Origin: Polyangiaceae bacterium | Lineage (GTDB): Bacteria; Myxococcota_A; Polyangia; Polyangiales; Polyangiaceae | Reading direction: 5' to 3' | Length of the DNA: 62,853 nucleotides | NCBI GenBank assembly: GCA_009780955.1 | Contig: WQZB01000016.1 | Coordinates: forward strand, 1-62,853 | In this document: positions 1 through 62,853 of the stretch, piece by piece | How the letters are laid out: each line of letters starts with the position of its first letter | Position numbering within the stretch: position 1 is the first letter of the stretch | The notes under the pieces: generated by a model | Told to the model about the DNA's origin: nothing | Databases searched by the model: none | The model's input: only the letters and a program-made list of their open reading frames with translations | Translations under genes and position numbers: made by a program

Positions 1-65
1 ATATAGTCTTTCATTATTTCCCACTGCGCGTCCGTCATGTCCGAAAGATAGGGTTTGCGTTCCAT
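1..65 (-). CDS. IS5-family transposase, N-terminal fragment (runs off window)
   Basis: The minus-strand frame starting with ATG at 65 reads MERKPYLSDMTDAQWEIM and continues past position 1. The pattern MERKPYxSDxTDAQW followed by a short helix is the typical N-terminus of IS5/IS4-type transposases with the helix-turn-helix DUF4096 region. Only about 21 codons are visible, so the DDE catalytic domain is not seen and it cannot be said whether the gene is intact. Confidence 0.75.
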   Translation of the reverse strand, partial: MERKPYLSDMTDAQWEIMKDY

Positions 66-123
66 CGTGTGTCCCAGTGCCACGGTTCGCGGTTTTGGGC
101 CAAATTTCTGTAGAACACCCTCT
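1..123 (-). mobile_element. End of an IS5-family insertion sequence (truncated by window edge)
   Basis: Read on the minus strand, positions 123 back to 100 give AGAGGGTGTT followed by CTACAGAAATTTGG, which looks like the terminal inverted repeat of an IS5-family element, and the start of a transposase frame follows at 65-1. The other end lies outside the window, so completeness and target duplication cannot be judged. The same ten terminal bases bound a short element at 61128-61272, suggesting a related non-autonomous derivative in this genome. Confidence 0.7.
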
Positions 124-437
124 GAGATCATAAGTCGCGGACGTGAATCTATGCAAGAAGATCGGCCTGGGCGGAAGTGGAGATGAATGAGAACGCCACT
201 TCATTCCCGCCCAAGGCCGACGCCGATGAGTGACATTGCGTCACGATGGAAAATACGCACCAAAAGGTCATTGGCATTTCGTGAGCAGGACCTGCCGCGT
301 TGCGATCGGGAAAAATGGGAAAAGGGCAGCGCAAAGCGGTTAGGGTGCGCACCTCAACGCCACATCGTGCAATACACTGCGGCCGCAACATTCAGGCGAG
401 TGAATTGCAGAAAGGGGGGTGAAAGAGAGGTCGTTCA
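124..437. other. Intergenic region between IS end and first lipoprotein gene
   Basis: No convincing gene. The open frames here overlap in opposite directions and resemble no known protein. A purine-rich stretch GAAAGAGAGG at about 421-430 precedes the ATG at 438 and probably is its ribosome binding site. Confidence 0.5.
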
Positions 438-1013
438 ATGCGATTCGATAGTACTTTTGTATATATAATACCTATGGCCATTGCATCTGCAGTTGGCATT
501 GGCGCGTGCTCCAGCCAGGGCTCCGACGTTCAGTCGGAATCCGAGCCAAGTGGGAATGGAGTTGTCCAATCGCTTACTCAGGACCCCGAGTGCAACGTAG
601 GTGCTTCTGGTGTCCTCTATTCGGCAACGAGGTCTGGCGGTGCGAACGGCACCCTCAACTTGGGTAACGGAGGGACCGTCACTATTTCCAATTCGGATGG
701 CGTATACTTCGATTGGTCGGCAACGACTCCGATCGCCGTCGTCATTGTCAACGGCGATGCGCAAAGAGCTCGCGTTTTCTCTTACAACCCTGCGGCTACA
801 AGTGGAGAGAGGTTAGTCCCACCGCAAAATCCGGATGATCAAGACAGACAACTTCCGCTGTATGCAATCAAATTCTGTTTTAGCGACGCATCGGTCACAA
901 CCGACGCAGGTGCGGATTCCAGTACGGGGACTGACGCGGGCAAGGTGACTGACGCAGGTGGGAACGCCCAGCATGACGCTGCGCCAAAACCTCTTCCGAA
1001 CTACACATGGTAA
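438..1013 (+). CDS. Small predicted lipoprotein, function unknown
   Basis: 191 residues. The N-terminus is a short secretion signal with a hydrophobic stretch (FVYIIPMAIASAVGIG) ending at a probable lipobox before the Cys of GACSSQ around residue 24, so it is likely lipid-anchored at the cell envelope. The mature part is Ser/Thr/Asp-rich, and the C-terminal third is low complexity (TDAGADSSTGTDAG), a composition common in lipoproteins of Polyangia. No catalytic domain is recognised. GAAAGAGAGG sits upstream of the ATG. An internal ATG at 474 just after an AT-rich TATATAAT stretch is a weaker alternative start. Confidence 0.65.
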   Translation: MRFDSTFVYIIPMAIASAVGIGACSSQGSDVQSESEPSGNGVVQSLTQDPECNVGASGVLYSATRSGGANGTLNLGNGGTVTISNSDGVYFDWSATTPIAVVIVNGDAQRARVFSYNPAATSGERLVPPQNPDDQDRQLPLYAIKFCFSDASVTTDAGADSSTGTDAGKVTDAGGNAQHDAAPKPLPNYTW

Positions 1014-1127
1014 CCGACATTTAGGTAATTGTTCCGGTGGATGATGGGATAAGCGTCGAGTCGTCGGATGCGTCCCCTCTTCCCCGAGAGAGGTATTCGA
1101 TGCGATTTGTACTCATTCCGACAGCGA

Positions 1128-2054
1128 TCAGCGCCCCGCCTCTCTAAGCGGCAACACGTTGCGCGGATCGCAAACCACGCTCACCACTTCGGCCACGAGC
1201 TGCCCGCCAGCGGCAACGCGCGCCAAGTCGACGCCGTCGCGGACGCGACGAACTTCGAGGTGAAGATGTACGAGCTCACGTGAGCCGGTGTTGCCGACCG
1301 CGCCAACGAGATCGCCGTCATTCAGGGTTGCGCCAGGCGAGAGCCCGGCTGCAATGGAATCGAGATGACCAAAGAGCACCACGTAGTCGCGTAGACGCCC
1401 TCCTTCGCGCAACGTGTGGCGCGTCACAACGGTCGTGCCGAACAAAGGGCCAGTGTAAAGGACTTCGGCCGGGCCTTCCTGGTGTTCAAGGGCAACGAGC
1501 CTAACTGGCGCACCTTTGGTCTGGGGAAGATCGACGCCGCCGTGGCCAACGTGGCGTAACGATCGCCCACGGCGCTGAGCAGCATCGGGCCTGTCGAGAT
1601 CGTAGCCGCTGACAACGTAATGCCCGCCAGGTAGCCCTGGTGCAATGGGATAACGGTAGGCGTCGTAGTCGGCGGGGCGCTCAGGCAGCTTCGGGATCTG
1701 CTCGTAGGTCGACAGCCTGCCCGATGGCTCATGATGCATGTTTGCGTAAGAGGGCGCGACAGGGCCGTCATCGATCGCGTCGGCAAGATGCACGCACGCG
1801 CCGTTGTCGAAAACCGTGTCTTCCGGACAACCTGCGCCTGCAGAATCCTCCGATGTTGTGGTAGATGCGATTGAAGTCGGGACCGCAGCAAGCGGCTGTG
1901 CGCTGGCGGAACCAACGGCTGCAAACGCCGCCGCGGCACCTGCCGCCCACCACCAGCGAGCGCCGCTTGCCTGGTTGGCCTGGTTGGCCCGCAAGGCAAT
2001 TGGGGATCTCGAAATTGGCCGCATCGGAAAGGTACGATATCGGAATCGGCACAT
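1128..2054 (-). CDS. Secreted M23-family (LytM-type) metallopeptidase-like protein
   Basis: About 308 residues from the ATG at 2054, which is preceded by GGGGTGAAAGC; a further upstream ATG at 2111 would overlap the divergent HEAT gene. An N-terminal basic region and the hydrophobic stretch WWWAAGAAAAFAAVGSASAQ form a signal peptide. The C-terminal half carries the zinc-binding M23 signature: HGGVD (HxxxD) near residue 170 and HLHLE (HxH) near residue 261, with LFGHLDSI between them. M23 enzymes cleave peptide cross-links in peptidoglycan, so the predicted role is cell-wall remodelling or attack on other cells' walls. The metal ligands appear intact. It stands alone, divergent from the next gene. 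Confidence 0.85.
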   Translation of the reverse strand: MCRFRYRTFPMRPISRSPIALRANQANQASGARWWWAAGAAAAFAAVGSASAQPLAAVPTSIASTTTSEDSAGAGCPEDTVFDNGACVHLADAIDDGPVAPSYANMHHEPSGRLSTYEQIPKLPERPADYDAYRYPIAPGLPGGHYVVSGYDLDRPDAAQRRGRSLRHVGHGGVDLPQTKGAPVRLVALEHQEGPAEVLYTGPLFGTTVVTRHTLREGGRLRDYVVLFGHLDSIAAGLSPGATLNDGDLVGAVGNTGSRELVHLHLEVRRVRDGVDLARVAAGGQLVAEVVSVVCDPRNVLPLREAGR

Positions 2055-2104
2055 GCTTTCACCCCGACGCGAAGGCTGCTTTATCGTGCTATTGATGCGG
2101 CACA

Positions 2105-2755
2105 ATGCCAACGGTTCATGACCAGCTCGCTCTGCTGTTCGATAAAGAACGCGACATTCGCGCTTTGCACGCTTCTTTGCTCGAGCATGGCCGCGCCGAG
2201 CTCATAACCGAGATCACGAGCGCAACGAAAAGCGCACTTGCTCTCGCGAACCACGCCGAAGCTGCGCTCCGCCTCGCGCGTCTCTCGCTCGTCTTGGGCG
2301 ATCTCGACGGCGACACAGTCGTTGATTTGCTTGTCGACATTCTCGGCAGCCATCTTCCTGAGCCGCGGGTTTCTGCAGGCGAAGCACTCGAGGTGCTCGC
2401 TTTCGATCGCTTCAAAGAAGTTGCCCTTGGCATCGAGCGCGCGCTCGATCGGTTGCCAGCGTCGAGCCCCGCACTGGTCGAGCTGCCATTTCTGCTCGCC
2501 GAGGTGGCCGAGCCAGGGTGCATGAAGCTTCTTGGTCGATTTCTCAAGCATGCAAACGCAGATGTCGTTGGTGCCGCCATCGAGGCGCTCGCCGAGCTCG
2601 GCGATCCGGCGGCCATCCCGCTGCTCGCCCCGCTCGAAAACGACGGGCGTCAGGTCCAACTCGACGACGATAGTGGCCATGGCGATCGCGTTACAATCGG
2701 TGATTTGGTGTTCGAAGCGCGCGAGCTGCTCGCGCAAATACAAGACCGCCCATGA
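2105..2755 (+). CDS. HEAT-repeat protein
   Basis: 216 residues, no signal peptide. The sequence is a run of paired helices with HEAT-like spacing, clearest near residues 145-180 (GRFLKHANADVVGAAIEALAELGDPAAIPLLAPL), the standard degenerate HEAT unit. HEAT proteins are solenoid scaffolds that bind other proteins; no partner is identifiable. The stop codon overlaps the start of the methyltransferase-like gene (ATGA at 2752), so the two are probably co-transcribed and translationally coupled. Confidence 0.75.
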   Translation: MPTVHDQLALLFDKERDIRALHASLLEHGRAELITEITSATKSALALANHAEAALRLARLSLVLGDLDGDTVVDLLVDILGSHLPEPRVSAGEALEVLAFDRFKEVALGIERALDRLPASSPALVELPFLLAEVAEPGCMKLLGRFLKHANADVVGAAIEALAELGDPAAIPLLAPLENDGRQVQLDDDSGHGDRVTIGDLVFEARELLAQIQDRP

Positions 2756-3576
2756 ACCTGCACCCGTCGCTTGGTTCTGCCAACGCGGCCATCTTCGAGA
2801 TGTTCATTGTCCCGCAGTACCTCTCGTACTTCGGCTATCCCTTGCTCGAAATGCTCGCGCCCAGCCTCGATGCGCGCGTGTGCCACGTCCAGTGCCGCAC
2901 GGGCTACCCCGATCGCGCGATGCTCGACAAGCTTCCCGGCGCACATGTCTACGGTTGCGACGGCTCCGAACACGCGATCGAGTTTGCGCGTGCCAAGGCG
3001 ATGACGGTTGCAGGTTTCATGGCCGAATACTGCGTTGTCGAAGGCACCTCGCTGCCGTTTCCAGCGGCTGCTTTTTCGCACGCGCTAACGCTCCACCCCT
3101 TCGTGCTGCCAACGAAGCGTAAGTCCATGCTCGAAGAAATGGCACGCGTCGTGGCGCCACGAGGTCAAGCACTCGTTGCCATGCCGCTGCGCGGATCGTT
3201 CGACGAAGTGGCGGACCTGCTTCGCGAGTGCGCGCTGCGAAACGAGTCAACCGATCTGGCGAATGCGGTCGAGGCTGCCGTGAAGCTCCGGCCAACGGAA
3301 GATCTGTTCGCGCGCGAGCTCGAGGCTGTCGGCTTCGAGCACGTGCAAATCGACGTGCAAACGCACACGTTCCGCTTCCGGAGTGGTCGCGGCTTTCTTG
3401 AAGATCCCATCACGCGAATGATCGTTTTGCCCGAGTTTGCCGAGGCCCTCGCGATGGACGACGTCACCGGACCGTTTGCTTACGTTCGCGACGCGATCGA
3501 CAAGTATTGGAGCGACAGCACATTCGAGCTCACCGTGAATGTGGGGGCCGCCAGTGGCCGCCGCAAAAGCCATTGA
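2752..3576 (+). CDS. Class I SAM-dependent methyltransferase-like protein with degenerate motif I
   Basis: 274 residues. The fold order matches class I methyltransferases: motif I region at about 40-55 (VCHVQCRTGYPDRA), acidic strand end VYGCDGS, then a VVEGTSLPFPAAAFSHAL segment resembling motif III/post-I and a helix LEEMARVVAPRGQALVAMP. Motif I normally contains GxGxG; here only one Gly remains (QCRTG), so SAM binding may be weakened or lost. The substrate is unknown. It overlaps the HEAT gene by four bases. A family B repeat remnant begins directly after the stop codon. Confidence 0.75.
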   Translation: MNLHPSLGSANAAIFEMFIVPQYLSYFGYPLLEMLAPSLDARVCHVQCRTGYPDRAMLDKLPGAHVYGCDGSEHAIEFARAKAMTVAGFMAEYCVVEGTSLPFPAAAFSHALTLHPFVLPTKRKSMLEEMARVVAPRGQALVAMPLRGSFDEVADLLRECALRNESTDLANAVEAAVKLRPTEDLFARELEAVGFEHVQIDVQTHTFRFRSGRGFLEDPITRMIVLPEFAEALAMDDVTGPFAYVRDAIDKYWSDSTFELTVNVGAASGRRKSH

Positions 3577-3612
3577 CCGCCCCGCCTCGACCTTGCGTCA
3601 ACTTGAAAGCGG
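3577..3612 (+). repeat. Family B repeat, right-end remnant
   Basis: Directly after the stop codon at 3576 comes a CGCCTCGACCTTGCGTC stretch and then AACTTGAAAGCGG, the right end of the element seen complete at 14001-14123 and 61001-61124. The left part is missing. It lies between the converging genes at 2752-3576 and 3620-4282. Confidence 0.75.
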
Positions 3613-3619
3613 TCTCTAT

Positions 3620-4282
3620 CTATTGGCAGCTGCCGCTGTCGCATCGCTCCACGCTGCACTCGCCCGTGTCGAAGTTGCATGCGTAGCCGCTGGGGCACGG
3701 CGTGTTGTCATCGCACGAAGGCGTAGAAGGCGTACATGTGCCTTGCACGCATTGGGTGCCGTCCGCGCAGAGTGTGCCGTCTTCGCATTCGTCGGGTGGC
3801 GCGACGCAGCCGCCATTCACGCACTTCGAGCCGGCAGGGCTGCAGTCGTTGTCGCTATTGCACGAAGGCGTCGGGCCGCTATCGGCATCCGCATCGGCGT
3901 CCCCCCCAGCCTCGGCATCCGCTCCAGCATCGCCGACCGATCCACAATCGCAGTTCCCCCCAGCCTCGGCATCCGCTCCAGCATCGCCGACCGATCCACA
4001 ATCGCCATACCGCCCAGCCTCGGCATCCGCTCCAGCGTTGCCGGCCGATCCACCATCGGCCCCCGACGACGACGGTGCGTGACATAGATAATCGGCCGCG
4101 CAGCTATACCCCCATGGGCAGTCCTTCGAGCTATAGCAGACCCGATCCGTGCAGGTTCCCCCATTGTATGGGGCCGAGTAGCAGGTCTGATCCCTCTGGT
4201 CGTCAGAGTAGATGGGACAGCCGCTGAGCGTGGCAAGACCGAGCCCGAGAAGAACGAAGGTGACGGCGTGCTTCATCATCAT
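3620..4282 (-). CDS. Cys-rich lipoprotein with tandem Ala/Asp/Gly repeats
   Basis: About 220 residues. The start at 4282 is chosen because GAGGAG lies a few bases upstream of three consecutive ATG codons (MMMKHAV). A signal sequence (VTFVLLGLGLATLSG) ends in a lipobox Cys (LSGC). A Cys-rich region follows (CYSAPYNGGTCTDRVCY...), then three copies of an 18-residue repeat containing SVGDAGADAEAG (54-bp DNA repeat 3907-4060), then a second Cys-rich domain with NDC, CVNGGC, CADGTQCVQG and CDDNTPCPSGYAC patterns. These resemble small disulfide-bonded modules of myxobacterial surface lipoproteins. No enzymatic motif; probably a surface or outer-membrane-associated protein. Confidence 0.75.
   Translation of the reverse strand: MMMKHAVTFVLLGLGLATLSGCPIYSDDQRDQTCYSAPYNGGTCTDRVCYSSKDCPWGYSCAADYLCHAPSSSGADGGSAGNAGADAEAGRYGDCGSVGDAGADAEAGGNCDCGSVGDAGADAEAGGDADADADSGPTPSCNSDNDCSPAGSKCVNGGCVAPPDECEDGTLCADGTQCVQGTCTPSTPSCDDNTPCPSGYACNFDTGECSVERCDSGSCQ
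3907..4060 (-). repeat. 54-bp tandem repeat, about three copies, within lipoprotein gene
   Basis: The block CAGCCTCGGCATCCGCTCCA recurs with a period of exactly 54 bp at 3907, 3961 and 4015. 54 is a multiple of three, so each unit adds 18 in-frame residues (core GDAGADAEAG). The first two copies are nearly identical, indicating recent slippage or recombination. Confidence 0.9.
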
Positions 4283-4377
4283 GGATCTCCTCATCACAGC
4301 AATCGCGCTCCGCCGCCAAGTCCTTGCGGTGGCGGCTTCGTGCTCACAGAAGATTAGCAAGGGTTGCGTCGTCGGCA

Positions 4378-4857
4378 ATGCCGGCAGATCTTGCCCATAC
4401 CGAATGCGCACGTGATACCTTCACGGCACGGGAGTCTGCGGCTTTGCGGCAAAGGAATGAAACGTGTCCAGATTTTCCTGCTCCTCCGGCGGTGCTCGCA
4501 AACCCGCCGCGCGCTGCTGCTCGCCAATCGGCAAGTACAACAACGCTAGCTGCGACCGAACCTCCTGAGCCGGCGGCGTGCGCGGTGCCAGCACCTCAAA
4601 ACGCTGAGCCAGCGCCCCCAACGTCCCTAATGGCATCAGAGCCGCCGCTTGCCGATGTCGATCTACCTTCTCACTCGACCGGCTCGACCAGTGAGAGCAT
4701 GGGCACGTCGCCTGACGAGGTGCCGCTCGTCGACTATGCATCTGTAGACACCAACGTGTATCAAAGGCGTTTGCTCGGTAGGTTCACCCTTGCGGTTGTC
4801 GCAGTTCTCGGCATCGCGTTGCTCATTGCTGTAAAAGCCTGTCGCTTATTGCCATGA
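4378..4857 (+). CDS. Putative single-pass membrane protein with Pro/Ala-rich N-terminus
   Basis: About 159 residues from the ATG at 4378 (the frame can extend to 4324, but that would run further toward the divergent lipoprotein gene). Residues 1-120 are Pro, Ala and Ser rich without recognisable domains; the end is one clear transmembrane helix (FTLAVVAVLGIALLIAVKA) followed by CRLLP, giving a tail-anchored appearance. The stop overlaps the ATG of the SppA-like gene (ATGA at 4854), which argues that the frame is real and co-expressed with that peptidase. No ribosome binding site is obvious. Confidence 0.5.
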   Translation: MPADLAHTECARDTFTARESAALRQRNETCPDFPAPPAVLANPPRAAARQSASTTTLAATEPPEPAACAVPAPQNAEPAPPTSLMASEPPLADVDLPSHSTGSTSESMGTSPDEVPLVDYASVDTNVYQRRLLGRFTLAVVAVLGIALLIAVKACRLLP

Positions 4858-6686
4858 AGATTTACCCCCGCGTCGGCATATTTTTCGTGGGCTTAGGGAT
4901 GTTCGTGAGCTCGGTACTCGGTTGCGACGGGCGTCCGCGTCAGGGGCGCTCGCTTTCATCGGGGCCGCGTTCGGGGCCTGCCATTGCCGTCGTCGATCTT
5001 GCGGGTGGTGCGCCCGAGCAGCAGCCCTCGGGCTTGCTTGGTGTCATCGGGCGCAAGCGCAGTTTCGACGAGCTCGTGGGGGTGCTCGACGAGCTCACCA
5101 AGGAAAAAGACGATCGCAAGCACGCCGGCGTTCTCGTCAAATTCGGCAGCACGAACCTCGGTGCCGCGCGCTTGCAAGAGATCGCCGAGCACCTCGAGCA
5201 GCTGCGCAAGAAAAAGAAAGTCTATTGCCACGGCGACAGCTTCACGAATCTCACGTTCATGGCGGCTGCGCGCGGTTGCTCATCGATCTACGTTTCGCCG
5301 GCCGGCGATATACAAACCGTGGGCATTGCCGCGCAAGTCGTCTACATGAGACGACTGCTCGCCGACGAGTTAAACCTGTCGATCGATTTCCTTCAAGTTG
5401 GCAAATACAAAGGCGCCGAAGAACCCATCACGCGCGACGGGCCGAGCCCAGAGGCGCGCGCATCGCTTACCGGCGTGCTCGTCGACATGCGCAGTTCGTG
5501 GCTCGATACCATCACGAAAGGGCGCACGCAGGCGGGCGTTGTCGACGCTGTCGAGGAAGGACCCTACGGGTCCGGCCGCGCCAAGGCGCTCGGGCTCGTC
5601 GATGAGGTTGGCTACGCCGACGATGCCTTCGCAGCTATCAAAGGCGCAAGTGGCGGAGTGCGCGAAGAGGTGGTTTTCGGTCCAGGCGCCGATGAGCGCG
5701 GTGACGATCTCGACGAGATTGTGCGGGCGCTGGCCGGCGAAAGCGACGACACGGGGCCTGTGGCGCTGCTTCGGGCAACGGGCAGCATCTCCATGACGTC
5801 GGGCGAAAATGGGATTTTAGGAGGGCGCTCGGGCATCATCGAGAAAGATTTCGATCGCATCGTGCGGCGGCTCGAGAAAGACGATGAAGTCAAGGCTGTT
5901 GTCCTTCGCATCGACTCGCCCGGCGGCAGTGCTCTTGCGAGTGATTTGATGTGGCACCACTTGATGCTGCTTCGAAAGGCAAAGCCGCTCGTTGTCAGTG
6001 TTGGTGATATGGCAGCAAGCGGTGGCATGTACCTCGCTTCGGCGGGCGACTTCATCTTTGCCGAGCCAATGAGCATCGTCGGATCGATTGGCGTAGTTGG
6101 CGGCAAGATCGGCGTTGGTAACGCGCTCGAGAAAGTCGGCGTGCATGCCGAAACGTTTCCTGCGAACACGCAGAAAGAGGGTGCAGCGGCGCGCGCGGCG
6201 TACGAATCGGTGTTCACGCATTGGGACGATGCCACGCGCGAGCGCATGCGCGAGGCCATGACGGCCGTTTACGATCTGTTTCTCGCGCGCGTTTCAGAGG
6301 GCCGAAGCACGCGCGGAAGAAACATCGCACGCGACCAAGTCGCCGAGAGCGCCGAGGGGCGTATCTTCAGTGGCCTCCAAGGCAAAAGTAGGGGCCTCGT
6401 CGACGAGATCGGCGGCCTATCGGCGGCCATCGCAAAGGCGCGTGAGCTTGCAGGCCTGCCAGCCAATGCGCACGTCGCCGTCGTAGGAACGAAGCCTTCG
6501 CTGCTCGAAGTGCTCGATCCGCAGAGCGGCGCCGCCGAAGAAGTTCATCATGCGGTGGCGTTTTCTCCAATCCATGAACTCGAACGCGCAGAACCCGAGG
6601 TCGCTCGGTTGCTCACGAGCATGGCGCCGCTCGCGGAAGGTGAGCGATCCGTGGTGGCTGTGCCGTTCGTCCTGACGGTGAGATAA
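4854..6686 (+). CDS. sppA: Signal peptide peptidase SppA-like serine protease (S49), long form, predicted lipoprotein
   Basis: 610 residues, the length of the two-domain SppA of enterobacteria. Both tandem S49 halves are visible. The N-terminal half carries GKYKGAEEP, whose Lys (about K186) corresponds to the general base; the C-terminal half carries SPGGSALASD and DMAASGGMYLAS, whose Ser (about S389) is the nucleophile. SppA degrades cleaved signal peptides at the cytoplasmic membrane. Unlike the classical membrane-anchored enzyme, this one starts with a hydrophobic leader ending in VLGC (Cys 24), suggesting lipid anchoring. It overlaps the preceding membrane protein gene by four bases. Confidence 0.92.
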   Translation: MKIYPRVGIFFVGLGMFVSSVLGCDGRPRQGRSLSSGPRSGPAIAVVDLAGGAPEQQPSGLLGVIGRKRSFDELVGVLDELTKEKDDRKHAGVLVKFGSTNLGAARLQEIAEHLEQLRKKKKVYCHGDSFTNLTFMAAARGCSSIYVSPAGDIQTVGIAAQVVYMRRLLADELNLSIDFLQVGKYKGAEEPITRDGPSPEARASLTGVLVDMRSSWLDTITKGRTQAGVVDAVEEGPYGSGRAKALGLVDEVGYADDAFAAIKGASGGVREEVVFGPGADERGDDLDEIVRALAGESDDTGPVALLRATGSISMTSGENGILGGRSGIIEKDFDRIVRRLEKDDEVKAVVLRIDSPGGSALASDLMWHHLMLLRKAKPLVVSVGDMAASGGMYLASAGDFIFAEPMSIVGSIGVVGGKIGVGNALEKVGVHAETFPANTQKEGAAARAAYESVFTHWDDATRERMREAMTAVYDLFLARVSEGRSTRGRNIARDQVAESAEGRIFSGLQGKSRGLVDEIGGLSAAIAKARELAGLPANAHVAVVGTKPSLLEVLDPQSGAAEEVHHAVAFSPIHELERAEPEVARLLTSMAPLAEGERSVVAVPFVLTVR

Positions 6687-6709
6687 CGGTGAGCCAAAAG
6701 GTGAGATAG

Positions 6710-9700
6710 ATGGCCACGGCGATACGGCGCGGATCCTTTCCCGGCTCGACGCTGCCCCTTGCTCGCAGAAAGGGCAAGGTCGCCGACGAGGCAATGGCAC
6801 GCGCACGCGTCGATCTCTCTCGCGCGCTTGGCGATGTCGATGACGAGTGCCGCTCGGCGCTAAAGCTCGCGGGCATGCTCGGCGAGCGCGATGTGGAGCT
6901 CGACGTAGCGATCGAGCTTGTGCGCGGCGCCCGGATGTATGGCGACGATTCATCGGTTCGCCATGCGCTCGCCGGGTGGCTCGAGAACCTTGGCGAGCCA
7001 GCGCTTGCAGCTTCCGAATTGCGCCCGCTCACGCATGAACGCGAGGCGCGCACGCCAAAGCAAGCGGCGTCACTTCTTGTTCGCATCGGCGTCTTGCTTG
7101 CCCGCGCTGGCGACGCGGTGGGCGCGCAGCGCAAGCTGGCAGAGGCCGTGGCGCTCGATGAAGCCAATGCCCTGGCGCTCGAATTGCTCGCGGTCATCTC
7201 GGGGCTGTCGCACAACGAATCAGAGTCGGGCGCGGCGCGCTGGGCCGAATCCTACGTTGGTGCAGCGCGCAGAAGGGCGCTCGGCGGCGACGCCGAAGCG
7301 GAGCTCGAAAATCTTCGGCGCGCGTTCGAGCTCGATCCGTCGTTGTCGCTTGCGGCCACATCCTTGTCGACTGCGTTCGTGGTACGCGAGCGTACCGGTG
7401 CAGCCGACGAGGTTCTTCGCCACCATGCCCGAGCGCTGGATGGTGCGGGCAGGAGCGATGCGGCCATCCGGGTCCACGAGCAGCGGCGCATGGCTGCGAT
7501 GGCGCGCGGTGATGGGGCAGGGGCACTCGCTGCGGCGCTCGACGAAGGCCTCGATGCCGTTTTTGCCGGGCCGAACGCGGACGCCATCGATGATTTGCTC
7601 GTCAAGGCGGGCGCGCTCGAGCCTTTTGCATTTAGGAGCGAGATCCGCGCCGAGTCCGAGCGCGGTCCTAGAGCGGCTCGAGCGTGGGCGCAGATTGGGC
7701 GCCTGCATTCGGGCTTGCTGGCCGCGCCGGAGCGCGCAGTTCGGGCGTATGCGCGCGCCGTGTCGGCCGACGCAACCAACGAAGACAACCTGGCGGCTCT
7801 TCGTGGGCTCGCCACGTATGGTGACGAAGACTGGGTGCTCGAGGCGCTCATTCGAGCAACGCTCGGTGACACGAGTTGCGGCGGCTCGTCGGAAGCTCGG
7901 TCGAGGCTCGCAGGAGCATCGGCCCTGGCCAAGTACGCCGAAGAGCATTCCGATGAGCCGCTTGCGGCATTCGCCCAAGTCGCTCTGTGCGAGATCGATT
8001 CAGGTAGCGAGCGCGCTCGTGACTATGCTGCGCGCGCCGCCGAGATCGTGAAGCAACACGACGAGCAAATCGCAGAGGCGCTGAGCAGGCTGAACGCGGC
8101 GAGCGCGATGGGCGCATCGGACTCGGACGGAGCGTCACGTACCGCACGTACTGAAAGCCTCGGCGTGCTCGTGCATCTGCTACGCAGTGCGCCGGGTCAA
8201 TCAAAATTGCTTGCCACTTCGCTCGCCGAACTCGCCGAGCAAAGGCCACACGACGAACGATTGGTTTTGGAGGCCCTTCGGGTTGCCGAGCGCGTCTTCG
8301 ACGTCGACACAGCGTCGCGCATCGTCCGCGCCGTTCTCGCAGCGGGCACGCCATCGCTTCGCGTGCGCCTTGCGTGCGTTTCGGCTCTCGTAGGGGCGAC
8401 TCCACATAGGGCACCCACAAGGGGTGCCCCTACAACCGACAAAACGCATTCATTCGTAGGGGCGTATGGCCATACGTCCCTACTCGTGCGAAGTCTGCTC
8501 GATGACGGCACTTGGTGGTCATGCTCGGTTGCATGGATCACCTCTGCGATGGTGGGAGACCGAGCAACGCGCGCCCGCGCAATGGCGGCTTATGCTCCTC
8601 TTCTATGTGGCGGGGCGTTCGCCTCCGTGCGAGGAGCGCTCAGCGCGATTGCGGCCGAGGAGCTTTTGCGTGTCGGCGAGCAAACGGATCAATCGCGCGC
8701 GCGAGCTGTTGCCGAGCAGGCGGTACAAGCGAATCCTACAGATGCGCGCGCGCTCGCCGTGCTGTCGCTCCTTGTGTCGGCAAGCGAAGGGCGAGTGGCG
8801 CAAGTGATGATTGCGGTGCTCGAGCGTGCGGTGGCCGTGCTGGGGCCTACATCGAGCGTGTGCAGGCGGCTAGCTCAAATCTACGAGCAAAGGAGCGACT
8901 GGAGCGCGGCGCTCGCATGGACGTGTCGCCTTCTTGCGCTCTATCCGAGCGACGCAAACATCTTCGATGTTCTTTTCGAGCGCGCGAAGATGGCTGGCAA
9001 CGTCGAAGCGCTATCCACCATTCTTTCGTGGCTTATCCACCAGCCCGAACCAGCGAGCTTCGCTGCAGAGCGCATTGGCCCTGCGCTCGTCGAGCTAGCA
9101 TTGCGCGATCCGTCCCGTGCCGTCGAGATCGCCGCGCGTGCACTCGATGTTCTTGGGCCGCGCAATGCGATCTGCCGTGCCGCGATCGGTCGCGTTGCGA
9201 CGCTGGCGAATGCGCCACATCTGTTGGCTACCCTTACCGAACGATGGATCGCCTCCGGTGTGCCGGCGGCCGAGCGCGGCTCCTTGCTCATCACGCTGGC
9301 GCACAACTACAGGGCCGCCGGCGACGTTGGGCGTGAGCTTTCGGCATGCGTGCGAGCAGCGCGCGCCCACGCCGATCTTACCTCATTGCGCGATCGCATC
9401 GAAGAGCTTGCAAAGTACAACAAAACACCAGACGAGGAGCTCGCGTGGCTCGAGGTTCGCGCTGAGCTCGCGATCGACGAATGCCGTGCCGACATGGCCG
9501 CTCTTTCGCTGCGCGAGCTTGGAGCCGCTCTTTGGGACATGGCCGACGACAGGCCACGCGCCATCTCGATGTGGTTTCGCGCGGCGGAGTTCGACTTGTT
9601 TGGCGGTTATCGCACCCTGCGCAAAGATCTGTCGGCCTTTGCCGACGCAAAGTATGCGGCCGACTGCCTCGAGGAAGTTACGTTTCGCGAGCGCGATCGC

Positions 9701-11602
9701 ATCCGGTCGGGCCTTGTTGCGCATGAAGCGTCGTGTGCAGCGCTCGACGCCGGAGAACTTTCACGTGCGCTTCGGCTCGCCAAGATGGCGCTCGATCGAC
9801 ATCCCGGGTGTGCCGAGGCACTCGAGGTCGCCGAACAAGCTTCGCGCAGCCTGGGTCGTGTGCAGGAGATGACCGCGCTTTACGATCATGTCGCGCACGG
9901 TTCGTGCGGCCGGTTTGGGCGTCGTGCGGCGCACCAACGTGCAGCGCGGTACTTCGAGGGAACGGGGATCCCAATGCTTGCTCTCAAGCACGCGACCCAG
10001 GCATTCCTTGCGGCACCGTCGGAGGGCTCGACGCTCGGGCTGCTCGAGCGCACCGCCGATCGTGCACACCGGCGGTCCGTGGCGGTTCGCACGATCGAGC
10101 ACGTCGCAGATCTGGAATGCAGTCATGGTGCGCGTGCTGGTTGGTTACTTCGCGCGGCCGCCGTCGCTCCGCGCGATCTCGAAGGCAACCGACAACGCTT
10201 CGACGTTCTCGTCAAGGCCATGGTCCTTGCGCCAACGCTAGCGATCGCGGCCGAACTCGCCAGCGTTGCGCGTGAGCTTGCCAAGCTTGGGCCTGACAAT
10301 TCCGACGCTGTTGCGCTCCGTCTCGAACGAGCGAGTGAAGCGCTTGCCAAGCGACTCGAGGGGCCTGACGGGGCGCGCATCGCGATTGCTTTCGCCCGGA
10401 TCGCTCTCGACGTTTTCGGCAATGCACCATGGGCATGGAGGACCCTCGAGCAGGCGAACAGCGTCGATGCCGACGTCGACGAGTACGCGAGTCTCATGCA
10501 GTTCGTGCCCGAGCTCGCGCGTGTCGAGGGCGCCGCGGGGGCGCTCGCACGCATGATGGCGACATGCGACACGCCGTATGTCAATGTTGGTCTTGCGCTG
10601 CTCATGCTGGTTGGCGCGATTGCCAAGGAACTTGGTGACGCGACATTGCGAGCGCGCGCGCTAGTCATGGCGGCCGAGAAAGAATCTGCCGACGACGACA
10701 TCGTGTCTGAGGCTGACGATGCAGCTGTGGCATCTTCTGATTTATCGCTGGCCGCGCGCTTGTCCACGAAGATCAGTGCCTCGCGGCGGTCCGAGGCACT
10801 GCGGGCTCGGGCGGTGAAGCTCGCGGACGCGGGCGAGCATGCAGCGGCTGTTGCCAAGCTTGAACGCGCTTACGAAATCGCGCCTAGCGACGTCGACGCC
10901 GATGTGGCGATCGAAGCGCTCTTGATCGCGTGTGGGGGCTACGACGAGCTGGCCAAGCACTTGGCGCGCCGTGCCGATCGCCTTTCAGCCGATGCCAATG
11001 CTGACGCGCGCCGCGCCGTGCGCTTTCGTCGCACAGCCATCCTCGAGCAACGGCTCGGTCGTCTCGACGAAGCCGCCGCGGAGCTCGAACGGCTTCTCGC
11101 CGAGTCGCCCGGCAACCCGAGCGCTCTTGGCTGGCTGTCCGATCTGCGCGAGCGGCTCGGGCAGCCCGCCGCGTCGGTGCCTCTGCTCGATGCGCTCGTT
11201 GCGACCACGACCGAGCCAACCGATCGCTTGGTGCTCGAAGTTCGTCGTGTGCGCGCCTTGCTTGCGAGTGGGCAGGCTGCAAGCGCCCGTGATGCCGTGC
11301 GCGAGCTCGCCGACCGCGCCCCGTCGTCAAGGTTGGTGCTCGAGTTGCGCGTTGAGATTGCGCGCGCCGAAGACGACACGGCCGAACTTTGCGCGGCACT
11401 ACCCCTTCTCGCCAGCCTGTCGCCAGGCGATGCGCAAATCCAAAGCGACATGCTCGTTGAGGCGGCGCAGGCAGCGATTCGTTTGGGTGACAACGAGGCG
11501 GCGCTCGAATGTGGGCGGGAGGCCGCCGATCTCGTGCCGGATGTGGAGTCGACGCAGCAGTTTCTCCGTGAACTCGAAGCTCGCTTTCCTCGTTTGACAT
11601 GA
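6710..11602 (+). CDS. Giant TPR-repeat protein
   Basis: 1630 residues built almost wholly of helical TPR-like units rich in Ala, Leu, Glu and Arg (for example LLVRIGVLLARAGDAVGA and, near the C-terminus, LEQRLGRLDEAAAELERLL). No signal peptide, membrane helix or catalytic domain is seen, so it is probably a cytoplasmic scaffold. Similar very long TPR proteins are frequent in myxobacteria. About 31 residues near position 561-591 are encoded by a family A palindromic repeat (8390-8483) that keeps the frame open. AAGGTGAG lies before the ATG. The stop overlaps the next lipoprotein start (ATGA at 11599), suggesting an operon of three genes to 14003. Confidence 0.85.
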   Translation: MATAIRRGSFPGSTLPLARRKGKVADEAMARARVDLSRALGDVDDECRSALKLAGMLGERDVELDVAIELVRGARMYGDDSSVRHALAGWLENLGEPALAASELRPLTHEREARTPKQAASLLVRIGVLLARAGDAVGAQRKLAEAVALDEANALALELLAVISGLSHNESESGAARWAESYVGAARRRALGGDAEAELENLRRAFELDPSLSLAATSLSTAFVVRERTGAADEVLRHHARALDGAGRSDAAIRVHEQRRMAAMARGDGAGALAAALDEGLDAVFAGPNADAIDDLLVKAGALEPFAFRSEIRAESERGPRAARAWAQIGRLHSGLLAAPERAVRAYARAVSADATNEDNLAALRGLATYGDEDWVLEALIRATLGDTSCGGSSEARSRLAGASALAKYAEEHSDEPLAAFAQVALCEIDSGSERARDYAARAAEIVKQHDEQIAEALSRLNAASAMGASDSDGASRTARTESLGVLVHLLRSAPGQSKLLATSLAELAEQRPHDERLVLEALRVAERVFDVDTASRIVRAVLAAGTPSLRVRLACVSALVGATPHRAPTRGAPTTDKTHSFVGAYGHTSLLVRSLLDDGTWWSCSVAWITSAMVGDRATRARAMAAYAPLLCGGAFASVRGALSAIAAEELLRVGEQTDQSRARAVAEQAVQANPTDARALAVLSLLVSASEGRVAQVMIAVLERAVAVLGPTSSVCRRLAQIYEQRSDWSAALAWTCRLLALYPSDANIFDVLFERAKMAGNVEALSTILSWLIHQPEPASFAAERIGPALVELALRDPSRAVEIAARALDVLGPRNAICRAAIGRVATLANAPHLLATLTERWIASGVPAAERGSLLITLAHNYRAAGDVGRELSACVRAARAHADLTSLRDRIEELAKYNKTPDEELAWLEVRAELAIDECRADMAALSLRELGAALWDMADDRPRAISMWFRAAEFDLFGGYRTLRKDLSAFADAKYAADCLEEVTFRERDRIRSGLVAHEASCAALDAGELSRALRLAKMALDRHPGCAEALEVAEQASRSLGRVQEMTALYDHVAHGSCGRFGRRAAHQRAARYFEGTGIPMLALKHATQAFLAAPSEGSTLGLLERTADRAHRRSVAVRTIEHVADLECSHGARAGWLLRAAAVAPRDLEGNRQRFDVLVKAMVLAPTLAIAAELASVARELAKLGPDNSDAVALRLERASEALAKRLEGPDGARIAIAFARIALDVFGNAPWAWRTLEQANSVDADVDEYASLMQFVPELARVEGAAGALARMMATCDTPYVNVGLALLMLVGAIAKELGDATLRARALVMAAEKESADDDIVSEADDAAVASSDLSLAARLSTKISASRRSEALRARAVKLADAGEHAAAVAKLERAYEIAPSDVDADVAIEALLIACGGYDELAKHLARRADRLSADANADARRAVRFRRTAILEQRLGRLDEAAAELERLLAESPGNPSALGWLSDLRERLGQPAASVPLLDALVATTTEPTDRLVLEVRRVRALLASGQAASARDAVRELADRAPSSRLVLELRVEIARAEDDTAELCAALPLLASLSPGDAQIQSDMLVEAAQAAIRLGDNEAALECGREAADLVPDVESTQQFLRELEARFPRLT
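8390..8483 (+). repeat. Family A double palindrome inside the TPR coding sequence
   Basis: Two hairpins lie in the gene: 8390-8432, beginning GTAGGGGCGAC and ending GGGGTGCCCCTAC, and 8456-8483, GTAGGGGC and an inner GTATGGCCATAC closing with GTCCCTAC. They are joined by ACCGACAAAACGCATTC, the linker type of intergenic copies at 24041, 35877 and 62611. The frame is uninterrupted across the element, giving a segment that begins VGATPHRAPTRGAP and ends FVGAYGHTSLL. Confidence 0.9.
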
Positions 11603-12186
11603 GTGCTCCGCGCCGCCGTTTCTCCAAGCTCTTCATAGCGATCGGGTTCGCTGCTGGCGGGTGTGTGCTCGTTGAGCCGCCGGCTGATCTGCCCGCTTCG
11701 CAGCCGACGCGACCGATAATCCTCCACGGCTCAGTGGTGCCAGGAACTTCCGCGGTGCTTGGAACTTTTCCTGCGAAGTTCATCGTTCCGGTCGAGATCA
11801 CCCCGGTGACGGCTTCGTTCGAGTGGGCTGCGTTCATCGACTACAACCCGCGCACCGGTGAAGGTCAGGTCGGTAGCACGTACGTCAGCACCTTTGAGCC
11901 TGCGACCACAGAAGACGGCGTACGCTTGCTCGAAGTCTCCATCAATCCGATCTCGATAAGTCCCCCGCTCGACATCAACGGCTGTCATGTCATCGAGGTC
12001 GTTGTCGCGCTCCAATTTGTTTCAGATACGGATCCTCATACGCCCGCGCCGCCGGGCGGCGATGTCGTGCAGTGGTTCTACAACCCGGGCGGCGACATGC
12101 GTGGGTGCCCTGTTGCGGATGCAGGCATCGACGCGAGCGTCGTTGGCGATGAGGGCAGCGAAGATGGCGAGGGCGGTTCGCCGTGA
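11599..12186 (+). CDS. Predicted lipoprotein, function unknown
   Basis: 195 residues. A basic start (MSAPRRRFSK) is followed by LFIAIGFAAGGC, a signal peptide with a lipobox Cys near residue 22. The mature part is beta-rich with no recognised domain and two isolated Cys (NGCHV, RGCPV); the tail is acidic low complexity (DEGSEDGEGGSP). It overlaps both neighbours by four bases (ATGA at 11599, GTGA at 12183), so it is translated with the TPR protein upstream and the larger lipoprotein downstream, and the three may function together at the envelope. Confidence 0.75.
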   Translation: MSAPRRRFSKLFIAIGFAAGGCVLVEPPADLPASQPTRPIILHGSVVPGTSAVLGTFPAKFIVPVEITPVTASFEWAAFIDYNPRTGEGQVGSTYVSTFEPATTEDGVRLLEVSINPISISPPLDINGCHVIEVVVALQFVSDTDPHTPAPPGGDVVQWFYNPGGDMRGCPVADAGIDASVVGDEGSEDGEGGSP

Positions 12187-14003
12187 GCCGCGGCGTGCGT
12201 ATTTTCGCCGTGATGCTCGGCGCTGCGATGGTCAACTTCGTCAACTTCGTCGGGTGCGGACCTGTCCACGGTGCTCCGCAGAAAAGGCCGGCAACGAACG
12301 CATGCTCGGAGCAAGCGTGCGAGGCCTACGCGCCAAGCGCGAGCCTTTCGCCAACGTGCAACAATGGCCGATGCGAGTTCATGACAACTCCTTCGTTCGA
12401 CTTCACCATCGTCGTCCACGTGCCGAGCACGGCGTTCTATGCAGCAGGGCAAACCTTTGCCATTTCTGGAGCTACGCTTTTCAATCGCTCGAATGCGGGA
12501 CCGTCATCGCCTTGTCCTGTGACCTCATGTCTGCCGCTACCCAATGTGGGCGACGCATCGGGCACGTACACTGTGACGCCGGATGCGGCGGTCCTTGTCG
12601 GCATTGCAACGAGCGCACTGACTTCGTTCCCCGTGCGCGCCGTTTTCACGCCTCTATTGGGCACCACCGATACATGGGCTTCCGACCAAGGACTTCCCAT
12701 GGACACCCTTTTCTCAGCGTCGCGCCTTGTCCCGGTCGACACGTCGGATACACCAGAATTGCTTTATCGCACTTCGCTTCCGTCGGCGCGATACCAGCGC
12801 GCGCTGTACCCTGAGCCGCCGTACGACGAGGCGCTGCCGCCGGTGCTCAACACTGTGCGTGTTGGGACGCAGTTTACCGATTCGTTCATGCTTGGTGGTA
12901 GCGGCACACAGCTCGACGATCCAACTGGCGATACGCGCACCGCCACCGTTTCGCGCCATGCTGGGCTCGAGGGGTGGCACGTGTGGCTTGCCGACATGGC
13001 AACGTCGAACGAGCAGCGGATCTCGCCCTTGCGGACGCTGCACGGCAGCTCATCGACGGTACGGCTCGACACCATCGGGCAGAGCCAGGCCGACAACCCT
13101 GCGCTTCGCGAAGGCGTAGAAGTGATTGTTGCACCCCCTGACAATTGGGCTGCCGTACCTCGCTTCGTTAGTCCTCTCATTGGCGGTGCGGGCCTCAACA
13201 TCGACTACCCACCGTTGCCGGCGCCCACATCGATCGCCGGCGTTGTCGCGAATGCAACGGGCGATGTTCTCACAGGCATTGCGGCCAGGCTCTTGTTCGC
13301 GAGCGAATCGATACGCTTGGTTGACGGGAGTTTGCAGCCGCTCTTGAGGTACGAGACGGGGTTGTCGACCGACGATTCGGGTCGCTTCGTGACCGTGCTG
13401 CCGCCAGGTGTCTACGACATTACGATCGAGCCAGCCGAAGGCACCGGCTTTGGCAAGGTGATGCAAGCCGACGTCGACATTGCACCGGGTGCTGCGCTAA
13501 CGCTCGCACCACCGACGCGCACGCTGGTTTCTGGGCGTGCCATCTCGAGCGATGGGCGGCCCGTCGCGCAGGCCGAAGTCCTGGCCGATCCGTTCGCCGA
13601 TCCGTCGTTCGATGGGCAAAACGTGTTGCCGCGCCCGGCGCGAACGCACACCGCCGACGACGGAAGCTTTCAGATGGAGCTCGATCAGGGGCCATACGCA
13701 ATCAGCGTTGCGCCGCAGCGGACGACCGGCTTCCCGCGTCTTGTGACAATCCAAAAAGTGGTTGGCGACGCGCAAGATCTTGGCACGCTGCCGGTCCCAT
13801 TGCCGGTGCGCCTGTCGTTCACCGTGAAGGGGCCCGCGTTCAAGGCGCCATCTGCGAGCAGTGCACCGGTGACCGCTGTGGAAGGCGCCATCGTGCGGAT
13901 TTTTGCGGTGCCCGTTGGCGGTAGCCGCGCCGTGGAGATTGGTATGGCCATGACCAACAGCCAAGGGGCGTGCGAGATCCCGCTTGCCGATCAGCCACAC
14001 TAG
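12183..14003 (+). CDS. Large lipoprotein with carboxypeptidase-regulatory-like beta domains
   Basis: 606 residues, GTG start overlapping the previous stop. The leader (IFAVMLGAAMVNFVNFVGC) ends in a lipobox Cys. The middle is unassigned; from about residue 345 on there are repeated beta-sandwich units like CarboxypepD_reg/SdrD-B modules (SIAGVVANATGDVLTGIAARL, GRAISSDGRPVAQAEVLADPF, with DDSGRFVTVLPPGVYDITI and DDGSFQMELDQGPYAISV). Such modules mediate adhesion or carbohydrate contact in surface proteins. It is the last gene of the TPR-lipoprotein-lipoprotein operon. Its stop codon TAG is the first three bases of a family B repeat, so the natural C-terminus may have been altered by insertion. 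Confidence 0.8.
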   Translation: MSRGVRIFAVMLGAAMVNFVNFVGCGPVHGAPQKRPATNACSEQACEAYAPSASLSPTCNNGRCEFMTTPSFDFTIVVHVPSTAFYAAGQTFAISGATLFNRSNAGPSSPCPVTSCLPLPNVGDASGTYTVTPDAAVLVGIATSALTSFPVRAVFTPLLGTTDTWASDQGLPMDTLFSASRLVPVDTSDTPELLYRTSLPSARYQRALYPEPPYDEALPPVLNTVRVGTQFTDSFMLGGSGTQLDDPTGDTRTATVSRHAGLEGWHVWLADMATSNEQRISPLRTLHGSSSTVRLDTIGQSQADNPALREGVEVIVAPPDNWAAVPRFVSPLIGGAGLNIDYPPLPAPTSIAGVVANATGDVLTGIAARLLFASESIRLVDGSLQPLLRYETGLSTDDSGRFVTVLPPGVYDITIEPAEGTGFGKVMQADVDIAPGAALTLAPPTRTLVSGRAISSDGRPVAQAEVLADPFADPSFDGQNVLPRPARTHTADDGSFQMELDQGPYAISVAPQRTTGFPRLVTIQKVVGDAQDLGTLPVPLPVRLSFTVKGPAFKAPSASSAPVTAVEGAIVRIFAVPVGGSRAVEIGMAMTNSQGACEIPLADQPH

Positions 14004-14123
14004 CCCGCTTTCGATTTGACGCGATCTCTTCGTTGGCGGCTGCGGTGCCTGCGCACGTAGGGGAAACTACGCTTACGCGGGCTCCTCGCCGCCGCCTCGA
14101 TCTCGCGTCAACTTGAAAGCGGG
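14001..14123 (+). repeat. Family B repeat, complete copy
   Basis: Starts with TAGCCCGCTTTCGATTTGAC and ends with CGCGTCAACTTGAAAGCGG, so the ends are imperfect inverted repeats (CCGCTTTC and GAAAGCGG). The interior, including GCTGCGGTGCCTGCGCACGTA and TACGCTTACGCGGGCTCC, recurs inverted in the family C element at 61128-61272. It sits between converging genes; its TAG ends the upstream gene. Confidence 0.85.
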
Positions 14124-14133
14124 ACGAATTGCG

Positions 14134-16365
14134 TCAAATCGCCAAACTTGCATCCAATGCCATTTTGAAGAGTTGAGCCTCCTCGTCGCGGCCTGCATCG
14201 CGCGCTTGGCGCTCGAGTTCGCCTAGGACTTGACGGTGTTTTGGTAAGAGCTCTTGCCGGCGCTCGGCAGGCGCATCTTCGATGCGCGCCGAAAGAAGTG
14301 CGAGAAGCTCCATGCTGCGGCCAAGTTTTGAGAGAAGCATGGCGAGCTCGTCGATGACCAAGTCGTTCGTTGGATCGGCCTGTACCGCGCGTGTGAGTAC
14401 ATCGATGCGCTCTTCGGCTCTCTCCTCGTCGAGTGGCTCCGCGCGAGCAGGTGTGGGCGGTGCGGGTGGTGGTGGCGTGTCTGCGAGTTGAGGGTCTGCA
14501 CGCTCCGCGATGCGTGCGCCCAAATCTTTGTAAAGTGCAAGTAATGTCTCGTCGTGCGGTGCAATGGCGATTGCAACCCTAGCGTGCTCGTGAGCCGCAC
14601 GTAGCTCTCCGCGATTCGACTCATAGGTTGCAGCTTCGACGAGCCATGGCAAGGCTGACGGATCGCGACCGCTTCGCTCGCGCATTCGTGCAAAGGCGAG
14701 CGAGGCGCCCGCAAAGTCACCAAGAATCGCACGAAAGCGTCCTTCGAGGCCGCGCCCAGCAATGGCCTCGGGACTGTCGTCAGCAATTGCAGCAAGGCGT
14801 GCAATGGCTGCGGGTCTGTCGCCAAGCTCGTTGCCAAGAATGCGCCCGAGTTCGAGATTCATCCACTCCGTTGGCTCCATGCGACCATTCGCGATTTCGG
14901 TGGCGCGCGCGAGCAAGGCCGATCCGCGGGCAGCGCGTCCTTCGCGAGCAAGCGCCAAGCCGAGGCCGGCGAGCGCCGAAGGATCGTCGGGCCGATAGAG
15001 CAGCGCGCGTTCGTAAAGATCTGCGGCAGCGGTCCCAAAGCCGGCGACTCGGTACATGTCCGCGCCACGACGAAGAACTTGTTCGCGCTCGAAACGGCCT
15101 AGCGCAAGGGCCTCGAGCTCTTGAAGGTCGGCGCGCGCATCGGCAAAGTGGCGGGCCAAGAGGCGACGCCGAGCGCGCTCCCAACGAATCTCGGCGATTC
15201 GGGGTGCACGCGCAACGGCCGCGTCAAGCAAGCGGATGGCGTCGAGCGTGTCTTCGGCTGCATTCGCAGCAGCCGCAAACGTGAGGGCACTGACGACGCG
15301 GGCTTGCTCTCGCTCGGCGGAGTGAATCAGCTCCGCGATCGCAGAGGTAACGTTGCCGGTTTCGAGCAGCAGCGCGCCGTCGAGCGTTCCGCGCGGAGCG
15401 GGTTCGCCGTCGGCTTCGCGCAGCGTTGCGAGAGCGGCTTCGGCCCGATTTCCGGAGATCGCGTCGATCTCCGCGATGCGGCGGGAAACGCGAGGGTGCC
15501 TGGGAGCCCGTTCGAGGGCGGCAAGGTCGAAGGTGCGTGCGCGTTCGAGATTCCCAGCGAAGCGCGCGTCATCGCCCTGACGCACGAGCATTGCGGATTC
15601 GAGGGCGAGGGTGGCTTCCGCGTCGATTTCGATTGGGGCATTGCTGCGCGTGAAGGCGAAGGTAAGCACACCGCTGGCATTGCCTGAGGCCGAGAGCGTT
15701 ATCCCGTTTGCATCTGGGGCGCGCAACCCTGCATCAGGCAACAGATGCCTCGTCAGCGTGGCAGCTGGGTGTTCGAGGACGAACCGCGAACCTTCTCGCT
15801 TTGCCATTTTGCCGACAAGCGCCGCCACCGCATGCATCGCCAGGGTGGTCGCCACATTGGGAAGGTTCGCGCCGCGTGCATCATGCACGACGAGCACGAG
15901 GTTCTCGCCAAGCGTCGTGATGGCAATCTCGAAGGCTAGCGCAGCAAGGTGCGTGGTCGACTTCGCCGAGCCCGCGGTCGTACGTTCGAAGACTGTAACG
16001 GTTCCGCCGAGGCGACGCGCATCGATGCGGATCGCTGTGGGCCCAGGCGCGAGGAGCCCGTGCAAGCGTGGCTCGGCCCAACGCACAAGCTTGCGTGTGT
16101 CGAGCTCGATGGTCGTTCGTTCAAGCTCGCCTCGTTTGTGTCGAAACTTCGCGACGCCGCCCGTGACGTCGAACGGAAAGCGCACGCGAGGCAGGCGCAC
16201 GACGAGCTCGGTGATGTCAAGGCACCCGAGAGGAGCAGGTCCGGCAAGCTCGATGCCGAGGCCGTCTTTGCCAATGGCGAGCCGCAGCGCAGGGCTTGGG
16301 CCGTCGTCTTCCGCCTGGCCGGCCTGGCCCGCGGGAACACCGAACAGAGGATCTGGGCGGCTCAC
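14134..16365 (-). CDS. Large TPR-domain protein
   Basis: 743 residues. Residues 1-270 are a unit of beta and helix without recognised family (starting MSRPDPLFGVPAG, with repeated short beta strands such as LDITELVVRLPRVRFPFDV); residues about 280-740 are TPR-like helical repeats (for example AADLYERALLYRPDDPSALAGL), with a Pro/Ala linker APPTPARAEP near 645. No signal peptide. TPR arrays are protein-binding scaffolds; no partner is identifiable. It is divergent from the DinG-type gene with about 70 bp between them, and its 3' end faces a family B repeat. Confidence 0.8.
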   Translation of the reverse strand: MSRPDPLFGVPAGQAGQAEDDGPSPALRLAIGKDGLGIELAGPAPLGCLDITELVVRLPRVRFPFDVTGGVAKFRHKRGELERTTIELDTRKLVRWAEPRLHGLLAPGPTAIRIDARRLGGTVTVFERTTAGSAKSTTHLAALAFEIAITTLGENLVLVVHDARGANLPNVATTLAMHAVAALVGKMAKREGSRFVLEHPAATLTRHLLPDAGLRAPDANGITLSASGNASGVLTFAFTRSNAPIEIDAEATLALESAMLVRQGDDARFAGNLERARTFDLAALERAPRHPRVSRRIAEIDAISGNRAEAALATLREADGEPAPRGTLDGALLLETGNVTSAIAELIHSAEREQARVVSALTFAAAANAAEDTLDAIRLLDAAVARAPRIAEIRWERARRRLLARHFADARADLQELEALALGRFEREQVLRRGADMYRVAGFGTAAADLYERALLYRPDDPSALAGLGLALAREGRAARGSALLARATEIANGRMEPTEWMNLELGRILGNELGDRPAAIARLAAIADDSPEAIAGRGLEGRFRAILGDFAGASLAFARMRERSGRDPSALPWLVEAATYESNRGELRAAHEHARVAIAIAPHDETLLALYKDLGARIAERADPQLADTPPPPAPPTPARAEPLDEERAEERIDVLTRAVQADPTNDLVIDELAMLLSKLGRSMELLALLSARIEDAPAERRQELLPKHRQVLGELERQARDAGRDEEAQLFKMALDASLAI

Positions 16366-16436
16366 ACTCTGATCGTATCAAAGAACCGTCGAAGACCGCT
16401 CGACACCACGCATTGTCCTTGGGTAGACCTTCGCTG

Positions 16437-19878
<3,442 letters not shown>

Positions 19879-19882
19879 CGCG

Positions 19883-19958
19883 GTGAGGTCGCGATGAATC
19901 GCGCCCTATAAAAACCAACCAAACGCATTCGCAAGGGCGCAGCATGCTGCGCCCCTAC
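19883..19958 (+). repeat. Family A palindromic repeat pair after enolase
   Basis: First hairpin is degenerate (GGTCGCGATGAATCGCGCCC), then linker AACCAACCAAACGCATTCG, then a near-perfect hairpin GGGCGCAGCATGCTGCGCCC followed by CTAC (19935-19958). Placed just after the enolase stop it could help end transcription, though no T-run follows. Confidence 0.8.
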
Positions 19959-20063
19959 AGACCCAGAACAACGGCGCATTCAACATAATGACGGGCCACG
20001 TCCATCGACACCATCGATGCATTTGTGATCATGCCGCACCCACTACGATGATGCTGTGGGCCG

Positions 20064-20090
20064 GTAGGGGCGCAGCATGCTGCGCCCTCA
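20064..20090 (+). repeat. Family A palindromic repeat, single hairpin
   Basis: GTAGGGGC with the inner palindrome GCAGCATGCTGC and a shortened right arm GCCCTCA. It is the second copy in the gap between enolase and nrdJ. Confidence 0.8.
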
Positions 20091-20134
20091 AAATTGTCGG
20101 TGGCCCGAGGCTCATGGGGCATATCGCAGTAGCC

Positions 20135-20350
20135 TGTGGATAACCTCTGAACAAATTGTCGCTGGCTTCTTGGCTAACCCTGAACAAAAGTAATGTTCAC
20201 GGATGTTTATCGTTGTGGCCTTTTGAAAAGGAGATTTAAGACCGCATATTACTAGATGGAGTAGGTGCATTTCGCTAGACACCACTACATCTTGTGGGTT
20301 AGACCGCTTGTTCAGTTGTTGTTCAGTGGGTGCAACTGCAGCAGCGGAGG
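20135..20350 (+). promoter_or_regulatory. nrdJ upstream control region: DnaA box, GTTCAG motifs, NrdR-like palindrome, RBS
   Basis: Seen directly: TGTGGATAA at 20135-20143 is a perfect DnaA-box nonamer. The octamer CTGAACAA occurs at 20146 and 20178, and its complement TTGTTCAG at 20308 and 20319. CCACTACATCTTGTGG at 20282-20297 is an imperfect palindrome matching 12 of 16 positions of the NrdR-box consensus (ACACWATATWTWGTGT). GGAGG at 20346-20350 is eight bases before the ATG at 20359. DnaA and NrdR control of ribonucleotide reductase genes is established in other bacteria; a role here is inferred. No second NrdR box at 31-32 bp spacing was found. Confidence 0.5.
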
Positions 20351-20358
20351 CAATTGAA

Positions 20359-23300
20359 ATGGCTATGTCAATGCAGTCGAACGGGGCTGCTCCTCGTCAT
20401 CAAAGGTCGCAAGTCAAAGCCGTCATTGAAACGAAGCCCACTGCAACGAAGTGCACCGAAATGAAGAAGGTTGCGGCTGGTGGCACAACGCACGGGCTCA
20501 TCGTGAAGCGGGTCAACACCCGTGTTGGTGTCGACCCGCTCGACCACGGTGCTGTTTACGAACGCCGATCGAGCATCATCACGAATCCGGACGGCTCGAT
20601 CGTTTTCAAGATGGAAGGTGCCGAGATCCCATCTTCGTGGAGCCAGCTCGCGACCGACATCGTCATTTCAAAGTACTTCCGCAAGGCCGGTCTTTTTGGC
20701 GATCCAAAGCAGGGCGAAAAGAGCGTTCGTCAGGTTGTTCACCGCATTGCTCGCACGATCCGCAGTGCAGGCGACAGATTCGGTGGCTACTTCGCATCGA
20801 AGCACGATGCCGATGCATTCGAAGCCGAGCTTTCGTATCTCATGGTCCACCAGATCGGTGCGTTCAATTCGCCAGTCTGGTTCAATTGCGGTCTTTGGGA
20901 CGAGTACGGCATTGTCGGCTCAGGCGGCAACTGGGCGGTTGCTATCGAACCCACGAAACTCGGACGAAAAGGCTCCCCAAGAGAGCAAGGGCACGAGCGA
21001 AACGAAAGGCGAGACGAAGCCAAGGTTATCGAGACAACGAATGCCTACGAGCGGCCGCAGTGCTCGGCATGCTTCATCCAGGCTGTGAACGACGACCTCA
21101 TGGCGATCTACGAGCTCGTGAAAAGCGAGGCTCGTCTCTTCAAATATGGTTCGGGCACTGGCTCGAACTTCAGCGCTATCCGTGGCAAGCAGGAAAAGCT
21201 TTCCGGTGGCGGCACATCGAGCGGCCTTATGAGTTTCCTCGAAGTGCTCGACCGCGCTGCCGGCGCGACCAAGTCCGGAGGCACCACGCGGCGCGCCGCG
21301 AAGATGGTCTGCCTCGATATGGATCACCCAGAGATCGCCGATTTCATCAACTGGAAAGTGCGCGAAGAGAAGAAGGCTCTTGCGCTCATTGCAGCCGGCT
21401 ACTCGAGCGACTTCAACGGCGAGGCGTACCACACCGTCAGCGGCCAGAACTCGAACAATTCGATTCGCGTGACCGACGAGTTCATGAAGGCAGTCGTTGC
21501 TGGCGGCAAGTGGCAGACAATCATGCGCACCACCGGCGAAGTGTGCAGCACCTACGAGGCGAAAGATTTATGGAACCAAGTGGCGAGCGCGGCGTGGCAC
21601 TGCGCCGACCCGGGGATGCAATACAATTCGACGATCAACCGGTGGCATACATGCCCAAACTCCGGAAAGATCAACGCGTCGAACCCGTGTTCTGAGTACA
21701 TGTTTTTGGACGACACGGCGTGCAACCTGGCGTCGATCAACCTCACCAAGTTCCTTTGCGAAGACGAGTCTGGCAACCTTTCCTTCGACGTTGACGGCTT
21801 TCGCCATGCGTGCCGCATTTTCTTTATTGCGCAGGAAATCCTTGTCGATCTTTCGAGTTATCCAACGAAAGACATCGCAAAAAATAGCCACGATTACCGC
21901 GCGGTCGGCCTTGGCTACGCGAACCTTGGTTCCATGCTCATGCAGATGGGCGTGCCGTACGACTCCGACGAGGCTCGCGCGATTGCCGCTGCCCTGACAT
22001 CCATCATGTGTGGGCATGCATACAAAACAAGCGCTGAAATAGCGGCGAGCAAAGGGCCATTTAACCGCTTTGCGAACAACCGCGAGCCAATGCTTCGCGT
22101 GATGAACATGCACCGCGATGCGACCTACCAAATCGATCGCGACAAGTGCCCTTCAGCGCTTTACAAAGCCGCGTGCGAGGACTGGGACAATGCAACTCTT
22201 TTTGGCGAGCAGCACGGGTTTCGCAATGCGCAGGCAACCGTGCTCGCGCCCACGGGCACCATCGGCCTTTTGATGGACTGCGACACAACGGGTGTCGAGC
22301 CCGACTTCGCACTTGTAAAATACAAGAAGTTGGCCGGCGGCGGATACTTCAAGATTGTCAACCAGTCGGTGCCGGCAGCGCTGAAAAAGCTTGGCTACGG
22401 CGCACGCGAGATCCAAGAAATCGTCGCGTACGTCACGGGAACGAACACACTGCTTGCAGCACCAAACGTCAACCGTCGCTCGCTCAAGGAACGCGGCCTG
22501 GGCGATGCCGAGCTCATGAAAGCCGAAGCGGTGCTTCCAAGCATTTTCGAGCTCGATCAGGCATTTGCGCCATGGGTCATCGGCGAGCAAGCGTACGAAC
22601 GCCTTGGCATCACCAACGAAATGCGCAGTGTAAAGGGCTTTGGTTTCCTCGAGCACCTCGGCTTCACGCGCCACGACATCGAACAGGCACAAGACACGAT
22701 CATCGGTCGCATGACGATCGAAGGCGCGCCTTACCTCAAAGTCTCGCATTATCCGGTGTTCGATTGCGCGAATCGTTGCGGCAAGATTGGTCAGCGATTC
22801 CTTGCTCCGATGAGCCACATCAAGATGATGGCGGCGGTTCAGCCTTTTCTTTCAGGCGCCATTTCGAAGACCGTCAATCTGCCGAACGAAGCGACAGTGC
22901 AAGAAGTTGCCGAAATCTACGAAGAAGGCTGGCGTCTCGGTCTCAAGGCGGTTGCGATCTACCGCGATGGGTGCAAGGCCTCGCAGCCGCTTTCGACGAC
23001 CTCCAACGCCAAAGAAGCCGAAGCTCAAGAAAACAAGGCGGCCCCGGAAAACAAGGCTGCCCAAGAAAATAGGGCTGCCAGGGCAGATGCAGAAGACAAG
23101 TCTTCAGATACCGAGATGCCGGGTCTTGCGCCCATTCCGAAAACGAACGCCCCGCAGGACCCAACGCAGCTGACGCTAGGCCTTGTTCCGCCCTACGCGC
23201 CGTACGCGAACAGTGGCTCGCGCCCTGCGGGTTTGCGCATTCGGTTGCCGAAGAAGCGTGTAGGCTTCACGCAAGAAGCACGCGTGGGTGGCCACAAGAT

Positions 23301-24024
23301 CTTCCTCCGTACCGGCCAGTACGAAGACGGTACGCTGGGCGAAATCTTCATCGACATGCACAAAGAGGGCGCTGCATTCCGCTCGATGATGAACTGCTTT
23401 GCAATGAGCGTGTCGATTGGCCTGCAGTACGGCGTGCCGCTACAAACGTACGTCGACCAGTTCACCTTTACCCGCTTCGAGCCGCAGGGCATGGTTGAGG
23501 GGCACCCCTACGTGAAAATGGCGACATCCATCGTCGACTATCTCTTTCGCACGTTGGGTGTGGAATATCTGGGCCGCTACGACCTTGCCCACATCAAGCC
23601 AGAGGGCGAAGAGGCCATCGTGCATGTTGGTTTTCTTGGCGGCTTTGGTGGCGGCGCCAATGAAGATCGCGCGCCCAATCGCGCGTCCGATCGCATGATT
23701 GATTCGGAGCCTCCGGCATCGCTCGGATACACGAAGGAAGCGGTCGCGCGCTCTTCGGTCGAGGCTGAATCGTTCGAACCGGGCGCTCGGCCAGAAGAGC
23801 AACACAAGACGCAGAACAAGCCTGCGCCCAATGCACGTGCCAATACGCTTGATGGCGCACGTGATGCGGTGCACGAGCATGCTCGGGCGGCCTCACCGCT
23901 CGATGCACAGCTCGACGCGATGATGGGCGATGCTCCCGTGTGCGATGTTTGCGGTCACATCACGGTCCGCAACGGTGCATGTTACAAGTGCCTCAACTGC
24001 GGGAATTCGATGGGTTGCTCGTAA
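20359..24024 (+). CDS. nrdJ: Vitamin B12-dependent (class II) ribonucleoside-diphosphate reductase
   Basis: 1221 residues from the ATG at 20359, chosen over an upstream TTG because GGAGG lies eight bases before it. The protein reduces ribonucleotides to deoxyribonucleotides using adenosylcobalamin. Visible are FNSPVWFNCG, QCSACFIQAVNDD, the active-site NPCSEYMFLDDTACNLASINL region, the substrate-loop APTGTIGLLMDCDTTGVEPD, and a C-terminal Cys-rich tail CDVCGHITVRNGACYKC...CGNSMGC that in this family shuttles electrons to the active site. A charged linker with ENKAAPENKAAQENRAAR repeats lies near residues 885-915. Class II enzymes work with or without oxygen. No NrdA/B or NrdD is in the window. 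Confidence 0.96.
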   Translation: MAMSMQSNGAAPRHQRSQVKAVIETKPTATKCTEMKKVAAGGTTHGLIVKRVNTRVGVDPLDHGAVYERRSSIITNPDGSIVFKMEGAEIPSSWSQLATDIVISKYFRKAGLFGDPKQGEKSVRQVVHRIARTIRSAGDRFGGYFASKHDADAFEAELSYLMVHQIGAFNSPVWFNCGLWDEYGIVGSGGNWAVAIEPTKLGRKGSPREQGHERNERRDEAKVIETTNAYERPQCSACFIQAVNDDLMAIYELVKSEARLFKYGSGTGSNFSAIRGKQEKLSGGGTSSGLMSFLEVLDRAAGATKSGGTTRRAAKMVCLDMDHPEIADFINWKVREEKKALALIAAGYSSDFNGEAYHTVSGQNSNNSIRVTDEFMKAVVAGGKWQTIMRTTGEVCSTYEAKDLWNQVASAAWHCADPGMQYNSTINRWHTCPNSGKINASNPCSEYMFLDDTACNLASINLTKFLCEDESGNLSFDVDGFRHACRIFFIAQEILVDLSSYPTKDIAKNSHDYRAVGLGYANLGSMLMQMGVPYDSDEARAIAAALTSIMCGHAYKTSAEIAASKGPFNRFANNREPMLRVMNMHRDATYQIDRDKCPSALYKAACEDWDNATLFGEQHGFRNAQATVLAPTGTIGLLMDCDTTGVEPDFALVKYKKLAGGGYFKIVNQSVPAALKKLGYGAREIQEIVAYVTGTNTLLAAPNVNRRSLKERGLGDAELMKAEAVLPSIFELDQAFAPWVIGEQAYERLGITNEMRSVKGFGFLEHLGFTRHDIEQAQDTIIGRMTIEGAPYLKVSHYPVFDCANRCGKIGQRFLAPMSHIKMMAAVQPFLSGAISKTVNLPNEATVQEVAEIYEEGWRLGLKAVAIYRDGCKASQPLSTTSNAKEAEAQENKAAPENKAAQENRAARADAEDKSSDTEMPGLAPIPKTNAPQDPTQLTLGLVPPYAPYANSGSRPAGLRIRLPKKRVGFTQEARVGGHKIFLRTGQYEDGTLGEIFIDMHKEGAAFRSMMNCFAMSVSIGLQYGVPLQTYVDQFTFTRFEPQGMVEGHPYVKMATSIVDYLFRTLGVEYLGRYDLAHIKPEGEEAIVHVGFLGGFGGGANEDRAPNRASDRMIDSEPPASLGYTKEAVARSSVEAESFEPGARPEEQHKTQNKPAPNARANTLDGARDAVHEHARAASPLDAQLDAMMGDAPVCDVCGHITVRNGACYKCLNCGNSMGCS

Positions 24025-24040
24025 AGCTGACCAGAACGGC

Positions 24041-24116
24041 AGGGAGCGCAGCATCCTGCGCTCCTACAGATATGCGTTTTGTTGGTTGTATGTAGGGCAC
24101 CCCGTGTCTGCCCCGC
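24041..24116 (+). repeat. Family A repeat pair downstream of nrdJ
   Basis: First hairpin AGGGAGCGCAGCATCC with TGCGCTCCTAC closing it; linker AGATATGCGTTTTGTTGG; second hairpin GTAGGGCACCCCGTGTCTGC. Linker identity with the 62611 copy identifies the family. It lies about 20 bp after the nrdJ stop. Confidence 0.85.
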
Positions 24117-24210
24117 CTTGAGATCACGTTCAATCAAAAAACGACTGTCACAACATGGGTCCCTCGTGCGTTGTCCCCACGAACGCAACGAAAACCAAGA
24201 GGAGGATTCC

Positions 24211-24258
24211 ATGCCGCGACAAGCCCTGGCGCCGGACCTCACGAATGATCCGGACTAA
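24211..24258 (+). CDS. 15-residue micro-ORF with strong ribosome binding site
   Basis: ATG at 24211 is preceded by AAGAGGAGGATTCC, a near-perfect Shine-Dalgarno at ideal spacing, and encodes MPRQALAPDLTNDPD before TAA. It is too short for domain assignment. It lies immediately upstream of the two large hairpins at 24295-24507, a layout seen with leader peptides, but the product has no run of regulatory codons. It could equally be the relic of a truncated gene. Confidence 0.35.
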   Translation: MPRQALAPDLTNDPD

Positions 24259-24294
24259 CGGCGTAATTATTATCATAATACGTGTGCCCACAGC

Positions 24295-24437
24295 GCAGCG
24301 TGTGCGTATCACCAGCGGAATTTCAAATTCAGTGTAACTGGTTACGCTGTAATTGACGAAAATTTCGATTGTCGGGACCTACAGCGCAACTCCGTTGCAC
24401 TGAATTTTAAAGTCCAATGGCGATGCGCACACGTCGC
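24295..24437 (+). ncRNA. Long imperfect hairpin (candidate structured RNA or DNA element)
   Basis: Nested complementary arms: TGTGCGTAT (24301-24309) with ATGCGCACA (24423-24431), extended outward to 24295/24437 with mismatches; AAATTCAGTG (24325-24334) with CACTGAATTT (24398-24407), perfect; GTTACGCTGTA (24341-24351) with TACAGCGCAAC (24380-24390), ten of eleven; and a small CGAA/TTCG apex at 24357-24367. All arms nest, giving one stem of roughly 143 nt. No open frame covers it. Function and strand are unknown. Confidence 0.5.
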
Positions 24438-24441
24438 ACTC

Positions 24442-24507
24442 CGTTGAGCCCGAAGGCCGTGGTTCTCGAAAGAAGCGGAGCGTGAGCCACGGATTTCGGG
24501 CTCAACG
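24442..24507 (+). ncRNA. Strong second hairpin upstream of the lysis-like cassette
   Basis: CGTTGAGCCCGAA (24442-24454) pairs perfectly with TTCGGGCTCAACG (24495-24507), then CCGTGG (24457-24462) with CCACGG (24487-24492), then TTC.CG with CG.GAG. The loop is AAAGAAGCGGAG. No T-run follows, so a simple terminator is unlikely. It may be part of the same structured unit as 24295-24437. Confidence 0.55.
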
Positions 24508-24650
24508 CAAGTGAGCGCCGCCATATTTTGCCCTTCTGAGATGACTCCCCGACTTAAAACCAAATTAGAGACTCGGTCGATTGGAAAAGAAGATGGAGTG
24601 CCTCGAAAACTCGTAGATCAATTGTTTGATTGAAAGGAGGAATAGCAGTC

Positions 24651-25079
24651 ATGCAAAGTGAAATCAGCTGGCCCACCGTGGCCATGGTTGCAGTGATCGC
24701 GGCGATGATCGTCGCGATGGTCAAGCTGGATGTGTCGGCGACAACGATTGCTGCGTTTTCTGCGGCTGGTGTGGCGATTGCCGGTGCGATGCGTGGAATG
24801 TACCAGACGCGACCGCATAAGGGATCGCCATCTTCGAAGCCGAAGGCGCAGATCCATCCACCTCCGCTGCCGATCCTCGTGCTTCTTGGCGTGTTCGGCT
24901 TCGGCTGTTCGAGCACGATTACGCCTTACATTAGCGCATACGAGGCGTATCTCGTGCAGCAATTGAAGTGCGTCGATGAAGCGACGACTCTCGCCGAAGC
25001 GCACGAGTGTCGCGCGAAGGTGCGTGACGATTGGGCCGTCGACGCGGGCGCAGCTGGCGCAGATGGAGGTGGGCCATGA
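24651..25079 (+). CDS. Small membrane protein, holin-like
   Basis: 142 residues; the start at 24651 is supported by AAAGGAGG upstream. Hydrophobic helices at about 9-25 (TVAMVAVIAAMIVAMVK), 28-46 (TTIAAFSAAGVAIAGAM) and 74-85 (PILVLLGVFGFG), with a basic/Pro linker between the second and third. The third ends in Cys 86 followed by SS, resembling a weak lipobox; an internal start at M47 would make a small lipoprotein. Downstream come a second small protein (ATGA overlap at 25076) and an endolysin with no signal peptide. The order suggests a phage-type lysis cassette, so a holin role is inferred, not shown by homology. Confidence 0.5.
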   Translation: MQSEISWPTVAMVAVIAAMIVAMVKLDVSATTIAAFSAAGVAIAGAMRGMYQTRPHKGSPSSKPKAQIHPPPLPILVLLGVFGFGCSSTITPYISAYEAYLVQQLKCVDEATTLAEAHECRAKVRDDWAVDAGAAGADGGGP

Positions 25080-25297
25080 TTCCGGTCGCCATCATTGAGG
25101 GGATCGCACGTCTGCTCGGCGACATCCAGGCAGGCAAGATCGGCGGGTCAGGAGATGCCGCGCGCAAACTCGTGGGGCTCGGTCTCGATTTGGTCCCCGT
25201 CGAGGAGCTGCGGAATTACCTCACCGAAGAGGACATGCAACGTGCAGAGCGGATCGCGGACACGCTCGAACACGAGAAGTTTGGCAATGAACCGTGA
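25076..25297 (+). CDS. Small protein of phage-like cassette, function unknown
   Basis: 73 residues, starting at the ATGA overlap with the previous gene and preceded by GGAGGTGGGCC. Mostly amphipathic helices (MIPVAIIEGIARLLGD, DAARKLVGLGLDLVPVEELRNYL, EEDMQRAERIADTLEHEKF), without Cys or an obvious membrane span. No family recognised. Its coupling to the holin-like gene and position before the endolysin suggest it belongs to the same unit. Confidence 0.6.
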   Translation: MIPVAIIEGIARLLGDIQAGKIGGSGDAARKLVGLGLDLVPVEELRNYLTEEDMQRAERIADTLEHEKFGNEP

Positions 25298-25379
25298 AAT
25301 CTTTGATTCGAAGCTGCTTAGATGAAATAAAATATTCTTATAACACTGAAAACCGATTGAAAGGATAAAAGGTAAGAAC

Positions 25380-26240
25380 ATGGCAACTCTACAAAGTTTT
25401 ATCAACTATATGGTCAATATGTGCAATGATAACAGCTATGGCTACAAGTTCGGCGGCTGGGGACCCAAGGATTACGATTGCGCCAGTTCAATCATTACAA
25501 GCCTTAAAAATACTGGCTTTGCTGTTGGTGGGGCGACATACACAGGCAATATGTCTGCAAATTTGACGGCTCATGGTTGGCAAAGAATCAACAGTGGCAC
25601 AATTAATCTATCAAGCTCTGCCTCTTTGAAAGCGGGAGACATCCTGCTGAATGAGGCCGATCATACGGCGCTCTACGTTGGAAACAATCAGCTTGCGGAG
25701 TTCTCGAGCGATTACGATGGCAAGTCAGGCGACTCGAGTGGAAAGGAAGCGTGGGTACACGGGTATTACAACTTTCCTTGGAACTGCATACTGAGATATA
25801 ATACCACAGTTGATCAGACGGTAATCAATTTCTACTATTCCGTCAGGGCCGGTGGCACCGTTTACCCGGAGGTACACAACCTGGCGGATTTTGCTGGAGT
25901 GCAGGGTAAATCCATCACGGACGTGGCCATTCGGGTGGATAAAGGCACGGTCAAATACCGCGTTCATGTCATGGGATCTGGGTGGCTTCCCTACGTTACC
26001 GGATGCAATTGGAAGGATGGCAACAACGGATATGCCGGCGACGCGAAGGTCATCGACGCCATCGAGGTGAATTACACTCCTCCAAGCGGTGTCAAACAGA
26101 GAGCGCAGTATCGGGTATCTCCTGTCAACGGCAATTACTACCCGTGGCAGTATAACGCTGAGAAAACCAATGGCCAAGACGGCTACGCCGGGGCGATTGG
26201 TCATCCCATGGACCGGTTCCAACTGCAAGGGTGCACTTGA
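25380..26240 (+). CDS. NlpC/P60-like phage endolysin (Amidase_5 type) with Firmicutes-type wall-binding region
   Basis: 286 residues, no signal peptide. Residues 1-140 match bacteriophage peptidoglycan hydrolases of the NlpC/P60 superfamily: catalytic Cys in KDYDCASS (C34) and His in EADHTALYVG (H95), with LKAGDILL between them. Residues about 150-285 contain aromatic-rich repeats (YRVHVMGSGWLPYVTG and YRVSPVNGNYYPWQYN) that I know from cell-wall hydrolases of gut Firmicutes and their phages. Codon use is visibly more AT-rich than the neighbours, and AAAGGATAAAAGGT precedes the ATG. A perfect terminator follows. Predicted to cut cell-wall peptides, probably acquired horizontally. Confidence 0.85.
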   Translation: MATLQSFINYMVNMCNDNSYGYKFGGWGPKDYDCASSIITSLKNTGFAVGGATYTGNMSANLTAHGWQRINSGTINLSSSASLKAGDILLNEADHTALYVGNNQLAEFSSDYDGKSGDSSGKEAWVHGYYNFPWNCILRYNTTVDQTVINFYYSVRAGGTVYPEVHNLADFAGVQGKSITDVAIRVDKGTVKYRVHVMGSGWLPYVTGCNWKDGNNGYAGDAKVIDAIEVNYTPPSGVKQRAQYRVSPVNGNYYPWQYNAEKTNGQDGYAGAIGHPMDRFQLQGCT

Positions 26241-26260
26241 ATAGAAGGAACGCTGAACGT

Positions 26261-26297
26261 AGCCCCGGAACTATTTGTTCCGGGGCTATTTCTTAAT
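26261..26297 (+). terminator. Rho-independent terminator of the endolysin gene
   Basis: AGCCCCGGAAC (26261-26271), loop TATTT, GTTCCGGGGCT (26277-26287): a perfect 11-bp stem, followed by ATTTCTTAAT. It lies 20 bp after the endolysin stop and isolates the cassette from the next gene. Confidence 0.9.
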
Positions 26298-26328
26298 ATA
26301 TCTTCGCGTAGAAACCTCGAGGGATTCC

Positions 26329-28767
26329 ATGACAAAACAAGCACGTGCGCCGGAATCCACCATCCAAGAGAGCTCGGGAGGCCGCCTGGCGGCAACCGAT
26401 GGCCGCGTCCTGCCACTGAAAGAAACACGCCTGACGGTCGATGCCAAGGGCGGGATCGCACGGACGACATTGCAGCAGACGTTCGCCAATCCCCATGCCG
26501 AGCCCTTGGCCGTGACCTATCTCTTGCCGCTTCCGGCGGATGGCGCGGTGAGCGGTTTCGCCTTCCGCATCGGCGAGCGTCGGATCTGCGGAGAAATCGA
26601 TTGCAAGCAAGCCGCCCGCGAGCGCTACGAGCAGGCATTGAGCGAAGGCCGGAGCGTGGCGCTGCTGGAGCAGGATCGCTCGAGCCTCTTCACGCAGGAG
26701 ATTGGCAACATTCCGCCTCACACGGAAGTCGTGGCGGAGATTGCCATCGATCAGCGACTTGCTTGGCTCTCCGAAGGAGCCTGGGAGCTGCGATTTCCCA
26801 CAACCGTCGCTCCGCGCTACCAAGGCGCGCCTGGGCGCGTTGCCGACGCCAAAGAGCTCAACGTCCCCATCAGCGGAACGCGGCTCGCAGCGCGAATGCA
26901 CGTGGACGTGATCGTGCGCGACGCGCTGGCTGGAGGGGGTCGCGCCGAGTCGTCGTCGCACGCGATGCGGTTTCGCGCGGAGGCGGGCGCGATGCGTGGC
27001 AGTCTCGATGCAGGAAATGGAGCACCGCTGGATCGCGATCTCGTCGTGCGCTGGTCCGTGGCCCAACCGGAGGTTGGGATCTCGCTCGTCACTTCGTGGC
27101 CCAAGGCGAGCGAAAAAAACTCGCACTTCGCGTTCGGGTTGCTGACGATCGTCCCACCTCGTCCCCAGAGCCAGACGCACATCGTCTCGCGCGATCTCAT
27201 CGTGCTGATCGACACCTCCGGTTCCATGCGCGGTGAGCCGCTGGAGCAGGCCAAGCGCATCGTCGGTGTACTCATCGACTCGCTCGACGCTCGCGATCAT
27301 CTCGAACTGATTGCGTTTTCGAGCTCCGCGCATCGCTTCAACGCCGAGCCCGCGTTGGCCACACAAGAACGGAAGCACGAGGCGCAAGCCTGGCTTCAGG
27401 AGCTTCGGGCCAGTGGTGGCACCGAGATGACCGATGCGCTCCTCGATGCGCTCACGCCGCTATGCTCGGAAGCTCAGCGTCAGGTAATCCTCGTCACCGA
27501 TGGCTTCATCGGCTTCGAGAGCGAAGTCGTCGCTTCCATCCTAACCAAGCTCCCGCAGCGTTCGCGCTTGCACACCGTGGGCGTTGGCTCCGCGGTAAAC
27601 CGGTCGCTCACCGCGCCCGCAGCACGTGCAGGGCGCGGCCTGGAGGTTGTGGTCGGTCTTGGCGAAGATTCGGAACGCGCCGCGCGACGGCTGTTGGCGC
27701 GCACCGAGAGGCCACTCGTCACTGACATGGTCGCCGAGGGAACCGCGCTGATCGAGTACGCTCCGCGGCGGCTCCCAGATCTTTTCTCCGGAGCTCCGGT
27801 GCTGGTTGGCATCAAGCTTCGACCCGAGGGAGGCACGCTCGAAGTGAAGGGGTGGTGCGTCGATGGAATCTTTTCGCATCGCATCGACGTGCCGCCCATC
27901 GAACGTGGCACCGCCGACGGCGCGGTTGTGGCGCTCTTCGCACGCGAGCAGATCGAAGATCTGGAGATGAGTCTGGCTGGCGGGGTGTTGAGCGAGGAGA
28001 TCAATCCGCAGATCGAGCGGCTCGGCGTGGAGTTTCAAATCAGCACCAGGCTCACGTCTTGGATCGCCATCAGCACGGAAAAAGATGTCGATACCCAGTC
28101 ATCCGTACGCCGGGAGATCATGCCTCACGAGGCTCCGTTTGGTACGAGCGTGGAGTCCTTCGGGCTGCGCCAAGAAGAAGTTCCAGCGTACCGGGCGGTC
28201 ATTCCTTACAAAGTCATCCACTCGGTCGATGGCATCGAGCATTACGACAACAAGCTACCGAAACGGTGGCTCTTCACCTTATACGGCGCCATCGCTTTTT
28301 CTGCTGTCTACTTGTTTTCGTATCATTTATTCAGCTTCTTCAATCACCCGTTCGGCGCCGACACAGCGGACCAGAACGTGGCGGTGGCCAAGCACGATAG
28401 TGGTGGTGGCGACGGCCCGGTGACGGTCGAGTCGCTGATCGCGGCCTCGAAAGACCCGGCCACGGTCGATCAAGGCAAGCAAATCTTCCAGCAAAACTGC
28501 GTTGCTTGCCATGCCGCAAATGGTGGCGGTGGTTTTGGTCCGAATCTCACCGACGACTACTGGCTGCATGGTGGTGCGCCCGACAAAATCTACAACAGCA
28601 TCTTTCACGGTGTGGTTCACGGTGCGGTCAAAAAGGGCATGCAAGCGTGGGGTCCAGTGCTTGGTCCAGACCAGATCAAAGCCGTGACCGCGTATGTCTA
28701 TACGTTGCACGGAACCAATGTTCCGGGGGGCAAGGCCCCACAAGGAGAGCGCGATCCCGAGCAGTGA
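26329..28767 (+). CDS. VIT-VWA protein fused to a CcoP/FixP-like membrane cytochrome c
   Basis: 812 residues from the ATG at 26329 (GAGGGATTCC upstream). Residues about 15-150 are a VIT domain (LPLKETRLTVDAKGGIARTTL, ERYEQALSEGRSVALLEQ); about 285-450 a VWA domain with intact MIDAS DTSGS (295-299). From about 635 the sequence changes to the start of cbb3 oxidase subunit CcoP: DGIEHYDNKLPKRW, a transmembrane helix 647-668, and a monoheme cytochrome c domain with CVACH (724-728), GPNLTDDYWLHGG and a probable axial Met 771. CcoP feeds electrons to CcoNO in the respiratory chain; VIT-VWA proteins are metal-dependent adhesion or scaffold proteins. No ccoN or ccoO is nearby. One uninterrupted frame; genuine fusion is favoured over an assembly join but unproven. 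Confidence 0.85.
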   Translation: MTKQARAPESTIQESSGGRLAATDGRVLPLKETRLTVDAKGGIARTTLQQTFANPHAEPLAVTYLLPLPADGAVSGFAFRIGERRICGEIDCKQAARERYEQALSEGRSVALLEQDRSSLFTQEIGNIPPHTEVVAEIAIDQRLAWLSEGAWELRFPTTVAPRYQGAPGRVADAKELNVPISGTRLAARMHVDVIVRDALAGGGRAESSSHAMRFRAEAGAMRGSLDAGNGAPLDRDLVVRWSVAQPEVGISLVTSWPKASEKNSHFAFGLLTIVPPRPQSQTHIVSRDLIVLIDTSGSMRGEPLEQAKRIVGVLIDSLDARDHLELIAFSSSAHRFNAEPALATQERKHEAQAWLQELRASGGTEMTDALLDALTPLCSEAQRQVILVTDGFIGFESEVVASILTKLPQRSRLHTVGVGSAVNRSLTAPAARAGRGLEVVVGLGEDSERAARRLLARTERPLVTDMVAEGTALIEYAPRRLPDLFSGAPVLVGIKLRPEGGTLEVKGWCVDGIFSHRIDVPPIERGTADGAVVALFAREQIEDLEMSLAGGVLSEEINPQIERLGVEFQISTRLTSWIAISTEKDVDTQSSVRREIMPHEAPFGTSVESFGLRQEEVPAYRAVIPYKVIHSVDGIEHYDNKLPKRWLFTLYGAIAFSAVYLFSYHLFSFFNHPFGADTADQNVAVAKHDSGGGDGPVTVESLIAASKDPATVDQGKQIFQQNCVACHAANGGGGFGPNLTDDYWLHGGAPDKIYNSIFHGVVHGAVKKGMQAWGPVLGPDQIKAVTAYVYTLHGTNVPGGKAPQGERDPEQ

Positions 28768-28790
28768 GTTCGCTTAGAGTTAGAGCGCGC

Positions 28791-29360
28791 ATGGCGGACT
28801 TAGATTACTACCTGTCAGACATCGCTGCCGGTGACGCCCGGGCCTTCGGGGACTGGGTCGCTCGTGCCGAGCTCGAGCTCCGCGATTCGCTCCGGTCGTT
28901 TGCGACCGCGGTCGATGTCGAGGCGGTGCTTCAGGAGGCGCTCTTGCGGGTGTGGCAAGTGGCGCCGCGGGTTACGCCGGACGGCAAACCCAACGCGCTC
29001 CTCCGGCTCGCAGTTCGGATCGCACGGAACGAGGCGCTGAGTGAGGCCCGGAGACTGCGCACCGTTCATCTCGAGCCGGAAGCTCTGGAACAGGCGCTGT
29101 TGAAGGCCATAAACGTTCAACCCACTTCGGATCCGCTCTTGCGAAAGCGCATCGAAGAGTGTCTCGAAAAGCTTCCGCCGCAGCCTTCGGCGGCGCTTGC
29201 GCAGCGGCTGAAGGATGGAGGTGCGGAGCCCGACGCGGTCTTGGCAACGCGTGTTGGCATGCAGCCCAACACGTTCTTACAGAACGTAACGAGGGCAAGA
29301 AAGTTGATGATCGACTGCCTGAAAAAATCCGGAGTAGATTTGGAGGTGGAACGATCATGA
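28791..29360 (+). CDS. Sigma-70 family (ECF-like) RNA polymerase sigma factor
   Basis: 189 residues from the ATG at 28791. A region 2-like segment (FGDWVARAELELRDSLRSF...DVEAVLQEALLRVWQ) is followed after a linker by a region 4-like helix-turn-helix (CLEKLPPQPSAALAQRL...VLATRVGMQPNTFLQNVTRARKLM). This two-domain layout is that of an ECF sigma factor that directs RNA polymerase to a small regulon, usually held by an anti-sigma partner. The next gene overlaps it (ATGA at 29357) and is the candidate partner. It follows the VIT-VWA-cytochrome gene by 23 bp, so all three may be one operon. Confidence 0.75.
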   Translation: MADLDYYLSDIAAGDARAFGDWVARAELELRDSLRSFATAVDVEAVLQEALLRVWQVAPRVTPDGKPNALLRLAVRIARNEALSEARRLRTVHLEPEALEQALLKAINVQPTSDPLLRKRIEECLEKLPPQPSAALAQRLKDGGAEPDAVLATRVGMQPNTFLQNVTRARKLMIDCLKKSGVDLEVERS

Positions 29361-29605
29361 CCGACGAGAGCGAGCACGACGAGCGCGAGGCACTGATCGA
29401 GGCCGCGGCCGGTGCGTGGCGCGCTCGCGCACCCGACGGATCGGTGCAAACGCATCCGGCGTGGCATGATCTCGACGCCGACGGCCGGTGCGACGCGTTC
29501 GAAGTGGCGCGGCAGATGCGAAGGCTCGAGGCGGCTGCGGATCCGGCGGGGTTGTCGACAACCGCAAAAGCCGTGTTGGCGAGAATCCAAAAACGCGCCC
29601 GATAG
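29357..29605 (+). CDS. Small acidic protein, candidate partner of the sigma factor
   Basis: 82 residues, ATGA overlap with the sigma factor gene. Composition is acidic at the N-terminus (MTDESEHDEREALIEAA) and basic at the C-terminus (AKAVLARIQKRAR), with helical propensity and one Cys. No zinc-finger HxxxCxxC motif and no membrane helix, so it is not a classic ZAS anti-sigma factor. The translational coupling suggests it acts with the sigma factor. No family recognised. Confidence 0.65.
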   Translation: MTDESEHDEREALIEAAAGAWRARAPDGSVQTHPAWHDLDADGRCDAFEVARQMRRLEAAADPAGLSTTAKAVLARIQKRAR

Positions 29606-29615
29606 CGCATCGGCG

Positions 29616-30416
29616 CTATCCCAGATCTCGAACGAACTCGCGAACGACCTTGTGAAACGCCTTTGGGGTTTCGAGGTTGGGCAGGTGCCCGGCGTCGTCG
29701 AGAATCGCAAGCTTGGCGTTTGGAATCGCGTGTGCGAGCGCCTCGGCGGTTGCAACCGGCACAAGGGCGTCGTCGCGCCCATTCACAACGAGGACGGGCA
29801 TGCGAATCGACGCGAGCGCGTCAGTCGAGTCTGCGCGATCACGAATGGCAACGAGCGATGATGCCATGGCGCTGGCGGAAGATTGCATGGCAAGAGCGTG
29901 CACTTGCCCAGCGACTTCGGGCTTGGTGTCGAGTGTTGTTTTCGACAGCAAGCGAGCTGTGAGCTCGTTGGCAACCGCGCTTTGCTCGCCAGCCTGCAAG
30001 CGTGCGATGTTCCGATCGCGAGCGCTGCGAGCCTCCATCGAATCAGTATCGGCGCGGGTGTCGACAAGCACGAGGCCACGCAAACGTGTCTTGTAGCGCC
30101 GCATCAACGACAGCGCGACGTAACCTCCCATTGAAATGCCCAAGACGACAACGCGATCGCGAATGCCTAAGGCATCGAGAAGCGATACGACATCGTCGGC
30201 CATGGCGTCGATGGACGGCTCGGTGGAGCTGTCGAATGGCATTGTGGTGCCGAAGCCACGCATGCTTGGCGCAATCGCGCGCATTGCATTCGACAGGAGA
30301 TCAGCGTCGGCGCGAAACACCTCTGCGGAGAGTGGAAACGGATGCAAAAAAACGACCGTTATACCGTTGCCTTCGTCGATGAACGACATGCGAAGTCGTG
30401 ATGTGGTGATCTCCAT
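29616..30416 (-). CDS. Alpha/beta hydrolase
   Basis: 266 residues from the ATG at 30416; the frame stays open further upstream but that part has no similarity to the fold. Visible are the oxyanion HPFPLS after GITVVFL (HG-type motif), the nucleophile elbow GISMGG with catalytic Ser, MPVLVVNGRDDALVP with the acid Asp, and the catalytic His in DDAGHLPNLETP. Such enzymes hydrolyse esters, lactones or enol-lactones; it is closest in feel to 3-oxoadipate enol-lactonase-like hydrolases, but the substrate cannot be told. It converges with the small sigma-partner gene. Confidence 0.88.
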   Translation of the reverse strand: MEITTSRLRMSFIDEGNGITVVFLHPFPLSAEVFRADADLLSNAMRAIAPSMRGFGTTMPFDSSTEPSIDAMADDVVSLLDALGIRDRVVVLGISMGGYVALSLMRRYKTRLRGLVLVDTRADTDSMEARSARDRNIARLQAGEQSAVANELTARLLSKTTLDTKPEVAGQVHALAMQSSASAMASSLVAIRDRADSTDALASIRMPVLVVNGRDDALVPVATAEALAHAIPNAKLAILDDAGHLPNLETPKAFHKVVREFVRDLG

Positions 30417-30590
30417 AGCTAGCTTGCGTAGGCTAAACCGTTTTTCGACTGTGCGCGCAAGCCCGAGCAAGGCGCTTTTGCATGGTGGGGCGGAGTCGCC
30501 AGCGAGGTGTGGCGCCGTTGTTTTTGCGGCTCGCGGGTTCCGCTTACGGAACGCGCGTTGCATAACCTCTGTGGCGCGTAAGGAGCACCT

Positions 30591-31091
30591 ATGGTCGCGC
30601 GAACGTGGGGCTTGAACGATGGCAAGAATGACTTGGTCGAAAATCTGACGATCTACGATCAAACCTACGAGAGCTTTGGCGAGCAAGGGCTTGCCATGCC
30701 CACATACCTTCCCAAGCGCTACGAGCCTGACAGCGAATCGTTCGTAGTCGACATTGTTCTTCGCAGCGCTGATGAACCTCGCCGGAGCACGGAACGGATC
30801 AATTTCGACGAGTTCGTGGTTGCTGCCGCCGCGTCGGCTGGCGTTGGTGGTCAGCGGCGCGCGCACGGTGAACGCGACGAGCAGATCTACGACGAAGTGC
30901 TCGAGCGCCTATCGAATGACGCGACAATCGATGGTTCCGAGATCGAGATCATTCTCCACGACGGCGAGGTCACGCTGAGTGGAAGCGTTCCAAGGGCCGC
31001 TGATCGCGCGCGCGCCGAGGTCCTTGCCGATGGCGTTTTTGGCGTGGTCCGTGTGGTCAATCGCTTGCGGGTGGTTCCGTGGCGCATGTAG
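30591..31091 (+). CDS. BON-domain protein
   Basis: 166 residues. Residues about 95-160 form a BON domain (IYDEVLERLSNDATIDGSEIEIILHDGEVTLSGSVP...VLADGVFGVVRVVNRLRV), a fold that binds phospholipid or other ligands in envelope proteins. The N-terminal 90 residues are unassigned, acidic and contain LPKRYEPDSESFVV. No signal peptide, so unlike OsmY-type periplasmic BON proteins it should be cytoplasmic. Likely stress- or membrane-related by family; no partner gene. Confidence 0.78.
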   Translation: MVARTWGLNDGKNDLVENLTIYDQTYESFGEQGLAMPTYLPKRYEPDSESFVVDIVLRSADEPRRSTERINFDEFVVAAAASAGVGGQRRAHGERDEQIYDEVLERLSNDATIDGSEIEIILHDGEVTLSGSVPRAADRARAEVLADGVFGVVRVVNRLRVVPWRM

Positions 31092-31135
31092 ATCGGGCTG
31101 CAGCAGCGCGCCAAAAATGAGTACGCTCAGAACCC

Positions 31136-31390
31136 ATGTTTCGTGGTGATACCGATGACAAAGCTCGCGCAGTGCAGCTCGACATCCTTCGGCGCTTGGG
31201 ACCATCGGAGAGGGTGCGGATTGCAGCGGAGATGAGCGAGGACCTCCGGCGCATCGCCATTGAGGAAGAGATGCGGCGTCACCCTGAGCTGTCCGCAGCC
31301 GAGGCTCGGCAGGCTGTTCTCGACCGCATTTGGGGTCCCGAGCTCGCCGCGGCGGTTCGACGTGCACGAGCGGGGCGTAATGGGCAGTGA
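31136..31390 (+). CDS. Small protein paired with a nucleotidyltransferase
   Basis: 84 residues, wholly helical, charged (RAVQLDILRRLGPSERVRIAAEMSEDLRRIAIEEEMRRHPELSAAEARQAVLDRIWG, shown here only to indicate composition in parts: start MFRGDTDDKAR, middle LSAAEARQAVL). It overlaps the next gene by eleven bases, so both are translated together. Small helical proteins placed directly before nucleotidyltransferases are common in toxin-antitoxin-like pairs, and that is the best guess for it. No family assigned with certainty. Confidence 0.6.
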   Translation: MFRGDTDDKARAVQLDILRRLGPSERVRIAAEMSEDLRRIAIEEEMRRHPELSAAEARQAVLDRIWGPELAAAVRRARAGRNGQ

Positions 31391-31943
31391 GGTCAGCGAT
31401 CTGCTTGATCGCATCGCGCAGATCCTGGAAGCCGCCAAGATTCCTTTTATGGTTGCCGGATCGTTCGCAAGCACGGCGTACGGCTTGCCGCGGAGCACGC
31501 AGGATCTCGACCTGATCATCGATCCTCCGAGCGCCGCAGCGTTCGAGGCGCTGCTCGCGGCGATTCCAGCTGACAAGTATTACGTCGATGCAGACACCGC
31601 ACGCGATGCACTGCGACGGCGTTCGATGTTCAACTTGATCGATCTCGCGTCGGGCTGGAAGGTTGATCTGATCCTCCGGAAGAACCGGGCGTTCAGCCGT
31701 ACCGAGTTCGCGCGACGTACGAAGAAAAGCGTCCTCGGCGTATCTGTATTCATGGCGTCACCCGAGGACACGATCGTTGCGAAGCTCGAGTGGTCGAAGC
31801 AGGCGGGAGGCTCGGAACGCCAACGACGCGACGTTACCGGCATCCTTGCGAACGCGGCGGGCTCGCTCGACAGAGCCTACATTGAACGATGGGTGCACGA
31901 CCTCGACCTCGCCGACGAATGGAAGGCGGTGCAGGAGTTATGA
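31380..31943 (+). CDS. Nucleotidyltransferase-fold protein (AbiEii/DUF6036-like)
   Basis: 187 residues from the ATG at 31380. The fold signature PFMVAGSFASTAYGLPRSTQDLDLIIDP provides GS, then DxD (DLDL), as in minimal nucleotidyltransferases such as AbiEii toxins and related DUF6036 proteins; a third acidic residue may lie in WKVDLI. VFMASPEDTIVAKLEWSK is typical of the family. These proteins transfer nucleotides to RNA or proteins and often act in abortive-infection or toxin-antitoxin systems. Overlap with the preceding small gene suggests a two-gene module. Confidence 0.78.
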   Translation: MGSEVSDLLDRIAQILEAAKIPFMVAGSFASTAYGLPRSTQDLDLIIDPPSAAAFEALLAAIPADKYYVDADTARDALRRRSMFNLIDLASGWKVDLILRKNRAFSRTEFARRTKKSVLGVSVFMASPEDTIVAKLEWSKQAGGSERQRRDVTGILANAAGSLDRAYIERWVHDLDLADEWKAVQEL

Positions 31944-32134
31944 AGGGCCGCTGCACGATTTACTGATTGCGTGGCAACCGAACAAACCCGGGAACGCTGG
32001 CGGAGACTTCGTCGCGGTGAGTAGTGCTCTCAGGGGTTGCGAAGATCGAGGCACACCTCGGTTCGAGCACCCTTTGGGTTCTCGACGAGATCACTCGCGC
32101 CGCATGAATTTCACCTGTTCGGTATTCTTAGATA

Positions 32135-32677
32135 GTGTGCTTTTCGATGTATCGAGAAACGGCGTCAGAGGACACGCTGGTCATCATTACGAGAAACAAC
32201 GCTCTCGGTGCATTTGATCGGGTTTCAGGCAGGCCAGCCTGGCAGTACATGTTCGGCCAGCTGGTGTCCGGTCGCTTCTGGATCAGGGACTGTGCGATCG
32301 AGAATGGATTCATCTATGCAATCGCCACAGGATCGCAAGAACGACCCGGTCTTTTTGCAGTTGCTGAAATCGTCTGTCTTGAATACGCAACGGGTTCTTT
32401 GCGATGGGGCCAGACGGACACCCTCAGCAATTTATGGCGGCATACCAAACTGAGAGTGGACGGGGCCCAAGTCTTCGTTGAGTACAAGTACTATACAGCC
32501 CCCGATGGCGACAGCTTATCCGACCGTCTGGAGTTCGGCGAGAGTGGGGGGGCGTTGGTATCTTGCACCCGTGGATCGCTCGTCGTCTATGATGCCGCCA
32601 CAGGTCGTGCACTCTGGACTGACGCAAGCGGCGGCGTTGGTAAGCTCACGTTGCCCAGACGCGGGAGAGTCGCGTGA
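32135..32677 (+). CDS. PQQ-like beta-propeller fragment
   Basis: 180 residues; the GTG at 32135 or ATG at 32147 starts the frame. Contains two or three blade-like repeats (TRNNALGAFDRVSGRPAWQYMFG, LEYATGSLRWGQ, LVVYDAATGRALWT), each with the AxDxxTGxxxW pattern of PQQ-like propellers. A full propeller needs about 350 residues and usually a signal peptide; neither is present. This is therefore probably a remnant or partial propeller of a larger ancestral gene. Confidence 0.5.
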   Translation: MCFSMYRETASEDTLVIITRNNALGAFDRVSGRPAWQYMFGQLVSGRFWIRDCAIENGFIYAIATGSQERPGLFAVAEIVCLEYATGSLRWGQTDTLSNLWRHTKLRVDGAQVFVEYKYYTAPDGDSLSDRLEFGESGGALVSCTRGSLVVYDAATGRALWTDASGGVGKLTLPRRGRVA

Positions 32678-32696
32678 AACCTGACGACGAGGCTGC

Positions 32697-33002
32697 GTGA
32701 CGACCGTTCGCTTTCAGGCCGGAGAGCTGACGTTCGAGTGGGACGCTGCCAAGGCGGCGACCAACAAGCGGAAGCACCGCGTCTCGTTCGAGGAGGCAGC
32801 GACTGCCTTCCTTGATCCACTGAGCCGGATTTTCGACGATCCAGATCATAGTCATGACGGGTGGCGGTTGCTGCTCGTGGGGGTCTCGGCCATGAGCCGC
32901 CTCTTGCTCGTGGTGCACGTTGAACGAGGAGATTCCATGCGGATCGTGAGCGCGCGCTTGGCAACGAAGCGGGAACGATTCAACCTGGAGACGGAGAGCT
33001 AG
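32697..33002 (+). CDS. brnT: BrnT family toxin
   Basis: 101 residues, GTG start. Matches BrnT ribonuclease toxins: FEWDAAKAATNKRKHRVSFEEAATAFLDP is the signature region, followed by DDPDHSHDGWRLLLVG and IRIVSARLATKRERF-like end (here MRIVSARLATKRERF). BrnT folds like RelE and cleaves RNA when its antitoxin is lost. Downstream, four bases on, is a small basic protein that should be the antitoxin, although it is not a standard BrnA sequence. Confidence 0.88.
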   Translation: MTTVRFQAGELTFEWDAAKAATNKRKHRVSFEEAATAFLDPLSRIFDDPDHSHDGWRLLLVGVSAMSRLLLVVHVERGDSMRIVSARLATKRERFNLETES

Positions 33003-33006
33003 AGCG

Positions 33007-33261
33007 ATGCGAAAAGAGTATGAGCTGAAAGGCGGCCGGCCGAACCCCTACGCCAAACGCATCGGAGCCGAGGGCCATGCGGCTGTCCTGGAGCGGTTCC
33101 TTCGGAGCGAGCACTTCGTGAAGGTGGACGACGACCTCATCGCTGCCTTCCCCGATGACGAGACGGTCAACGAAACGCTCCGTCTCGCCCTCAAGTTGAA
33201 GGGCGTTCTCGCCAAACCGAAGCGCTCGACCACAAAGTCTCGCTCCAAGAAGTCGGCATGA
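33007..33261 (+). CDS. Antitoxin partner of BrnT (CopG/BrnA-like position)
   Basis: 84 residues, starting four bases after the toxin gene. N-terminus MRKEYELKGGRPNPYAKRIG is the conserved start of small antitoxin-associated proteins of this type; the middle (DDLIAAFPDDETVNETLRLALKL) could form a ribbon-helix-helix-like unit, and the tail is strongly basic (KPKRSTTKSRSKKSA). The role, neutralising BrnT and repressing the pair, follows from position and family habit rather than from a clear domain match. Confidence 0.75.
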   Translation: MRKEYELKGGRPNPYAKRIGAEGHAAVLERFLRSEHFVKVDDDLIAAFPDDETVNETLRLALKLKGVLAKPKRSTTKSRSKKSA

Positions 33262-33313
33262 GCCGTCCAGCCGACATTGCCCATTTGGATCGGGTACGGA
33301 AACGAAGCGTGTG

Positions 33314-33403
33314 ATGGATTCAAAGCCGGGTGGTTTCGAGTACTGGGTCAGCGACGAGCAACTCGCCACGTTCGCTCTTAGGAAGATGAACGGAGCGTGC
33401 TAA
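33314..33403 (+). CDS. Very short ORF, possibly remnant
   Basis: 29 codons (MDSKPGGFEYWVSDEQLATF... ending NGAC) between the antitoxin gene and the next sigma factor gene. The phrase EYWVSDEQL is familiar from the start of longer small proteins, so this may be a truncated relic. No ribosome binding site is clear. Confidence 0.3.
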   Translation: MDSKPGGFEYWVSDEQLATFALRKMNGAC

Positions 33404-33412
33404 TTTTTCGGC

Positions 33413-33949
33413 GTGTCAGCGGCGGAAGACTGGATGGCGGTCGTTGCCAAGATTCGCTTGACCGCGGACCCATTTCAGAGTCCGCACCTTGGGCGTCTCT
33501 ACGAGCTCGCGCTCGCCGACGGTCCGAAGCTGCTTAGCAGCTTTCGAAGGCGGCTCGGCGACGAGCGTATCGTCGATCTCGTGCACGATCTCTTGGCTGC
33601 AAAGCTCGAAGCGATCGTTTCTGCCGACGAACCACGCGCGCTCTTCTGCACGGCCCTTCAGCGCAGGGCGATCTCATGGCTGCGTCGCGGGGATGCGTGC
33701 GTGGTCGAAGATCCGGCCAAGGAAACGGCATCGACCGATCGGACTGGGCAACCCGAAGATGAGCGGCGCGGATTCATTCTCGATGCGCACGCGCTCCTCG
33801 ACCGTCTGCCGGTGCGCGAACGTGCGATGGTCGTCGCGATTGCGCTCGGCGAGGAGCGGGAAGCGATCGCGGCGGAGTTCGGGACATCGCGAGCGAACGT
33901 CGATCAGATTGTGCGTCGCGTTCGGAAGAGGTTCGAGGAGATCCCATGA
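33413..33949 (+). CDS. Sigma-70-like factor paired with a membrane anti-sigma candidate
   Basis: 178 residues, GTG start. Region 2-like helices at about 20-90 (LYELALADGPKLLSSFRRRL...VHDLLAAKLEAIV...LFCTALQRRAISWLRRGD) and a region 4-like helix-turn-helix at about 125-175 (LLDRLPVRERAMVVAIALGEEREAIAAEFGTSRANVDQIVRRVRKRF). This is a divergent ECF-type sigma factor. The next gene overlaps it by four bases (ATGA at 33946) and is a one-span membrane protein, the usual shape of an anti-sigma factor. Confidence 0.75.
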   Translation: MSAAEDWMAVVAKIRLTADPFQSPHLGRLYELALADGPKLLSSFRRRLGDERIVDLVHDLLAAKLEAIVSADEPRALFCTALQRRAISWLRRGDACVVEDPAKETASTDRTGQPEDERRGFILDAHALLDRLPVRERAMVVAIALGEEREAIAAEFGTSRANVDQIVRRVRKRFEEIP

Positions 33950-34980
33950 TCGCTGGCCAAGACGAATCTGCTTTGGCACGCTGGGCCTTGGCGCCGCCAG
34001 CACCGTCCGTGCATACCGATGTGCTCGCGGTACTCATCGCGATTGGCGACGCGCTCCGTCGCGGCGCCGAGATCCCGAAACCGCTCCGCGTCTGGATGAA
34101 GGGGCTCGCGCAAGCGGATGCAGAGATCGCGTTGGGCGCCATCGCGCTCGACAAAGAGCTCTCGTCTGAATGTCGCGATGAGCTCGATGCTGCCCGGCGC
34201 GCTGTCCTTCGGATCGCGATGTCGAACGGCTGGTCGCTCACGGCGATGACGTCGATGGATCGACTCGGGCATGCAGTGGAGCGCTTCGACGTATCGAACG
34301 CGAGCACGACATCCCGGGCAACGCGCGGCGCCATCCTCGACGACGTCGTCGTTCTCGCCTACGCGCGCCGCGGAGAGCTCGCCCAGTATGTCGAGGACGT
34401 CGCCCAGCAGGATCCAGCCTTCGGTGAGGAACTTGCAACATGCATCGATGCGCTGGCAGAGGCTGACCCGCGTGCCGGCATCGCAGATGCCGCGCGGAGG
34501 TGGCGCGCCAACTGGTCGCCGCCGAAGAAGGAGCCCATCGACGAACAGAAGCGGGGTATCCGAGAGCCCGTCAAGGTCGTGGACATCGCCGCGCGGCGAG
34601 TCAGGCGAGTCAGGCAGAGAGTCTCTGCGGCGTTCGCGGCGATGGTGCTTCTCGCGATGGGTGGCGGTTACCACCTCAAGCGAGCGGAGGAACGCGCCCT
34701 CGCCGTGCAGGCGATGCAGAAACAGGAGCTCGCCGAACAAGAAGCGCGACTCGCCGAACTGCAGAAGCAGGCGCTCGCGTACATCGAAACGGAGATGGCG
34801 AACGCCAAAACCGCAACCGAACGTGCGGAGGCAACGGCAGGGCTCAAAGCGGTGCAGGGGGCGCAGAATCGAACGAAGTCAGGGATCCCCTCTGCTCGCG
34901 CTGCCGGCGCGAACCCTTCTTCTTCTTCGCGCCACGCATGCACCTGTCCGGTGGGGGATCCGATGTGCTCGTGCTTTTGA
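33946..34980 (+). CDS. Membrane protein, candidate anti-sigma factor, with CTCPVGDPMCSC tail
   Basis: 344 residues. Residues 1-220 are helical and soluble, likely cytoplasmic; a transmembrane helix lies at about 226-244 (VSAAFAAMVLLAMGGGYHL); residues 245-305 are a charged coiled coil (AEERALAVQAMQKQELAEQ); the tail is Ser-rich and ends CTCPVGDPMCSCF. With the basic segment RVRRVRQR before the helix the C-terminus should be outside. Translational coupling to the sigma factor suggests anti-sigma function. The same C-terminal Cys motif ends the next protein, an unusual shared feature. No ZAS motif is seen. Confidence 0.72.
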   Translation: MIAGQDESALARWALAPPAPSVHTDVLAVLIAIGDALRRGAEIPKPLRVWMKGLAQADAEIALGAIALDKELSSECRDELDAARRAVLRIAMSNGWSLTAMTSMDRLGHAVERFDVSNASTTSRATRGAILDDVVVLAYARRGELAQYVEDVAQQDPAFGEELATCIDALAEADPRAGIADAARRWRANWSPPKKEPIDEQKRGIREPVKVVDIAARRVRRVRQRVSAAFAAMVLLAMGGGYHLKRAEERALAVQAMQKQELAEQEARLAELQKQALAYIETEMANAKTATERAEATAGLKAVQGAQNRTKSGIPSARAAGANPSSSSRHACTCPVGDPMCSCF

Positions 34981-35037
34981 GTTCTCGTTGGCCTGACTTC
35001 GAATTCGCGATCGATCGTTGTCAGAAAGCCGCTCGTT

Positions 35038-35853
35038 GTGCGTCAACCTCTCATGGCGCACCCACAACGCGAAGCGACGGGTTCTGGGAACAACGAAGGC
35101 AGCGTGCGGTTCTCGATCGGTGAATTGATCGCGCTCGAAAACGAGCGTCAGGCCGAGCAAGCTCGATTGGATCGCGTTCTCGAGCAAAAGGAGCATCAGA
35201 AACGCATCGAGGCCGAAAAGCAGCGTCGTGCCGAGATCGAGGCCGAGATGCGGGCGCGGGAAGAAGCCGCCGATCGCCGGCGCCAGAACGAAATCGAAGC
35301 GGAGGCTCGCTGCGACGCGGACGCGGACGCGGACGCGATAGAGAAGGCGAGCCTCAAGCAAGCGAGCCTCGAAGTCGAGATGCGGGCACGGGCCGAAGAG
35401 CGCGAACGCGAACAACGCCACGAGATCGAGCTCCTGCAAGTCAAGGCTCGGAATCGGCCGCGGCCGACGTCGATGGGCACGCTCTCTTGCGCGATCCTGT
35501 TCGGCGCCGCACTCATGTTGCTCGCCTTCGTCGGCGTCTACTTCGACGCGATGAAGCCCGCGACGGATCGTCGAATCGCGGATCTGAACGAAAGGGTTGC
35601 GATCGCAGAGAAGCGCGCCTTCGAGCGTGATCGCCAAATCGACGATCAGGCTCGTGCGATGGCGACGATTGAGATGCAGCGCGACGAGGCACGGGCCGAG
35701 CTGCATGCGCTGAAAAGCGGCCCGGCGATCAAGTGCCCAACGACGGGGGGATCTTCACCACCCAGGCCCGGGCCGTCGTCGAAGCCCGCAAATTCTTCCC
35801 CACGCCCTGTATGTACCTGTCCGGTGGGGGATCCGATGTGCTCGTGCCTATAG
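35038..35853 (+). CDS. Coiled-coil single-span membrane protein with the same CTCPVGDPMCSC tail
   Basis: 271 residues from the GTG at 35038 (ATG at 35053 is an alternative). Residues about 28-135 are a Glu/Arg-rich coiled coil, then a transmembrane helix at about 147-168 (TLSCAILFGAALMLLAFVGVYF), a second coiled coil, and a Pro/Ser linker ending in CTCPVGDPMCSCL. The last 12 residues before the final one match the previous protein exactly and the DNA is nearly identical there. The stop TAG is the first three bases of a family B repeat. Function unknown; it probably works with the neighbouring sigma/anti-sigma pair. Confidence 0.7.
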   Translation: MRQPLMAHPQREATGSGNNEGSVRFSIGELIALENERQAEQARLDRVLEQKEHQKRIEAEKQRRAEIEAEMRAREEAADRRRQNEIEAEARCDADADADAIEKASLKQASLEVEMRARAEEREREQRHEIELLQVKARNRPRPTSMGTLSCAILFGAALMLLAFVGVYFDAMKPATDRRIADLNERVAIAEKRAFERDRQIDDQARAMATIEMQRDEARAELHALKSGPAIKCPTTGGSSPPRPGPSSKPANSSPRPVCTCPVGDPMCSCL

Positions 35854-35872
35854 CCCGCTTTCGATTTGACGC
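35851..35872 (+). repeat. Family B repeat, left-end remnant
   Basis: TAGCCCGCTTTCGATTTGAC followed by GC, identical to the left end at 14001. The rest of the element is missing; a family A hairpin follows directly. The TAG ends the gene at 35038-35853. Confidence 0.8.
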
Positions 35873-35876
35873 CCTA

Positions 35877-35922
35877 TGAGGGGCGGCCACAGGGGGCCGC
35901 CCCTACGGATATGCGTTATTCA
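35877..35922 (+). repeat. Family A palindromic repeat
   Basis: Hairpin GAGGGGCGGCCACAGGGG with GGCCGCCCCTAC, followed by the linker start GGATATGCGTTATTC. It lies in the space between converging genes and touches the smc stop codon at 35920-35922. Confidence 0.8.
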
Positions 35923-38900
35923 CGCCACGGCCGCCACGGCTGCGGCCGGCTGCACAGTACCCGCTTTGACCGGCAACGACTGGTTTGCAATGGCTTCGGT
36001 GACCTTGACAGTGACCAGACGCGAGACCCCTGGCTCGCCCATGGTGACGCCGCTTAACATATCGACAAACTGCATTGTCTTTTTGATATGCGTGATGAGA
36101 ATGAACTGACTTGTATCCGTCATGGTGCGAACCATCTCGCAATAACGGCCAACGTTGGCTTCGTCGAGCGGTGCGTCCACTTCGTCGAGAATGCAGAATG
36201 GCGAAGGCTTGCATTGGAAGATGGCGAAAATGAGCGAAACGGCCGTCAATGCTTTCTCGCCACCGCTCATGAGCTCGATGCTCGAAAGCTTCTTGCCGGG
36301 CGGCTGCGCGACGATCTCGATGCCGGTTTCAAGCATGTCGGCGGGGTTCGTCAAACGGAGCTCGGCGCGGCCACCGCGGAACATCTTCGGGAAGATCTCC
36401 CGAAATCGCGCATTTACCGCGACAAACGTGTCTTCAAAAAGCTTTTTGCTTTCGCGGTTCATCTGACCAATTGCCTGCTCGAGATGGGCGATCGCCTTGT
36501 CGAGATCGGCTTTCTGATCTGTGTAGAATGCAAATCGCTTCTCGGCTTCTTCGTACTCGCGGGTAGCGTCGAGATTGACAGCGCCCATGCGATCGATGAG
36601 CGAGGCAAGCTCGCTCGTGCGCGATCGCACGGTGGCGTCGGGCGGCGGCCTTAGGTGGTAGTCGCCAACAACGTGCCCCAACGCTAGCCCTCGGAACTTT
36701 TCGCGGACACTCTCGACCAGGTGCATCATGGCGAGCTCGTGCTCGCGCAACGCCATTTCGTGACGGGCAAGATCGTCTTTCACGCGGTCGGCAATCGCTC
36801 GCAGATCTCTCAGGGTGACTTCGTGATTCTGCATGCCTTCTCGCAGCGCTTCGAATGCCGCGCGCGATTCGGCGAGGCTACCCTGGGCGACCTTTGCCGC
36901 TTCAATCGTTTCGCCGAGACGATCGCGATGAAGATGGAGCATGCTTGCCGTTTCGCCCGCCTCGCGCTCCCCATCGCAAAGCTCGGTGTCGAGGCGCTTT
37001 TCGCGCTCAACGAGTTCGGCCTCGCTGCGTGCCAAGCGCTCCGCCGTGGTGCGTTCGGCCGAGAGCTTCTCGCGCAGTTGGGCGAGCTTCACTCTGCGGT
37101 CCATCACGAGCACTTGCTGCGCGGCGACTTGGTTGCGCCGCTCGACCAGCGTTCTTTCGGCGTGCGCAATCTGTTCGCTCATCCCCAAGAGGTCGGCGCG
37201 CGCGCCTTCGAGCGCCTCGGCTTCGGCGGCATGTTCGATGTCGGCCTCGGTTATGGCGAGCGTTAGACTTTCGAGTTCGGCGCCAAGCACTTCGAGCCGC
37301 TTGGCATGCGCATTGGCTTGGTTTTCGGCCGCGGCGTGGTCTTTGTCGGCGTGCAGCAGAGCGAGCTCGCCTTGGTGAGCCAGTTGGCGTGCGCGATCGA
37401 GCATGCCTTGTGCTTCACCGATTTGCGACCGGAGCGACTGATGGTGACTCGCGCAACCTTCGACTTGGTGTTCGAGGCGCGCGACTTGCCCGGACAGTTC
37501 GCGCATCTCGCGCGCCACCTCGAGCATGTGAGCCGCGGCTTGTTCGCCCGTTCCGCCCGAAACGCGGCCGTCGACGTGAAACACCGTACCATTGCGCGTG
37601 ACAATCGGCGCGTCGACATCCCGACGTATGCGTAGCGCAGCGTCGACGTCGTCAACGACCACGGCGTTACCGATGACGGCGCGAACGAGATCTTCGTTTT
37701 CTGGCGCGTATCGCAGCTTGTCGACCAAGCGCTCGAAGCCCAGCCCGGACAATTCACGACCTACAACATACTTGGGGTGGCGAGGCACGATGGTCGCGCG
37801 CCCTTGGCGACTCTCTGCGAGAGCGGTCAAAAGCGAAATCCCGCTTTCGATGTCGCTCACGACAACGTCTTCGAGGTGGCTGCCGAGCAGCGCTGCGAGG
37901 GCCGAGGTGAACTCCGCGGGAGCTTCGATGTGATCCGCGAGCAAGCCTATGACAGCGTCGTGCTTTGTGTCGACGAGCGCCTTTGCGCCGGCTCCCACGC
38001 CTTCGTGCCGTGCACGCATTTCGGTGAGCGCAGCAAGGCGCGAGCGTTTCGTTGAAGCTTCGGTTTTGGCGGCGTCGAGGGCTTGCTCGCTCTTTGCGAT
38101 GGCAAGCTTCAAGTTGGCAAGGCGTGCTTCGAGCTCAATTTTTTCTCTGTCCGCGATTTCCTTGCGTGCACGCAAATCGCTTGCAATTGTCGCAAGCTCT
38201 TTGGCGTGTGCGCGAAGTTCTACGACGCCGTTTTCAAGCGTACCGCGTTCCGAAGCAAGGCGCTCGGCGCGCCCGAGCATGTCCGTTTTGCGGCGGGTAT
38301 ACCCTTGTAGCGTTGCCTCTGAAGCGGCAATTGCGGCTTGTGCACGCCCCAATACTTGGCCAAGCTTGGCCAGCTCTCGCTCGGCGCTTTGGTGCTCGGC
38401 GCTGAATGCAGCAAGCTTATTCTCGTGGGTCTTAACAACGGCGGCTTCGCTACTTTCGCTTTGCTCGAGGACCGCGATGTCACTCTCGACTGTTTTGCGC
38501 TCGCCAAAAAGTCGGCACAATTGGTTTTTGACTTCGGAAAGTTCAATCGTGGCCTGCTCTTGGCGGCGATGCAAACTCTCGAGCCGATCCGTGGCGCGCT
38601 CGATGGCGACCTGTTCGGCACGCACATCGTTGTCAGCCGCGAAAGATGCGGTGCTTGCGTGCTCGAGTTGGTCTTCTGCTGCGAGCACTTGCTGGCGAGC
38701 GCTCTCGAGTTCAGCCTCGCTCGTAGCAAGGTGCACTTTTGCTTTGTCTGCCTCGAGTCCAAGGCGCAAAACTTCTTCGCTTTCGAGCCTGATCCAGCCG
38801 CGAAGCTCGAGGAACTTATGCGATGCATCGTACAGTTCCAAATCTTCGAGCTCGTGGCGATAGGCAAGGTAACGCTCTGCTTTGGCGGCTTGGCGCCTGA

Positions 38901-39525
38901 GTGTGCCGAGACTTCGGTCGATCTCCGCGATGATGTCGCCAACGCGAGCCAGGTTTTGCTGCGTGAGCTCCATCTTGCGCTCGGCCTGCTTTTTACGGCT
39001 TTTGAACTTTGTGATGCCGGCGGCCTCTTCGATGAGCAGGCGGCGTTCTTCAGGCTTGGCGCTGACGATGAGGCCAATTTTCCCCTGCTCGACGATTGAG
39101 TAAGCCTTGGTACCAACGCCTGTACCAAGGAACAAATCGGTAATGTCTTTTAGGCGAACAGCGGTTTTGTTGATTAGGTATTCGCTGTCGCCGCTACGAT
39201 AAAGACGCCGCGTGACAGCGATTTCTGCATAGTCTGTGTACTCTGTCGGAACGCCCGATGGGTCGTCGTTGTCGAAAGTAAGGGTGACCTCGGCAAAGTC
39301 GGCAGGCGGTCGCGACTCGGAGCCACCGAAGATCACGTCTTCCATGGCTTTACCCCGAAGGTGTTTGGCGCTTTGCTCGCCCATGCACCAGCGAATGGCG
39401 TCGACGATGTTCGACTTGCCGCAACCGTTTGGACCGACAATGCCCACGATTGCGTGGTCGAAAACCACGACAGTCCGGTCAACGAACGACTTGAAGCCGG
39501 TGAGCTCTAGGCGCTTGATTTTCAT
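35920..39525 (-). CDS. smc: Chromosome segregation protein SMC
   Basis: 1201 residues, full length for bacterial SMC. N-terminal ATPase half has Walker A GPNGCGKSNIVDAIRW (around 32-47) and the signature ELTGFKSF; two long coiled-coil arms flank a hinge around residues 500-660 (GAKALVDTKHDAVIGLLADHI...GNAVVVDDVD); the C-terminal half has the ABC signature LMSGGEKALTAVSL and Walker B FCILDEVDAPLDEANV. SMC dimers with ScpA/ScpB organise and segregate chromosomes. The extreme end is an Ala/Val-rich tail (TVQPAAAVAAVA) lying next to a repeat. ScpA/ScpB genes are not in the window. Confidence 0.98.
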   Translation of the reverse strand: MKIKRLELTGFKSFVDRTVVVFDHAIVGIVGPNGCGKSNIVDAIRWCMGEQSAKHLRGKAMEDVIFGGSESRPPADFAEVTLTFDNDDPSGVPTEYTDYAEIAVTRRLYRSGDSEYLINKTAVRLKDITDLFLGTGVGTKAYSIVEQGKIGLIVSAKPEERRLLIEEAAGITKFKSRKKQAERKMELTQQNLARVGDIIAEIDRSLGTLRRQAAKAERYLAYRHELEDLELYDASHKFLELRGWIRLESEEVLRLGLEADKAKVHLATSEAELESARQQVLAAEDQLEHASTASFAADNDVRAEQVAIERATDRLESLHRRQEQATIELSEVKNQLCRLFGERKTVESDIAVLEQSESSEAAVVKTHENKLAAFSAEHQSAERELAKLGQVLGRAQAAIAASEATLQGYTRRKTDMLGRAERLASERGTLENGVVELRAHAKELATIASDLRARKEIADREKIELEARLANLKLAIAKSEQALDAAKTEASTKRSRLAALTEMRARHEGVGAGAKALVDTKHDAVIGLLADHIEAPAEFTSALAALLGSHLEDVVVSDIESGISLLTALAESRQGRATIVPRHPKYVVGRELSGLGFERLVDKLRYAPENEDLVRAVIGNAVVVDDVDAALRIRRDVDAPIVTRNGTVFHVDGRVSGGTGEQAAAHMLEVAREMRELSGQVARLEHQVEGCASHHQSLRSQIGEAQGMLDRARQLAHQGELALLHADKDHAAAENQANAHAKRLEVLGAELESLTLAITEADIEHAAEAEALEGARADLLGMSEQIAHAERTLVERRNQVAAQQVLVMDRRVKLAQLREKLSAERTTAERLARSEAELVEREKRLDTELCDGEREAGETASMLHLHRDRLGETIEAAKVAQGSLAESRAAFEALREGMQNHEVTLRDLRAIADRVKDDLARHEMALREHELAMMHLVESVREKFRGLALGHVVGDYHLRPPPDATVRSRTSELASLIDRMGAVNLDATREYEEAEKRFAFYTDQKADLDKAIAHLEQAIGQMNRESKKLFEDTFVAVNARFREIFPKMFRGGRAELRLTNPADMLETGIEIVAQPPGKKLSSIELMSGGEKALTAVSLIFAIFQCKPSPFCILDEVDAPLDEANVGRYCEMVRTMTDTSQFILITHIKKTMQFVDMLSGVTMGEPGVSRLVTVKVTEAIANQSLPVKAGTVQPAAAVAAVA

Positions 39526-39630
39526 GGGTTTTCAGGAACGCCAACGCGAAACGAATACAGAACGAACAGCCGGCCGGTCCCAATCGTATGAACACCGGTC
39601 GAACGTAACGTCACTTCACATACTGTCAGC

Positions 39631-39651
39631 GTTCAGTGGGTAGCCCTGAAC
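39631..39651 (+). promoter_or_regulatory. GTTCAG-N9-CTGAAC palindrome upstream of smc
   Basis: GTTCAG (39631-39636) and CTGAAC (39646-39651) form an inverted repeat with a nine-base spacer, about 105 bp upstream of the smc start and 80 bp upstream of the zinc-ribbon gene. The same GTTCAG half-site occurs four times upstream of nrdJ. GTTCAG is the conserved half of the Myxococcus LexA box as I recall it. A shared regulator is possible but unproven. Confidence 0.35.
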
Positions 39652-39670
39652 GGGCGCGCAAGCAAGGTCA

Positions 39671-39683
39671 AAATCGAAAGCGG
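39671..39683 (-). repeat. Family B repeat, terminal remnant
   Basis: AAATCGAAAGCGG is the reverse complement of the family B left end CCGCTTTCGATTT. Only the terminus is recognisable, in the smc/zinc-ribbon intergenic region. Confidence 0.5.
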
Positions 39684-39732
39684 TCTTGACAGCGCGAATC
39701 GGTGGCGCCTACCTCCTGCTGCGTCAACGCCC

Positions 39733-40104
39733 ATGCCAACCTACGAATACGTCTGTTCCGATTGCTCCAACCAGTGGGAAGAGATCCAGAAGATTTCCGC
39801 GCCCCCCACACGCGTCTGCCCAAAGTGCCACAAGGCTTCTGCCAAGCGGCAAATCAGCGGTGGCAACTTCATTCTCAAAGGCGGGGGCTGGTACGCGGAT
39901 CTCTATTCGTCGCCGAACAAAAGCGCGCACGCGAACGAGAGCGCGAACGCGAACGAAAAGAAGTCGGGCGAGGCCTCGACCAGCGAGTCATCGCGCAAAT
40001 CGAGCGAGAAGGCGGACGAATCCTCAACGCCGAGCAGCAGCAGTTCATCGAACAGCGGCTCGCCAGGCAGCAGCGCGCCAAGTACTCCGAGCTCGTCGCC
40101 GTAG
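39733..40104 (+). CDS. FmdB-family zinc-ribbon protein with Ser-rich tail
   Basis: 123 residues. Residues 1-45 are the FmdB zinc ribbon: MPTYEYVCSDCSNQWEE with the first CxxC pair and VCPKCHKASAKRQISGG with the second. FmdB-type proteins are small putative regulatory zinc proteins of poorly defined role. From about residue 65 the chain is low complexity, dominated by Ser, Asn, Glu and Pro (KSAHANESANANEKK then SSSSSSNSGSPG), and probably disordered. The stop codon is the TAG of the GTAGGGG start of a family A repeat, so the original tail may have been changed by its insertion. Confidence 0.85.
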   Translation: MPTYEYVCSDCSNQWEEIQKISAPPTRVCPKCHKASAKRQISGGNFILKGGGWYADLYSSPNKSAHANESANANEKKSGEASTSESSRKSSEKADESSTPSSSSSSNSGSPGSSAPSTPSSSP

Positions 40105-40219
40105 GGGTGTATGGCCATACGCCCGATTCGCGTTTGGCGCGTTTTGTCCGTTGTAGGGGCGCGAGTCATCGCGCCCTCGGTATCCGCCAGCGGTCGGGCG
40201 CCATGAATGGCGCCCCTAC
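40101..40219 (+). repeat. Family A cluster of three hairpins
   Basis: Hairpins at 40101-40124 (GTAGGGGTGTATGGCC and ATACGCCC), about 40153-40179 (GTAGGGGCGCGAGTCATC then GCGCCCTC) and about 40194-40219 (GGGCGCCATGAATGGCG then CCCCTAC). The linker between the first two is TTTGGCGCGTTTTGTCCG. The TAG at 40102-40104 ends the preceding gene. Confidence 0.85.
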
Positions 40220-40260
40220 AATGCGGTGGCATGGCGGGCCCGCATGATAGGCTGCGCGCG

Positions 40261-41235
40261 ATGAAACGTTTTTGCTGGATCGCGCTTGTGATGCTGATGG
40301 CGCTTTGCCTTGTTGCTTGTGGCGGCAAGGGAGCCGAGGCGCCGGCAGCCAGCAATCCCATGAACGACGCGCTTGCTCTCTTACCTGGCAATGCCATTGG
40401 GCTTGGCACGGTCGACGCGCGCACCGTCTTTGCTAACCCTACCTTTGGTTCTGATCTCGCAGCGCTCGTTGAAAGGCTCGTGCCTATCGGTCCTGAGGCG
40501 GGCTTCCAGGCGTCGCGCGACGTTGACCGCGTTACCTTTGGCAGTTACTCGTACCAAGGCGTCGACGTTGCCGCGATCGTGATTGGGCGCTTCGACGAAA
40601 CCAAGATCAAACAGGCTGTTTCAAACCACGCGTCTACCAGTTCTGGTTCTGGCGCAGGCCTTGGCACCGGTTCGATGGCCGGTTCGATGATTGTGGTCTC
40701 GCAGTACGCTGGCCGCGATATATACACCGTGAACAATGTTGGTTTTACACTGCTTTCGAACACCATGGCGTTAGCCGGAACCGAAAGCGGCATGCGACGC
40801 GTGCTCGAGCGCATCCAGGATGGGCGCGTCAGGCGTGACGTTGCGCCGTGGATGATCGAAACTGTCGAAACGCAAGGCGCTGCATTTGCCGCTGTAGGCG
40901 ACTTCACCACCACTCCCATGCCGGCGGATGTAACGCGGCAAATCCCACTTGCCTTCATGCAAAACCTCAAGGCGGCGCGCGTTGTCGGCTCGTTCAAAAA
41001 TCAAGGTGTCGAGCTTGCTGGCAGCATGTCTTATCCAGACGCGCAGGCGGCGCAGGCTGCATCGAAGTCGGTCCAACAAGTGCTTGGGAGCAGGCTTTTG
41101 TTTGCGATTGCTGGCATCAAGATGCGTTCCGTCGATGTGAAGGTCGAGGCGTCCGACGTGCAGGTTGTCCTTGACGTTGGTGATTCGTCGCTGCGTCAAC
41201 TGCTCGTGTTGGCGCCCCAGTGGTTCGGCCGCTAA
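40261..41235 (+). CDS. Predicted lipoprotein, DUF-like, upstream of aroA
   Basis: 324 residues from the ATG at 40261 directly in front of a signal peptide (IALVMLMALCLVACGG, lipobox Cys at about 20). The mature protein has no recognised enzyme motif; its organisation (PGNAIGLGTVDARTVF, RVTFGSYSYQGVDVAAIVIGRFDETKI, NTMALAGTESGMRRVLERI) recalls the lipoprotein at 43379-44479, on the other side of aroA-cmk. Both may descend from one family. It is 19 bp upstream of aroA and may be in that operon. Confidence 0.75.
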   Translation: MKRFCWIALVMLMALCLVACGGKGAEAPAASNPMNDALALLPGNAIGLGTVDARTVFANPTFGSDLAALVERLVPIGPEAGFQASRDVDRVTFGSYSYQGVDVAAIVIGRFDETKIKQAVSNHASTSSGSGAGLGTGSMAGSMIVVSQYAGRDIYTVNNVGFTLLSNTMALAGTESGMRRVLERIQDGRVRRDVAPWMIETVETQGAAFAAVGDFTTTPMPADVTRQIPLAFMQNLKAARVVGSFKNQGVELAGSMSYPDAQAAQAASKSVQQVLGSRLLFAIAGIKMRSVDVKVEASDVQVVLDVGDSSLRQLLVLAPQWFGR

Positions 41236-41254
41236 CCCGGCACCGCGCGTTGTC

Positions 41255-42664
41255 ATGGCAAAGCTTGTAGTATACCCGCAAAATCAGCCGCTTTTTGGCA
41301 AAGTCTCGGTACCGTCCGACAAAAGCATCGGCCACCGCGCGCTGCTTTTTGCCTCGCTGTGCGAAGGCACCTCGATCATCAAAAGATTTTCGTACGGCGA
41401 AGACAACGTCTCGACAGCCAACGCAATGCGAGCGATGGGCGTCGTGATCGACGATGTCGACGAAGCCGGTTCGCCTCGCACCGGTCAAAGCCCCGAAAGG
41501 CCCAACAGCCCCAACAACAATGAGGGCGAGCTTCGCGTTCATGGCAAGGGGCTCTTCGGTCTCAAAGCGCCGACAGCGAAGCTCGATTGTGGCAACTCCG
41601 GAACCACCATGCGGCTGCTCGCGGGCATTCTGGCGGGGCAGCACTTTGCCTCGACACTCATCGGCGACGCGTCGCTCTCGCGGCGGCCAATGATGCGCGT
41701 CGTTGGCCCGCTGCGTTCGCGCGGGGCGATCATCGACGGCAATCCTCACCCCACGAAAGCGCACGACTTGTTGCCGCCGCTTCGCATCGGTGCACGAAAG
41801 GAAGGATCATTCCTTTCGGGGCTCGATTACGACAGCCCCGTGGCAAGCGCGCAGGTCAAGAGCGCCATTTTGCTTTCGGGCCTGTACTCCCGCGATGCAA
41901 CGCTTTTCACCGAGCCAGAGCTCTCGCGCGATCACACCGAGCGAATGATGTACGCGCTCGGCGTTCCTTTGCGATCCATTGGTTCCTACCTGGTGCTCGA
42001 CCCGGCAAACTGGAACGGCGTGATGCCGGCCTTCGACATCGAGATCCCCGGCGATCCATCGGCAGCCGCGTTTCTCGTTGCTGCAGCGCAAATCGTGCCC
42101 GGATCGCGCGTCGCCGTCAGCGGCGTTGGCACGAACCCAACGCGCACGGGCTTGTTCAGCGTTCTGCAAAGCATGGGCGGCGGCATCGAAATCGCTCCGC
42201 AAGGCGATCAGGCTGGTGAGCCCGTCGGCGAGATCACGTCGTGGTCGTCCGAGCTTCGCTCCACGGGGGGCATTTGCGGCGATATCATTGCGCGCGCAAT
42301 CGACGAAATTCCGATTGCTTGCGCGCTCGCCGCACGGGCAAGCGGCACGACTACCGTTCGTGACGCCGCGGAGCTGCGGGTGAAAGAAAGCGATCGCATC
42401 GCGACGATGGTAAGCGTGCTCCGGGCTTTTGGCGTTGCGTGCAAAGAGACCCGCGACGGTCTCGACATTGAAGGCACGAGCGCGAAGCTCTTGCCAGCCA
42501 CGATCGACAGTCGCGGCGATCACCGCATTGCCATGACCGCCGTGGTGCTCGCCCTCTTGGGGCAGGGTCCTTCAACCATTACCGATTGCGGCTGCATTGC
42601 AACGAGCTTCCCGGGCTTCGTCGCAACGCTTCGAGCCCTTGGTGCGCGCATCGACGTATCGTGA
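41255..42664 (+). CDS. aroA: 3-phosphoshikimate 1-carboxyvinyltransferase (EPSP synthase)
   Basis: 469 residues from the ATG at 41255. Signatures: substrate-binding PSDKSIGHRALLFASL (Lys and Ser), LDCGNSGTTMRLLAGIL, the GDASLSRRPM loop, DIEIPGDPSAAAFLVAAA, RVKESDRI and DHRIAMTAVVLAL. It transfers enolpyruvate to shikimate-3-phosphate in chorismate synthesis. GNSGTT rather than the GNAGTA of E. coli recalls the second EPSPS class. There is an extra loop of about 30 residues near 70-95 (DEAGSPRTGQSPERPNSPNNN). The cmk start is eight bases after the stop. Confidence 0.97.
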   Translation: MAKLVVYPQNQPLFGKVSVPSDKSIGHRALLFASLCEGTSIIKRFSYGEDNVSTANAMRAMGVVIDDVDEAGSPRTGQSPERPNSPNNNEGELRVHGKGLFGLKAPTAKLDCGNSGTTMRLLAGILAGQHFASTLIGDASLSRRPMMRVVGPLRSRGAIIDGNPHPTKAHDLLPPLRIGARKEGSFLSGLDYDSPVASAQVKSAILLSGLYSRDATLFTEPELSRDHTERMMYALGVPLRSIGSYLVLDPANWNGVMPAFDIEIPGDPSAAAFLVAAAQIVPGSRVAVSGVGTNPTRTGLFSVLQSMGGGIEIAPQGDQAGEPVGEITSWSSELRSTGGICGDIIARAIDEIPIACALAARASGTTTVRDAAELRVKESDRIATMVSVLRAFGVACKETRDGLDIEGTSAKLLPATIDSRGDHRIAMTAVVLALLGQGPSTITDCGCIATSFPGFVATLRALGARIDVS

Positions 42665-42671
42665 TACGAGC

Positions 42672-43382
42672 GTGAATGTGCGCAGCCGTCTTATCGTTGC
42701 TATCGACGGCCCGGCGGGGGCGGGCAAAAGTACCGTTGCGCGTCGTCTCGCCGATGCGCTTGGTTATGTCCTTGTCGACACGGGGGCCATGTACCGAGCG
42801 GTTGCACTCGCGGCGTTGCGCGCAGGCCTCGCGTGGAGCGATGAAGCGCGCATGGGCGCGCTTGCACGCGATCTCATCGAGCAGCGCGCGCTGTCGTTCG
42901 AGCGCAATGCGACTCTTGGCGTTCGCGTGAAGCTTTCGGGGTGCGACGTGTCCGACGCGATTCGCACTCCCGAAATCGCTCAGGGCTCGAGCCTCGTGTC
43001 AGCCCATGCCGAAGTGCGCGCCAGGCTGCTCGACTTGCAGCGCCAGGCCGGTGGTGCAGGCGGCGTCGTGCTGGAAGGCCGCGACATTGGAACAGTGGTT
43101 TTCCCGAACGCCGAGGCAAAGTTTTTTCTCACGGCAAGTCCTGAAGTGCGTGCGCGCCGTCGTTACAACGAGCTGGTTGCGAACGGAGCGAACGACGGAG
43201 CAAATGTCACGTTCGAGCAAACGCTCGCCGATGTGAAGCGCCGCGATGCGCAGGACGAGGGCAGGGAAGTGGCGCCCCTCAAGAAGGCGACAACAGCCAT
43301 TTTGATCGATTCGACAAGCATGTCCATCGACGAAACCGTGGCCGCCATGTTCGCTTTCGTGAAGAAGGTGCAGCGCGAATGA
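42672..43382 (+). CDS. cmk: Cytidylate kinase
   Basis: 236 residues from the GTG at 42672, eight bases after aroA; the frame is open further upstream into aroA. The P-loop DGPAGAGKSTVARRLA, the VDTGAMYRAVALAA region, LEGRDIGTVVFP, and RYNEL are diagnostic of Cmk. It phosphorylates CMP and dCMP using ATP. Its stop overlaps the next lipoprotein start (ATGA at 43379). cmk beside aroA and rpsA is a common arrangement. Confidence 0.96.
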   Translation: MNVRSRLIVAIDGPAGAGKSTVARRLADALGYVLVDTGAMYRAVALAALRAGLAWSDEARMGALARDLIEQRALSFERNATLGVRVKLSGCDVSDAIRTPEIAQGSSLVSAHAEVRARLLDLQRQAGGAGGVVLEGRDIGTVVFPNAEAKFFLTASPEVRARRRYNELVANGANDGANVTFEQTLADVKRRDAQDEGREVAPLKKATTAILIDSTSMSIDETVAAMFAFVKKVQRE

Positions 43383-44479
43383 CGCGGACGCGAACGACGA
43401 GACTTCGCGTCCAGTTGAAAGCAATCTTGCGCTGCGCCCTTGCGGCAGTTGCCACGACTTTGTTGCAAGGTGCACTTTCTGCTTGTGGCGGCGCCATCCT
43501 GCAGCCGCAGCCCGAGCGGGCAGAGCACGCGCCCGAGGTGCAGTGGCAAAGTGTTTGGGGCGAGACGCCGGCACTTCTTTTTGTTGTGCGTCCGCAAGCG
43601 ATTATGCGTGACGGAGTGTACGGTTCGCTCTTCAAGTCCGTGCTGCGTGTCGCGAGCGCGAAAAGTGAAATGACCGGGGTTACGGCGCTCGAGGCCGCGG
43701 GTGGTTGCGAGGAAATTGTCGTTGGTCTCGGCCAAGGCAACGCGGCCTTTGTCGATGACGCGGCCATCGTACTGCGAGGTGTGCCCGCGAACCTCGATCC
43801 GGAAAAAATGGCAGATCAGGTAGGCCGTCCGCTCTTTCGGCTCGTTCGCGATTCTGTTCTCGATGCGGTTCCCGATCAAGGGGGCTTTCAGGAGCTCGAA
43901 CGTGTCGATGGCGCCGCTACGCAACATGGCCCGTCCAGTGCGTCGCTTTTCGTGTTGCCGGATCGCACGTGGGTCGTTGCGACCGGGCTTGCGCGGGAGC
44001 GCGCGCGTCGTGCGTTTGCTGCACCCGCGAATCGCGTTGGCCGCGCTGGTCGCGTTGGCCCGACGATTCCGACAATCGACTCGAGCGCACTTGCCGTAGT
44101 GCGTGTCGATAGGGCCATGCTAAGCCGCCCGCGGCTCGAAAGGAGCCCCGCTTTCGGTCCGCTGATTCGGCGCTTGAGCAGTGCGTCGCTGGCGCTGCTC
44201 TCGGGCAAAGGCGGCCTCGTTGCAACGCTCACCTACCAAAGCGAAGCCGACGCCCAGCGGGCGGAGTTGCACGCCAAGCGCCTTGTAAGCGAACTTGTTC
44301 GCGACGATGCCGCGTCGGCCAACCAAGCGGAAACGAGCGAAACGAGACCTTTGCCTTGGGATTGGCTCAAAAGTGTCGAGATCGTACGCGAGTCGAACCT
44401 CGTGCGCATGCGTGTCGCTGTTCCGCCGCGGCTTCTCGAAGATCTTCCAAATGCGCGCGGAGACGATCTTGCCTTCTGA
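43379..44479 (+). CDS. Predicted lipoprotein inserted between cmk and rpsA
   Basis: 366 residues. N-terminal basic region MTRTRTTRLRVQLK is followed by AILRCALAAVATTLLQGALSACGG, a signal peptide with a lipobox Cys around residue 36. The mature part has no recognised domain; it shares overall layout with the 40261 lipoprotein (a ...LGQGNAAFVDDAAIVLRG stretch, SALAVVRVDRAML, GLVATLTYQSEADAQRAE near the end). The DNA of the first codons contains CGCGTCCAGTTGAAAGC, resembling the family B right end. It overlaps cmk by four bases. Confidence 0.7.
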   Translation: MTRTRTTRLRVQLKAILRCALAAVATTLLQGALSACGGAILQPQPERAEHAPEVQWQSVWGETPALLFVVRPQAIMRDGVYGSLFKSVLRVASAKSEMTGVTALEAAGGCEEIVVGLGQGNAAFVDDAAIVLRGVPANLDPEKMADQVGRPLFRLVRDSVLDAVPDQGGFQELERVDGAATQHGPSSASLFVLPDRTWVVATGLARERARRAFAAPANRVGRAGRVGPTIPTIDSSALAVVRVDRAMLSRPRLERSPAFGPLIRRLSSASLALLSGKGGLVATLTYQSEADAQRAELHAKRLVSELVRDDAASANQAETSETRPLPWDWLKSVEIVRESNLVRMRVAVPPRLLEDLPNARGDDLAF

Positions 44480-44624
44480 GTGCTTTGACAGGCAATAGTC
44501 CGTGCGGTAATTGGCGCATCCCCAAGTTTTTCCGTGGCAAAAAGTAAAGCCCGCGGTAGCTCCGGGGAGAAAGGCGCCGTCAGCTCTTCATGGGCGAAGG
44601 CGACACGAGGCTAAGTCACGAGCA

Positions 44625-46385
44625 ATGACCACTGAAACCGTCAATTCTGAGCAAGGGGGAATGGACTCCTTTGCCTCTCTTTTTGAAGCATCGATCTATA
44701 GCGGCGAGTTCGGCAAAGAGGGCGAAATTGTCCAAGGTACCGTTGTCGCAGTCCAACGCGACAACGTCATTGTCGACATCGGGGGCAAAAGCGAGGGCAT
44801 GATTGCCCTGAGCGAGTTTGCAGGCGCCGACGGCGTAGCCGCCGTGAAGGCGGGCGACCGAATCGACGTTTACATCGAGAGCCGCGAAAACGACGACGGC
44901 TTGGTCACGCTTTCCAAAGAGAAAGCGGACAAGATGAAGGTATGGGACGAGATCTCGAGCGCGTGCGAACGCGACGAGCTCATCGAGGGCACCATCAGCC
45001 AGCGTGTCAAGGGAGGCCTTTCGGTAACCATCAAGGGTGGCGTCAAGGCCTTTCTTCCCGGCTCGCAGGTGGATCTACGCCCCATTCGCAATTTGGATAA
45101 GCTTATAGGGCAAACCTATCAATTCAAAGTTATCAAATTCAATAAGAAGCGCGGCAACATTGTTTTGTCGCGCCGCGTGCTTCTCGAGAGGGAGCGCGAC
45201 GAGCAGAAAACCAAGACCCTCGAGACGCTCGAGGAGGGCAAGGTCGTTCGTGGTGTCATCAAGAACATCACCGAATATGGAGCATTTGTCGATCTTGGTG
45301 GCATCGACGGCTTGCTTCACATTACGGATATGTCTTGGGGCCGCGTCAACCACCCCGAAGAGCTCTTCAAAGTGGGCGACGAAGTGACCGTGAAGGTGCT
45401 CAAATACAACCCCGAAACGGAGCGCGTCAGCCTCGGGCTCAAGCAAACTCAGGATGATCCTTGGAGCCACGCCGAAGAAGCCTTCCCGCCGGGCAAGAAG
45501 GTTCACGGAAAGGTCATGTCGATTACCGACTACGGCGCGTTCGTCGAGCTCGAGCCGGGCGTTGAAGGCCTTATTCACGTCAGCGAAATGAGCTGGACCA
45601 AGAAAGTAAAACACCCGTCGAAGCTGGTTGAAGTCGGTCAAGAGCTCGATTGCCAGGTTCTCGAAGTGGATTCAAAATCCAAGCGTATTTCGCTTGGTTT
45701 GAAGCAACTCGAGCCCGATCCGTGGACGGTTTTCACCGAGAAATACTCACCCGGTGACAAAATCGGCGGCAAAGTTCGCAGCATTACCGACTACGGTGTC
45801 TTCATTGGCATTGAAGAAGGTGTGGACGGCATGGTCCACAAGAGCGATTTGTCGTGGACGGCGAAAGTCAATAACCCGGCCGACTTGCACCACAAGGGCG
45901 ACGACGTCGAAGCCATCATTCTCTCGATCAACCACGACGAAAAGAAAGTATCGCTCGGCATCAAGCAACTTTGGGACGATCCGTGGCCAAACATCTTCAA
46001 CGAGTTCCCGCCAGGCAAAGTGGTCGACTCGACCGTGGTGTCGGTCGTCGACTACGGTGTTTTCGTCCGCATTCGTGAGGGCGTCGAGGGGCTTGTTTCG
46101 TCGAACGAGCTTGTCGAGCGCAAAGACGAGGCGGGCACAATAAAGCCGTACGAAATTGGCGAAGCGATTCGTGCCGAAATCGCGAATGTCGACTCGCAAG
46201 ATCGGCGCCTCACGCTGTCGATGCGCATTGGCGAGGGGGCAGCCTCTGCAGCGAAGGCTGATAAGCAACGGGCCTCGGCCGCGCCCAAAAAGGGCGAGGA
46301 GGGACCGCGCGCAACTTCCATTGGCGAGCTCATCAAGCAAAAGCTTGGCGACAAACTCGTGAAGAAAGACGACGAAAACGAGTGA
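44625..46385 (+). CDS. rpsA: 30S ribosomal protein S1
   Basis: 586 residues from the ATG at 44625. Six S1/OB-fold domains are visible in order, for example GTVVAVQRDNVIVDIGGKSEG, KGGLSVTIKGGVKAFLPGSQ, IKNITEYGAFVDLGGIDGLLHITDMSW, VMSITDYGAFVELEPGVEGLIHVSEMSW, VRSITDYGVFIGIEEGVDGMVH and VSVVDYGVFVRIREGVEGLV, each with the KGVV/GLKQ spacing. S1 recruits mRNA to the 30S subunit. C-terminal charged extension (APKKGEEGPRATSIGELIKQKLGDKLVKK). Placed at the end of the aroA-cmk-lipoprotein group. A perfect family A palindrome follows the stop codon. Confidence 0.98.
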   Translation: MTTETVNSEQGGMDSFASLFEASIYSGEFGKEGEIVQGTVVAVQRDNVIVDIGGKSEGMIALSEFAGADGVAAVKAGDRIDVYIESRENDDGLVTLSKEKADKMKVWDEISSACERDELIEGTISQRVKGGLSVTIKGGVKAFLPGSQVDLRPIRNLDKLIGQTYQFKVIKFNKKRGNIVLSRRVLLERERDEQKTKTLETLEEGKVVRGVIKNITEYGAFVDLGGIDGLLHITDMSWGRVNHPEELFKVGDEVTVKVLKYNPETERVSLGLKQTQDDPWSHAEEAFPPGKKVHGKVMSITDYGAFVELEPGVEGLIHVSEMSWTKKVKHPSKLVEVGQELDCQVLEVDSKSKRISLGLKQLEPDPWTVFTEKYSPGDKIGGKVRSITDYGVFIGIEEGVDGMVHKSDLSWTAKVNNPADLHHKGDDVEAIILSINHDEKKVSLGIKQLWDDPWPNIFNEFPPGKVVDSTVVSVVDYGVFVRIREGVEGLVSSNELVERKDEAGTIKPYEIGEAIRAEIANVDSQDRRLTLSMRIGEGAASAAKADKQRASAAPKKGEEGPRATSIGELIKQKLGDKLVKKDDENE

Positions 46386-46390
46386 TGGAA

Positions 46391-46418
46391 GTAGGGGCGC
46401 AGCATGCTGCGCCCCTAC
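46391..46418 (+). repeat. Family A palindrome after rpsA
   Basis: A perfect 28-bp palindrome: GTAGGGGCGCAGCA then TGCTGCGCCCCTAC. It lies five bases after the rpsA stop codon; no T-run follows, but it could form an mRNA 3' hairpin. Confidence 0.9.
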
Positions 46419-46464
46419 ACCTGCGTAGCAACGCGTAGCAACCACCTGCTAGTGTCGCCGTTTC

Positions 46465-46989
46465 ATGGCAGCCGCACTTTGGGCACCTTGGCGTATGGAT
46501 TACTTCGAGGCGAAAAAAAGCTCGGGGTGTTTTCTCTGCGAGGTGCCAAACCATGCTTCGTCCTTCCGCGAAAACCTTGTGGTGGTCGCACAACAGCACG
46601 CGTTCGTATGTCTGAACCGCTATCCGTTCACCACGTCGCATCTGCTCGTTGCGCCGCGCCGTCACGTGGCGCAGTTGTCAGATCTCGAGAACCACGAATA
46701 CATCGCGCTCATGGCGTTGCTTCGTGATGCAACGGTGTGTCTCGAGCGCGCCGTTGGCTGCCACGCGATGAACGTCGGCTTCAATCTTGGCAAAGCCGCA
46801 GGTGCGGGCGTTGCCGATCATTTGCACGGGCACATCGTTCCACGTTGGGCTGGCGACATCAACTTCATGCCGGTCATCGCGGATGTGCGTGTGATGCCTC
46901 AATACCTCGACGAAGCATGGCAGCGATTGCATCGCGCCTTCGTCGATGTGCCGGGCGAACGTGCCTCCTTTGCAGGCTCGCGATCATGA
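46465..46989 (+). CDS. HIT-domain protein (Ap4A phosphorylase/hydrolase-like)
   Basis: 174 residues. N-terminal LWAPWRMDYFEAKK and a Cys pair CFLCEV are typical of bacterial HIT proteins of the Ap4A-phosphorylase-like group. The HIT signature HLHGHIVPRW (His-x-His-x-His) is near residue 115. LNRYPFTTSHLLVAPRRHV is the matching first half. These enzymes hydrolyse or phosphorolyse dinucleoside polyphosphates or nucleotide conjugates. The stop overlaps the start of the permease gene (ATGA at 46986). Confidence 0.92.
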   Translation: MAAALWAPWRMDYFEAKKSSGCFLCEVPNHASSFRENLVVVAQQHAFVCLNRYPFTTSHLLVAPRRHVAQLSDLENHEYIALMALLRDATVCLERAVGCHAMNVGFNLGKAAGAGVADHLHGHIVPRWAGDINFMPVIADVRVMPQYLDEAWQRLHRAFVDVPGERASFAGSRS

Positions 46990-48440
46990 CGCCGGACGAC
47001 CCATCGCAGACTGCTGTCGCGCGGCGCCGTCACGCAATTTTTCTTGGCGCTTCGGCTGCGATTGCAGTCCTCGTGCTTGCCCTGTCGCACGCGGTGCTCT
47101 TGCCGTTCGTGCTCGCCCTCGTCATCGCGTATGTGCTCACGCCGGCTGTGGCGTGGGTCGAGAAGCGCCGCGTTTCTCGCGCTGGGGCGGTCATTTTGGT
47201 CTACGTGGTCGTGCTCGGCTCGCTCGGCATAGGCCTTCGTCTCCTCACTCCGAGGGTCGCCCACGAGCTCACAGGTCTACGCCGAGAGCTGCCCGCACTC
47301 GGTTATAAAGTGCGCCACCACTGGGTGCCGGCCGTGCAGCGTCACCTGCGCGAGCTTGGCTTCGGGCCCGGAGCACCAGATGAGGACGCGGCGACGCCAG
47401 ACAAGGCAGACAAGGCCGATAAGGAAAGAGTCGAGCAGATTGAGCCCCAGATTGAGCCGTGGTTCGACGAAAGCATCGAGCACGGTGAGTCGCTGCACGA
47501 GGGAGCCCAAGTGCCCGCCATCGTGGGGCGTCCGCGTTCCGACGGCTCATTCGCAATCGAGTTCCACGGTCCCATCGCGGTCACGCCTTCCCAAAACGGC
47601 GATTACATCATTGAGTCAGCGCGTGAGGGTAGGGAAGGAACGTTCGACGTCGATCGCATCGTCGCGGATGCCGCCACGAAGAGCCTTCGGTTCGCGCAGC
47701 ACAATGCGCTCGAAATCGTGCGGATTGGGCGCAACATCGTTGTTGGCGTAAGCCGCTTCTTCTTTATTTTCGGTATTACATTGATGCTCGCGGCGTACCT
47801 CATGCTGACGCGTGAGAAGATCCTTCACTTCTTCTCATCGCTTTTGCGCCCGGGCAGTCGTGCTTCGTTTTCCGAGCTTTTGGTGCGCATCGATCAAGGG
47901 CTTTCGGGCGTTGTGCGCGGTCAACTCATTATTTGCCTTGTCAATGGCGTGCTCAGCGCGATTGGCTTTGCGATCATCGGGCTCAAATACTGGCCTGTGC
48001 TTGCTCTGATCGCGACCATCATGAGCCTGATTCCTATTTTTGGTTCGATTATTAGCGCGATTCCAGCCGTGGCATTAGGTCTGACGCAGTCGATTGGCCA
48101 GGCGGCATTCGCCCTCGTGTGGATTGTTGGGATTCACCAGCTCGAGGCGAATGTGCTCAATCCCAAGATCATGGGCGACTCCGCGAAGATTCACCCCGTG
48201 CTCGTCATTTTTTCATTGCTTGTGGGTGAGCACTTTTTCCAAGTCGTGGGTGCGCTGCTCGCAGTGCCATGCATGTCCATCACCCAAAGCGTTTTCGTGC
48301 ACGTGCGAAAGCACTTGCAGGCAGCCGATCCGGAAATGGCGAACGAGCCGGTTGGCAGTAGCCTCGTGCCGCCACCGCCCTTGTCGTCGAAACGGCTTCA
48401 AGCCAGTGACAGCGAGACAGAAAGCCCGGATAAGTCATGA
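46986..48440 (+). CDS. AI-2E family (PerM-like) transporter
   Basis: 484 residues from the ATGA overlap at 46986. Hydrophobic segments occur in the order usual for this family: three near 18-90, a large soluble loop about 105-235, then five near 250-430, with IPIFGSIISAIPAVALGL and the signature ALVWIVGIHQLEANVLNPKIMGDSAKIHP. AI-2E proteins are membrane exporters of debated substrate. The large acidic loop (DEDAATPDKADKADKE) is longer than usual. It lies between the HIT protein and a membrane TPR protein, all with four-base overlaps. Confidence 0.9.
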   Translation: MTPDDPSQTAVARRRHAIFLGASAAIAVLVLALSHAVLLPFVLALVIAYVLTPAVAWVEKRRVSRAGAVILVYVVVLGSLGIGLRLLTPRVAHELTGLRRELPALGYKVRHHWVPAVQRHLRELGFGPGAPDEDAATPDKADKADKERVEQIEPQIEPWFDESIEHGESLHEGAQVPAIVGRPRSDGSFAIEFHGPIAVTPSQNGDYIIESAREGREGTFDVDRIVADAATKSLRFAQHNALEIVRIGRNIVVGVSRFFFIFGITLMLAAYLMLTREKILHFFSSLLRPGSRASFSELLVRIDQGLSGVVRGQLIICLVNGVLSAIGFAIIGLKYWPVLALIATIMSLIPIFGSIISAIPAVALGLTQSIGQAAFALVWIVGIHQLEANVLNPKIMGDSAKIHPVLVIFSLLVGEHFFQVVGALLAVPCMSITQSVFVHVRKHLQAADPEMANEPVGSSLVPPPPLSSKRLQASDSETESPDKS

Positions 48441-49330
48441 AGAAAAAAAAGAGCGTAGCCGAAGTCCAAAAAGAGCTGCGGCAGCTCTCCAAGGGCGAAG
48501 AAGTGCCGCCGGTCGACCTGAAGAAGTTCTACCTGCGCGTTGGCGCTTTCCTCGTCGTCGTTTGGATTATTGCGTTCATCCTCAACTCGTGGATTCCAAA
48601 GGCCGTTGCCGGTGTGCTTACGGTCATTGCAGGGGGCGTTTTCGTCTGGCTCAAAATCACCGTAAAAAAGCAGATGGCGCTCGGTGCACTGCTCAAAGGC
48701 GCCGACACCCAGGAAGGTCGCAAAGAAGCGCTCGAGCGTATCAACTCCCAATTCAAGAAAAGCGACACGTCGGCGGCGATTGCCAAGGCGCAGCTGCAAA
48801 TGCAGGACGATCCGCGCGCGGCGCTCGCCACGCTCGAAGCCGTGAATCTCGACAAAGATCTTTCGCCCATGGCCGCACCCATGGCCGGCCAAGTCCGCGC
48901 AATGCGCGCCATGATTCATCTGACGCTCGGCGAGCCTCAGCAAGCCCGGGCGCTCGTCGACAAGCTCGATCTTGGCAAGCAGCAAGAACCGAAAACGCGT
49001 GCGATGTTCGCGGCAGTTGCTGCCGAGGCTTGGGCGCGCACCGGTCAGGGGCAAAAGGCGCTTGACACGCTCGATCTGTTCAACCCCGAGGCGCCCGACA
49101 TGGGCGAACTTCGCGCGCAGCTCTGGCGAGCTCGCGCTTTTGCCTTTGCTTCCGTCAACGACACGAAGGGCGTTGGTCGTGCGGTCAAGAAGCTGTCGGA
49201 AATCAACCCGCACTTGCTCGGAATGTTCGTCGGGCAGAAAAAAATTCATCCGCTACTCGAGCGCGAGGCCAAACAGGTCGTGATGCGCATGGGCATTGTT
49301 CCGCGCAAAGTGGTTCGTCAAAAGATGTAA
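48437..49330 (+). CDS. Membrane protein with C-terminal TPR-like helices
   Basis: 297 residues, ATGA overlap with the permease gene. Basic coiled-coil start (MKKKKSVAEVQKELRQ), two transmembrane helices near 35-50 (VGAFLVVVWIIAFIL) and 57-72 (AVAGVLTVIAGGVFVWL), then about 220 residues of TPR-like helices (DPRAALATLEAVNLDKD, VRAMRAMIHLTLGEPQQARALV). The soluble part should be cytoplasmic. Function unknown, likely a membrane scaffold working with the co-expressed permease. Confidence 0.75.
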   Translation: MKKKKSVAEVQKELRQLSKGEEVPPVDLKKFYLRVGAFLVVVWIIAFILNSWIPKAVAGVLTVIAGGVFVWLKITVKKQMALGALLKGADTQEGRKEALERINSQFKKSDTSAAIAKAQLQMQDDPRAALATLEAVNLDKDLSPMAAPMAGQVRAMRAMIHLTLGEPQQARALVDKLDLGKQQEPKTRAMFAAVAAEAWARTGQGQKALDTLDLFNPEAPDMGELRAQLWRARAFAFASVNDTKGVGRAVKKLSEINPHLLGMFVGQKKIHPLLEREAKQVVMRMGIVPRKVVRQKM

Positions 49331-49394
49331 CATGCACGTCATACGGCATGAGCCCACTCCTACGCGCGCCGTGGTGCCAACGTGCTGGCGTTCC

Positions 49395-49982
49395 TCACGC
49401 GATCTCGTTTGGCGCCCGGGACACGATGACGGTTCCGTCGGCCCCCTCTTCTTCGATGACGACTGCCTCGCCTTCGTGGATCGCCTCACTCGCCGACGCG
49501 ATGAAATCTTGTGCGCTTTCTTTGATCTCGACGCGAATCTTTCCTCGCGCACCAGGATCGATGGGCACGAGAACGCGGCCAACGCGGCCGACGACATCCG
49601 TTGACGTGGTGTGGCTGCTGGGGCTCGATCTGCGAAGCCAGCGAAGGAGCGCGTCGGTCGCAAATCCCGAGACAACGCCCATGATCGAGGCGAGCACGCC
49701 CGTCGCGATTGGGCTCGTGAGCTCGAGAAGCGTGAGCGCTGTTCCGACAAGCCCGAATGCGAGCATTCCAAAGGACCAGAACCGCACGCTAACGAGAAGC
49801 GACCATGAGCCTGTGCCATGCCCACCGTTGTTGCCGCCGCCGCTGTCATGATCCGCACCCGCACCATGATCCGCGCCGTGGGTGAGCTGGACAACGAAGA
49901 TGCCGGCCGAAGCAACAAGCACGCAGAGATACGCCGCGAGCATGATCGCGATCATAGCGCGTGATGGCCGTATGATCTGCAT
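49395..49982 (-). CDS. NfeD-like membrane protein
   Basis: 195 residues from the ATG at 49982. Hydrophobic helices near 10-30 (MIAIMLAAYLCVLVASAGIFVVQL), 55-75 and 75-105 (SFGMLAFGLVGTALTLLEL, VLASIMGVVSGFATDALL), a His/Asp/Gly loop, and a C-terminal soluble OB-fold-like domain (DVVGRVGRVLVPIDPGARGKIRVEI, GEAVVIEEEGADGTVIVSRAP), the NfeD arrangement. NfeD proteins partner SPFH/flotillin proteins in membrane microdomains. It is divergent from the two flotillin-like genes that start 23 bp away. Confidence 0.85.
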   Translation of the reverse strand: MQIIRPSRAMIAIMLAAYLCVLVASAGIFVVQLTHGADHGAGADHDSGGGNNGGHGTGSWSLLVSVRFWSFGMLAFGLVGTALTLLELTSPIATGVLASIMGVVSGFATDALLRWLRRSSPSSHTTSTDVVGRVGRVLVPIDPGARGKIRVEIKESAQDFIASASEAIHEGEAVVIEEEGADGTVIVSRAPNEIA

Positions 49983-50005
49983 GCTGTTGTCTGTATTCTC
50001 CTCGC

Positions 50006-51334
50006 ATGACTTCACCGACGTCAGCCATCGATTCGTCGAACATGTCTCCTGAGATTGCGATGGCAATGGGTCTCGCGGTTGGCGTGATCCTCTTGTTTGC
50101 CGTGATCGCAACGGTGAGCAAAAGCCTGCTTTTCATCTGCGCGCCGAACGAGATCCTCGTTTTCTCCGGTCGCAAGCGACGCCTTGCCGACGGAACCAAC
50201 GTAGGCTTCAAGGTGATTCACGGTGGTCGCGCGTTTCGCATTCCGCTGCTCGAAACGGTGGCGAGAATGGACGTGCGCTTGTACGGAGTCGTGCTCACGG
50301 TGTCGAACGTCTTCTCAAAGGGAGGCATCCCGCTCAACGTTCACGCGATTGCGAACGTCAAAGTGTCGACCGATCCACGTTTCGTTCACCACGCGGTCGA
50401 GCGCTTTCTCGGTGTGGCGACGCCACAGATCCTTACGGTTGCCAGGCAGACCCTCGAAGGTGTTCTGCGCGAGGTAGTGAGTCAGCTCACCCCCGAAGAA
50501 GTAAACCAAGATCGCCTCAAGTTCGCCCAAACGCTGATCAACAACACGAAAGACGATTTCGACAAGCTGGGGCTCGAGCTCGACGTGCTCAAGATCCAAA
50601 ACGTGTCCGACGACCAAAAGTATCTCGATAACCTCGGTCGCGCGCAGATCGCAAACATGCTGCGCGATGCCGAGAACGCAGAAAACGCAGCGTTGCAAGA
50701 GCAGGCGCAGGCGCAGGCTCTGGCGCGCCAGCTTGCCGAGTCAGCAACCCAACAGGCCGAGGCGCAGCTCCTGCAAAAAAAGAACGCGTTCCGCGCCGAG
50801 ATCGCCAAGCTCGAAGCGGAGGCGAAATCGATCGAAAACGAGGCCGAAATCGTCGCAAAAACAGCGCAGGCAACAGCGGAGCAGGAGCTTCAAGCACTGC
50901 GCGCCGATCTCGCGAAGCTAACCCTTCACGTCGACACCGTGCTACCGGCCGAGGCCAACGCGCGTGCGAGTGCAGCGCGAGCCCGTGGCGAGGCTGCTCC
51001 CACGATCGAGAACGGCAAAGCGGCGGCAGAAGCCCTGAGCCTTGTTGCAAACGAATGGACGAACGCCGGATCTGCCGGTCGCGACGTCTACGTTCTTCAA
51101 CAGCTCGATGCCATCGTCGTGGCTGCGATTCAGCGCGTCCGTGATCTTCACATCGAGGCGCTCGAGGTGGTCGATGGCGGCAACGCGGAAAGCGTTGCAT
51201 CGGTTCTCGCGGCATTCCCGCGCAGCGTAACGCGTGTGGTCGAAGAGATTGGCCAGGCGATCGGTGTCGACGTTCACTCCCTCGTCACGCCGCTCACACC
51301 GCAAGCGCCGAACTCGGAAAAGGGGGCAAAATGA
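50006..51334 (+). CDS. Flotillin-like SPFH protein, first of two
   Basis: 442 residues (ATG 50006; internal ATG 50042 is possible). One N-terminal transmembrane segment (MGLAVGVILLFAVIATVSK), the SPFH domain (FICAPNEILVFSGRKRR... VNQDRLKFAQTLINNTKDDFDKLGLELDVLKIQNVSD) and an Ala/Glu-rich coiled coil. Bacterial flotillins form membrane rafts that gather signalling and secretion proteins. It lacks the long EA-repeat typical of FloA; it is more like eukaryotic-type flotillins. It overlaps the second SPFH gene (ATGA at 51331). Confidence 0.9.
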   Translation: MTSPTSAIDSSNMSPEIAMAMGLAVGVILLFAVIATVSKSLLFICAPNEILVFSGRKRRLADGTNVGFKVIHGGRAFRIPLLETVARMDVRLYGVVLTVSNVFSKGGIPLNVHAIANVKVSTDPRFVHHAVERFLGVATPQILTVARQTLEGVLREVVSQLTPEEVNQDRLKFAQTLINNTKDDFDKLGLELDVLKIQNVSDDQKYLDNLGRAQIANMLRDAENAENAALQEQAQAQALARQLAESATQQAEAQLLQKKNAFRAEIAKLEAEAKSIENEAEIVAKTAQATAEQELQALRADLAKLTLHVDTVLPAEANARASAARARGEAAPTIENGKAAAEALSLVANEWTNAGSAGRDVYVLQQLDAIVVAAIQRVRDLHIEALEVVDGGNAESVASVLAAFPRSVTRVVEEIGQAIGVDVHSLVTPLTPQAPNSEKGAK

Positions 51335-52605
51335 TCTCCATAGTTTTGGTCCTCGCTGTCACGGCTGCCGTCGTTCTCATTGTGTTGGCGTTCACGTTGC
51401 AACGCCTCATTTACGTCAGCGGGCCAAACGAGGCCCTCGTCTTCTCGGGCGGAAGGCGCAAGATCGGCGATCGAGAAGTTGGCTTCCGCTTGATTCGAGG
51501 TGGTCGCGGGCTTCGCACGCCACTGCTCGAAAGCGTTCAGCGCGTCGATCTGACGACGTTCGCCATCGAGGTGTCTGTCAAGAACGCGTATTCACGAGGT
51601 GGCATCCCGCTCAACATCGTGGGTGCGGTCAACTTCAAAATCGCCGGCGATCAGCCGCTGATCGACAACGCGATCGAACGGTTCTTGGGTCGCGATCGCA
51701 ACGCGATCATGGGAATTGTAAAAGAAACGCTCGAGGGCAACCTGCGCGGCGTGCTGGCTCAACTCACTCCCGAGGAGGTCAACGAAGACAAAACCAGGTT
51801 TGCGCAGATCCTCATCGAAGAAGCCGAGCACGACATGAACCGCATGGGGCTCGTGCTCGATACGCTCAAGATCCAAAACGTTTCGGACGACGTTGGGTAC
51901 CTGAATTCCATCGGCCGCATCCGTGGTGCGGTGGTGCGCAAGAACGCGGCAATCGCGGAGGCGAATGCTCAGTCGCAGGCTGCTGTGCAGAAGGCGACCA
52001 ACACCATGAACGCAAACCTTGCCAAGATCGACGCCGATCTCGAGATCACCCGCCAGCAATACAAAAAACGTATCGTTGACGCGCAGTCGAAACGGACCGC
52101 GATGATCGCCGAGGCCAAAGGGCAGGTGCTTTCCGCGATTGCAGCTGCGAAGGCAGAGGCAGACAGGCAGCGTGCGCGTGCGCTGCAGGTCGAGCGGCAG
52201 CTCGACGCCGAGGTCGTTCAACCCGCCGAGGCGCAGCGCAAGGCTGCAGAAGAGCAAGCGCGCGGTCAGGCCACCCGCATTCTTGAACAAGGCCGTGCGC
52301 AGGCCGAAGCCCTCAAGGCGATGGTTGAACAGTACAAGAAAGCCGGCGCGTCAGCCCGAGAAATGCTCGCGTTGCAAAAGCTTCTTCCACTCGTGGTAGC
52401 GATCAGCGGCGCGGGACAGAAAACGACCATCGGCAAAGTCTCGGTCCTGCCTGCATCCGGCAACGACGCCAAAGCCAACAATGATTGGGCGCGCAAAGCG
52501 ATCGCCACCAGCGAACAGATCCGCGTTGCAACCGGCGTTGACCTCGCTGCCGTGACGCGAAGCCTTGGCATGTCGGGCACGTCTGCCAAGAAGCCGGACG
52601 TGTGA
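51331..52605 (+). CDS. Flotillin-like SPFH protein, second of two
   Basis: 424 residues. N-terminal transmembrane helix (VLVLAVTAAVVLIVLAFTL), SPFH domain closely parallel to the previous gene (YVSGPNEALVFSGGRRK, GGIPLNIVGAVNFKI, LGLVLDTLKIQNVSDDVGYL), then a long coiled coil rich in Ala, Gln and Glu. The two are tandem paralogues likely forming hetero-oligomers in one membrane domain with NfeD. The stop overlaps a lipoprotein start (GTGA at 52602). Confidence 0.92.
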   Translation: MISIVLVLAVTAAVVLIVLAFTLQRLIYVSGPNEALVFSGGRRKIGDREVGFRLIRGGRGLRTPLLESVQRVDLTTFAIEVSVKNAYSRGGIPLNIVGAVNFKIAGDQPLIDNAIERFLGRDRNAIMGIVKETLEGNLRGVLAQLTPEEVNEDKTRFAQILIEEAEHDMNRMGLVLDTLKIQNVSDDVGYLNSIGRIRGAVVRKNAAIAEANAQSQAAVQKATNTMNANLAKIDADLEITRQQYKKRIVDAQSKRTAMIAEAKGQVLSAIAAAKAEADRQRARALQVERQLDAEVVQPAEAQRKAAEEQARGQATRILEQGRAQAEALKAMVEQYKKAGASAREMLALQKLLPLVVAISGAGQKTTIGKVSVLPASGNDAKANNDWARKAIATSEQIRVATGVDLAAVTRSLGMSGTSAKKPDV

Positions 52606-53102
52606 CGCTCATGCTCGTAACGAACTGGGCGCGAGCATGGATCGTTCTCTGCGCGCTCGGACTCACAGGGTGCATCACTATCGCGAAGTCAGCAGATGGC
52701 GTCCCTCGAAATATTTATGTTGGCACGACGATGTCGAGCACCGGCCCCGTGCCCCTCCATGTGCACGGCGCGGTGGCGATCCCCGTCGGTCACCGTGTGG
52801 AGATCCATGTCTACTACGGCACCGATTCGTCAGAGCCGCAGTTCGAGTACCCGCTCATTGCAGATCTCGAAACCGGTATTCAGTATGGTGCGCTCGGGCA
52901 TTTCCACGAGGACTTTAGCGCGTACAGGGAGGGCCAGTTGTTCGAGGCGCAGGTGACACCCATGCCGAATCTGCGCGAGCATTCGCGATGGCGCGGAAAG
53001 GTCCTTGTTTGCAATGTCCTTTTCACCGGAATCAAGAGGTCCGAACTTCAGACAACGCTGCTCATCGAGCCCATGCCAGTCAAAGCGGGCCCATCACGAT
53101 GA
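52602..53102 (+). CDS. Lipoprotein, first copy of a tandem duplication
   Basis: 166 residues, GTG start overlapping the flotillin stop (GTGA). Signal peptide VTNWARAWIVLCALGLTGC ends in a lipobox Cys. The mature part carries VHGAVAIPVGHRVEIHVYYG, LIADLETGIQYG and EHSRWRGKVLVCNVLF. The next gene repeats these blocks. The unit probably sits on the envelope beside the flotillins. No domain family recognised. Confidence 0.8.
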   Translation: MTLMLVTNWARAWIVLCALGLTGCITIAKSADGVPRNIYVGTTMSSTGPVPLHVHGAVAIPVGHRVEIHVYYGTDSSEPQFEYPLIADLETGIQYGALGHFHEDFSAYREGQLFEAQVTPMPNLREHSRWRGKVLVCNVLFTGIKRSELQTTLLIEPMPVKAGPSR

Positions 53103-53512
53103 CTTCCGGCGCGGGCGCTAACGCGCCGCCGAACCCCGGTTTTGTCGTTCTCCAAGTGCACGGCGCAGTGGCGATCCCCGTCGGTCACCGAGTGGAGATC
53201 CGTGTCTACTACTCGTTTGGCGAGACAGGCTTATTTAGCGTCGATCCGCCAGCACCGCAGTTCGATTCCCCGCTCATTACAGATCTCGAGACCGGTATTC
53301 AGTATGGCAAGCTCCGACATTTCTGCGATGCCAGTCTCTATTCGGAGTTCGCCCCGGCGCAGGCGACACCCTTGCCGTATTTGCGCGAGCATTCGCGATG
53401 GCGCGGAAAGATCCTTGTTTGCAATGTCCTTTTCTGCGGAGGCCAGTACGACCAACTCCAAACAACGCTGCTCATCGAGCCCATGCCAGCCGAGACAGGC
53501 CCATACCGATGA
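53099..53512 (+). CDS. Second duplicated copy, without signal peptide
   Basis: 137 residues, ATGA overlap with copy one. VHGAVAIPVGHRVEIRVYY, LITDLETGIQYGK, EHSRWRGKILVCNVLF, and TTLLIEPMPAETGP repeat those of copy one almost exactly, but the protein starts with MTSGAGANAPPNPGF and no hydrophobic leader. It would therefore stay in the cytoplasm unless exported another way. The DNA similarity continues past the stop codon, where ATGACTTCC appears again at 53509, showing a recent duplication unit. Confidence 0.75.
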   Translation: MTSGAGANAPPNPGFVVLQVHGAVAIPVGHRVEIRVYYSFGETGLFSVDPPAPQFDSPLITDLETGIQYGKLRHFCDASLYSEFAPAQATPLPYLREHSRWRGKILVCNVLFCGGQYDQLQTTLLIEPMPAETGPYR

Positions 53513-53595
53513 CTTCCACGCGGTGGAGTGCTTCGCATCCAATCTGCGGCATGCGCCCCTCGTGCATCAAGCATCAAAGGTGCTACATTCTGCCC

Positions 53596-54093
53596 ATGGG
53601 CGACCCGGTGGACCTCACGGTCGAGATCCTCAAGCAGATCCGCGACGGCGTCTTTGAGTTGAAGGCAGAAGGCGTAAGCCTACGCAATCAGGTTACGTAC
53701 ATTCACCAAGAGCAGATACTGACGAACAAACGACTCGAGATGACGAACGAACGACTTGAGTCGTTGCGCGTCGAGCTCAAAGACGAAATCGAGACAACGA
53801 ACAAACGCCTCAATGTATTGCGCGTCGAGGTAAAAGACGACATTGAGTCGTTGCGCACCGAGGTAAAAGACGACATTGAGTCGTTGCGCGTCGAGGTAAA
53901 AGACGACATTGAGTCGTTGCGCACCGAGGTAAAAGACGAAATCGGCGAGCTTCGTCACACCGTTGGTCGCGTCGCTCGGATTTCCGACGAAACGCTCAAG
54001 GTATCGCTCGACGATTCCGGTCGGATGGACGCGCTCGAAGGTCGGGTACGAAATCTCGAAGCTGAAATGCAGGCATTGCGCCCTCACCAGTAG
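53596..54093 (+). CDS. Coiled-coil protein with 11-residue tandem repeats
   Basis: 165 residues from the ATG at 53596; the frame is also open from 53509, where ATGACTTCC is a by-product of the neighbouring duplication, so the start is uncertain. Most of the chain is coiled coil, with hendecad units of the form VKDDIESLRTE repeated about three times at exactly 33-bp spacing (53830, 53863, 53896), alternating Thr and Val. The ends are HVTYIH-like start (VTYIHQEQIL) and LEGRVRNLEAEMQAL. No known function. Confidence 0.7.
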   Translation: MGDPVDLTVEILKQIRDGVFELKAEGVSLRNQVTYIHQEQILTNKRLEMTNERLESLRVELKDEIETTNKRLNVLRVEVKDDIESLRTEVKDDIESLRVEVKDDIESLRTEVKDEIGELRHTVGRVARISDETLKVSLDDSGRMDALEGRVRNLEAEMQALRPHQ

Positions 54094-54164
54094 TGCGCTC
54101 TCCCTTTTTCGAAATCGTCGCATCGCCCTCAGGCTCGAGTGCGGAGCATGCTATCGTGTAGTGC

Positions 54165-54593
54165 GTGAACGCGCGGGGGTTCGAACGGATCCGAGAGGTG
54201 CTCGAACGCTTGCCCGGCGTTCGGATCGCCTATCTCTTTGGTTCGACCGCGCGCGGCCAGGACCACGAGACGAGCGACGTCGATCTCGCCGTCGTGTTAG
54301 GCGCCTCGTCGCCTCTCGATGAGGACATACTTCGAGAAGAGCTCGAACAATCCGCTGGACGACACGTTGATTTGATCGTGCTCGACAAGGCTCCGCCTCT
54401 TCTCGTCGCGGAGGTGCTGCGAGAGGGGCACGTGCTGCTTTGTCGCGACGAAGACGAGCGAGCTCAGTTCGAGCTCCGCGCTCAGGCCATTGTTTTCGAC
54501 ACGGAGCATTGGCGTGCCGTCCAGCGTGGTTATCTGCGCGAGCGCGCGGAGGAGCGCCGCGATGTCGAGCTTTGGCTTGGGTCAGTCTCGTAG
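54165..54593 (+). CDS. MNT-type nucleotidyltransferase (orphan)
   Basis: 142 residues, GTG start. Minimal nucleotidyltransferase signature: YLFGSTARGQDHETSDVDLAVVL supplies GS and DxD; VDLIVLDKAP is the usual third acidic strand. MntA-type proteins adenylylate a HEPN ribonuclease toxin; the expected HEPN (HepT) partner normally adjacent is missing here, and the next gene is a membrane protein. It may be an orphan antitoxin or act alone. Confidence 0.85.
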   Translation: MNARGFERIREVLERLPGVRIAYLFGSTARGQDHETSDVDLAVVLGASSPLDEDILREELEQSAGRHVDLIVLDKAPPLLVAEVLREGHVLLCRDEDERAQFELRAQAIVFDTEHWRAVQRGYLRERAEERRDVELWLGSVS

Positions 54594-54688
54594 ACGAGGC
54601 CCTGCGACCTCACCAGTAGATGTGGCGAGGCTCCGACATGGTGTGAGGAAAAAAATACACTGAGGCCGCTACAGACAGTGGGGCACCC

Positions 54689-55177
54689 GTGTCTTCTCTA
54701 CGAAAAGGCAAGGACCGGCAAGGCGCCGCGCCCAATGCCCTTCGTGTGAGGATTTATATGTTTGTTTTGTCAATGTTGATTGGAATTGCGGGTGGGCTTT
54801 TGGCGATGTCTTCTCTTTTCGTTAAGCGCTCTCCACAAGCTGCCGAGAAGCTTGCGACGCTCGCGAAATATCAGGGCTGGATCGGGATCACGATGTTCGG
54901 CTGGGGTGTCTGGGAGCTCATTTCGTGCGTCCTCAACATCGGAATGCTCGGGAGCTATCCTCTTGTCTTCGTGTTCTGGGTGCTCTCCGGTGTGGCCGAC
55001 TTCGGCGTTGGTCTTCTCCTTGGTTTCGGCCTTATCTCGACTTACGCCTTCCGCGGCAATGCAACGGCAATCGCGAAGGGTGACGCCATTCGCTCGAAGC
55101 TCGTCGCTTTCCAGGTTCCGCTTGGTGCTCTCGCGATCGTGATGTCGTTGCTCTACGGCGTGCTGCGCATGGTGTGA
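54689..55177 (+). CDS. Four-span membrane protein, function unknown
   Basis: 162 residues, GTG start. Four predicted membrane helices: VRIYMFVLSMLIGIAGGLLA, WIGITMFGWGVWELISCVL, LVFVFWVLSGVADFGVGLLL and LGALAIVMSLLYGVLRMV; a polar KRSPQAAEKLATLAKYQ loop between the first two. No family recognised. The 95-bp gap to the preceding gene and the converging neighbour give no operon clue. Confidence 0.65.
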   Translation: MSSLRKGKDRQGAAPNALRVRIYMFVLSMLIGIAGGLLAMSSLFVKRSPQAAEKLATLAKYQGWIGITMFGWGVWELISCVLNIGMLGSYPLVFVFWVLSGVADFGVGLLLGFGLISTYAFRGNATAIAKGDAIRSKLVAFQVPLGALAIVMSLLYGVLRMV

Positions 55178-55200
55178 TGCGAGCCGCACGGCTCACCGTT

Positions 55201-56010
55201 TCATCGCGTTTGGGCGAGCGCCTGGTGCAAGCTCACGTCAAGCCGGCTCTGGATCATTCGGAGCAGGCTGTCGACCTCCGGAGGCGCGAGCCGCAGCTCC
55301 TGCTCGAGGCGCTCTTTCGTCCCTTCCGAGAGCTCGCGACGGGCGCGTTCGAGTCGTCTGAGGACGGTGAGCCGATGCACTCCGAGCACTTTGCCGACTT
55401 CCTCCATCGATAAACGATCGAGATAATGGAGCTTGAGAAGAAGGCGTGTGCTCGGCGCAAGGGCGTCGACAGCTTCGAGGAAAACGCGGCGGAATAGCTC
55501 GCGGTACTTGCCCTTCAGGAGCTCGAGCTCGAGATCGGTGGTTGCCTCGGTGACGAGCGCATCTTCGATGCTTTGGGTGGCAGCTCCGAGCGACATCTCG
55601 CGCTTCATGTTGAGCCATGCGCGCACGGCTGCGACACGCACCCAGGCACGGAGCTTACCGCGGCCTGCGTACGTCAGAATACGCGCACATCGTCCGGGCT
55701 CGGCCACAAGGAGCCGATGACGGAGTCGTTGCACGGCCTCCTCGGCCTGAGCCGGCTCCGCGCGACGCGCTCGAAGAACACGGGACAGATCAGCGAAGCA
55801 CTTGCTCTCGAGTGCCGCGATGGCGGGCGCGACTCCGCGACCCGCGTGGAACGCAAGCCAAAGATCGGCGGCGTGCAAGGAATCGAGCGCTGTATTGTTT
55901 TCTGAATTTGCGCGCAGCTGTTCGACAAAGCGTGTGAACGCCTTGGGATCCGAGCCGGGCCAGGCTGGCCAAGCCGCGCCTGCGGTCGAGACGAATTCGT
56001 CGAGATTCAT
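55201..56010 (-). CDS. Sigma-70 family RNA polymerase sigma factor, myxobacterial type
   Basis: 269 residues. N-terminal 90 residues unassigned; region 2-like helices (AEEAVQRLRHRLL...ILTYAGRGKLRAWVRVAAVRAWLNMKRE) and region 4-like helix-turn-helix (LAPSTRLLLKLHYLDRLSMEEVGKVLGVHRLTVLRRLERARREL). The RLSMEEVGKVLGVHRLTVLRRL segment is an orthodox recognition helix. It is divergent from the zinc-finger kinase gene, an arrangement known in myxobacteria where the kinase-anti-sigma controls the sigma factor. Confidence 0.82.
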   Translation of the reverse strand: MNLDEFVSTAGAAWPAWPGSDPKAFTRFVEQLRANSENNTALDSLHAADLWLAFHAGRGVAPAIAALESKCFADLSRVLRARRAEPAQAEEAVQRLRHRLLVAEPGRCARILTYAGRGKLRAWVRVAAVRAWLNMKREMSLGAATQSIEDALVTEATTDLELELLKGKYRELFRRVFLEAVDALAPSTRLLLKLHYLDRLSMEEVGKVLGVHRLTVLRRLERARRELSEGTKERLEQELRLAPPEVDSLLRMIQSRLDVSLHQALAQTR

Positions 56011-56100
56011 CCGTACGTATTGAAAAAGAAACGTTATTTTAGACGCCTAACGCTATCACGCCAACATGGGCACACCAGCAAGTTAACCTTCGAACCCGTC

Positions 56101-57120
56101 ATGTCGCATTGCCTCGATGACAACCGCGCCCTCGAGCTTCTGGACGGCAGGCTTACATCCACAGCACGAGCGCGTGTGGAGCGTCACCTCGAGTCGTGTG
56201 ACGTGTGCCGTGAGCTCCTGGCGGAGCTCGCCAAGGTCGACAGTGCTCGACCCGGTCGCGCGACGCCAACGGAACCGATCACCGCGGTCCGCAGTAGGCT
56301 CACCCACTTGGGGTCATATCGGATCGAGCGCACGATCGGGCGTGGATCTGCGGGCACGGTGTATCGCGCCGTCAACGATCGGACCGGAGAGGTTGTCGCG
56401 CTCAAGTACGTGACCAATCCTAGTTGGCGCGCGCGCTTCGGGCGCGAGATCGAAATGCTCGCACGACTCGCTCATCCTGGCATCGTTCGTTACATCGATC
56501 GTGGCAAGACCCCGCACGGGATGTACTTGGCGATGGAGCTACTCGACGGTGAGGATCTCGAGCAGCGCCTGCGTCGCGGCCCACTGCCGTGGCAGTCAGT
56601 TTTGCTCCTTGGGCTCCGCCTCACCGCTGCGCTCGCGCATGCGCACGCGCTCGGTGCAGTTCATCGCGATCTCGGTCCGCGCAACGTTTTCTTGTCTGGT
56701 GGTCGGGTTGAGGACGCGAAGCTTCTCGACTTCGGGCTCGTTCGTGTCGATGACAACCTTGAGCACACCCCATCTCGAACCGTGCTTGGGACAGCGTTCT
56801 ACATGGCGCCCGAGCAAATCAAAAATCCGCGAAACGTTGATGCACGTGCCGACCTCTTTGCCCTTGGTGTCATTCTCTTCGAGGCTGTCTCCGGCATGAG
56901 GCCATTTCAGGGTGAAGATCTCTTCACCCTTTGGGTAAAAATCATCGATCACTCTCCGCCTGATCTCAGGATCGTGACGCGAGGGATCCCTGAGGAGATT
57001 ATTTGCCTCATCGAGGCGCTTCTCGCCAAGGATCCGAACTCACGCCCGGCATCAGCCGACGCCGTCCATCAAAGCCTGGCGCTCCTTGAAGGGCAAGTGG
57101 TGGCTCATCCGTCCCTTTAG
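56101..57120 (+). CDS. Serine/threonine kinase with N-terminal ZAS anti-sigma domain
   Basis: 339 residues from the ATG at 56101. Residues 1-45 are a zinc-binding anti-sigma domain with HLESCDVC (His29, Cys33, Cys36) and upstream His3/Cys4. A kinase domain follows (about 73-335): GRGSAGTVYRA glycine loop, VALKYV (Lys102), VHRDLGPRNVFL catalytic loop, LDFGLVR metal site, GTAFYMAPEQI and KDPNSRPAS. Key residues are all present, so it should be active. The fusion links sigma-factor binding to phosphorylation. The partner sigma factor is divergent at 55201-56010. Confidence 0.9.
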   Translation: MSHCLDDNRALELLDGRLTSTARARVERHLESCDVCRELLAELAKVDSARPGRATPTEPITAVRSRLTHLGSYRIERTIGRGSAGTVYRAVNDRTGEVVALKYVTNPSWRARFGREIEMLARLAHPGIVRYIDRGKTPHGMYLAMELLDGEDLEQRLRRGPLPWQSVLLLGLRLTAALAHAHALGAVHRDLGPRNVFLSGGRVEDAKLLDFGLVRVDDNLEHTPSRTVLGTAFYMAPEQIKNPRNVDARADLFALGVILFEAVSGMRPFQGEDLFTLWVKIIDHSPPDLRIVTRGIPEEIICLIEALLAKDPNSRPASADAVHQSLALLEGQVVAHPSL

Positions 57121-57671
57121 TACACGTCGTCGACGCGGATCTTCGAGTCGAGGATACGAATGTCACCTGCGGTGACTGCATCGAGGTCCCAGCGGCCATG
57201 CTTGGGTCGCCGAAAGACCTCGATCCTACGCGTATCTTGCGAAACCAAGACGTACTCGCGGAGGGATGGAATTCGCATGTAGTGTGCAAATTTCTCTCCG
57301 CGATCGTAGGCCTCGGTCGAGTCGGAGAGAACCTCGACGATCACGGTGGGGTTGACGAGCGCCTCGCCAATGACGCGTCTGTTTCGTTCGACTTTCTGCT
57401 TGTCGATCTCGCCACATACGACCACACCGTCGGCATACGTCGACAGCCCTGTCGCGCGAACGAGGATCATTGCATCCGATTGAAAGACGGTACACTTGGG
57501 AAATGCGATTTTGAGCGCTGCGGTCACGTTCATCGCGAGGCGGCTATGCTCGAGGGATCCTCCTGCCATGTCGTAGACGACGCCGTCGAGCCACTCGTGC
57601 TTCGTGGAGCTCCGGAGCTCCGCTTCGAGGAAGTCTTCGTAGCTGACATAACTGGGTGTCGGCTGGACCAT
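57117..57671 (-). CDS. Uma2-family PD-(D/E)XK-like protein
   Basis: 184 residues. Typical Uma2/DUF820 motifs: YVSYEDFLEAE, KHEWLDGVVYDMAGGS, YADGVVVCG, PTVIVEVLSDSTEAYDRGEKFAHYM and LREYVLVSQDTRRIEVFRR. The fold is related to PD-(D/E)XK nucleases; the acidic residues (Asp in YADG, Glu in VEV) are present but activity is not demonstrated in most members. Such proteins are frequent in cyanobacteria and myxobacteria. It converges on the kinase gene, overlapping its stop codon by four bases, and is downstream of the SctV-like gene. Confidence 0.92.
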   Translation of the reverse strand: MVQPTPSYVSYEDFLEAELRSSTKHEWLDGVVYDMAGGSLEHSRLAMNVTAALKIAFPKCTVFQSDAMILVRATGLSTYADGVVVCGEIDKQKVERNRRVIGEALVNPTVIVEVLSDSTEAYDRGEKFAHYMRIPSLREYVLVSQDTRRIEVFRRPKHGRWDLDAVTAGDIRILDSKIRVDDVY

Positions 57672-57682
57672 GTCTCTTCATC

Positions 57683-59671
57683 CTATTGGCCAATTCCGGC
57701 TAGGTTTGCGCGTGCGAGTGGTCGCAGCGTTACTTCTGGTAAAAGCTCGGCAAAGCTGACAACGACTGAGTCGGGTAAGTCGGCCTCAATGAGCTTGCGC
57801 ATGAACCGGCGAATGTCCGGTTGCGTGAGGAACACGAGCGAGCTGCCTGGTGCTTGCGTGGAAGCCTCGGTTGCCGCGCGCCGCATGGCGGCGACGACGT
57901 CGCGCGATGCGGCTGGCGCAAGGGTGAGAAACGCTCCTGCTGGCGTGCGTGTGACGGCGCGGCGAACGGTGTCTTCAATGGTTGGATCCACGAGCACGAC
58001 GCCGAGTTGGTTCTGTCCACGTGTGAGACGGAAGGTCATCGCCCGGCGAAGCTGCGCGCGCACGAGCTCGGTTAAATTGAGCGGATCTTTTTCGGTCATT
58101 GCAACGGTCGCGAGAGCTTCAAGAATTGCGCGCATGTCGCGGATGGACACGCGTTCCTCGACGAGCCGACGAAGAATGTCGGTGAGGAGCGTGAGGCTCA
58201 CGGGCTTTGGCACCACGTTGCGCACGGTGGCAGGAGCAAATTGCTCGAGTTCGTCGAGCAAGCGTTGCGTTTCCGCGAGACCAAGGAAATCGGCAGAACG
58301 TGTGCGCAATAGGGTGGTCGCCGCGGTGCTCACAGTCGTGATGGATTCGGCTTTGGGTGTTCCGTCAGCAACGGGAATGATTCGCGCCGGGACTTCGAAG
58401 ATCGAGATGACGACGTGGCGTGTTGGAAGGCTGCTCAGCGCGCGCACGCGAGGAGGCGGCAAAGGCACGCCAAGCTCGGCGAAAAGCCGTTCGCGAAGAC
58501 TGAGTGCGATGCTTCGAATGCCATCGCTCACGCCAGGCTCGTCGTCGAGCAAGAATGCGAGATCGTCGGCGACCTCGATGCTCCATGGCACGACCATCGG
58601 CACGAAGGGGGTTTCGCGGCGTGCGCCGCCGCCTGCTGGAGGCACGACGGGGCGAGGCTCGGTGGCCTCGCGCTGCTCCTTGCGTGCGATCTGCTGCGTG
58701 CGGGCGCGGGCCACGAAGAACAGCACTCCGCCAATCACCAGAAACGGCAAGGCTGGCAATCCAGGCACCATGGCGAGCAGGACAACGAAGGCCGTGGCGA
58801 CCTTGAGCGCCTTTGGCAAGCCAAAGAGCTGACTGGCGAGCTCTTCGCCGAGTGGCGTTTCGGGCTCCTCGCTCGCAACGCGCGTCACGAGCACGCCGGC
58901 GGCGGTCGACAGAATGAGCGCCGGGATTTGTGAGACGAGTCCGTCGCCGATGGTGAGAAGGCCGTAGCGCTTCAGGGCGTCGACGGCCTCCATGTTCTTT
59001 TGCCCAACGCCGATTCCAAGGCCCCCGAGAATGTTGACGACGGTGATGACGAGCGAGGCAATGACGTCGCCTTTGACGAACTTCATTGCGCCGTCCATCG
59101 ATCCGTAGAATTGGCTCTCGCGCGACAGGCTGCGCCGCCGTCGCCGCGCCTCGTTGCCGTCGATCGAGCCAGCGCGGAGCTCGGCGTCGATCGCCATTTG
59201 CTTCCCTGGCATCGCGTCGAGAACGAAGCGGGCGCTGACTTCGGCCACGCGCTCAGAGCCCTTGGCGATGACGATGAACTGGATGATCGTGAGGATCAAA
59301 AAGACGACACCGCCAACCACGTAGTTGCCGCGCACAACGAAGTTGCCGAATGCGCGAATGACCTCGCCGGCGTTGGCTTGGAGTAAAATGAGGCGGCTCG
59401 TCGAGACGTTGAGCGCGAGCCGAAAAAGTGTGGTCAAGAGCAGAAGCGTTGGGAACGTTGCAATGGCCAGCGCGTCGGGCACATACAGAACGACAAGAAG
59501 GATGGCGACCGACAGCGACAGGTTGGTTGCAAGCAGCACGTCGAGCAGCAACGTGGGTAGCGGCACGATCATCATTGCGACAATGGCAATGACCAGCGTG
59601 GCGAGACCGAGCTCGGCGCCGCCGACGCTGCTGCGCTGGGAGCTGCTCTTGTCGAATGATGTGCGGTTCAC
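57683..59671 (-). CDS. Type III export apparatus protein, SctV/FlhA family
   Basis: 662 residues. N-terminal half has about seven or eight membrane helices and the family signature VVRGNYVVGGVVFLILTIIQFIVIAKGSERVAEVSARFVLDAMPGKQMAIDAE, shown in parts: start GNYVVGGVVF, end MPGKQMAID. The C-terminal half is the soluble ring domain. SctV/FlhA forms the nonameric export gate of type III secretion or flagella. Flagellar or injectisome partners (FliP, FlhB, FliI homologues) are absent here; a Uma2 gene follows and a 300-bp gap precedes. Family and likely gate role are certain; which system is not. Confidence 0.9.
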   Translation of the reverse strand: MNRTSFDKSSSQRSSVGGAELGLATLVIAIVAMMIVPLPTLLLDVLLATNLSLSVAILLVVLYVPDALAIATFPTLLLLTTLFRLALNVSTSRLILLQANAGEVIRAFGNFVVRGNYVVGGVVFLILTIIQFIVIAKGSERVAEVSARFVLDAMPGKQMAIDAELRAGSIDGNEARRRRRSLSRESQFYGSMDGAMKFVKGDVIASLVITVVNILGGLGIGVGQKNMEAVDALKRYGLLTIGDGLVSQIPALILSTAAGVLVTRVASEEPETPLGEELASQLFGLPKALKVATAFVVLLAMVPGLPALPFLVIGGVLFFVARARTQQIARKEQREATEPRPVVPPAGGGARRETPFVPMVVPWSIEVADDLAFLLDDEPGVSDGIRSIALSLRERLFAELGVPLPPPRVRALSSLPTRHVVISIFEVPARIIPVADGTPKAESITTVSTAATTLLRTRSADFLGLAETQRLLDELEQFAPATVRNVVPKPVSLTLLTDILRRLVEERVSIRDMRAILEALATVAMTEKDPLNLTELVRAQLRRAMTFRLTRGQNQLGVVLVDPTIEDTVRRAVTRTPAGAFLTLAPAASRDVVAAMRRAATEASTQAPGSSLVFLTQPDIRRFMRKLIEADLPDSVVVSFAELLPEVTLRPLARANLAGIGQ

Positions 59672-59971
59672 CCAGCCGAGGCTAATCCAAATTCGAGCGA
59701 TGATGCGGGCTGAAGGCGAAACGTGGCGGTGAACTTGGCCACTTGACTATGGGCGAGCTACGTGAGAGCAAACCTGCTTTGAGTTCTCTTGAGAGTGTGT
59801 CCTCTCAATCACCAACAATCACCGAACAGACACGCCATGGCCGCCACCGCTTTTCGTGAGCTTCTGAATTTTGGGTAAGTCGTCGACGAAATTGTGGCGC
59901 AATTGGCGTGAAAGCTGTCACGGCAGAGTGGCGCAAAACTTGGAGCTGCTAGCCCGAGCGAGGTGTGAAAG
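59672..59971. other. Intergenic region upstream of ddl
   Basis: 300 bp separate the divergent SctV/FlhA-like gene and ddl. No gene, repeat or clear promoter is seen. GTGGCGCAA occurs twice (about 59896 and 59932). GAGGTGTGAAAG precedes the ddl ATG. Confidence 0.5.
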
Positions 59972-61003
59972 ATGAAGAAGCGGCGAGTGGGGGTATTGAT
60001 GGGCGGCTCGAGCAGCGAGCGCGACATCTCGATGATGACGGGCGAGGGCGTTTCGCGCGCGCTCGAAGCCCGAGGCCATGATGTGGTTCGCGTCGTTCTT
60101 GGCTCCGAGCCTGTCGACAAAACAATCCGTGACGCAAAGATCGATGTAGCCGTTCTGGCGCTGCACGGGCGCCTTGGCGAAGACGGCTGCATTCAGGGCA
60201 TGCTCGAGCTTCTCGGCATTCCGTACACCGGATCGTCGGTGCTCGCGTCGGCGCTTGCGATGGACAAGCTCAAGGCGAAGGAAATGTTTCGCCTGCACAA
60301 CATCCCAACGCCGCCGTACTACGTCGCGACGGAAGCAGATCTTGCCGATCTCGACGAACTGCACGGTTGCTTCGGCTTTCCGGTCGTTGTCAAGCCGCGC
60401 AGCGAGGGATCATCTGTCGGCTTGACAAGGGCGAACCATCTCGGTGAGCTCCGAAAAAGCATCGAAGTGGCGCTACAGTACGACCGCTTCGCTCTTGTTG
60501 AACGCTACATCAAGGCAACCGAGGTGCACGTTGGTATTTTCGATGGCCGCGTGCTCGGCTGCATCGAGGTTGCGCCGAAAAGCGGTTTTTATGACTATGC
60601 CGCGAAGTACACGGCTGGCGCCACCGACTACATTCTTCCGCCGCGCATTGCACCAACGCGTGTGCGCGGTGTGATTCACCTCGCCGAGCGCGCGGTGCAC
60701 GCTCTTGGCTGCACAGGCGCTGTCCGCGTCGACCTTCTTGTCACCGAAGGTGAAAATGAATACGTCCTCGAAGTCAACACGCTGCCGGGTATGACGCCAA
60801 CTTCGCTGCTTCCAAAGATCGCCGCGCATGCCGGTATCGATTACGCCGAGCTATGCGAGATGATCCTCGAAGGTGCCGCGCTTCGCTCCTCTGCCGTCGC
60901 GGTGCCAATGGCTAGTACGTGCGCTATACAAACAATCGTGCCAAAGCCGAAAGAGACGATTCCGGTATGGTCGTCGCCGCCGCCCCGATTGAAAGCGGTT
61001 TAG
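59972..61003 (+). CDS. ddl: D-alanine-D-alanine ligase
   Basis: 343 residues. ATP-grasp ligase with the N-terminal VGVLMGGSSSERDISMMTG, serine-containing LHGRLGEDGCIQGMLELLGIPYTGSSVLASALAMDK (parts), the SEGSSVGL and AVRVDLLVTEGENEYVLEVNTLPGMTPTSLLP active-site region. It joins two D-alanines for peptidoglycan precursors. It is about 30 residues longer than usual; the extra tail (PKPKETIPVWSSPPPRLKAV) ends inside a family B repeat, whose TAG is the stop codon, so the tail is probably a repeat-derived addition. Confidence 0.95.
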   Translation: MKKRRVGVLMGGSSSERDISMMTGEGVSRALEARGHDVVRVVLGSEPVDKTIRDAKIDVAVLALHGRLGEDGCIQGMLELLGIPYTGSSVLASALAMDKLKAKEMFRLHNIPTPPYYVATEADLADLDELHGCFGFPVVVKPRSEGSSVGLTRANHLGELRKSIEVALQYDRFALVERYIKATEVHVGIFDGRVLGCIEVAPKSGFYDYAAKYTAGATDYILPPRIAPTRVRGVIHLAERAVHALGCTGAVRVDLLVTEGENEYVLEVNTLPGMTPTSLLPKIAAHAGIDYAELCEMILEGAALRSSAVAVPMASTCAIQTIVPKPKETIPVWSSPPPRLKAV

Positions 61004-61124
61004 ACCGCTTTCGATTTGACGCGATTTCGTCGTTAGCGGCTGCGGTGCGGTCCTCAAAGCCGAAGCAGGCTGTTCCGGTCCGCTCCTCGCCGCTGCCTCG
61101 AACTCGCGCCAACTTGAAAGCGGT
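61001..61124 (+). repeat. Family B repeat, complete copy, at the ddl 3' end
   Basis: Left end TAGACCGCTTTCGATTTGAC, right end CGCGCCAACTTGAAAGCGG. The last ddl codons (GATTGAAAGCGGTTTAG) themselves resemble a repeat end, so two element ends abut here. The right end is followed within three bases by family C. Confidence 0.85.
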
Positions 61125-61127
61125 TTA

Positions 61128-61272
61128 AGAGGGTGTTTTACCAGCCGTTGCGAGCGACGCGAGGCCAAGGCGGGCCCGAGGAGCCCGCGTAAGCGTACGT
61201 TGTGTACGTGCGCAGGCACCGCAGGGCCCAACGCAGGGATCGCGGCGCGCAGCAGGCTGGTAAACACCCTCT
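61128..61272 (+). mobile_element. Family C element, MITE-like, with IS5-type ends
   Basis: AGAGGGTGTTTTACCAGCC at 61128 and its near-perfect complement GGCTGGTAAACACCCTCT at 61255-61272 bound a 145-bp element with no coding capacity. The first ten bases equal the IS5-type end at 114-123. Its interior shares GCGTAAGCGTACGT and GTGCGCAGGC with family B, inverted. It could be mobilised in trans by the IS5-type transposase. Confidence 0.75.
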
Positions 61273-61486
61273 AGTCGCGGAACAAAATTCGATTAAGCTC
61301 CGCGAATCGAGTCTCTTCTTCGTCGTCGCGGCCGGCGTCGCCTTTGGCTTCGAGCTCGCGTTGCTCGCGATCGGCTGACTCGAATTGATCCATTGTCAAC
61401 GCCATACGATCCCGGCCAAAATAGATATGCTTGGCTCGGTAGTCGAGGTAACGCTTGTGAATTGTGGGGGACATGGACACGAGCAA
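61271..61486 (-). CDS. Small hypothetical protein ending in a family C repeat
   Basis: 71 residues, ATG at 61486. Basic start (PTIHKRYLDYRAKHIYFGRDR) and acidic helical end (DREQRELEAKGDAGRDDEEETRFAELNRI). The TAG stop lies on the edge of family C. No family recognised; helical, probably a regulator or remnant. The neighbouring AbrB-family gene starts 22 bp away in the opposite direction, so a shared promoter is possible. Confidence 0.45.
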   Translation of the reverse strand: MLVSMSPTIHKRYLDYRAKHIYFGRDRMALTMDQFESADREQRELEAKGDAGRDDEEETRFAELNRILFRD

Positions 61487-61507
61487 TTGTAGATTACATA
61501 TCTTCTT

Positions 61508-62596
61508 ATGAGACGCCTAACCAGGTCTTTGTCGCGCGGGCTCCTTGATCGTCGCCCGGCCGTACAGTGGGCAATTCTCGCTTTTGCGTCGATCGTTTTG
61601 GCTGCACTCTTTCGTGCCGCGCAAATCCCCGCTGGCCTCTTGCTCGGCCCTATGTTTGCCGGCATTGCCGTTGCGGCGATGCACGGTTCGATCCGCGTGC
61701 CGCGCTGGTCTGCCGCGCTGGCGCAAGGAATGCTTGGCGGTCTCATCGCGAGCCGCTTCACGCCGTCCGTTCTCGACAAACTCACCCACCTCTGGAAGTT
61801 GGACCTTCTTGTGACCATCGGCGTGATCGGCGCAAGCAGTTTGCTTGGCTATGCGTTGGCGCGATTGCGTATCCTTCCCGGCTCGACAGCGGTATGGGGC
61901 TCGTCGCCAGGAGCGGCCACCGCGATGATTGTGATGGCCGAGGACTTCGGAGCCGATGTTCGGCTCGTGGCCTTCATGCAGTACCTGCGCGTGCTCTTCG
62001 TCGCGCTCATTGCCTCGGTAGTGGCTCACTTCGTAGTTCCAGGCGGCACGCACCACGCAGCGCCGATGTTCGGGCCTATCGATCTCCCGCGGTTTGGTGC
62101 AACGCTTGGAATCGTGGTCGGCGGCGCCGTGGTTGGCCGCGTTCTGCGCATTCCTGGCGGTTCGATGCTGGTTCCGTTTTTCGTTGGCGCCGCCGCGAAC
62201 GCCACGGGTTGGTTGAAACCCGAGCTTCCGCCATGGCTGCTTGCTCTGAGCTTTGCGCTCTTTGGGTGGATGGTTGGTTTGCGGTTCACGCGTAAGATCC
62301 TCGCCTACGCAGCGCGGATGGCTCCTCGCATCGTTCTGGCGATCCTCGTGCTGCTCTTTCTTTGCAGCCTCATCGGAGGCGCGCTCACGTGGTTCGCGGG
62401 GATCGATCCGCTGACGGCGTACCTCGCCACGAGCCCCGGCGGCGTCGATGCAGCGGCAATCATTGCGGCGTCGTCGAGTAAGGCCGACCCGCTCTTTGTC
62501 ATGACCTTTCAAATGACGCGCGCGATCACGATGTTCATCGTTGGACCGTCGATAGCGAGGCGAGTCGCGCACATAGCGGAGCCGCTTTCAGGCTGA
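61508..62596 (+). CDS. AbrB-family membrane protein (ammonia-monooxygenase-like DUF)
   Basis: 362 residues, about nine or ten membrane helices. Two half-repeats are visible, each with a PAGLLLGPMFAGIAVA / PGGSMLVPFFVGAAA-type motif; GSSPGAATAMIVMAEDFGADVRLVAFMQYLRVL and SPGGVDAAAIIAASSSKADPLFVMTFQMTRAI are the diagnostic segments of the AbrB/PF05145 family. Such proteins regulate or transport in some species, and were once annotated as ammonia monooxygenases. The exact function is not known. No partner genes. Confidence 0.88.
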   Translation: MRRLTRSLSRGLLDRRPAVQWAILAFASIVLAALFRAAQIPAGLLLGPMFAGIAVAAMHGSIRVPRWSAALAQGMLGGLIASRFTPSVLDKLTHLWKLDLLVTIGVIGASSLLGYALARLRILPGSTAVWGSSPGAATAMIVMAEDFGADVRLVAFMQYLRVLFVALIASVVAHFVVPGGTHHAAPMFGPIDLPRFGATLGIVVGGAVVGRVLRIPGGSMLVPFFVGAAANATGWLKPELPPWLLALSFALFGWMVGLRFTRKILAYAARMAPRIVLAILVLLFLCSLIGGALTWFAGIDPLTAYLATSPGGVDAAAIIAASSSKADPLFVMTFQMTRAITMFIVGPSIARRVAHIAEPLSG

Positions 62597-62610
62597 CGCG
62601 AACGCGATGA

Positions 62611-62690
62611 CCACAAGGAGTGCCCCTACGCATATGCGTTTTGTTGGCGCTTGCGTGTAGGGGCGCAGCATGCTGCGCCCCTACGGTTTT
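62611..62690 (+). terminator. Family A repeat pair acting as likely terminator
   Basis: First hairpin is shortened (CACAAGGAGTGCCCCTAC at 62611-62628), then linker ATATGCGTTTTGTTGG, then a perfect palindrome GTAGGGGCGCAGCA / TGCTGCGCCCCTAC at 62657-62684, followed by GGTTTTTTTG. The T-run gives the last hairpin the look of a Rho-independent terminator for the AbrB-family gene. Confidence 0.75.
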
Positions 62691-62853
62691 TTTGTAGCCG
62701 CGGCAGAATCGACTGGGCGTTTTCTGGGGTGCATGTCGATTTTTTCTCGGTGGACGCAACATCCGGGAAAAACGGTCGACTGGGCTTGTATGGCACCAAG
62801 AATAACAAATGATGGCGCGCCTCGCGCGAGCCAGTACGACAACGACAACGACC

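Follow-up and report, generated by a model that had tools for sequence, protein, structure and literature searches.

A VIT-VWA protein with a CcoP-type cytochrome tail, encoded in a conserved sigma-factor operon of a Polyangiaceae bacterium

A single gene of a Polyangiaceae bacterium joins a VIT-VWA protein to a copy of the CcoP subunit of cbb3 oxidases, and sequence comparison indicates that this copy has taken the place of the normal tail of the VIT-VWA protein inside a conserved operon. The reading preferred here, at a probability of about 0.45, is that the product, rather than being a cbb3 subunit, is a membrane-tethered signalling protein that receives redox or heme input through a periplasmic domain. 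The main rival, a conceivable one, is that the fusion is recent and near-neutral, the captured CcoP being merely a replacement transmembrane anchor.

The window, a stretch of 62,853 nucleotides of contig WQZB01000016.1, contains the fusion gene as one open frame of 812 codons on the forward strand (26329-28767), on which the terminator, the sigma factor gene and the small gene described below also lie. It encodes, in order, a VIT domain (residues 30-138, 26416-26742; PF08487, E 1.1e-28), a VWA domain (residues 289-429, 27193-27615; PF00092, E 3.5e-13) with the MIDAS motif DTSGS at 295-299, a FixP_N segment with its transmembrane helix (residues 631-671, 28219-28341; PF14715, E 2e-10, 40.6 bits against a cut-off of 24.9) and a monoheme cytochrome c domain (residues 712-790, 28462-28698; PF13442 Cytochrome_CBB3, E 2.2e-15, 57.2 bits against a cut-off of 27). 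Each of the four exceeds its own Pfam cut-off and lies far beyond chance expectation. The heme motifs CVACH (724-728) and GPNLTD (737-742) are present, as is Met771. The initial annotation had described a fusion in a single frame, an intact MIDAS (D295, S297, S299) and a monoheme domain, and in these respects it is borne out. A structure prediction from the single sequence reached a mean pLDDT of only 34 and was discarded.

The frame can be extended upstream to an in-frame TTG at 26275, but the ATG at 26329 has GAGGGATTCC just 5' of it, a plausible ribosome-binding site, and lies downstream of a strong intrinsic terminator hairpin (26259-26289; a 13-bp stem followed by a T-rich tail, -27 kcal/mol, z -6.6). 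This terminator stands between the VIT-VWA operon and an endolysin-like gene upstream. The stretch directly preceding it (24630-26240), partly of low GC content (40-50%), looks like a phage lysis cassette, in which the endolysin-like gene, of the NlpC/P60 type (PF25309, E 5e-14), is accompanied by a small ORF and a gene for a short membrane protein.

Downstream, as had been claimed, a sigma factor and a small gene come next. The ECF-like sigma factor gene (28791-29360; TIGR02989 E 5e-16 and Sigma70_r2 E 1.8e-4, both under the curated cut-offs) starts 23 nt past the stop codon of the fusion, and is followed by a gene for an 82-residue protein (29357-29605) with no Pfam or NCBIfam match. The same arrangement, with the sigma gene and then the small gene directly downstream and usually only a few bases apart, is found in all 32 complete orthologous loci. 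The sigma factor is 52-60% identical to those of the orthologous operons, and a homolog of the small protein (46-66% identical) is encoded in every one of the 32. The VIT-VWA core itself is 44-61% identical to orthologs from the same order, class and phylum, and ends near the GLR motif as theirs do; of the 96 columns that 95% or more of the orthologs conserve, it deviates at just one. Given the three genes shared with the orthologs and the terminator upstream, the fusion gene heads a conserved operon, in which the sigma factor and small protein genes are more than chance neighbours. No description of a VIT-VWA/sigma/small-protein operon was found in the partial literature library consulted. 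The operon recurs across the phylum, with VIT-VWA tails of several kinds (loci L011-L021 and L077-L103).

What sets the window's copy apart is the end of its first gene. The orthologs continue after the common GLR into a Pro-rich tail, which in 14 of 32 cases closes with a helix of high hydrophobicity (mean hydropathy >2.4) and in others appears, by eye, to be beta-rich at its end; a CxxCH motif occurs in none of the 32 complete tails. The fusion shares the ortholog sequence as far as residue 614, and the usual tail, whether Pro-rich with an anchor or beta-rich, is absent. At the junction (28162-28209), GLR (612-614) is followed by about 13 residues that resemble no sequence compared, and homology to CcoP sets in at about residue 628. 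From there to the end of the protein (residues 628-812, 28210-28767), the gene is 81% identical in nucleotide sequence to the ccoP found elsewhere in the genome, the similarity running from near the ccoP start to its stop and no further.

A separate contig, C26, carries that native ccoP within a complete cbb3 operon, which consists of ccoNO, ccoP, a FixG-type ccoG, an E1-E2 ATPase gene and a DsbD-like gene. The native gene encodes a monoheme CcoP in a 207-residue frame, and the CcoP proteins of the related genomes aligned here are likewise monoheme. In this native operon ccoN and ccoO are themselves fused in one frame of 804 residues (L030, 9960-13149). A tree built from 31 CcoP proteins places the fused and native copies as sisters (support 98/65), joins the pair to the CcoP of the nearest relative (100/99) and gives the fused copy the longer branch (0.28 vs 0.10). 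The simplest reading of these relationships is that the cytochrome part derives from a ccoP that was duplicated in this lineage and then captured, although it may instead have come from a close relative. It had been suggested that the fusion arose by a deletion joining two neighbouring genes. This finds no support, as the duplicated ccoP sits inside a conserved operon, at the usual position of the tail, while the native gene is on a different contig.

The joint is very probably real. An artefact of assembly or contamination might be suspected from the draft state of the genome, which is in 112 contigs, and from the uniqueness of the fusion, but operon genes flank the ccoP copy on both sides, which makes a chimera very unlikely: two precise in-frame joins would be needed, the order on both sides is that of 32 orthologs, and the only other ccoP found matches the copy at 81% identity rather than 100%. 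By estimate, completeness is 98.7% and contamination 0.3%. The initial annotation had counted an absence of relatives with the same domain order against the fusion; none of the relatives examined has the fusion, but they also show both flanks of the ccoP copy to be normally placed, which speaks against an artefact.

Among 184 genomes of the order, in which the cases with long frames were read, CcoP is joined to VIT-VWA only here. No cytochrome tail was seen among the VIT-VWA orthologs read from a sample of the phylum, a search of the phylum for FixP_N gave no frame as large as 470 residues among the matches listed, and none of 28 CcoP loci contained a VIT-VWA gene. Six CcoP matches in long frames (L052, L056, L060, L061, L065 and L072) proved to be ordinary cbb3 operons or upstream frames free of stops, and a scan of genome contigs turned up only unrelated cytochromes. 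The genome with the most similar CcoP, of the same genus and listed as 100% complete, had no match to VIT-VWA at the threshold applied. The claim that no such fusion is known thus stands, none having been found elsewhere, and no earlier description of a VIT-VWA-CcoP fusion was found in the partial literature library. This restriction to one genome is in keeping with a recent passenger.

Inspection by eye shows no clear secretion signal at the start of the fusion or of the orthologs read. The N-terminus of CcoP lies in the cytoplasm, and many of the orthologs carry C-terminal anchors. From these three points the simplest topology would place the VIT-VWA part in the cytoplasm, followed by one helix and a periplasmic heme c domain; they also speak against the earlier view of the VWA domain as extracellular and adhesive or ligand-binding. 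In an engineered fusion of cytochrome c1 to CcoP the junction faces the n side (PMC7876108), from which a cytoplasmic VIT-VWA part would likewise be expected. With the FixP_N helix at the position of the anchor, the layout of the anchored orthologs would be kept and a heme domain added outside. A helix located where many orthologs have their anchor is equally what a mere replacement anchor would provide.

The captured CcoP has not changed evenly. The signature GIEEYDN-LP-WW that precedes the helix in CcoP is not kept, the fusion having GIEHYDNKLPKRW instead; the replacements E638H and W646R affect sites that do not vary among 29 relatives and are retained by CcoP of the Pseudomonas and Rhodobacter types as well, and a tryptophan within the FixP_N helix is replaced by leucine. 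The start of the cytochrome part, previously described as a complete CcoP-type start, is therefore altered in its docking signature. Replacements found only in the fused copy outnumber those found only in the native one by 8 to 1 in the FixP_N segment (p 0.04), as against 5 to 5 in the heme domain. The FixP_N score falls from 56.3 bits in the native protein to 40.6 in the fused one, while that of the heme domain (PF13442) shows no drop (57.2 fused vs 52.8 native). This pattern points away from a role as an oxidase subunit. That the fusion nevertheless enters the cbb3 oxidase as an alternative CcoP, tethering VIT-VWA to the respiratory complex, is improbable: CcoNO is encoded in the genome, the heme motifs are intact and engineered N-terminal fusions of CcoP are functional (PMC7876108), but the two invariant residues and the helix tryptophan have been lost from the FixP_N segment, and the oxidase operon retains its own ccoP. 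The fusion is not encoded beside ccoN and ccoO, which lie with the rest of the cco operon on C26. It also misses the equivalog cut-off of TIGR00782 (98.9 against 179.95), a shortfall that may reflect its single heme.

The same comparison bears on the passenger explanation, since the segment that would serve as the anchor has changed more than the heme domain. Furthermore, the heme motifs are intact, the frame is free of stops, and all indels relative to native ccoP are of whole codons, at a nucleotide divergence of 16.5%; of neutral simulations, 16% also remain stop-free. For the fused copy as a whole, branch omega comes to 0.40 (p 0.08 against a value of 1); the heme domain alone gives 0.64 (p 0.73), not distinguishable from 1 in a codon-branch test that is too weak to settle the question for this domain. 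Taken together, these results are suggestive, though not proof, of selection maintaining the cytochrome part. The heme-domain omega is also compatible with a passenger, as are the longer branch of the fused copy in the tree and a four-residue insertion just ahead of the Met loop (HGVV/HGAV, 760-767), which is absent from the 30 other aligned CcoP proteins; the heme domain could have been kept similar by recency or by gene conversion. At the DNA level, this insertion is of 12 bases (28606-28629), appears to be a tandem duplication (HGVV-HGAV) and is confined to the fused copy.

Under the preferred reading of a signalling protein with a redox or heme input, a duplicated ccoP would have displaced the C-terminal tail of the operon's VIT-VWA protein, with the FixP_N helix standing in for the usual anchor. 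The VIT-VWA part would work together with the sigma factor and the small protein encoded next to it, and the periplasmic heme domain would supply the operon with redox or heme input, while the separate, complete cbb3 operon would fill the oxidase role. The monoheme domain would be loaded with heme, and cytochrome c assembly proteins are encoded in the same genome. The more specific proposal of a transmembrane redox or heme c sensor, in which the cytochrome domain switches VIT-VWA and this in turn controls the co-encoded sigma factor, is a speculative one and rather unlikely as it stands. Were it true, respiratory or redox state would be linked to transcription, and the variable tails of the operon family would represent interchangeable input modules. 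More generally, the swapped tail hints at where the input signal of the operon may be sought.

Searches of the literature for VIT-VWA proteins with sigma factors or with CcoP returned nothing relevant. Known systems resemble the fusion in part. The marine proteobacterial sortase target family, TIGR03788, likewise has VIT followed by VWA and matches residues 33-613 (E 5.5e-114), but the fusion misses the equivalog cut-off (381.9 bits against 551.65), has no evident secretion signal and sits in a sigma-factor operon. Vwa1 of Dictyostelium is a cytoplasmic VIT-VWA (VIT/vWFA) protein, as the VIT-VWA part here is predicted to be, and acts in the regulation of development (PMC10539598); it differs in being eukaryotic and in having no cytochrome part described. 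With CcoP/FixP (PF14715 and PF13442; TIGR00782) the fusion has in common the FixP_N helix and the cytochrome c domain, but it carries 614 residues of VIT-VWA in front of them, lies outside any cco operon and has an altered docking signature. Like the CcoP of its relatives it has one heme site, in contrast to the two in Pseudomonas and Rhodobacter CcoP. A further parallel is provided by the fusions of cytochrome c1 to CcoP, with or without cytochrome cy, in Rhodobacter capsulatus (PMC7876108), in which a protein is also joined to the CcoP N-terminus. Those fusions are man-made, their partner is a respiratory subunit and their product is a working oxidase, whereas the gene described here appears to be a natural case of a regulatory-type protein that has acquired a respiratory cytochrome subunit as its tail.
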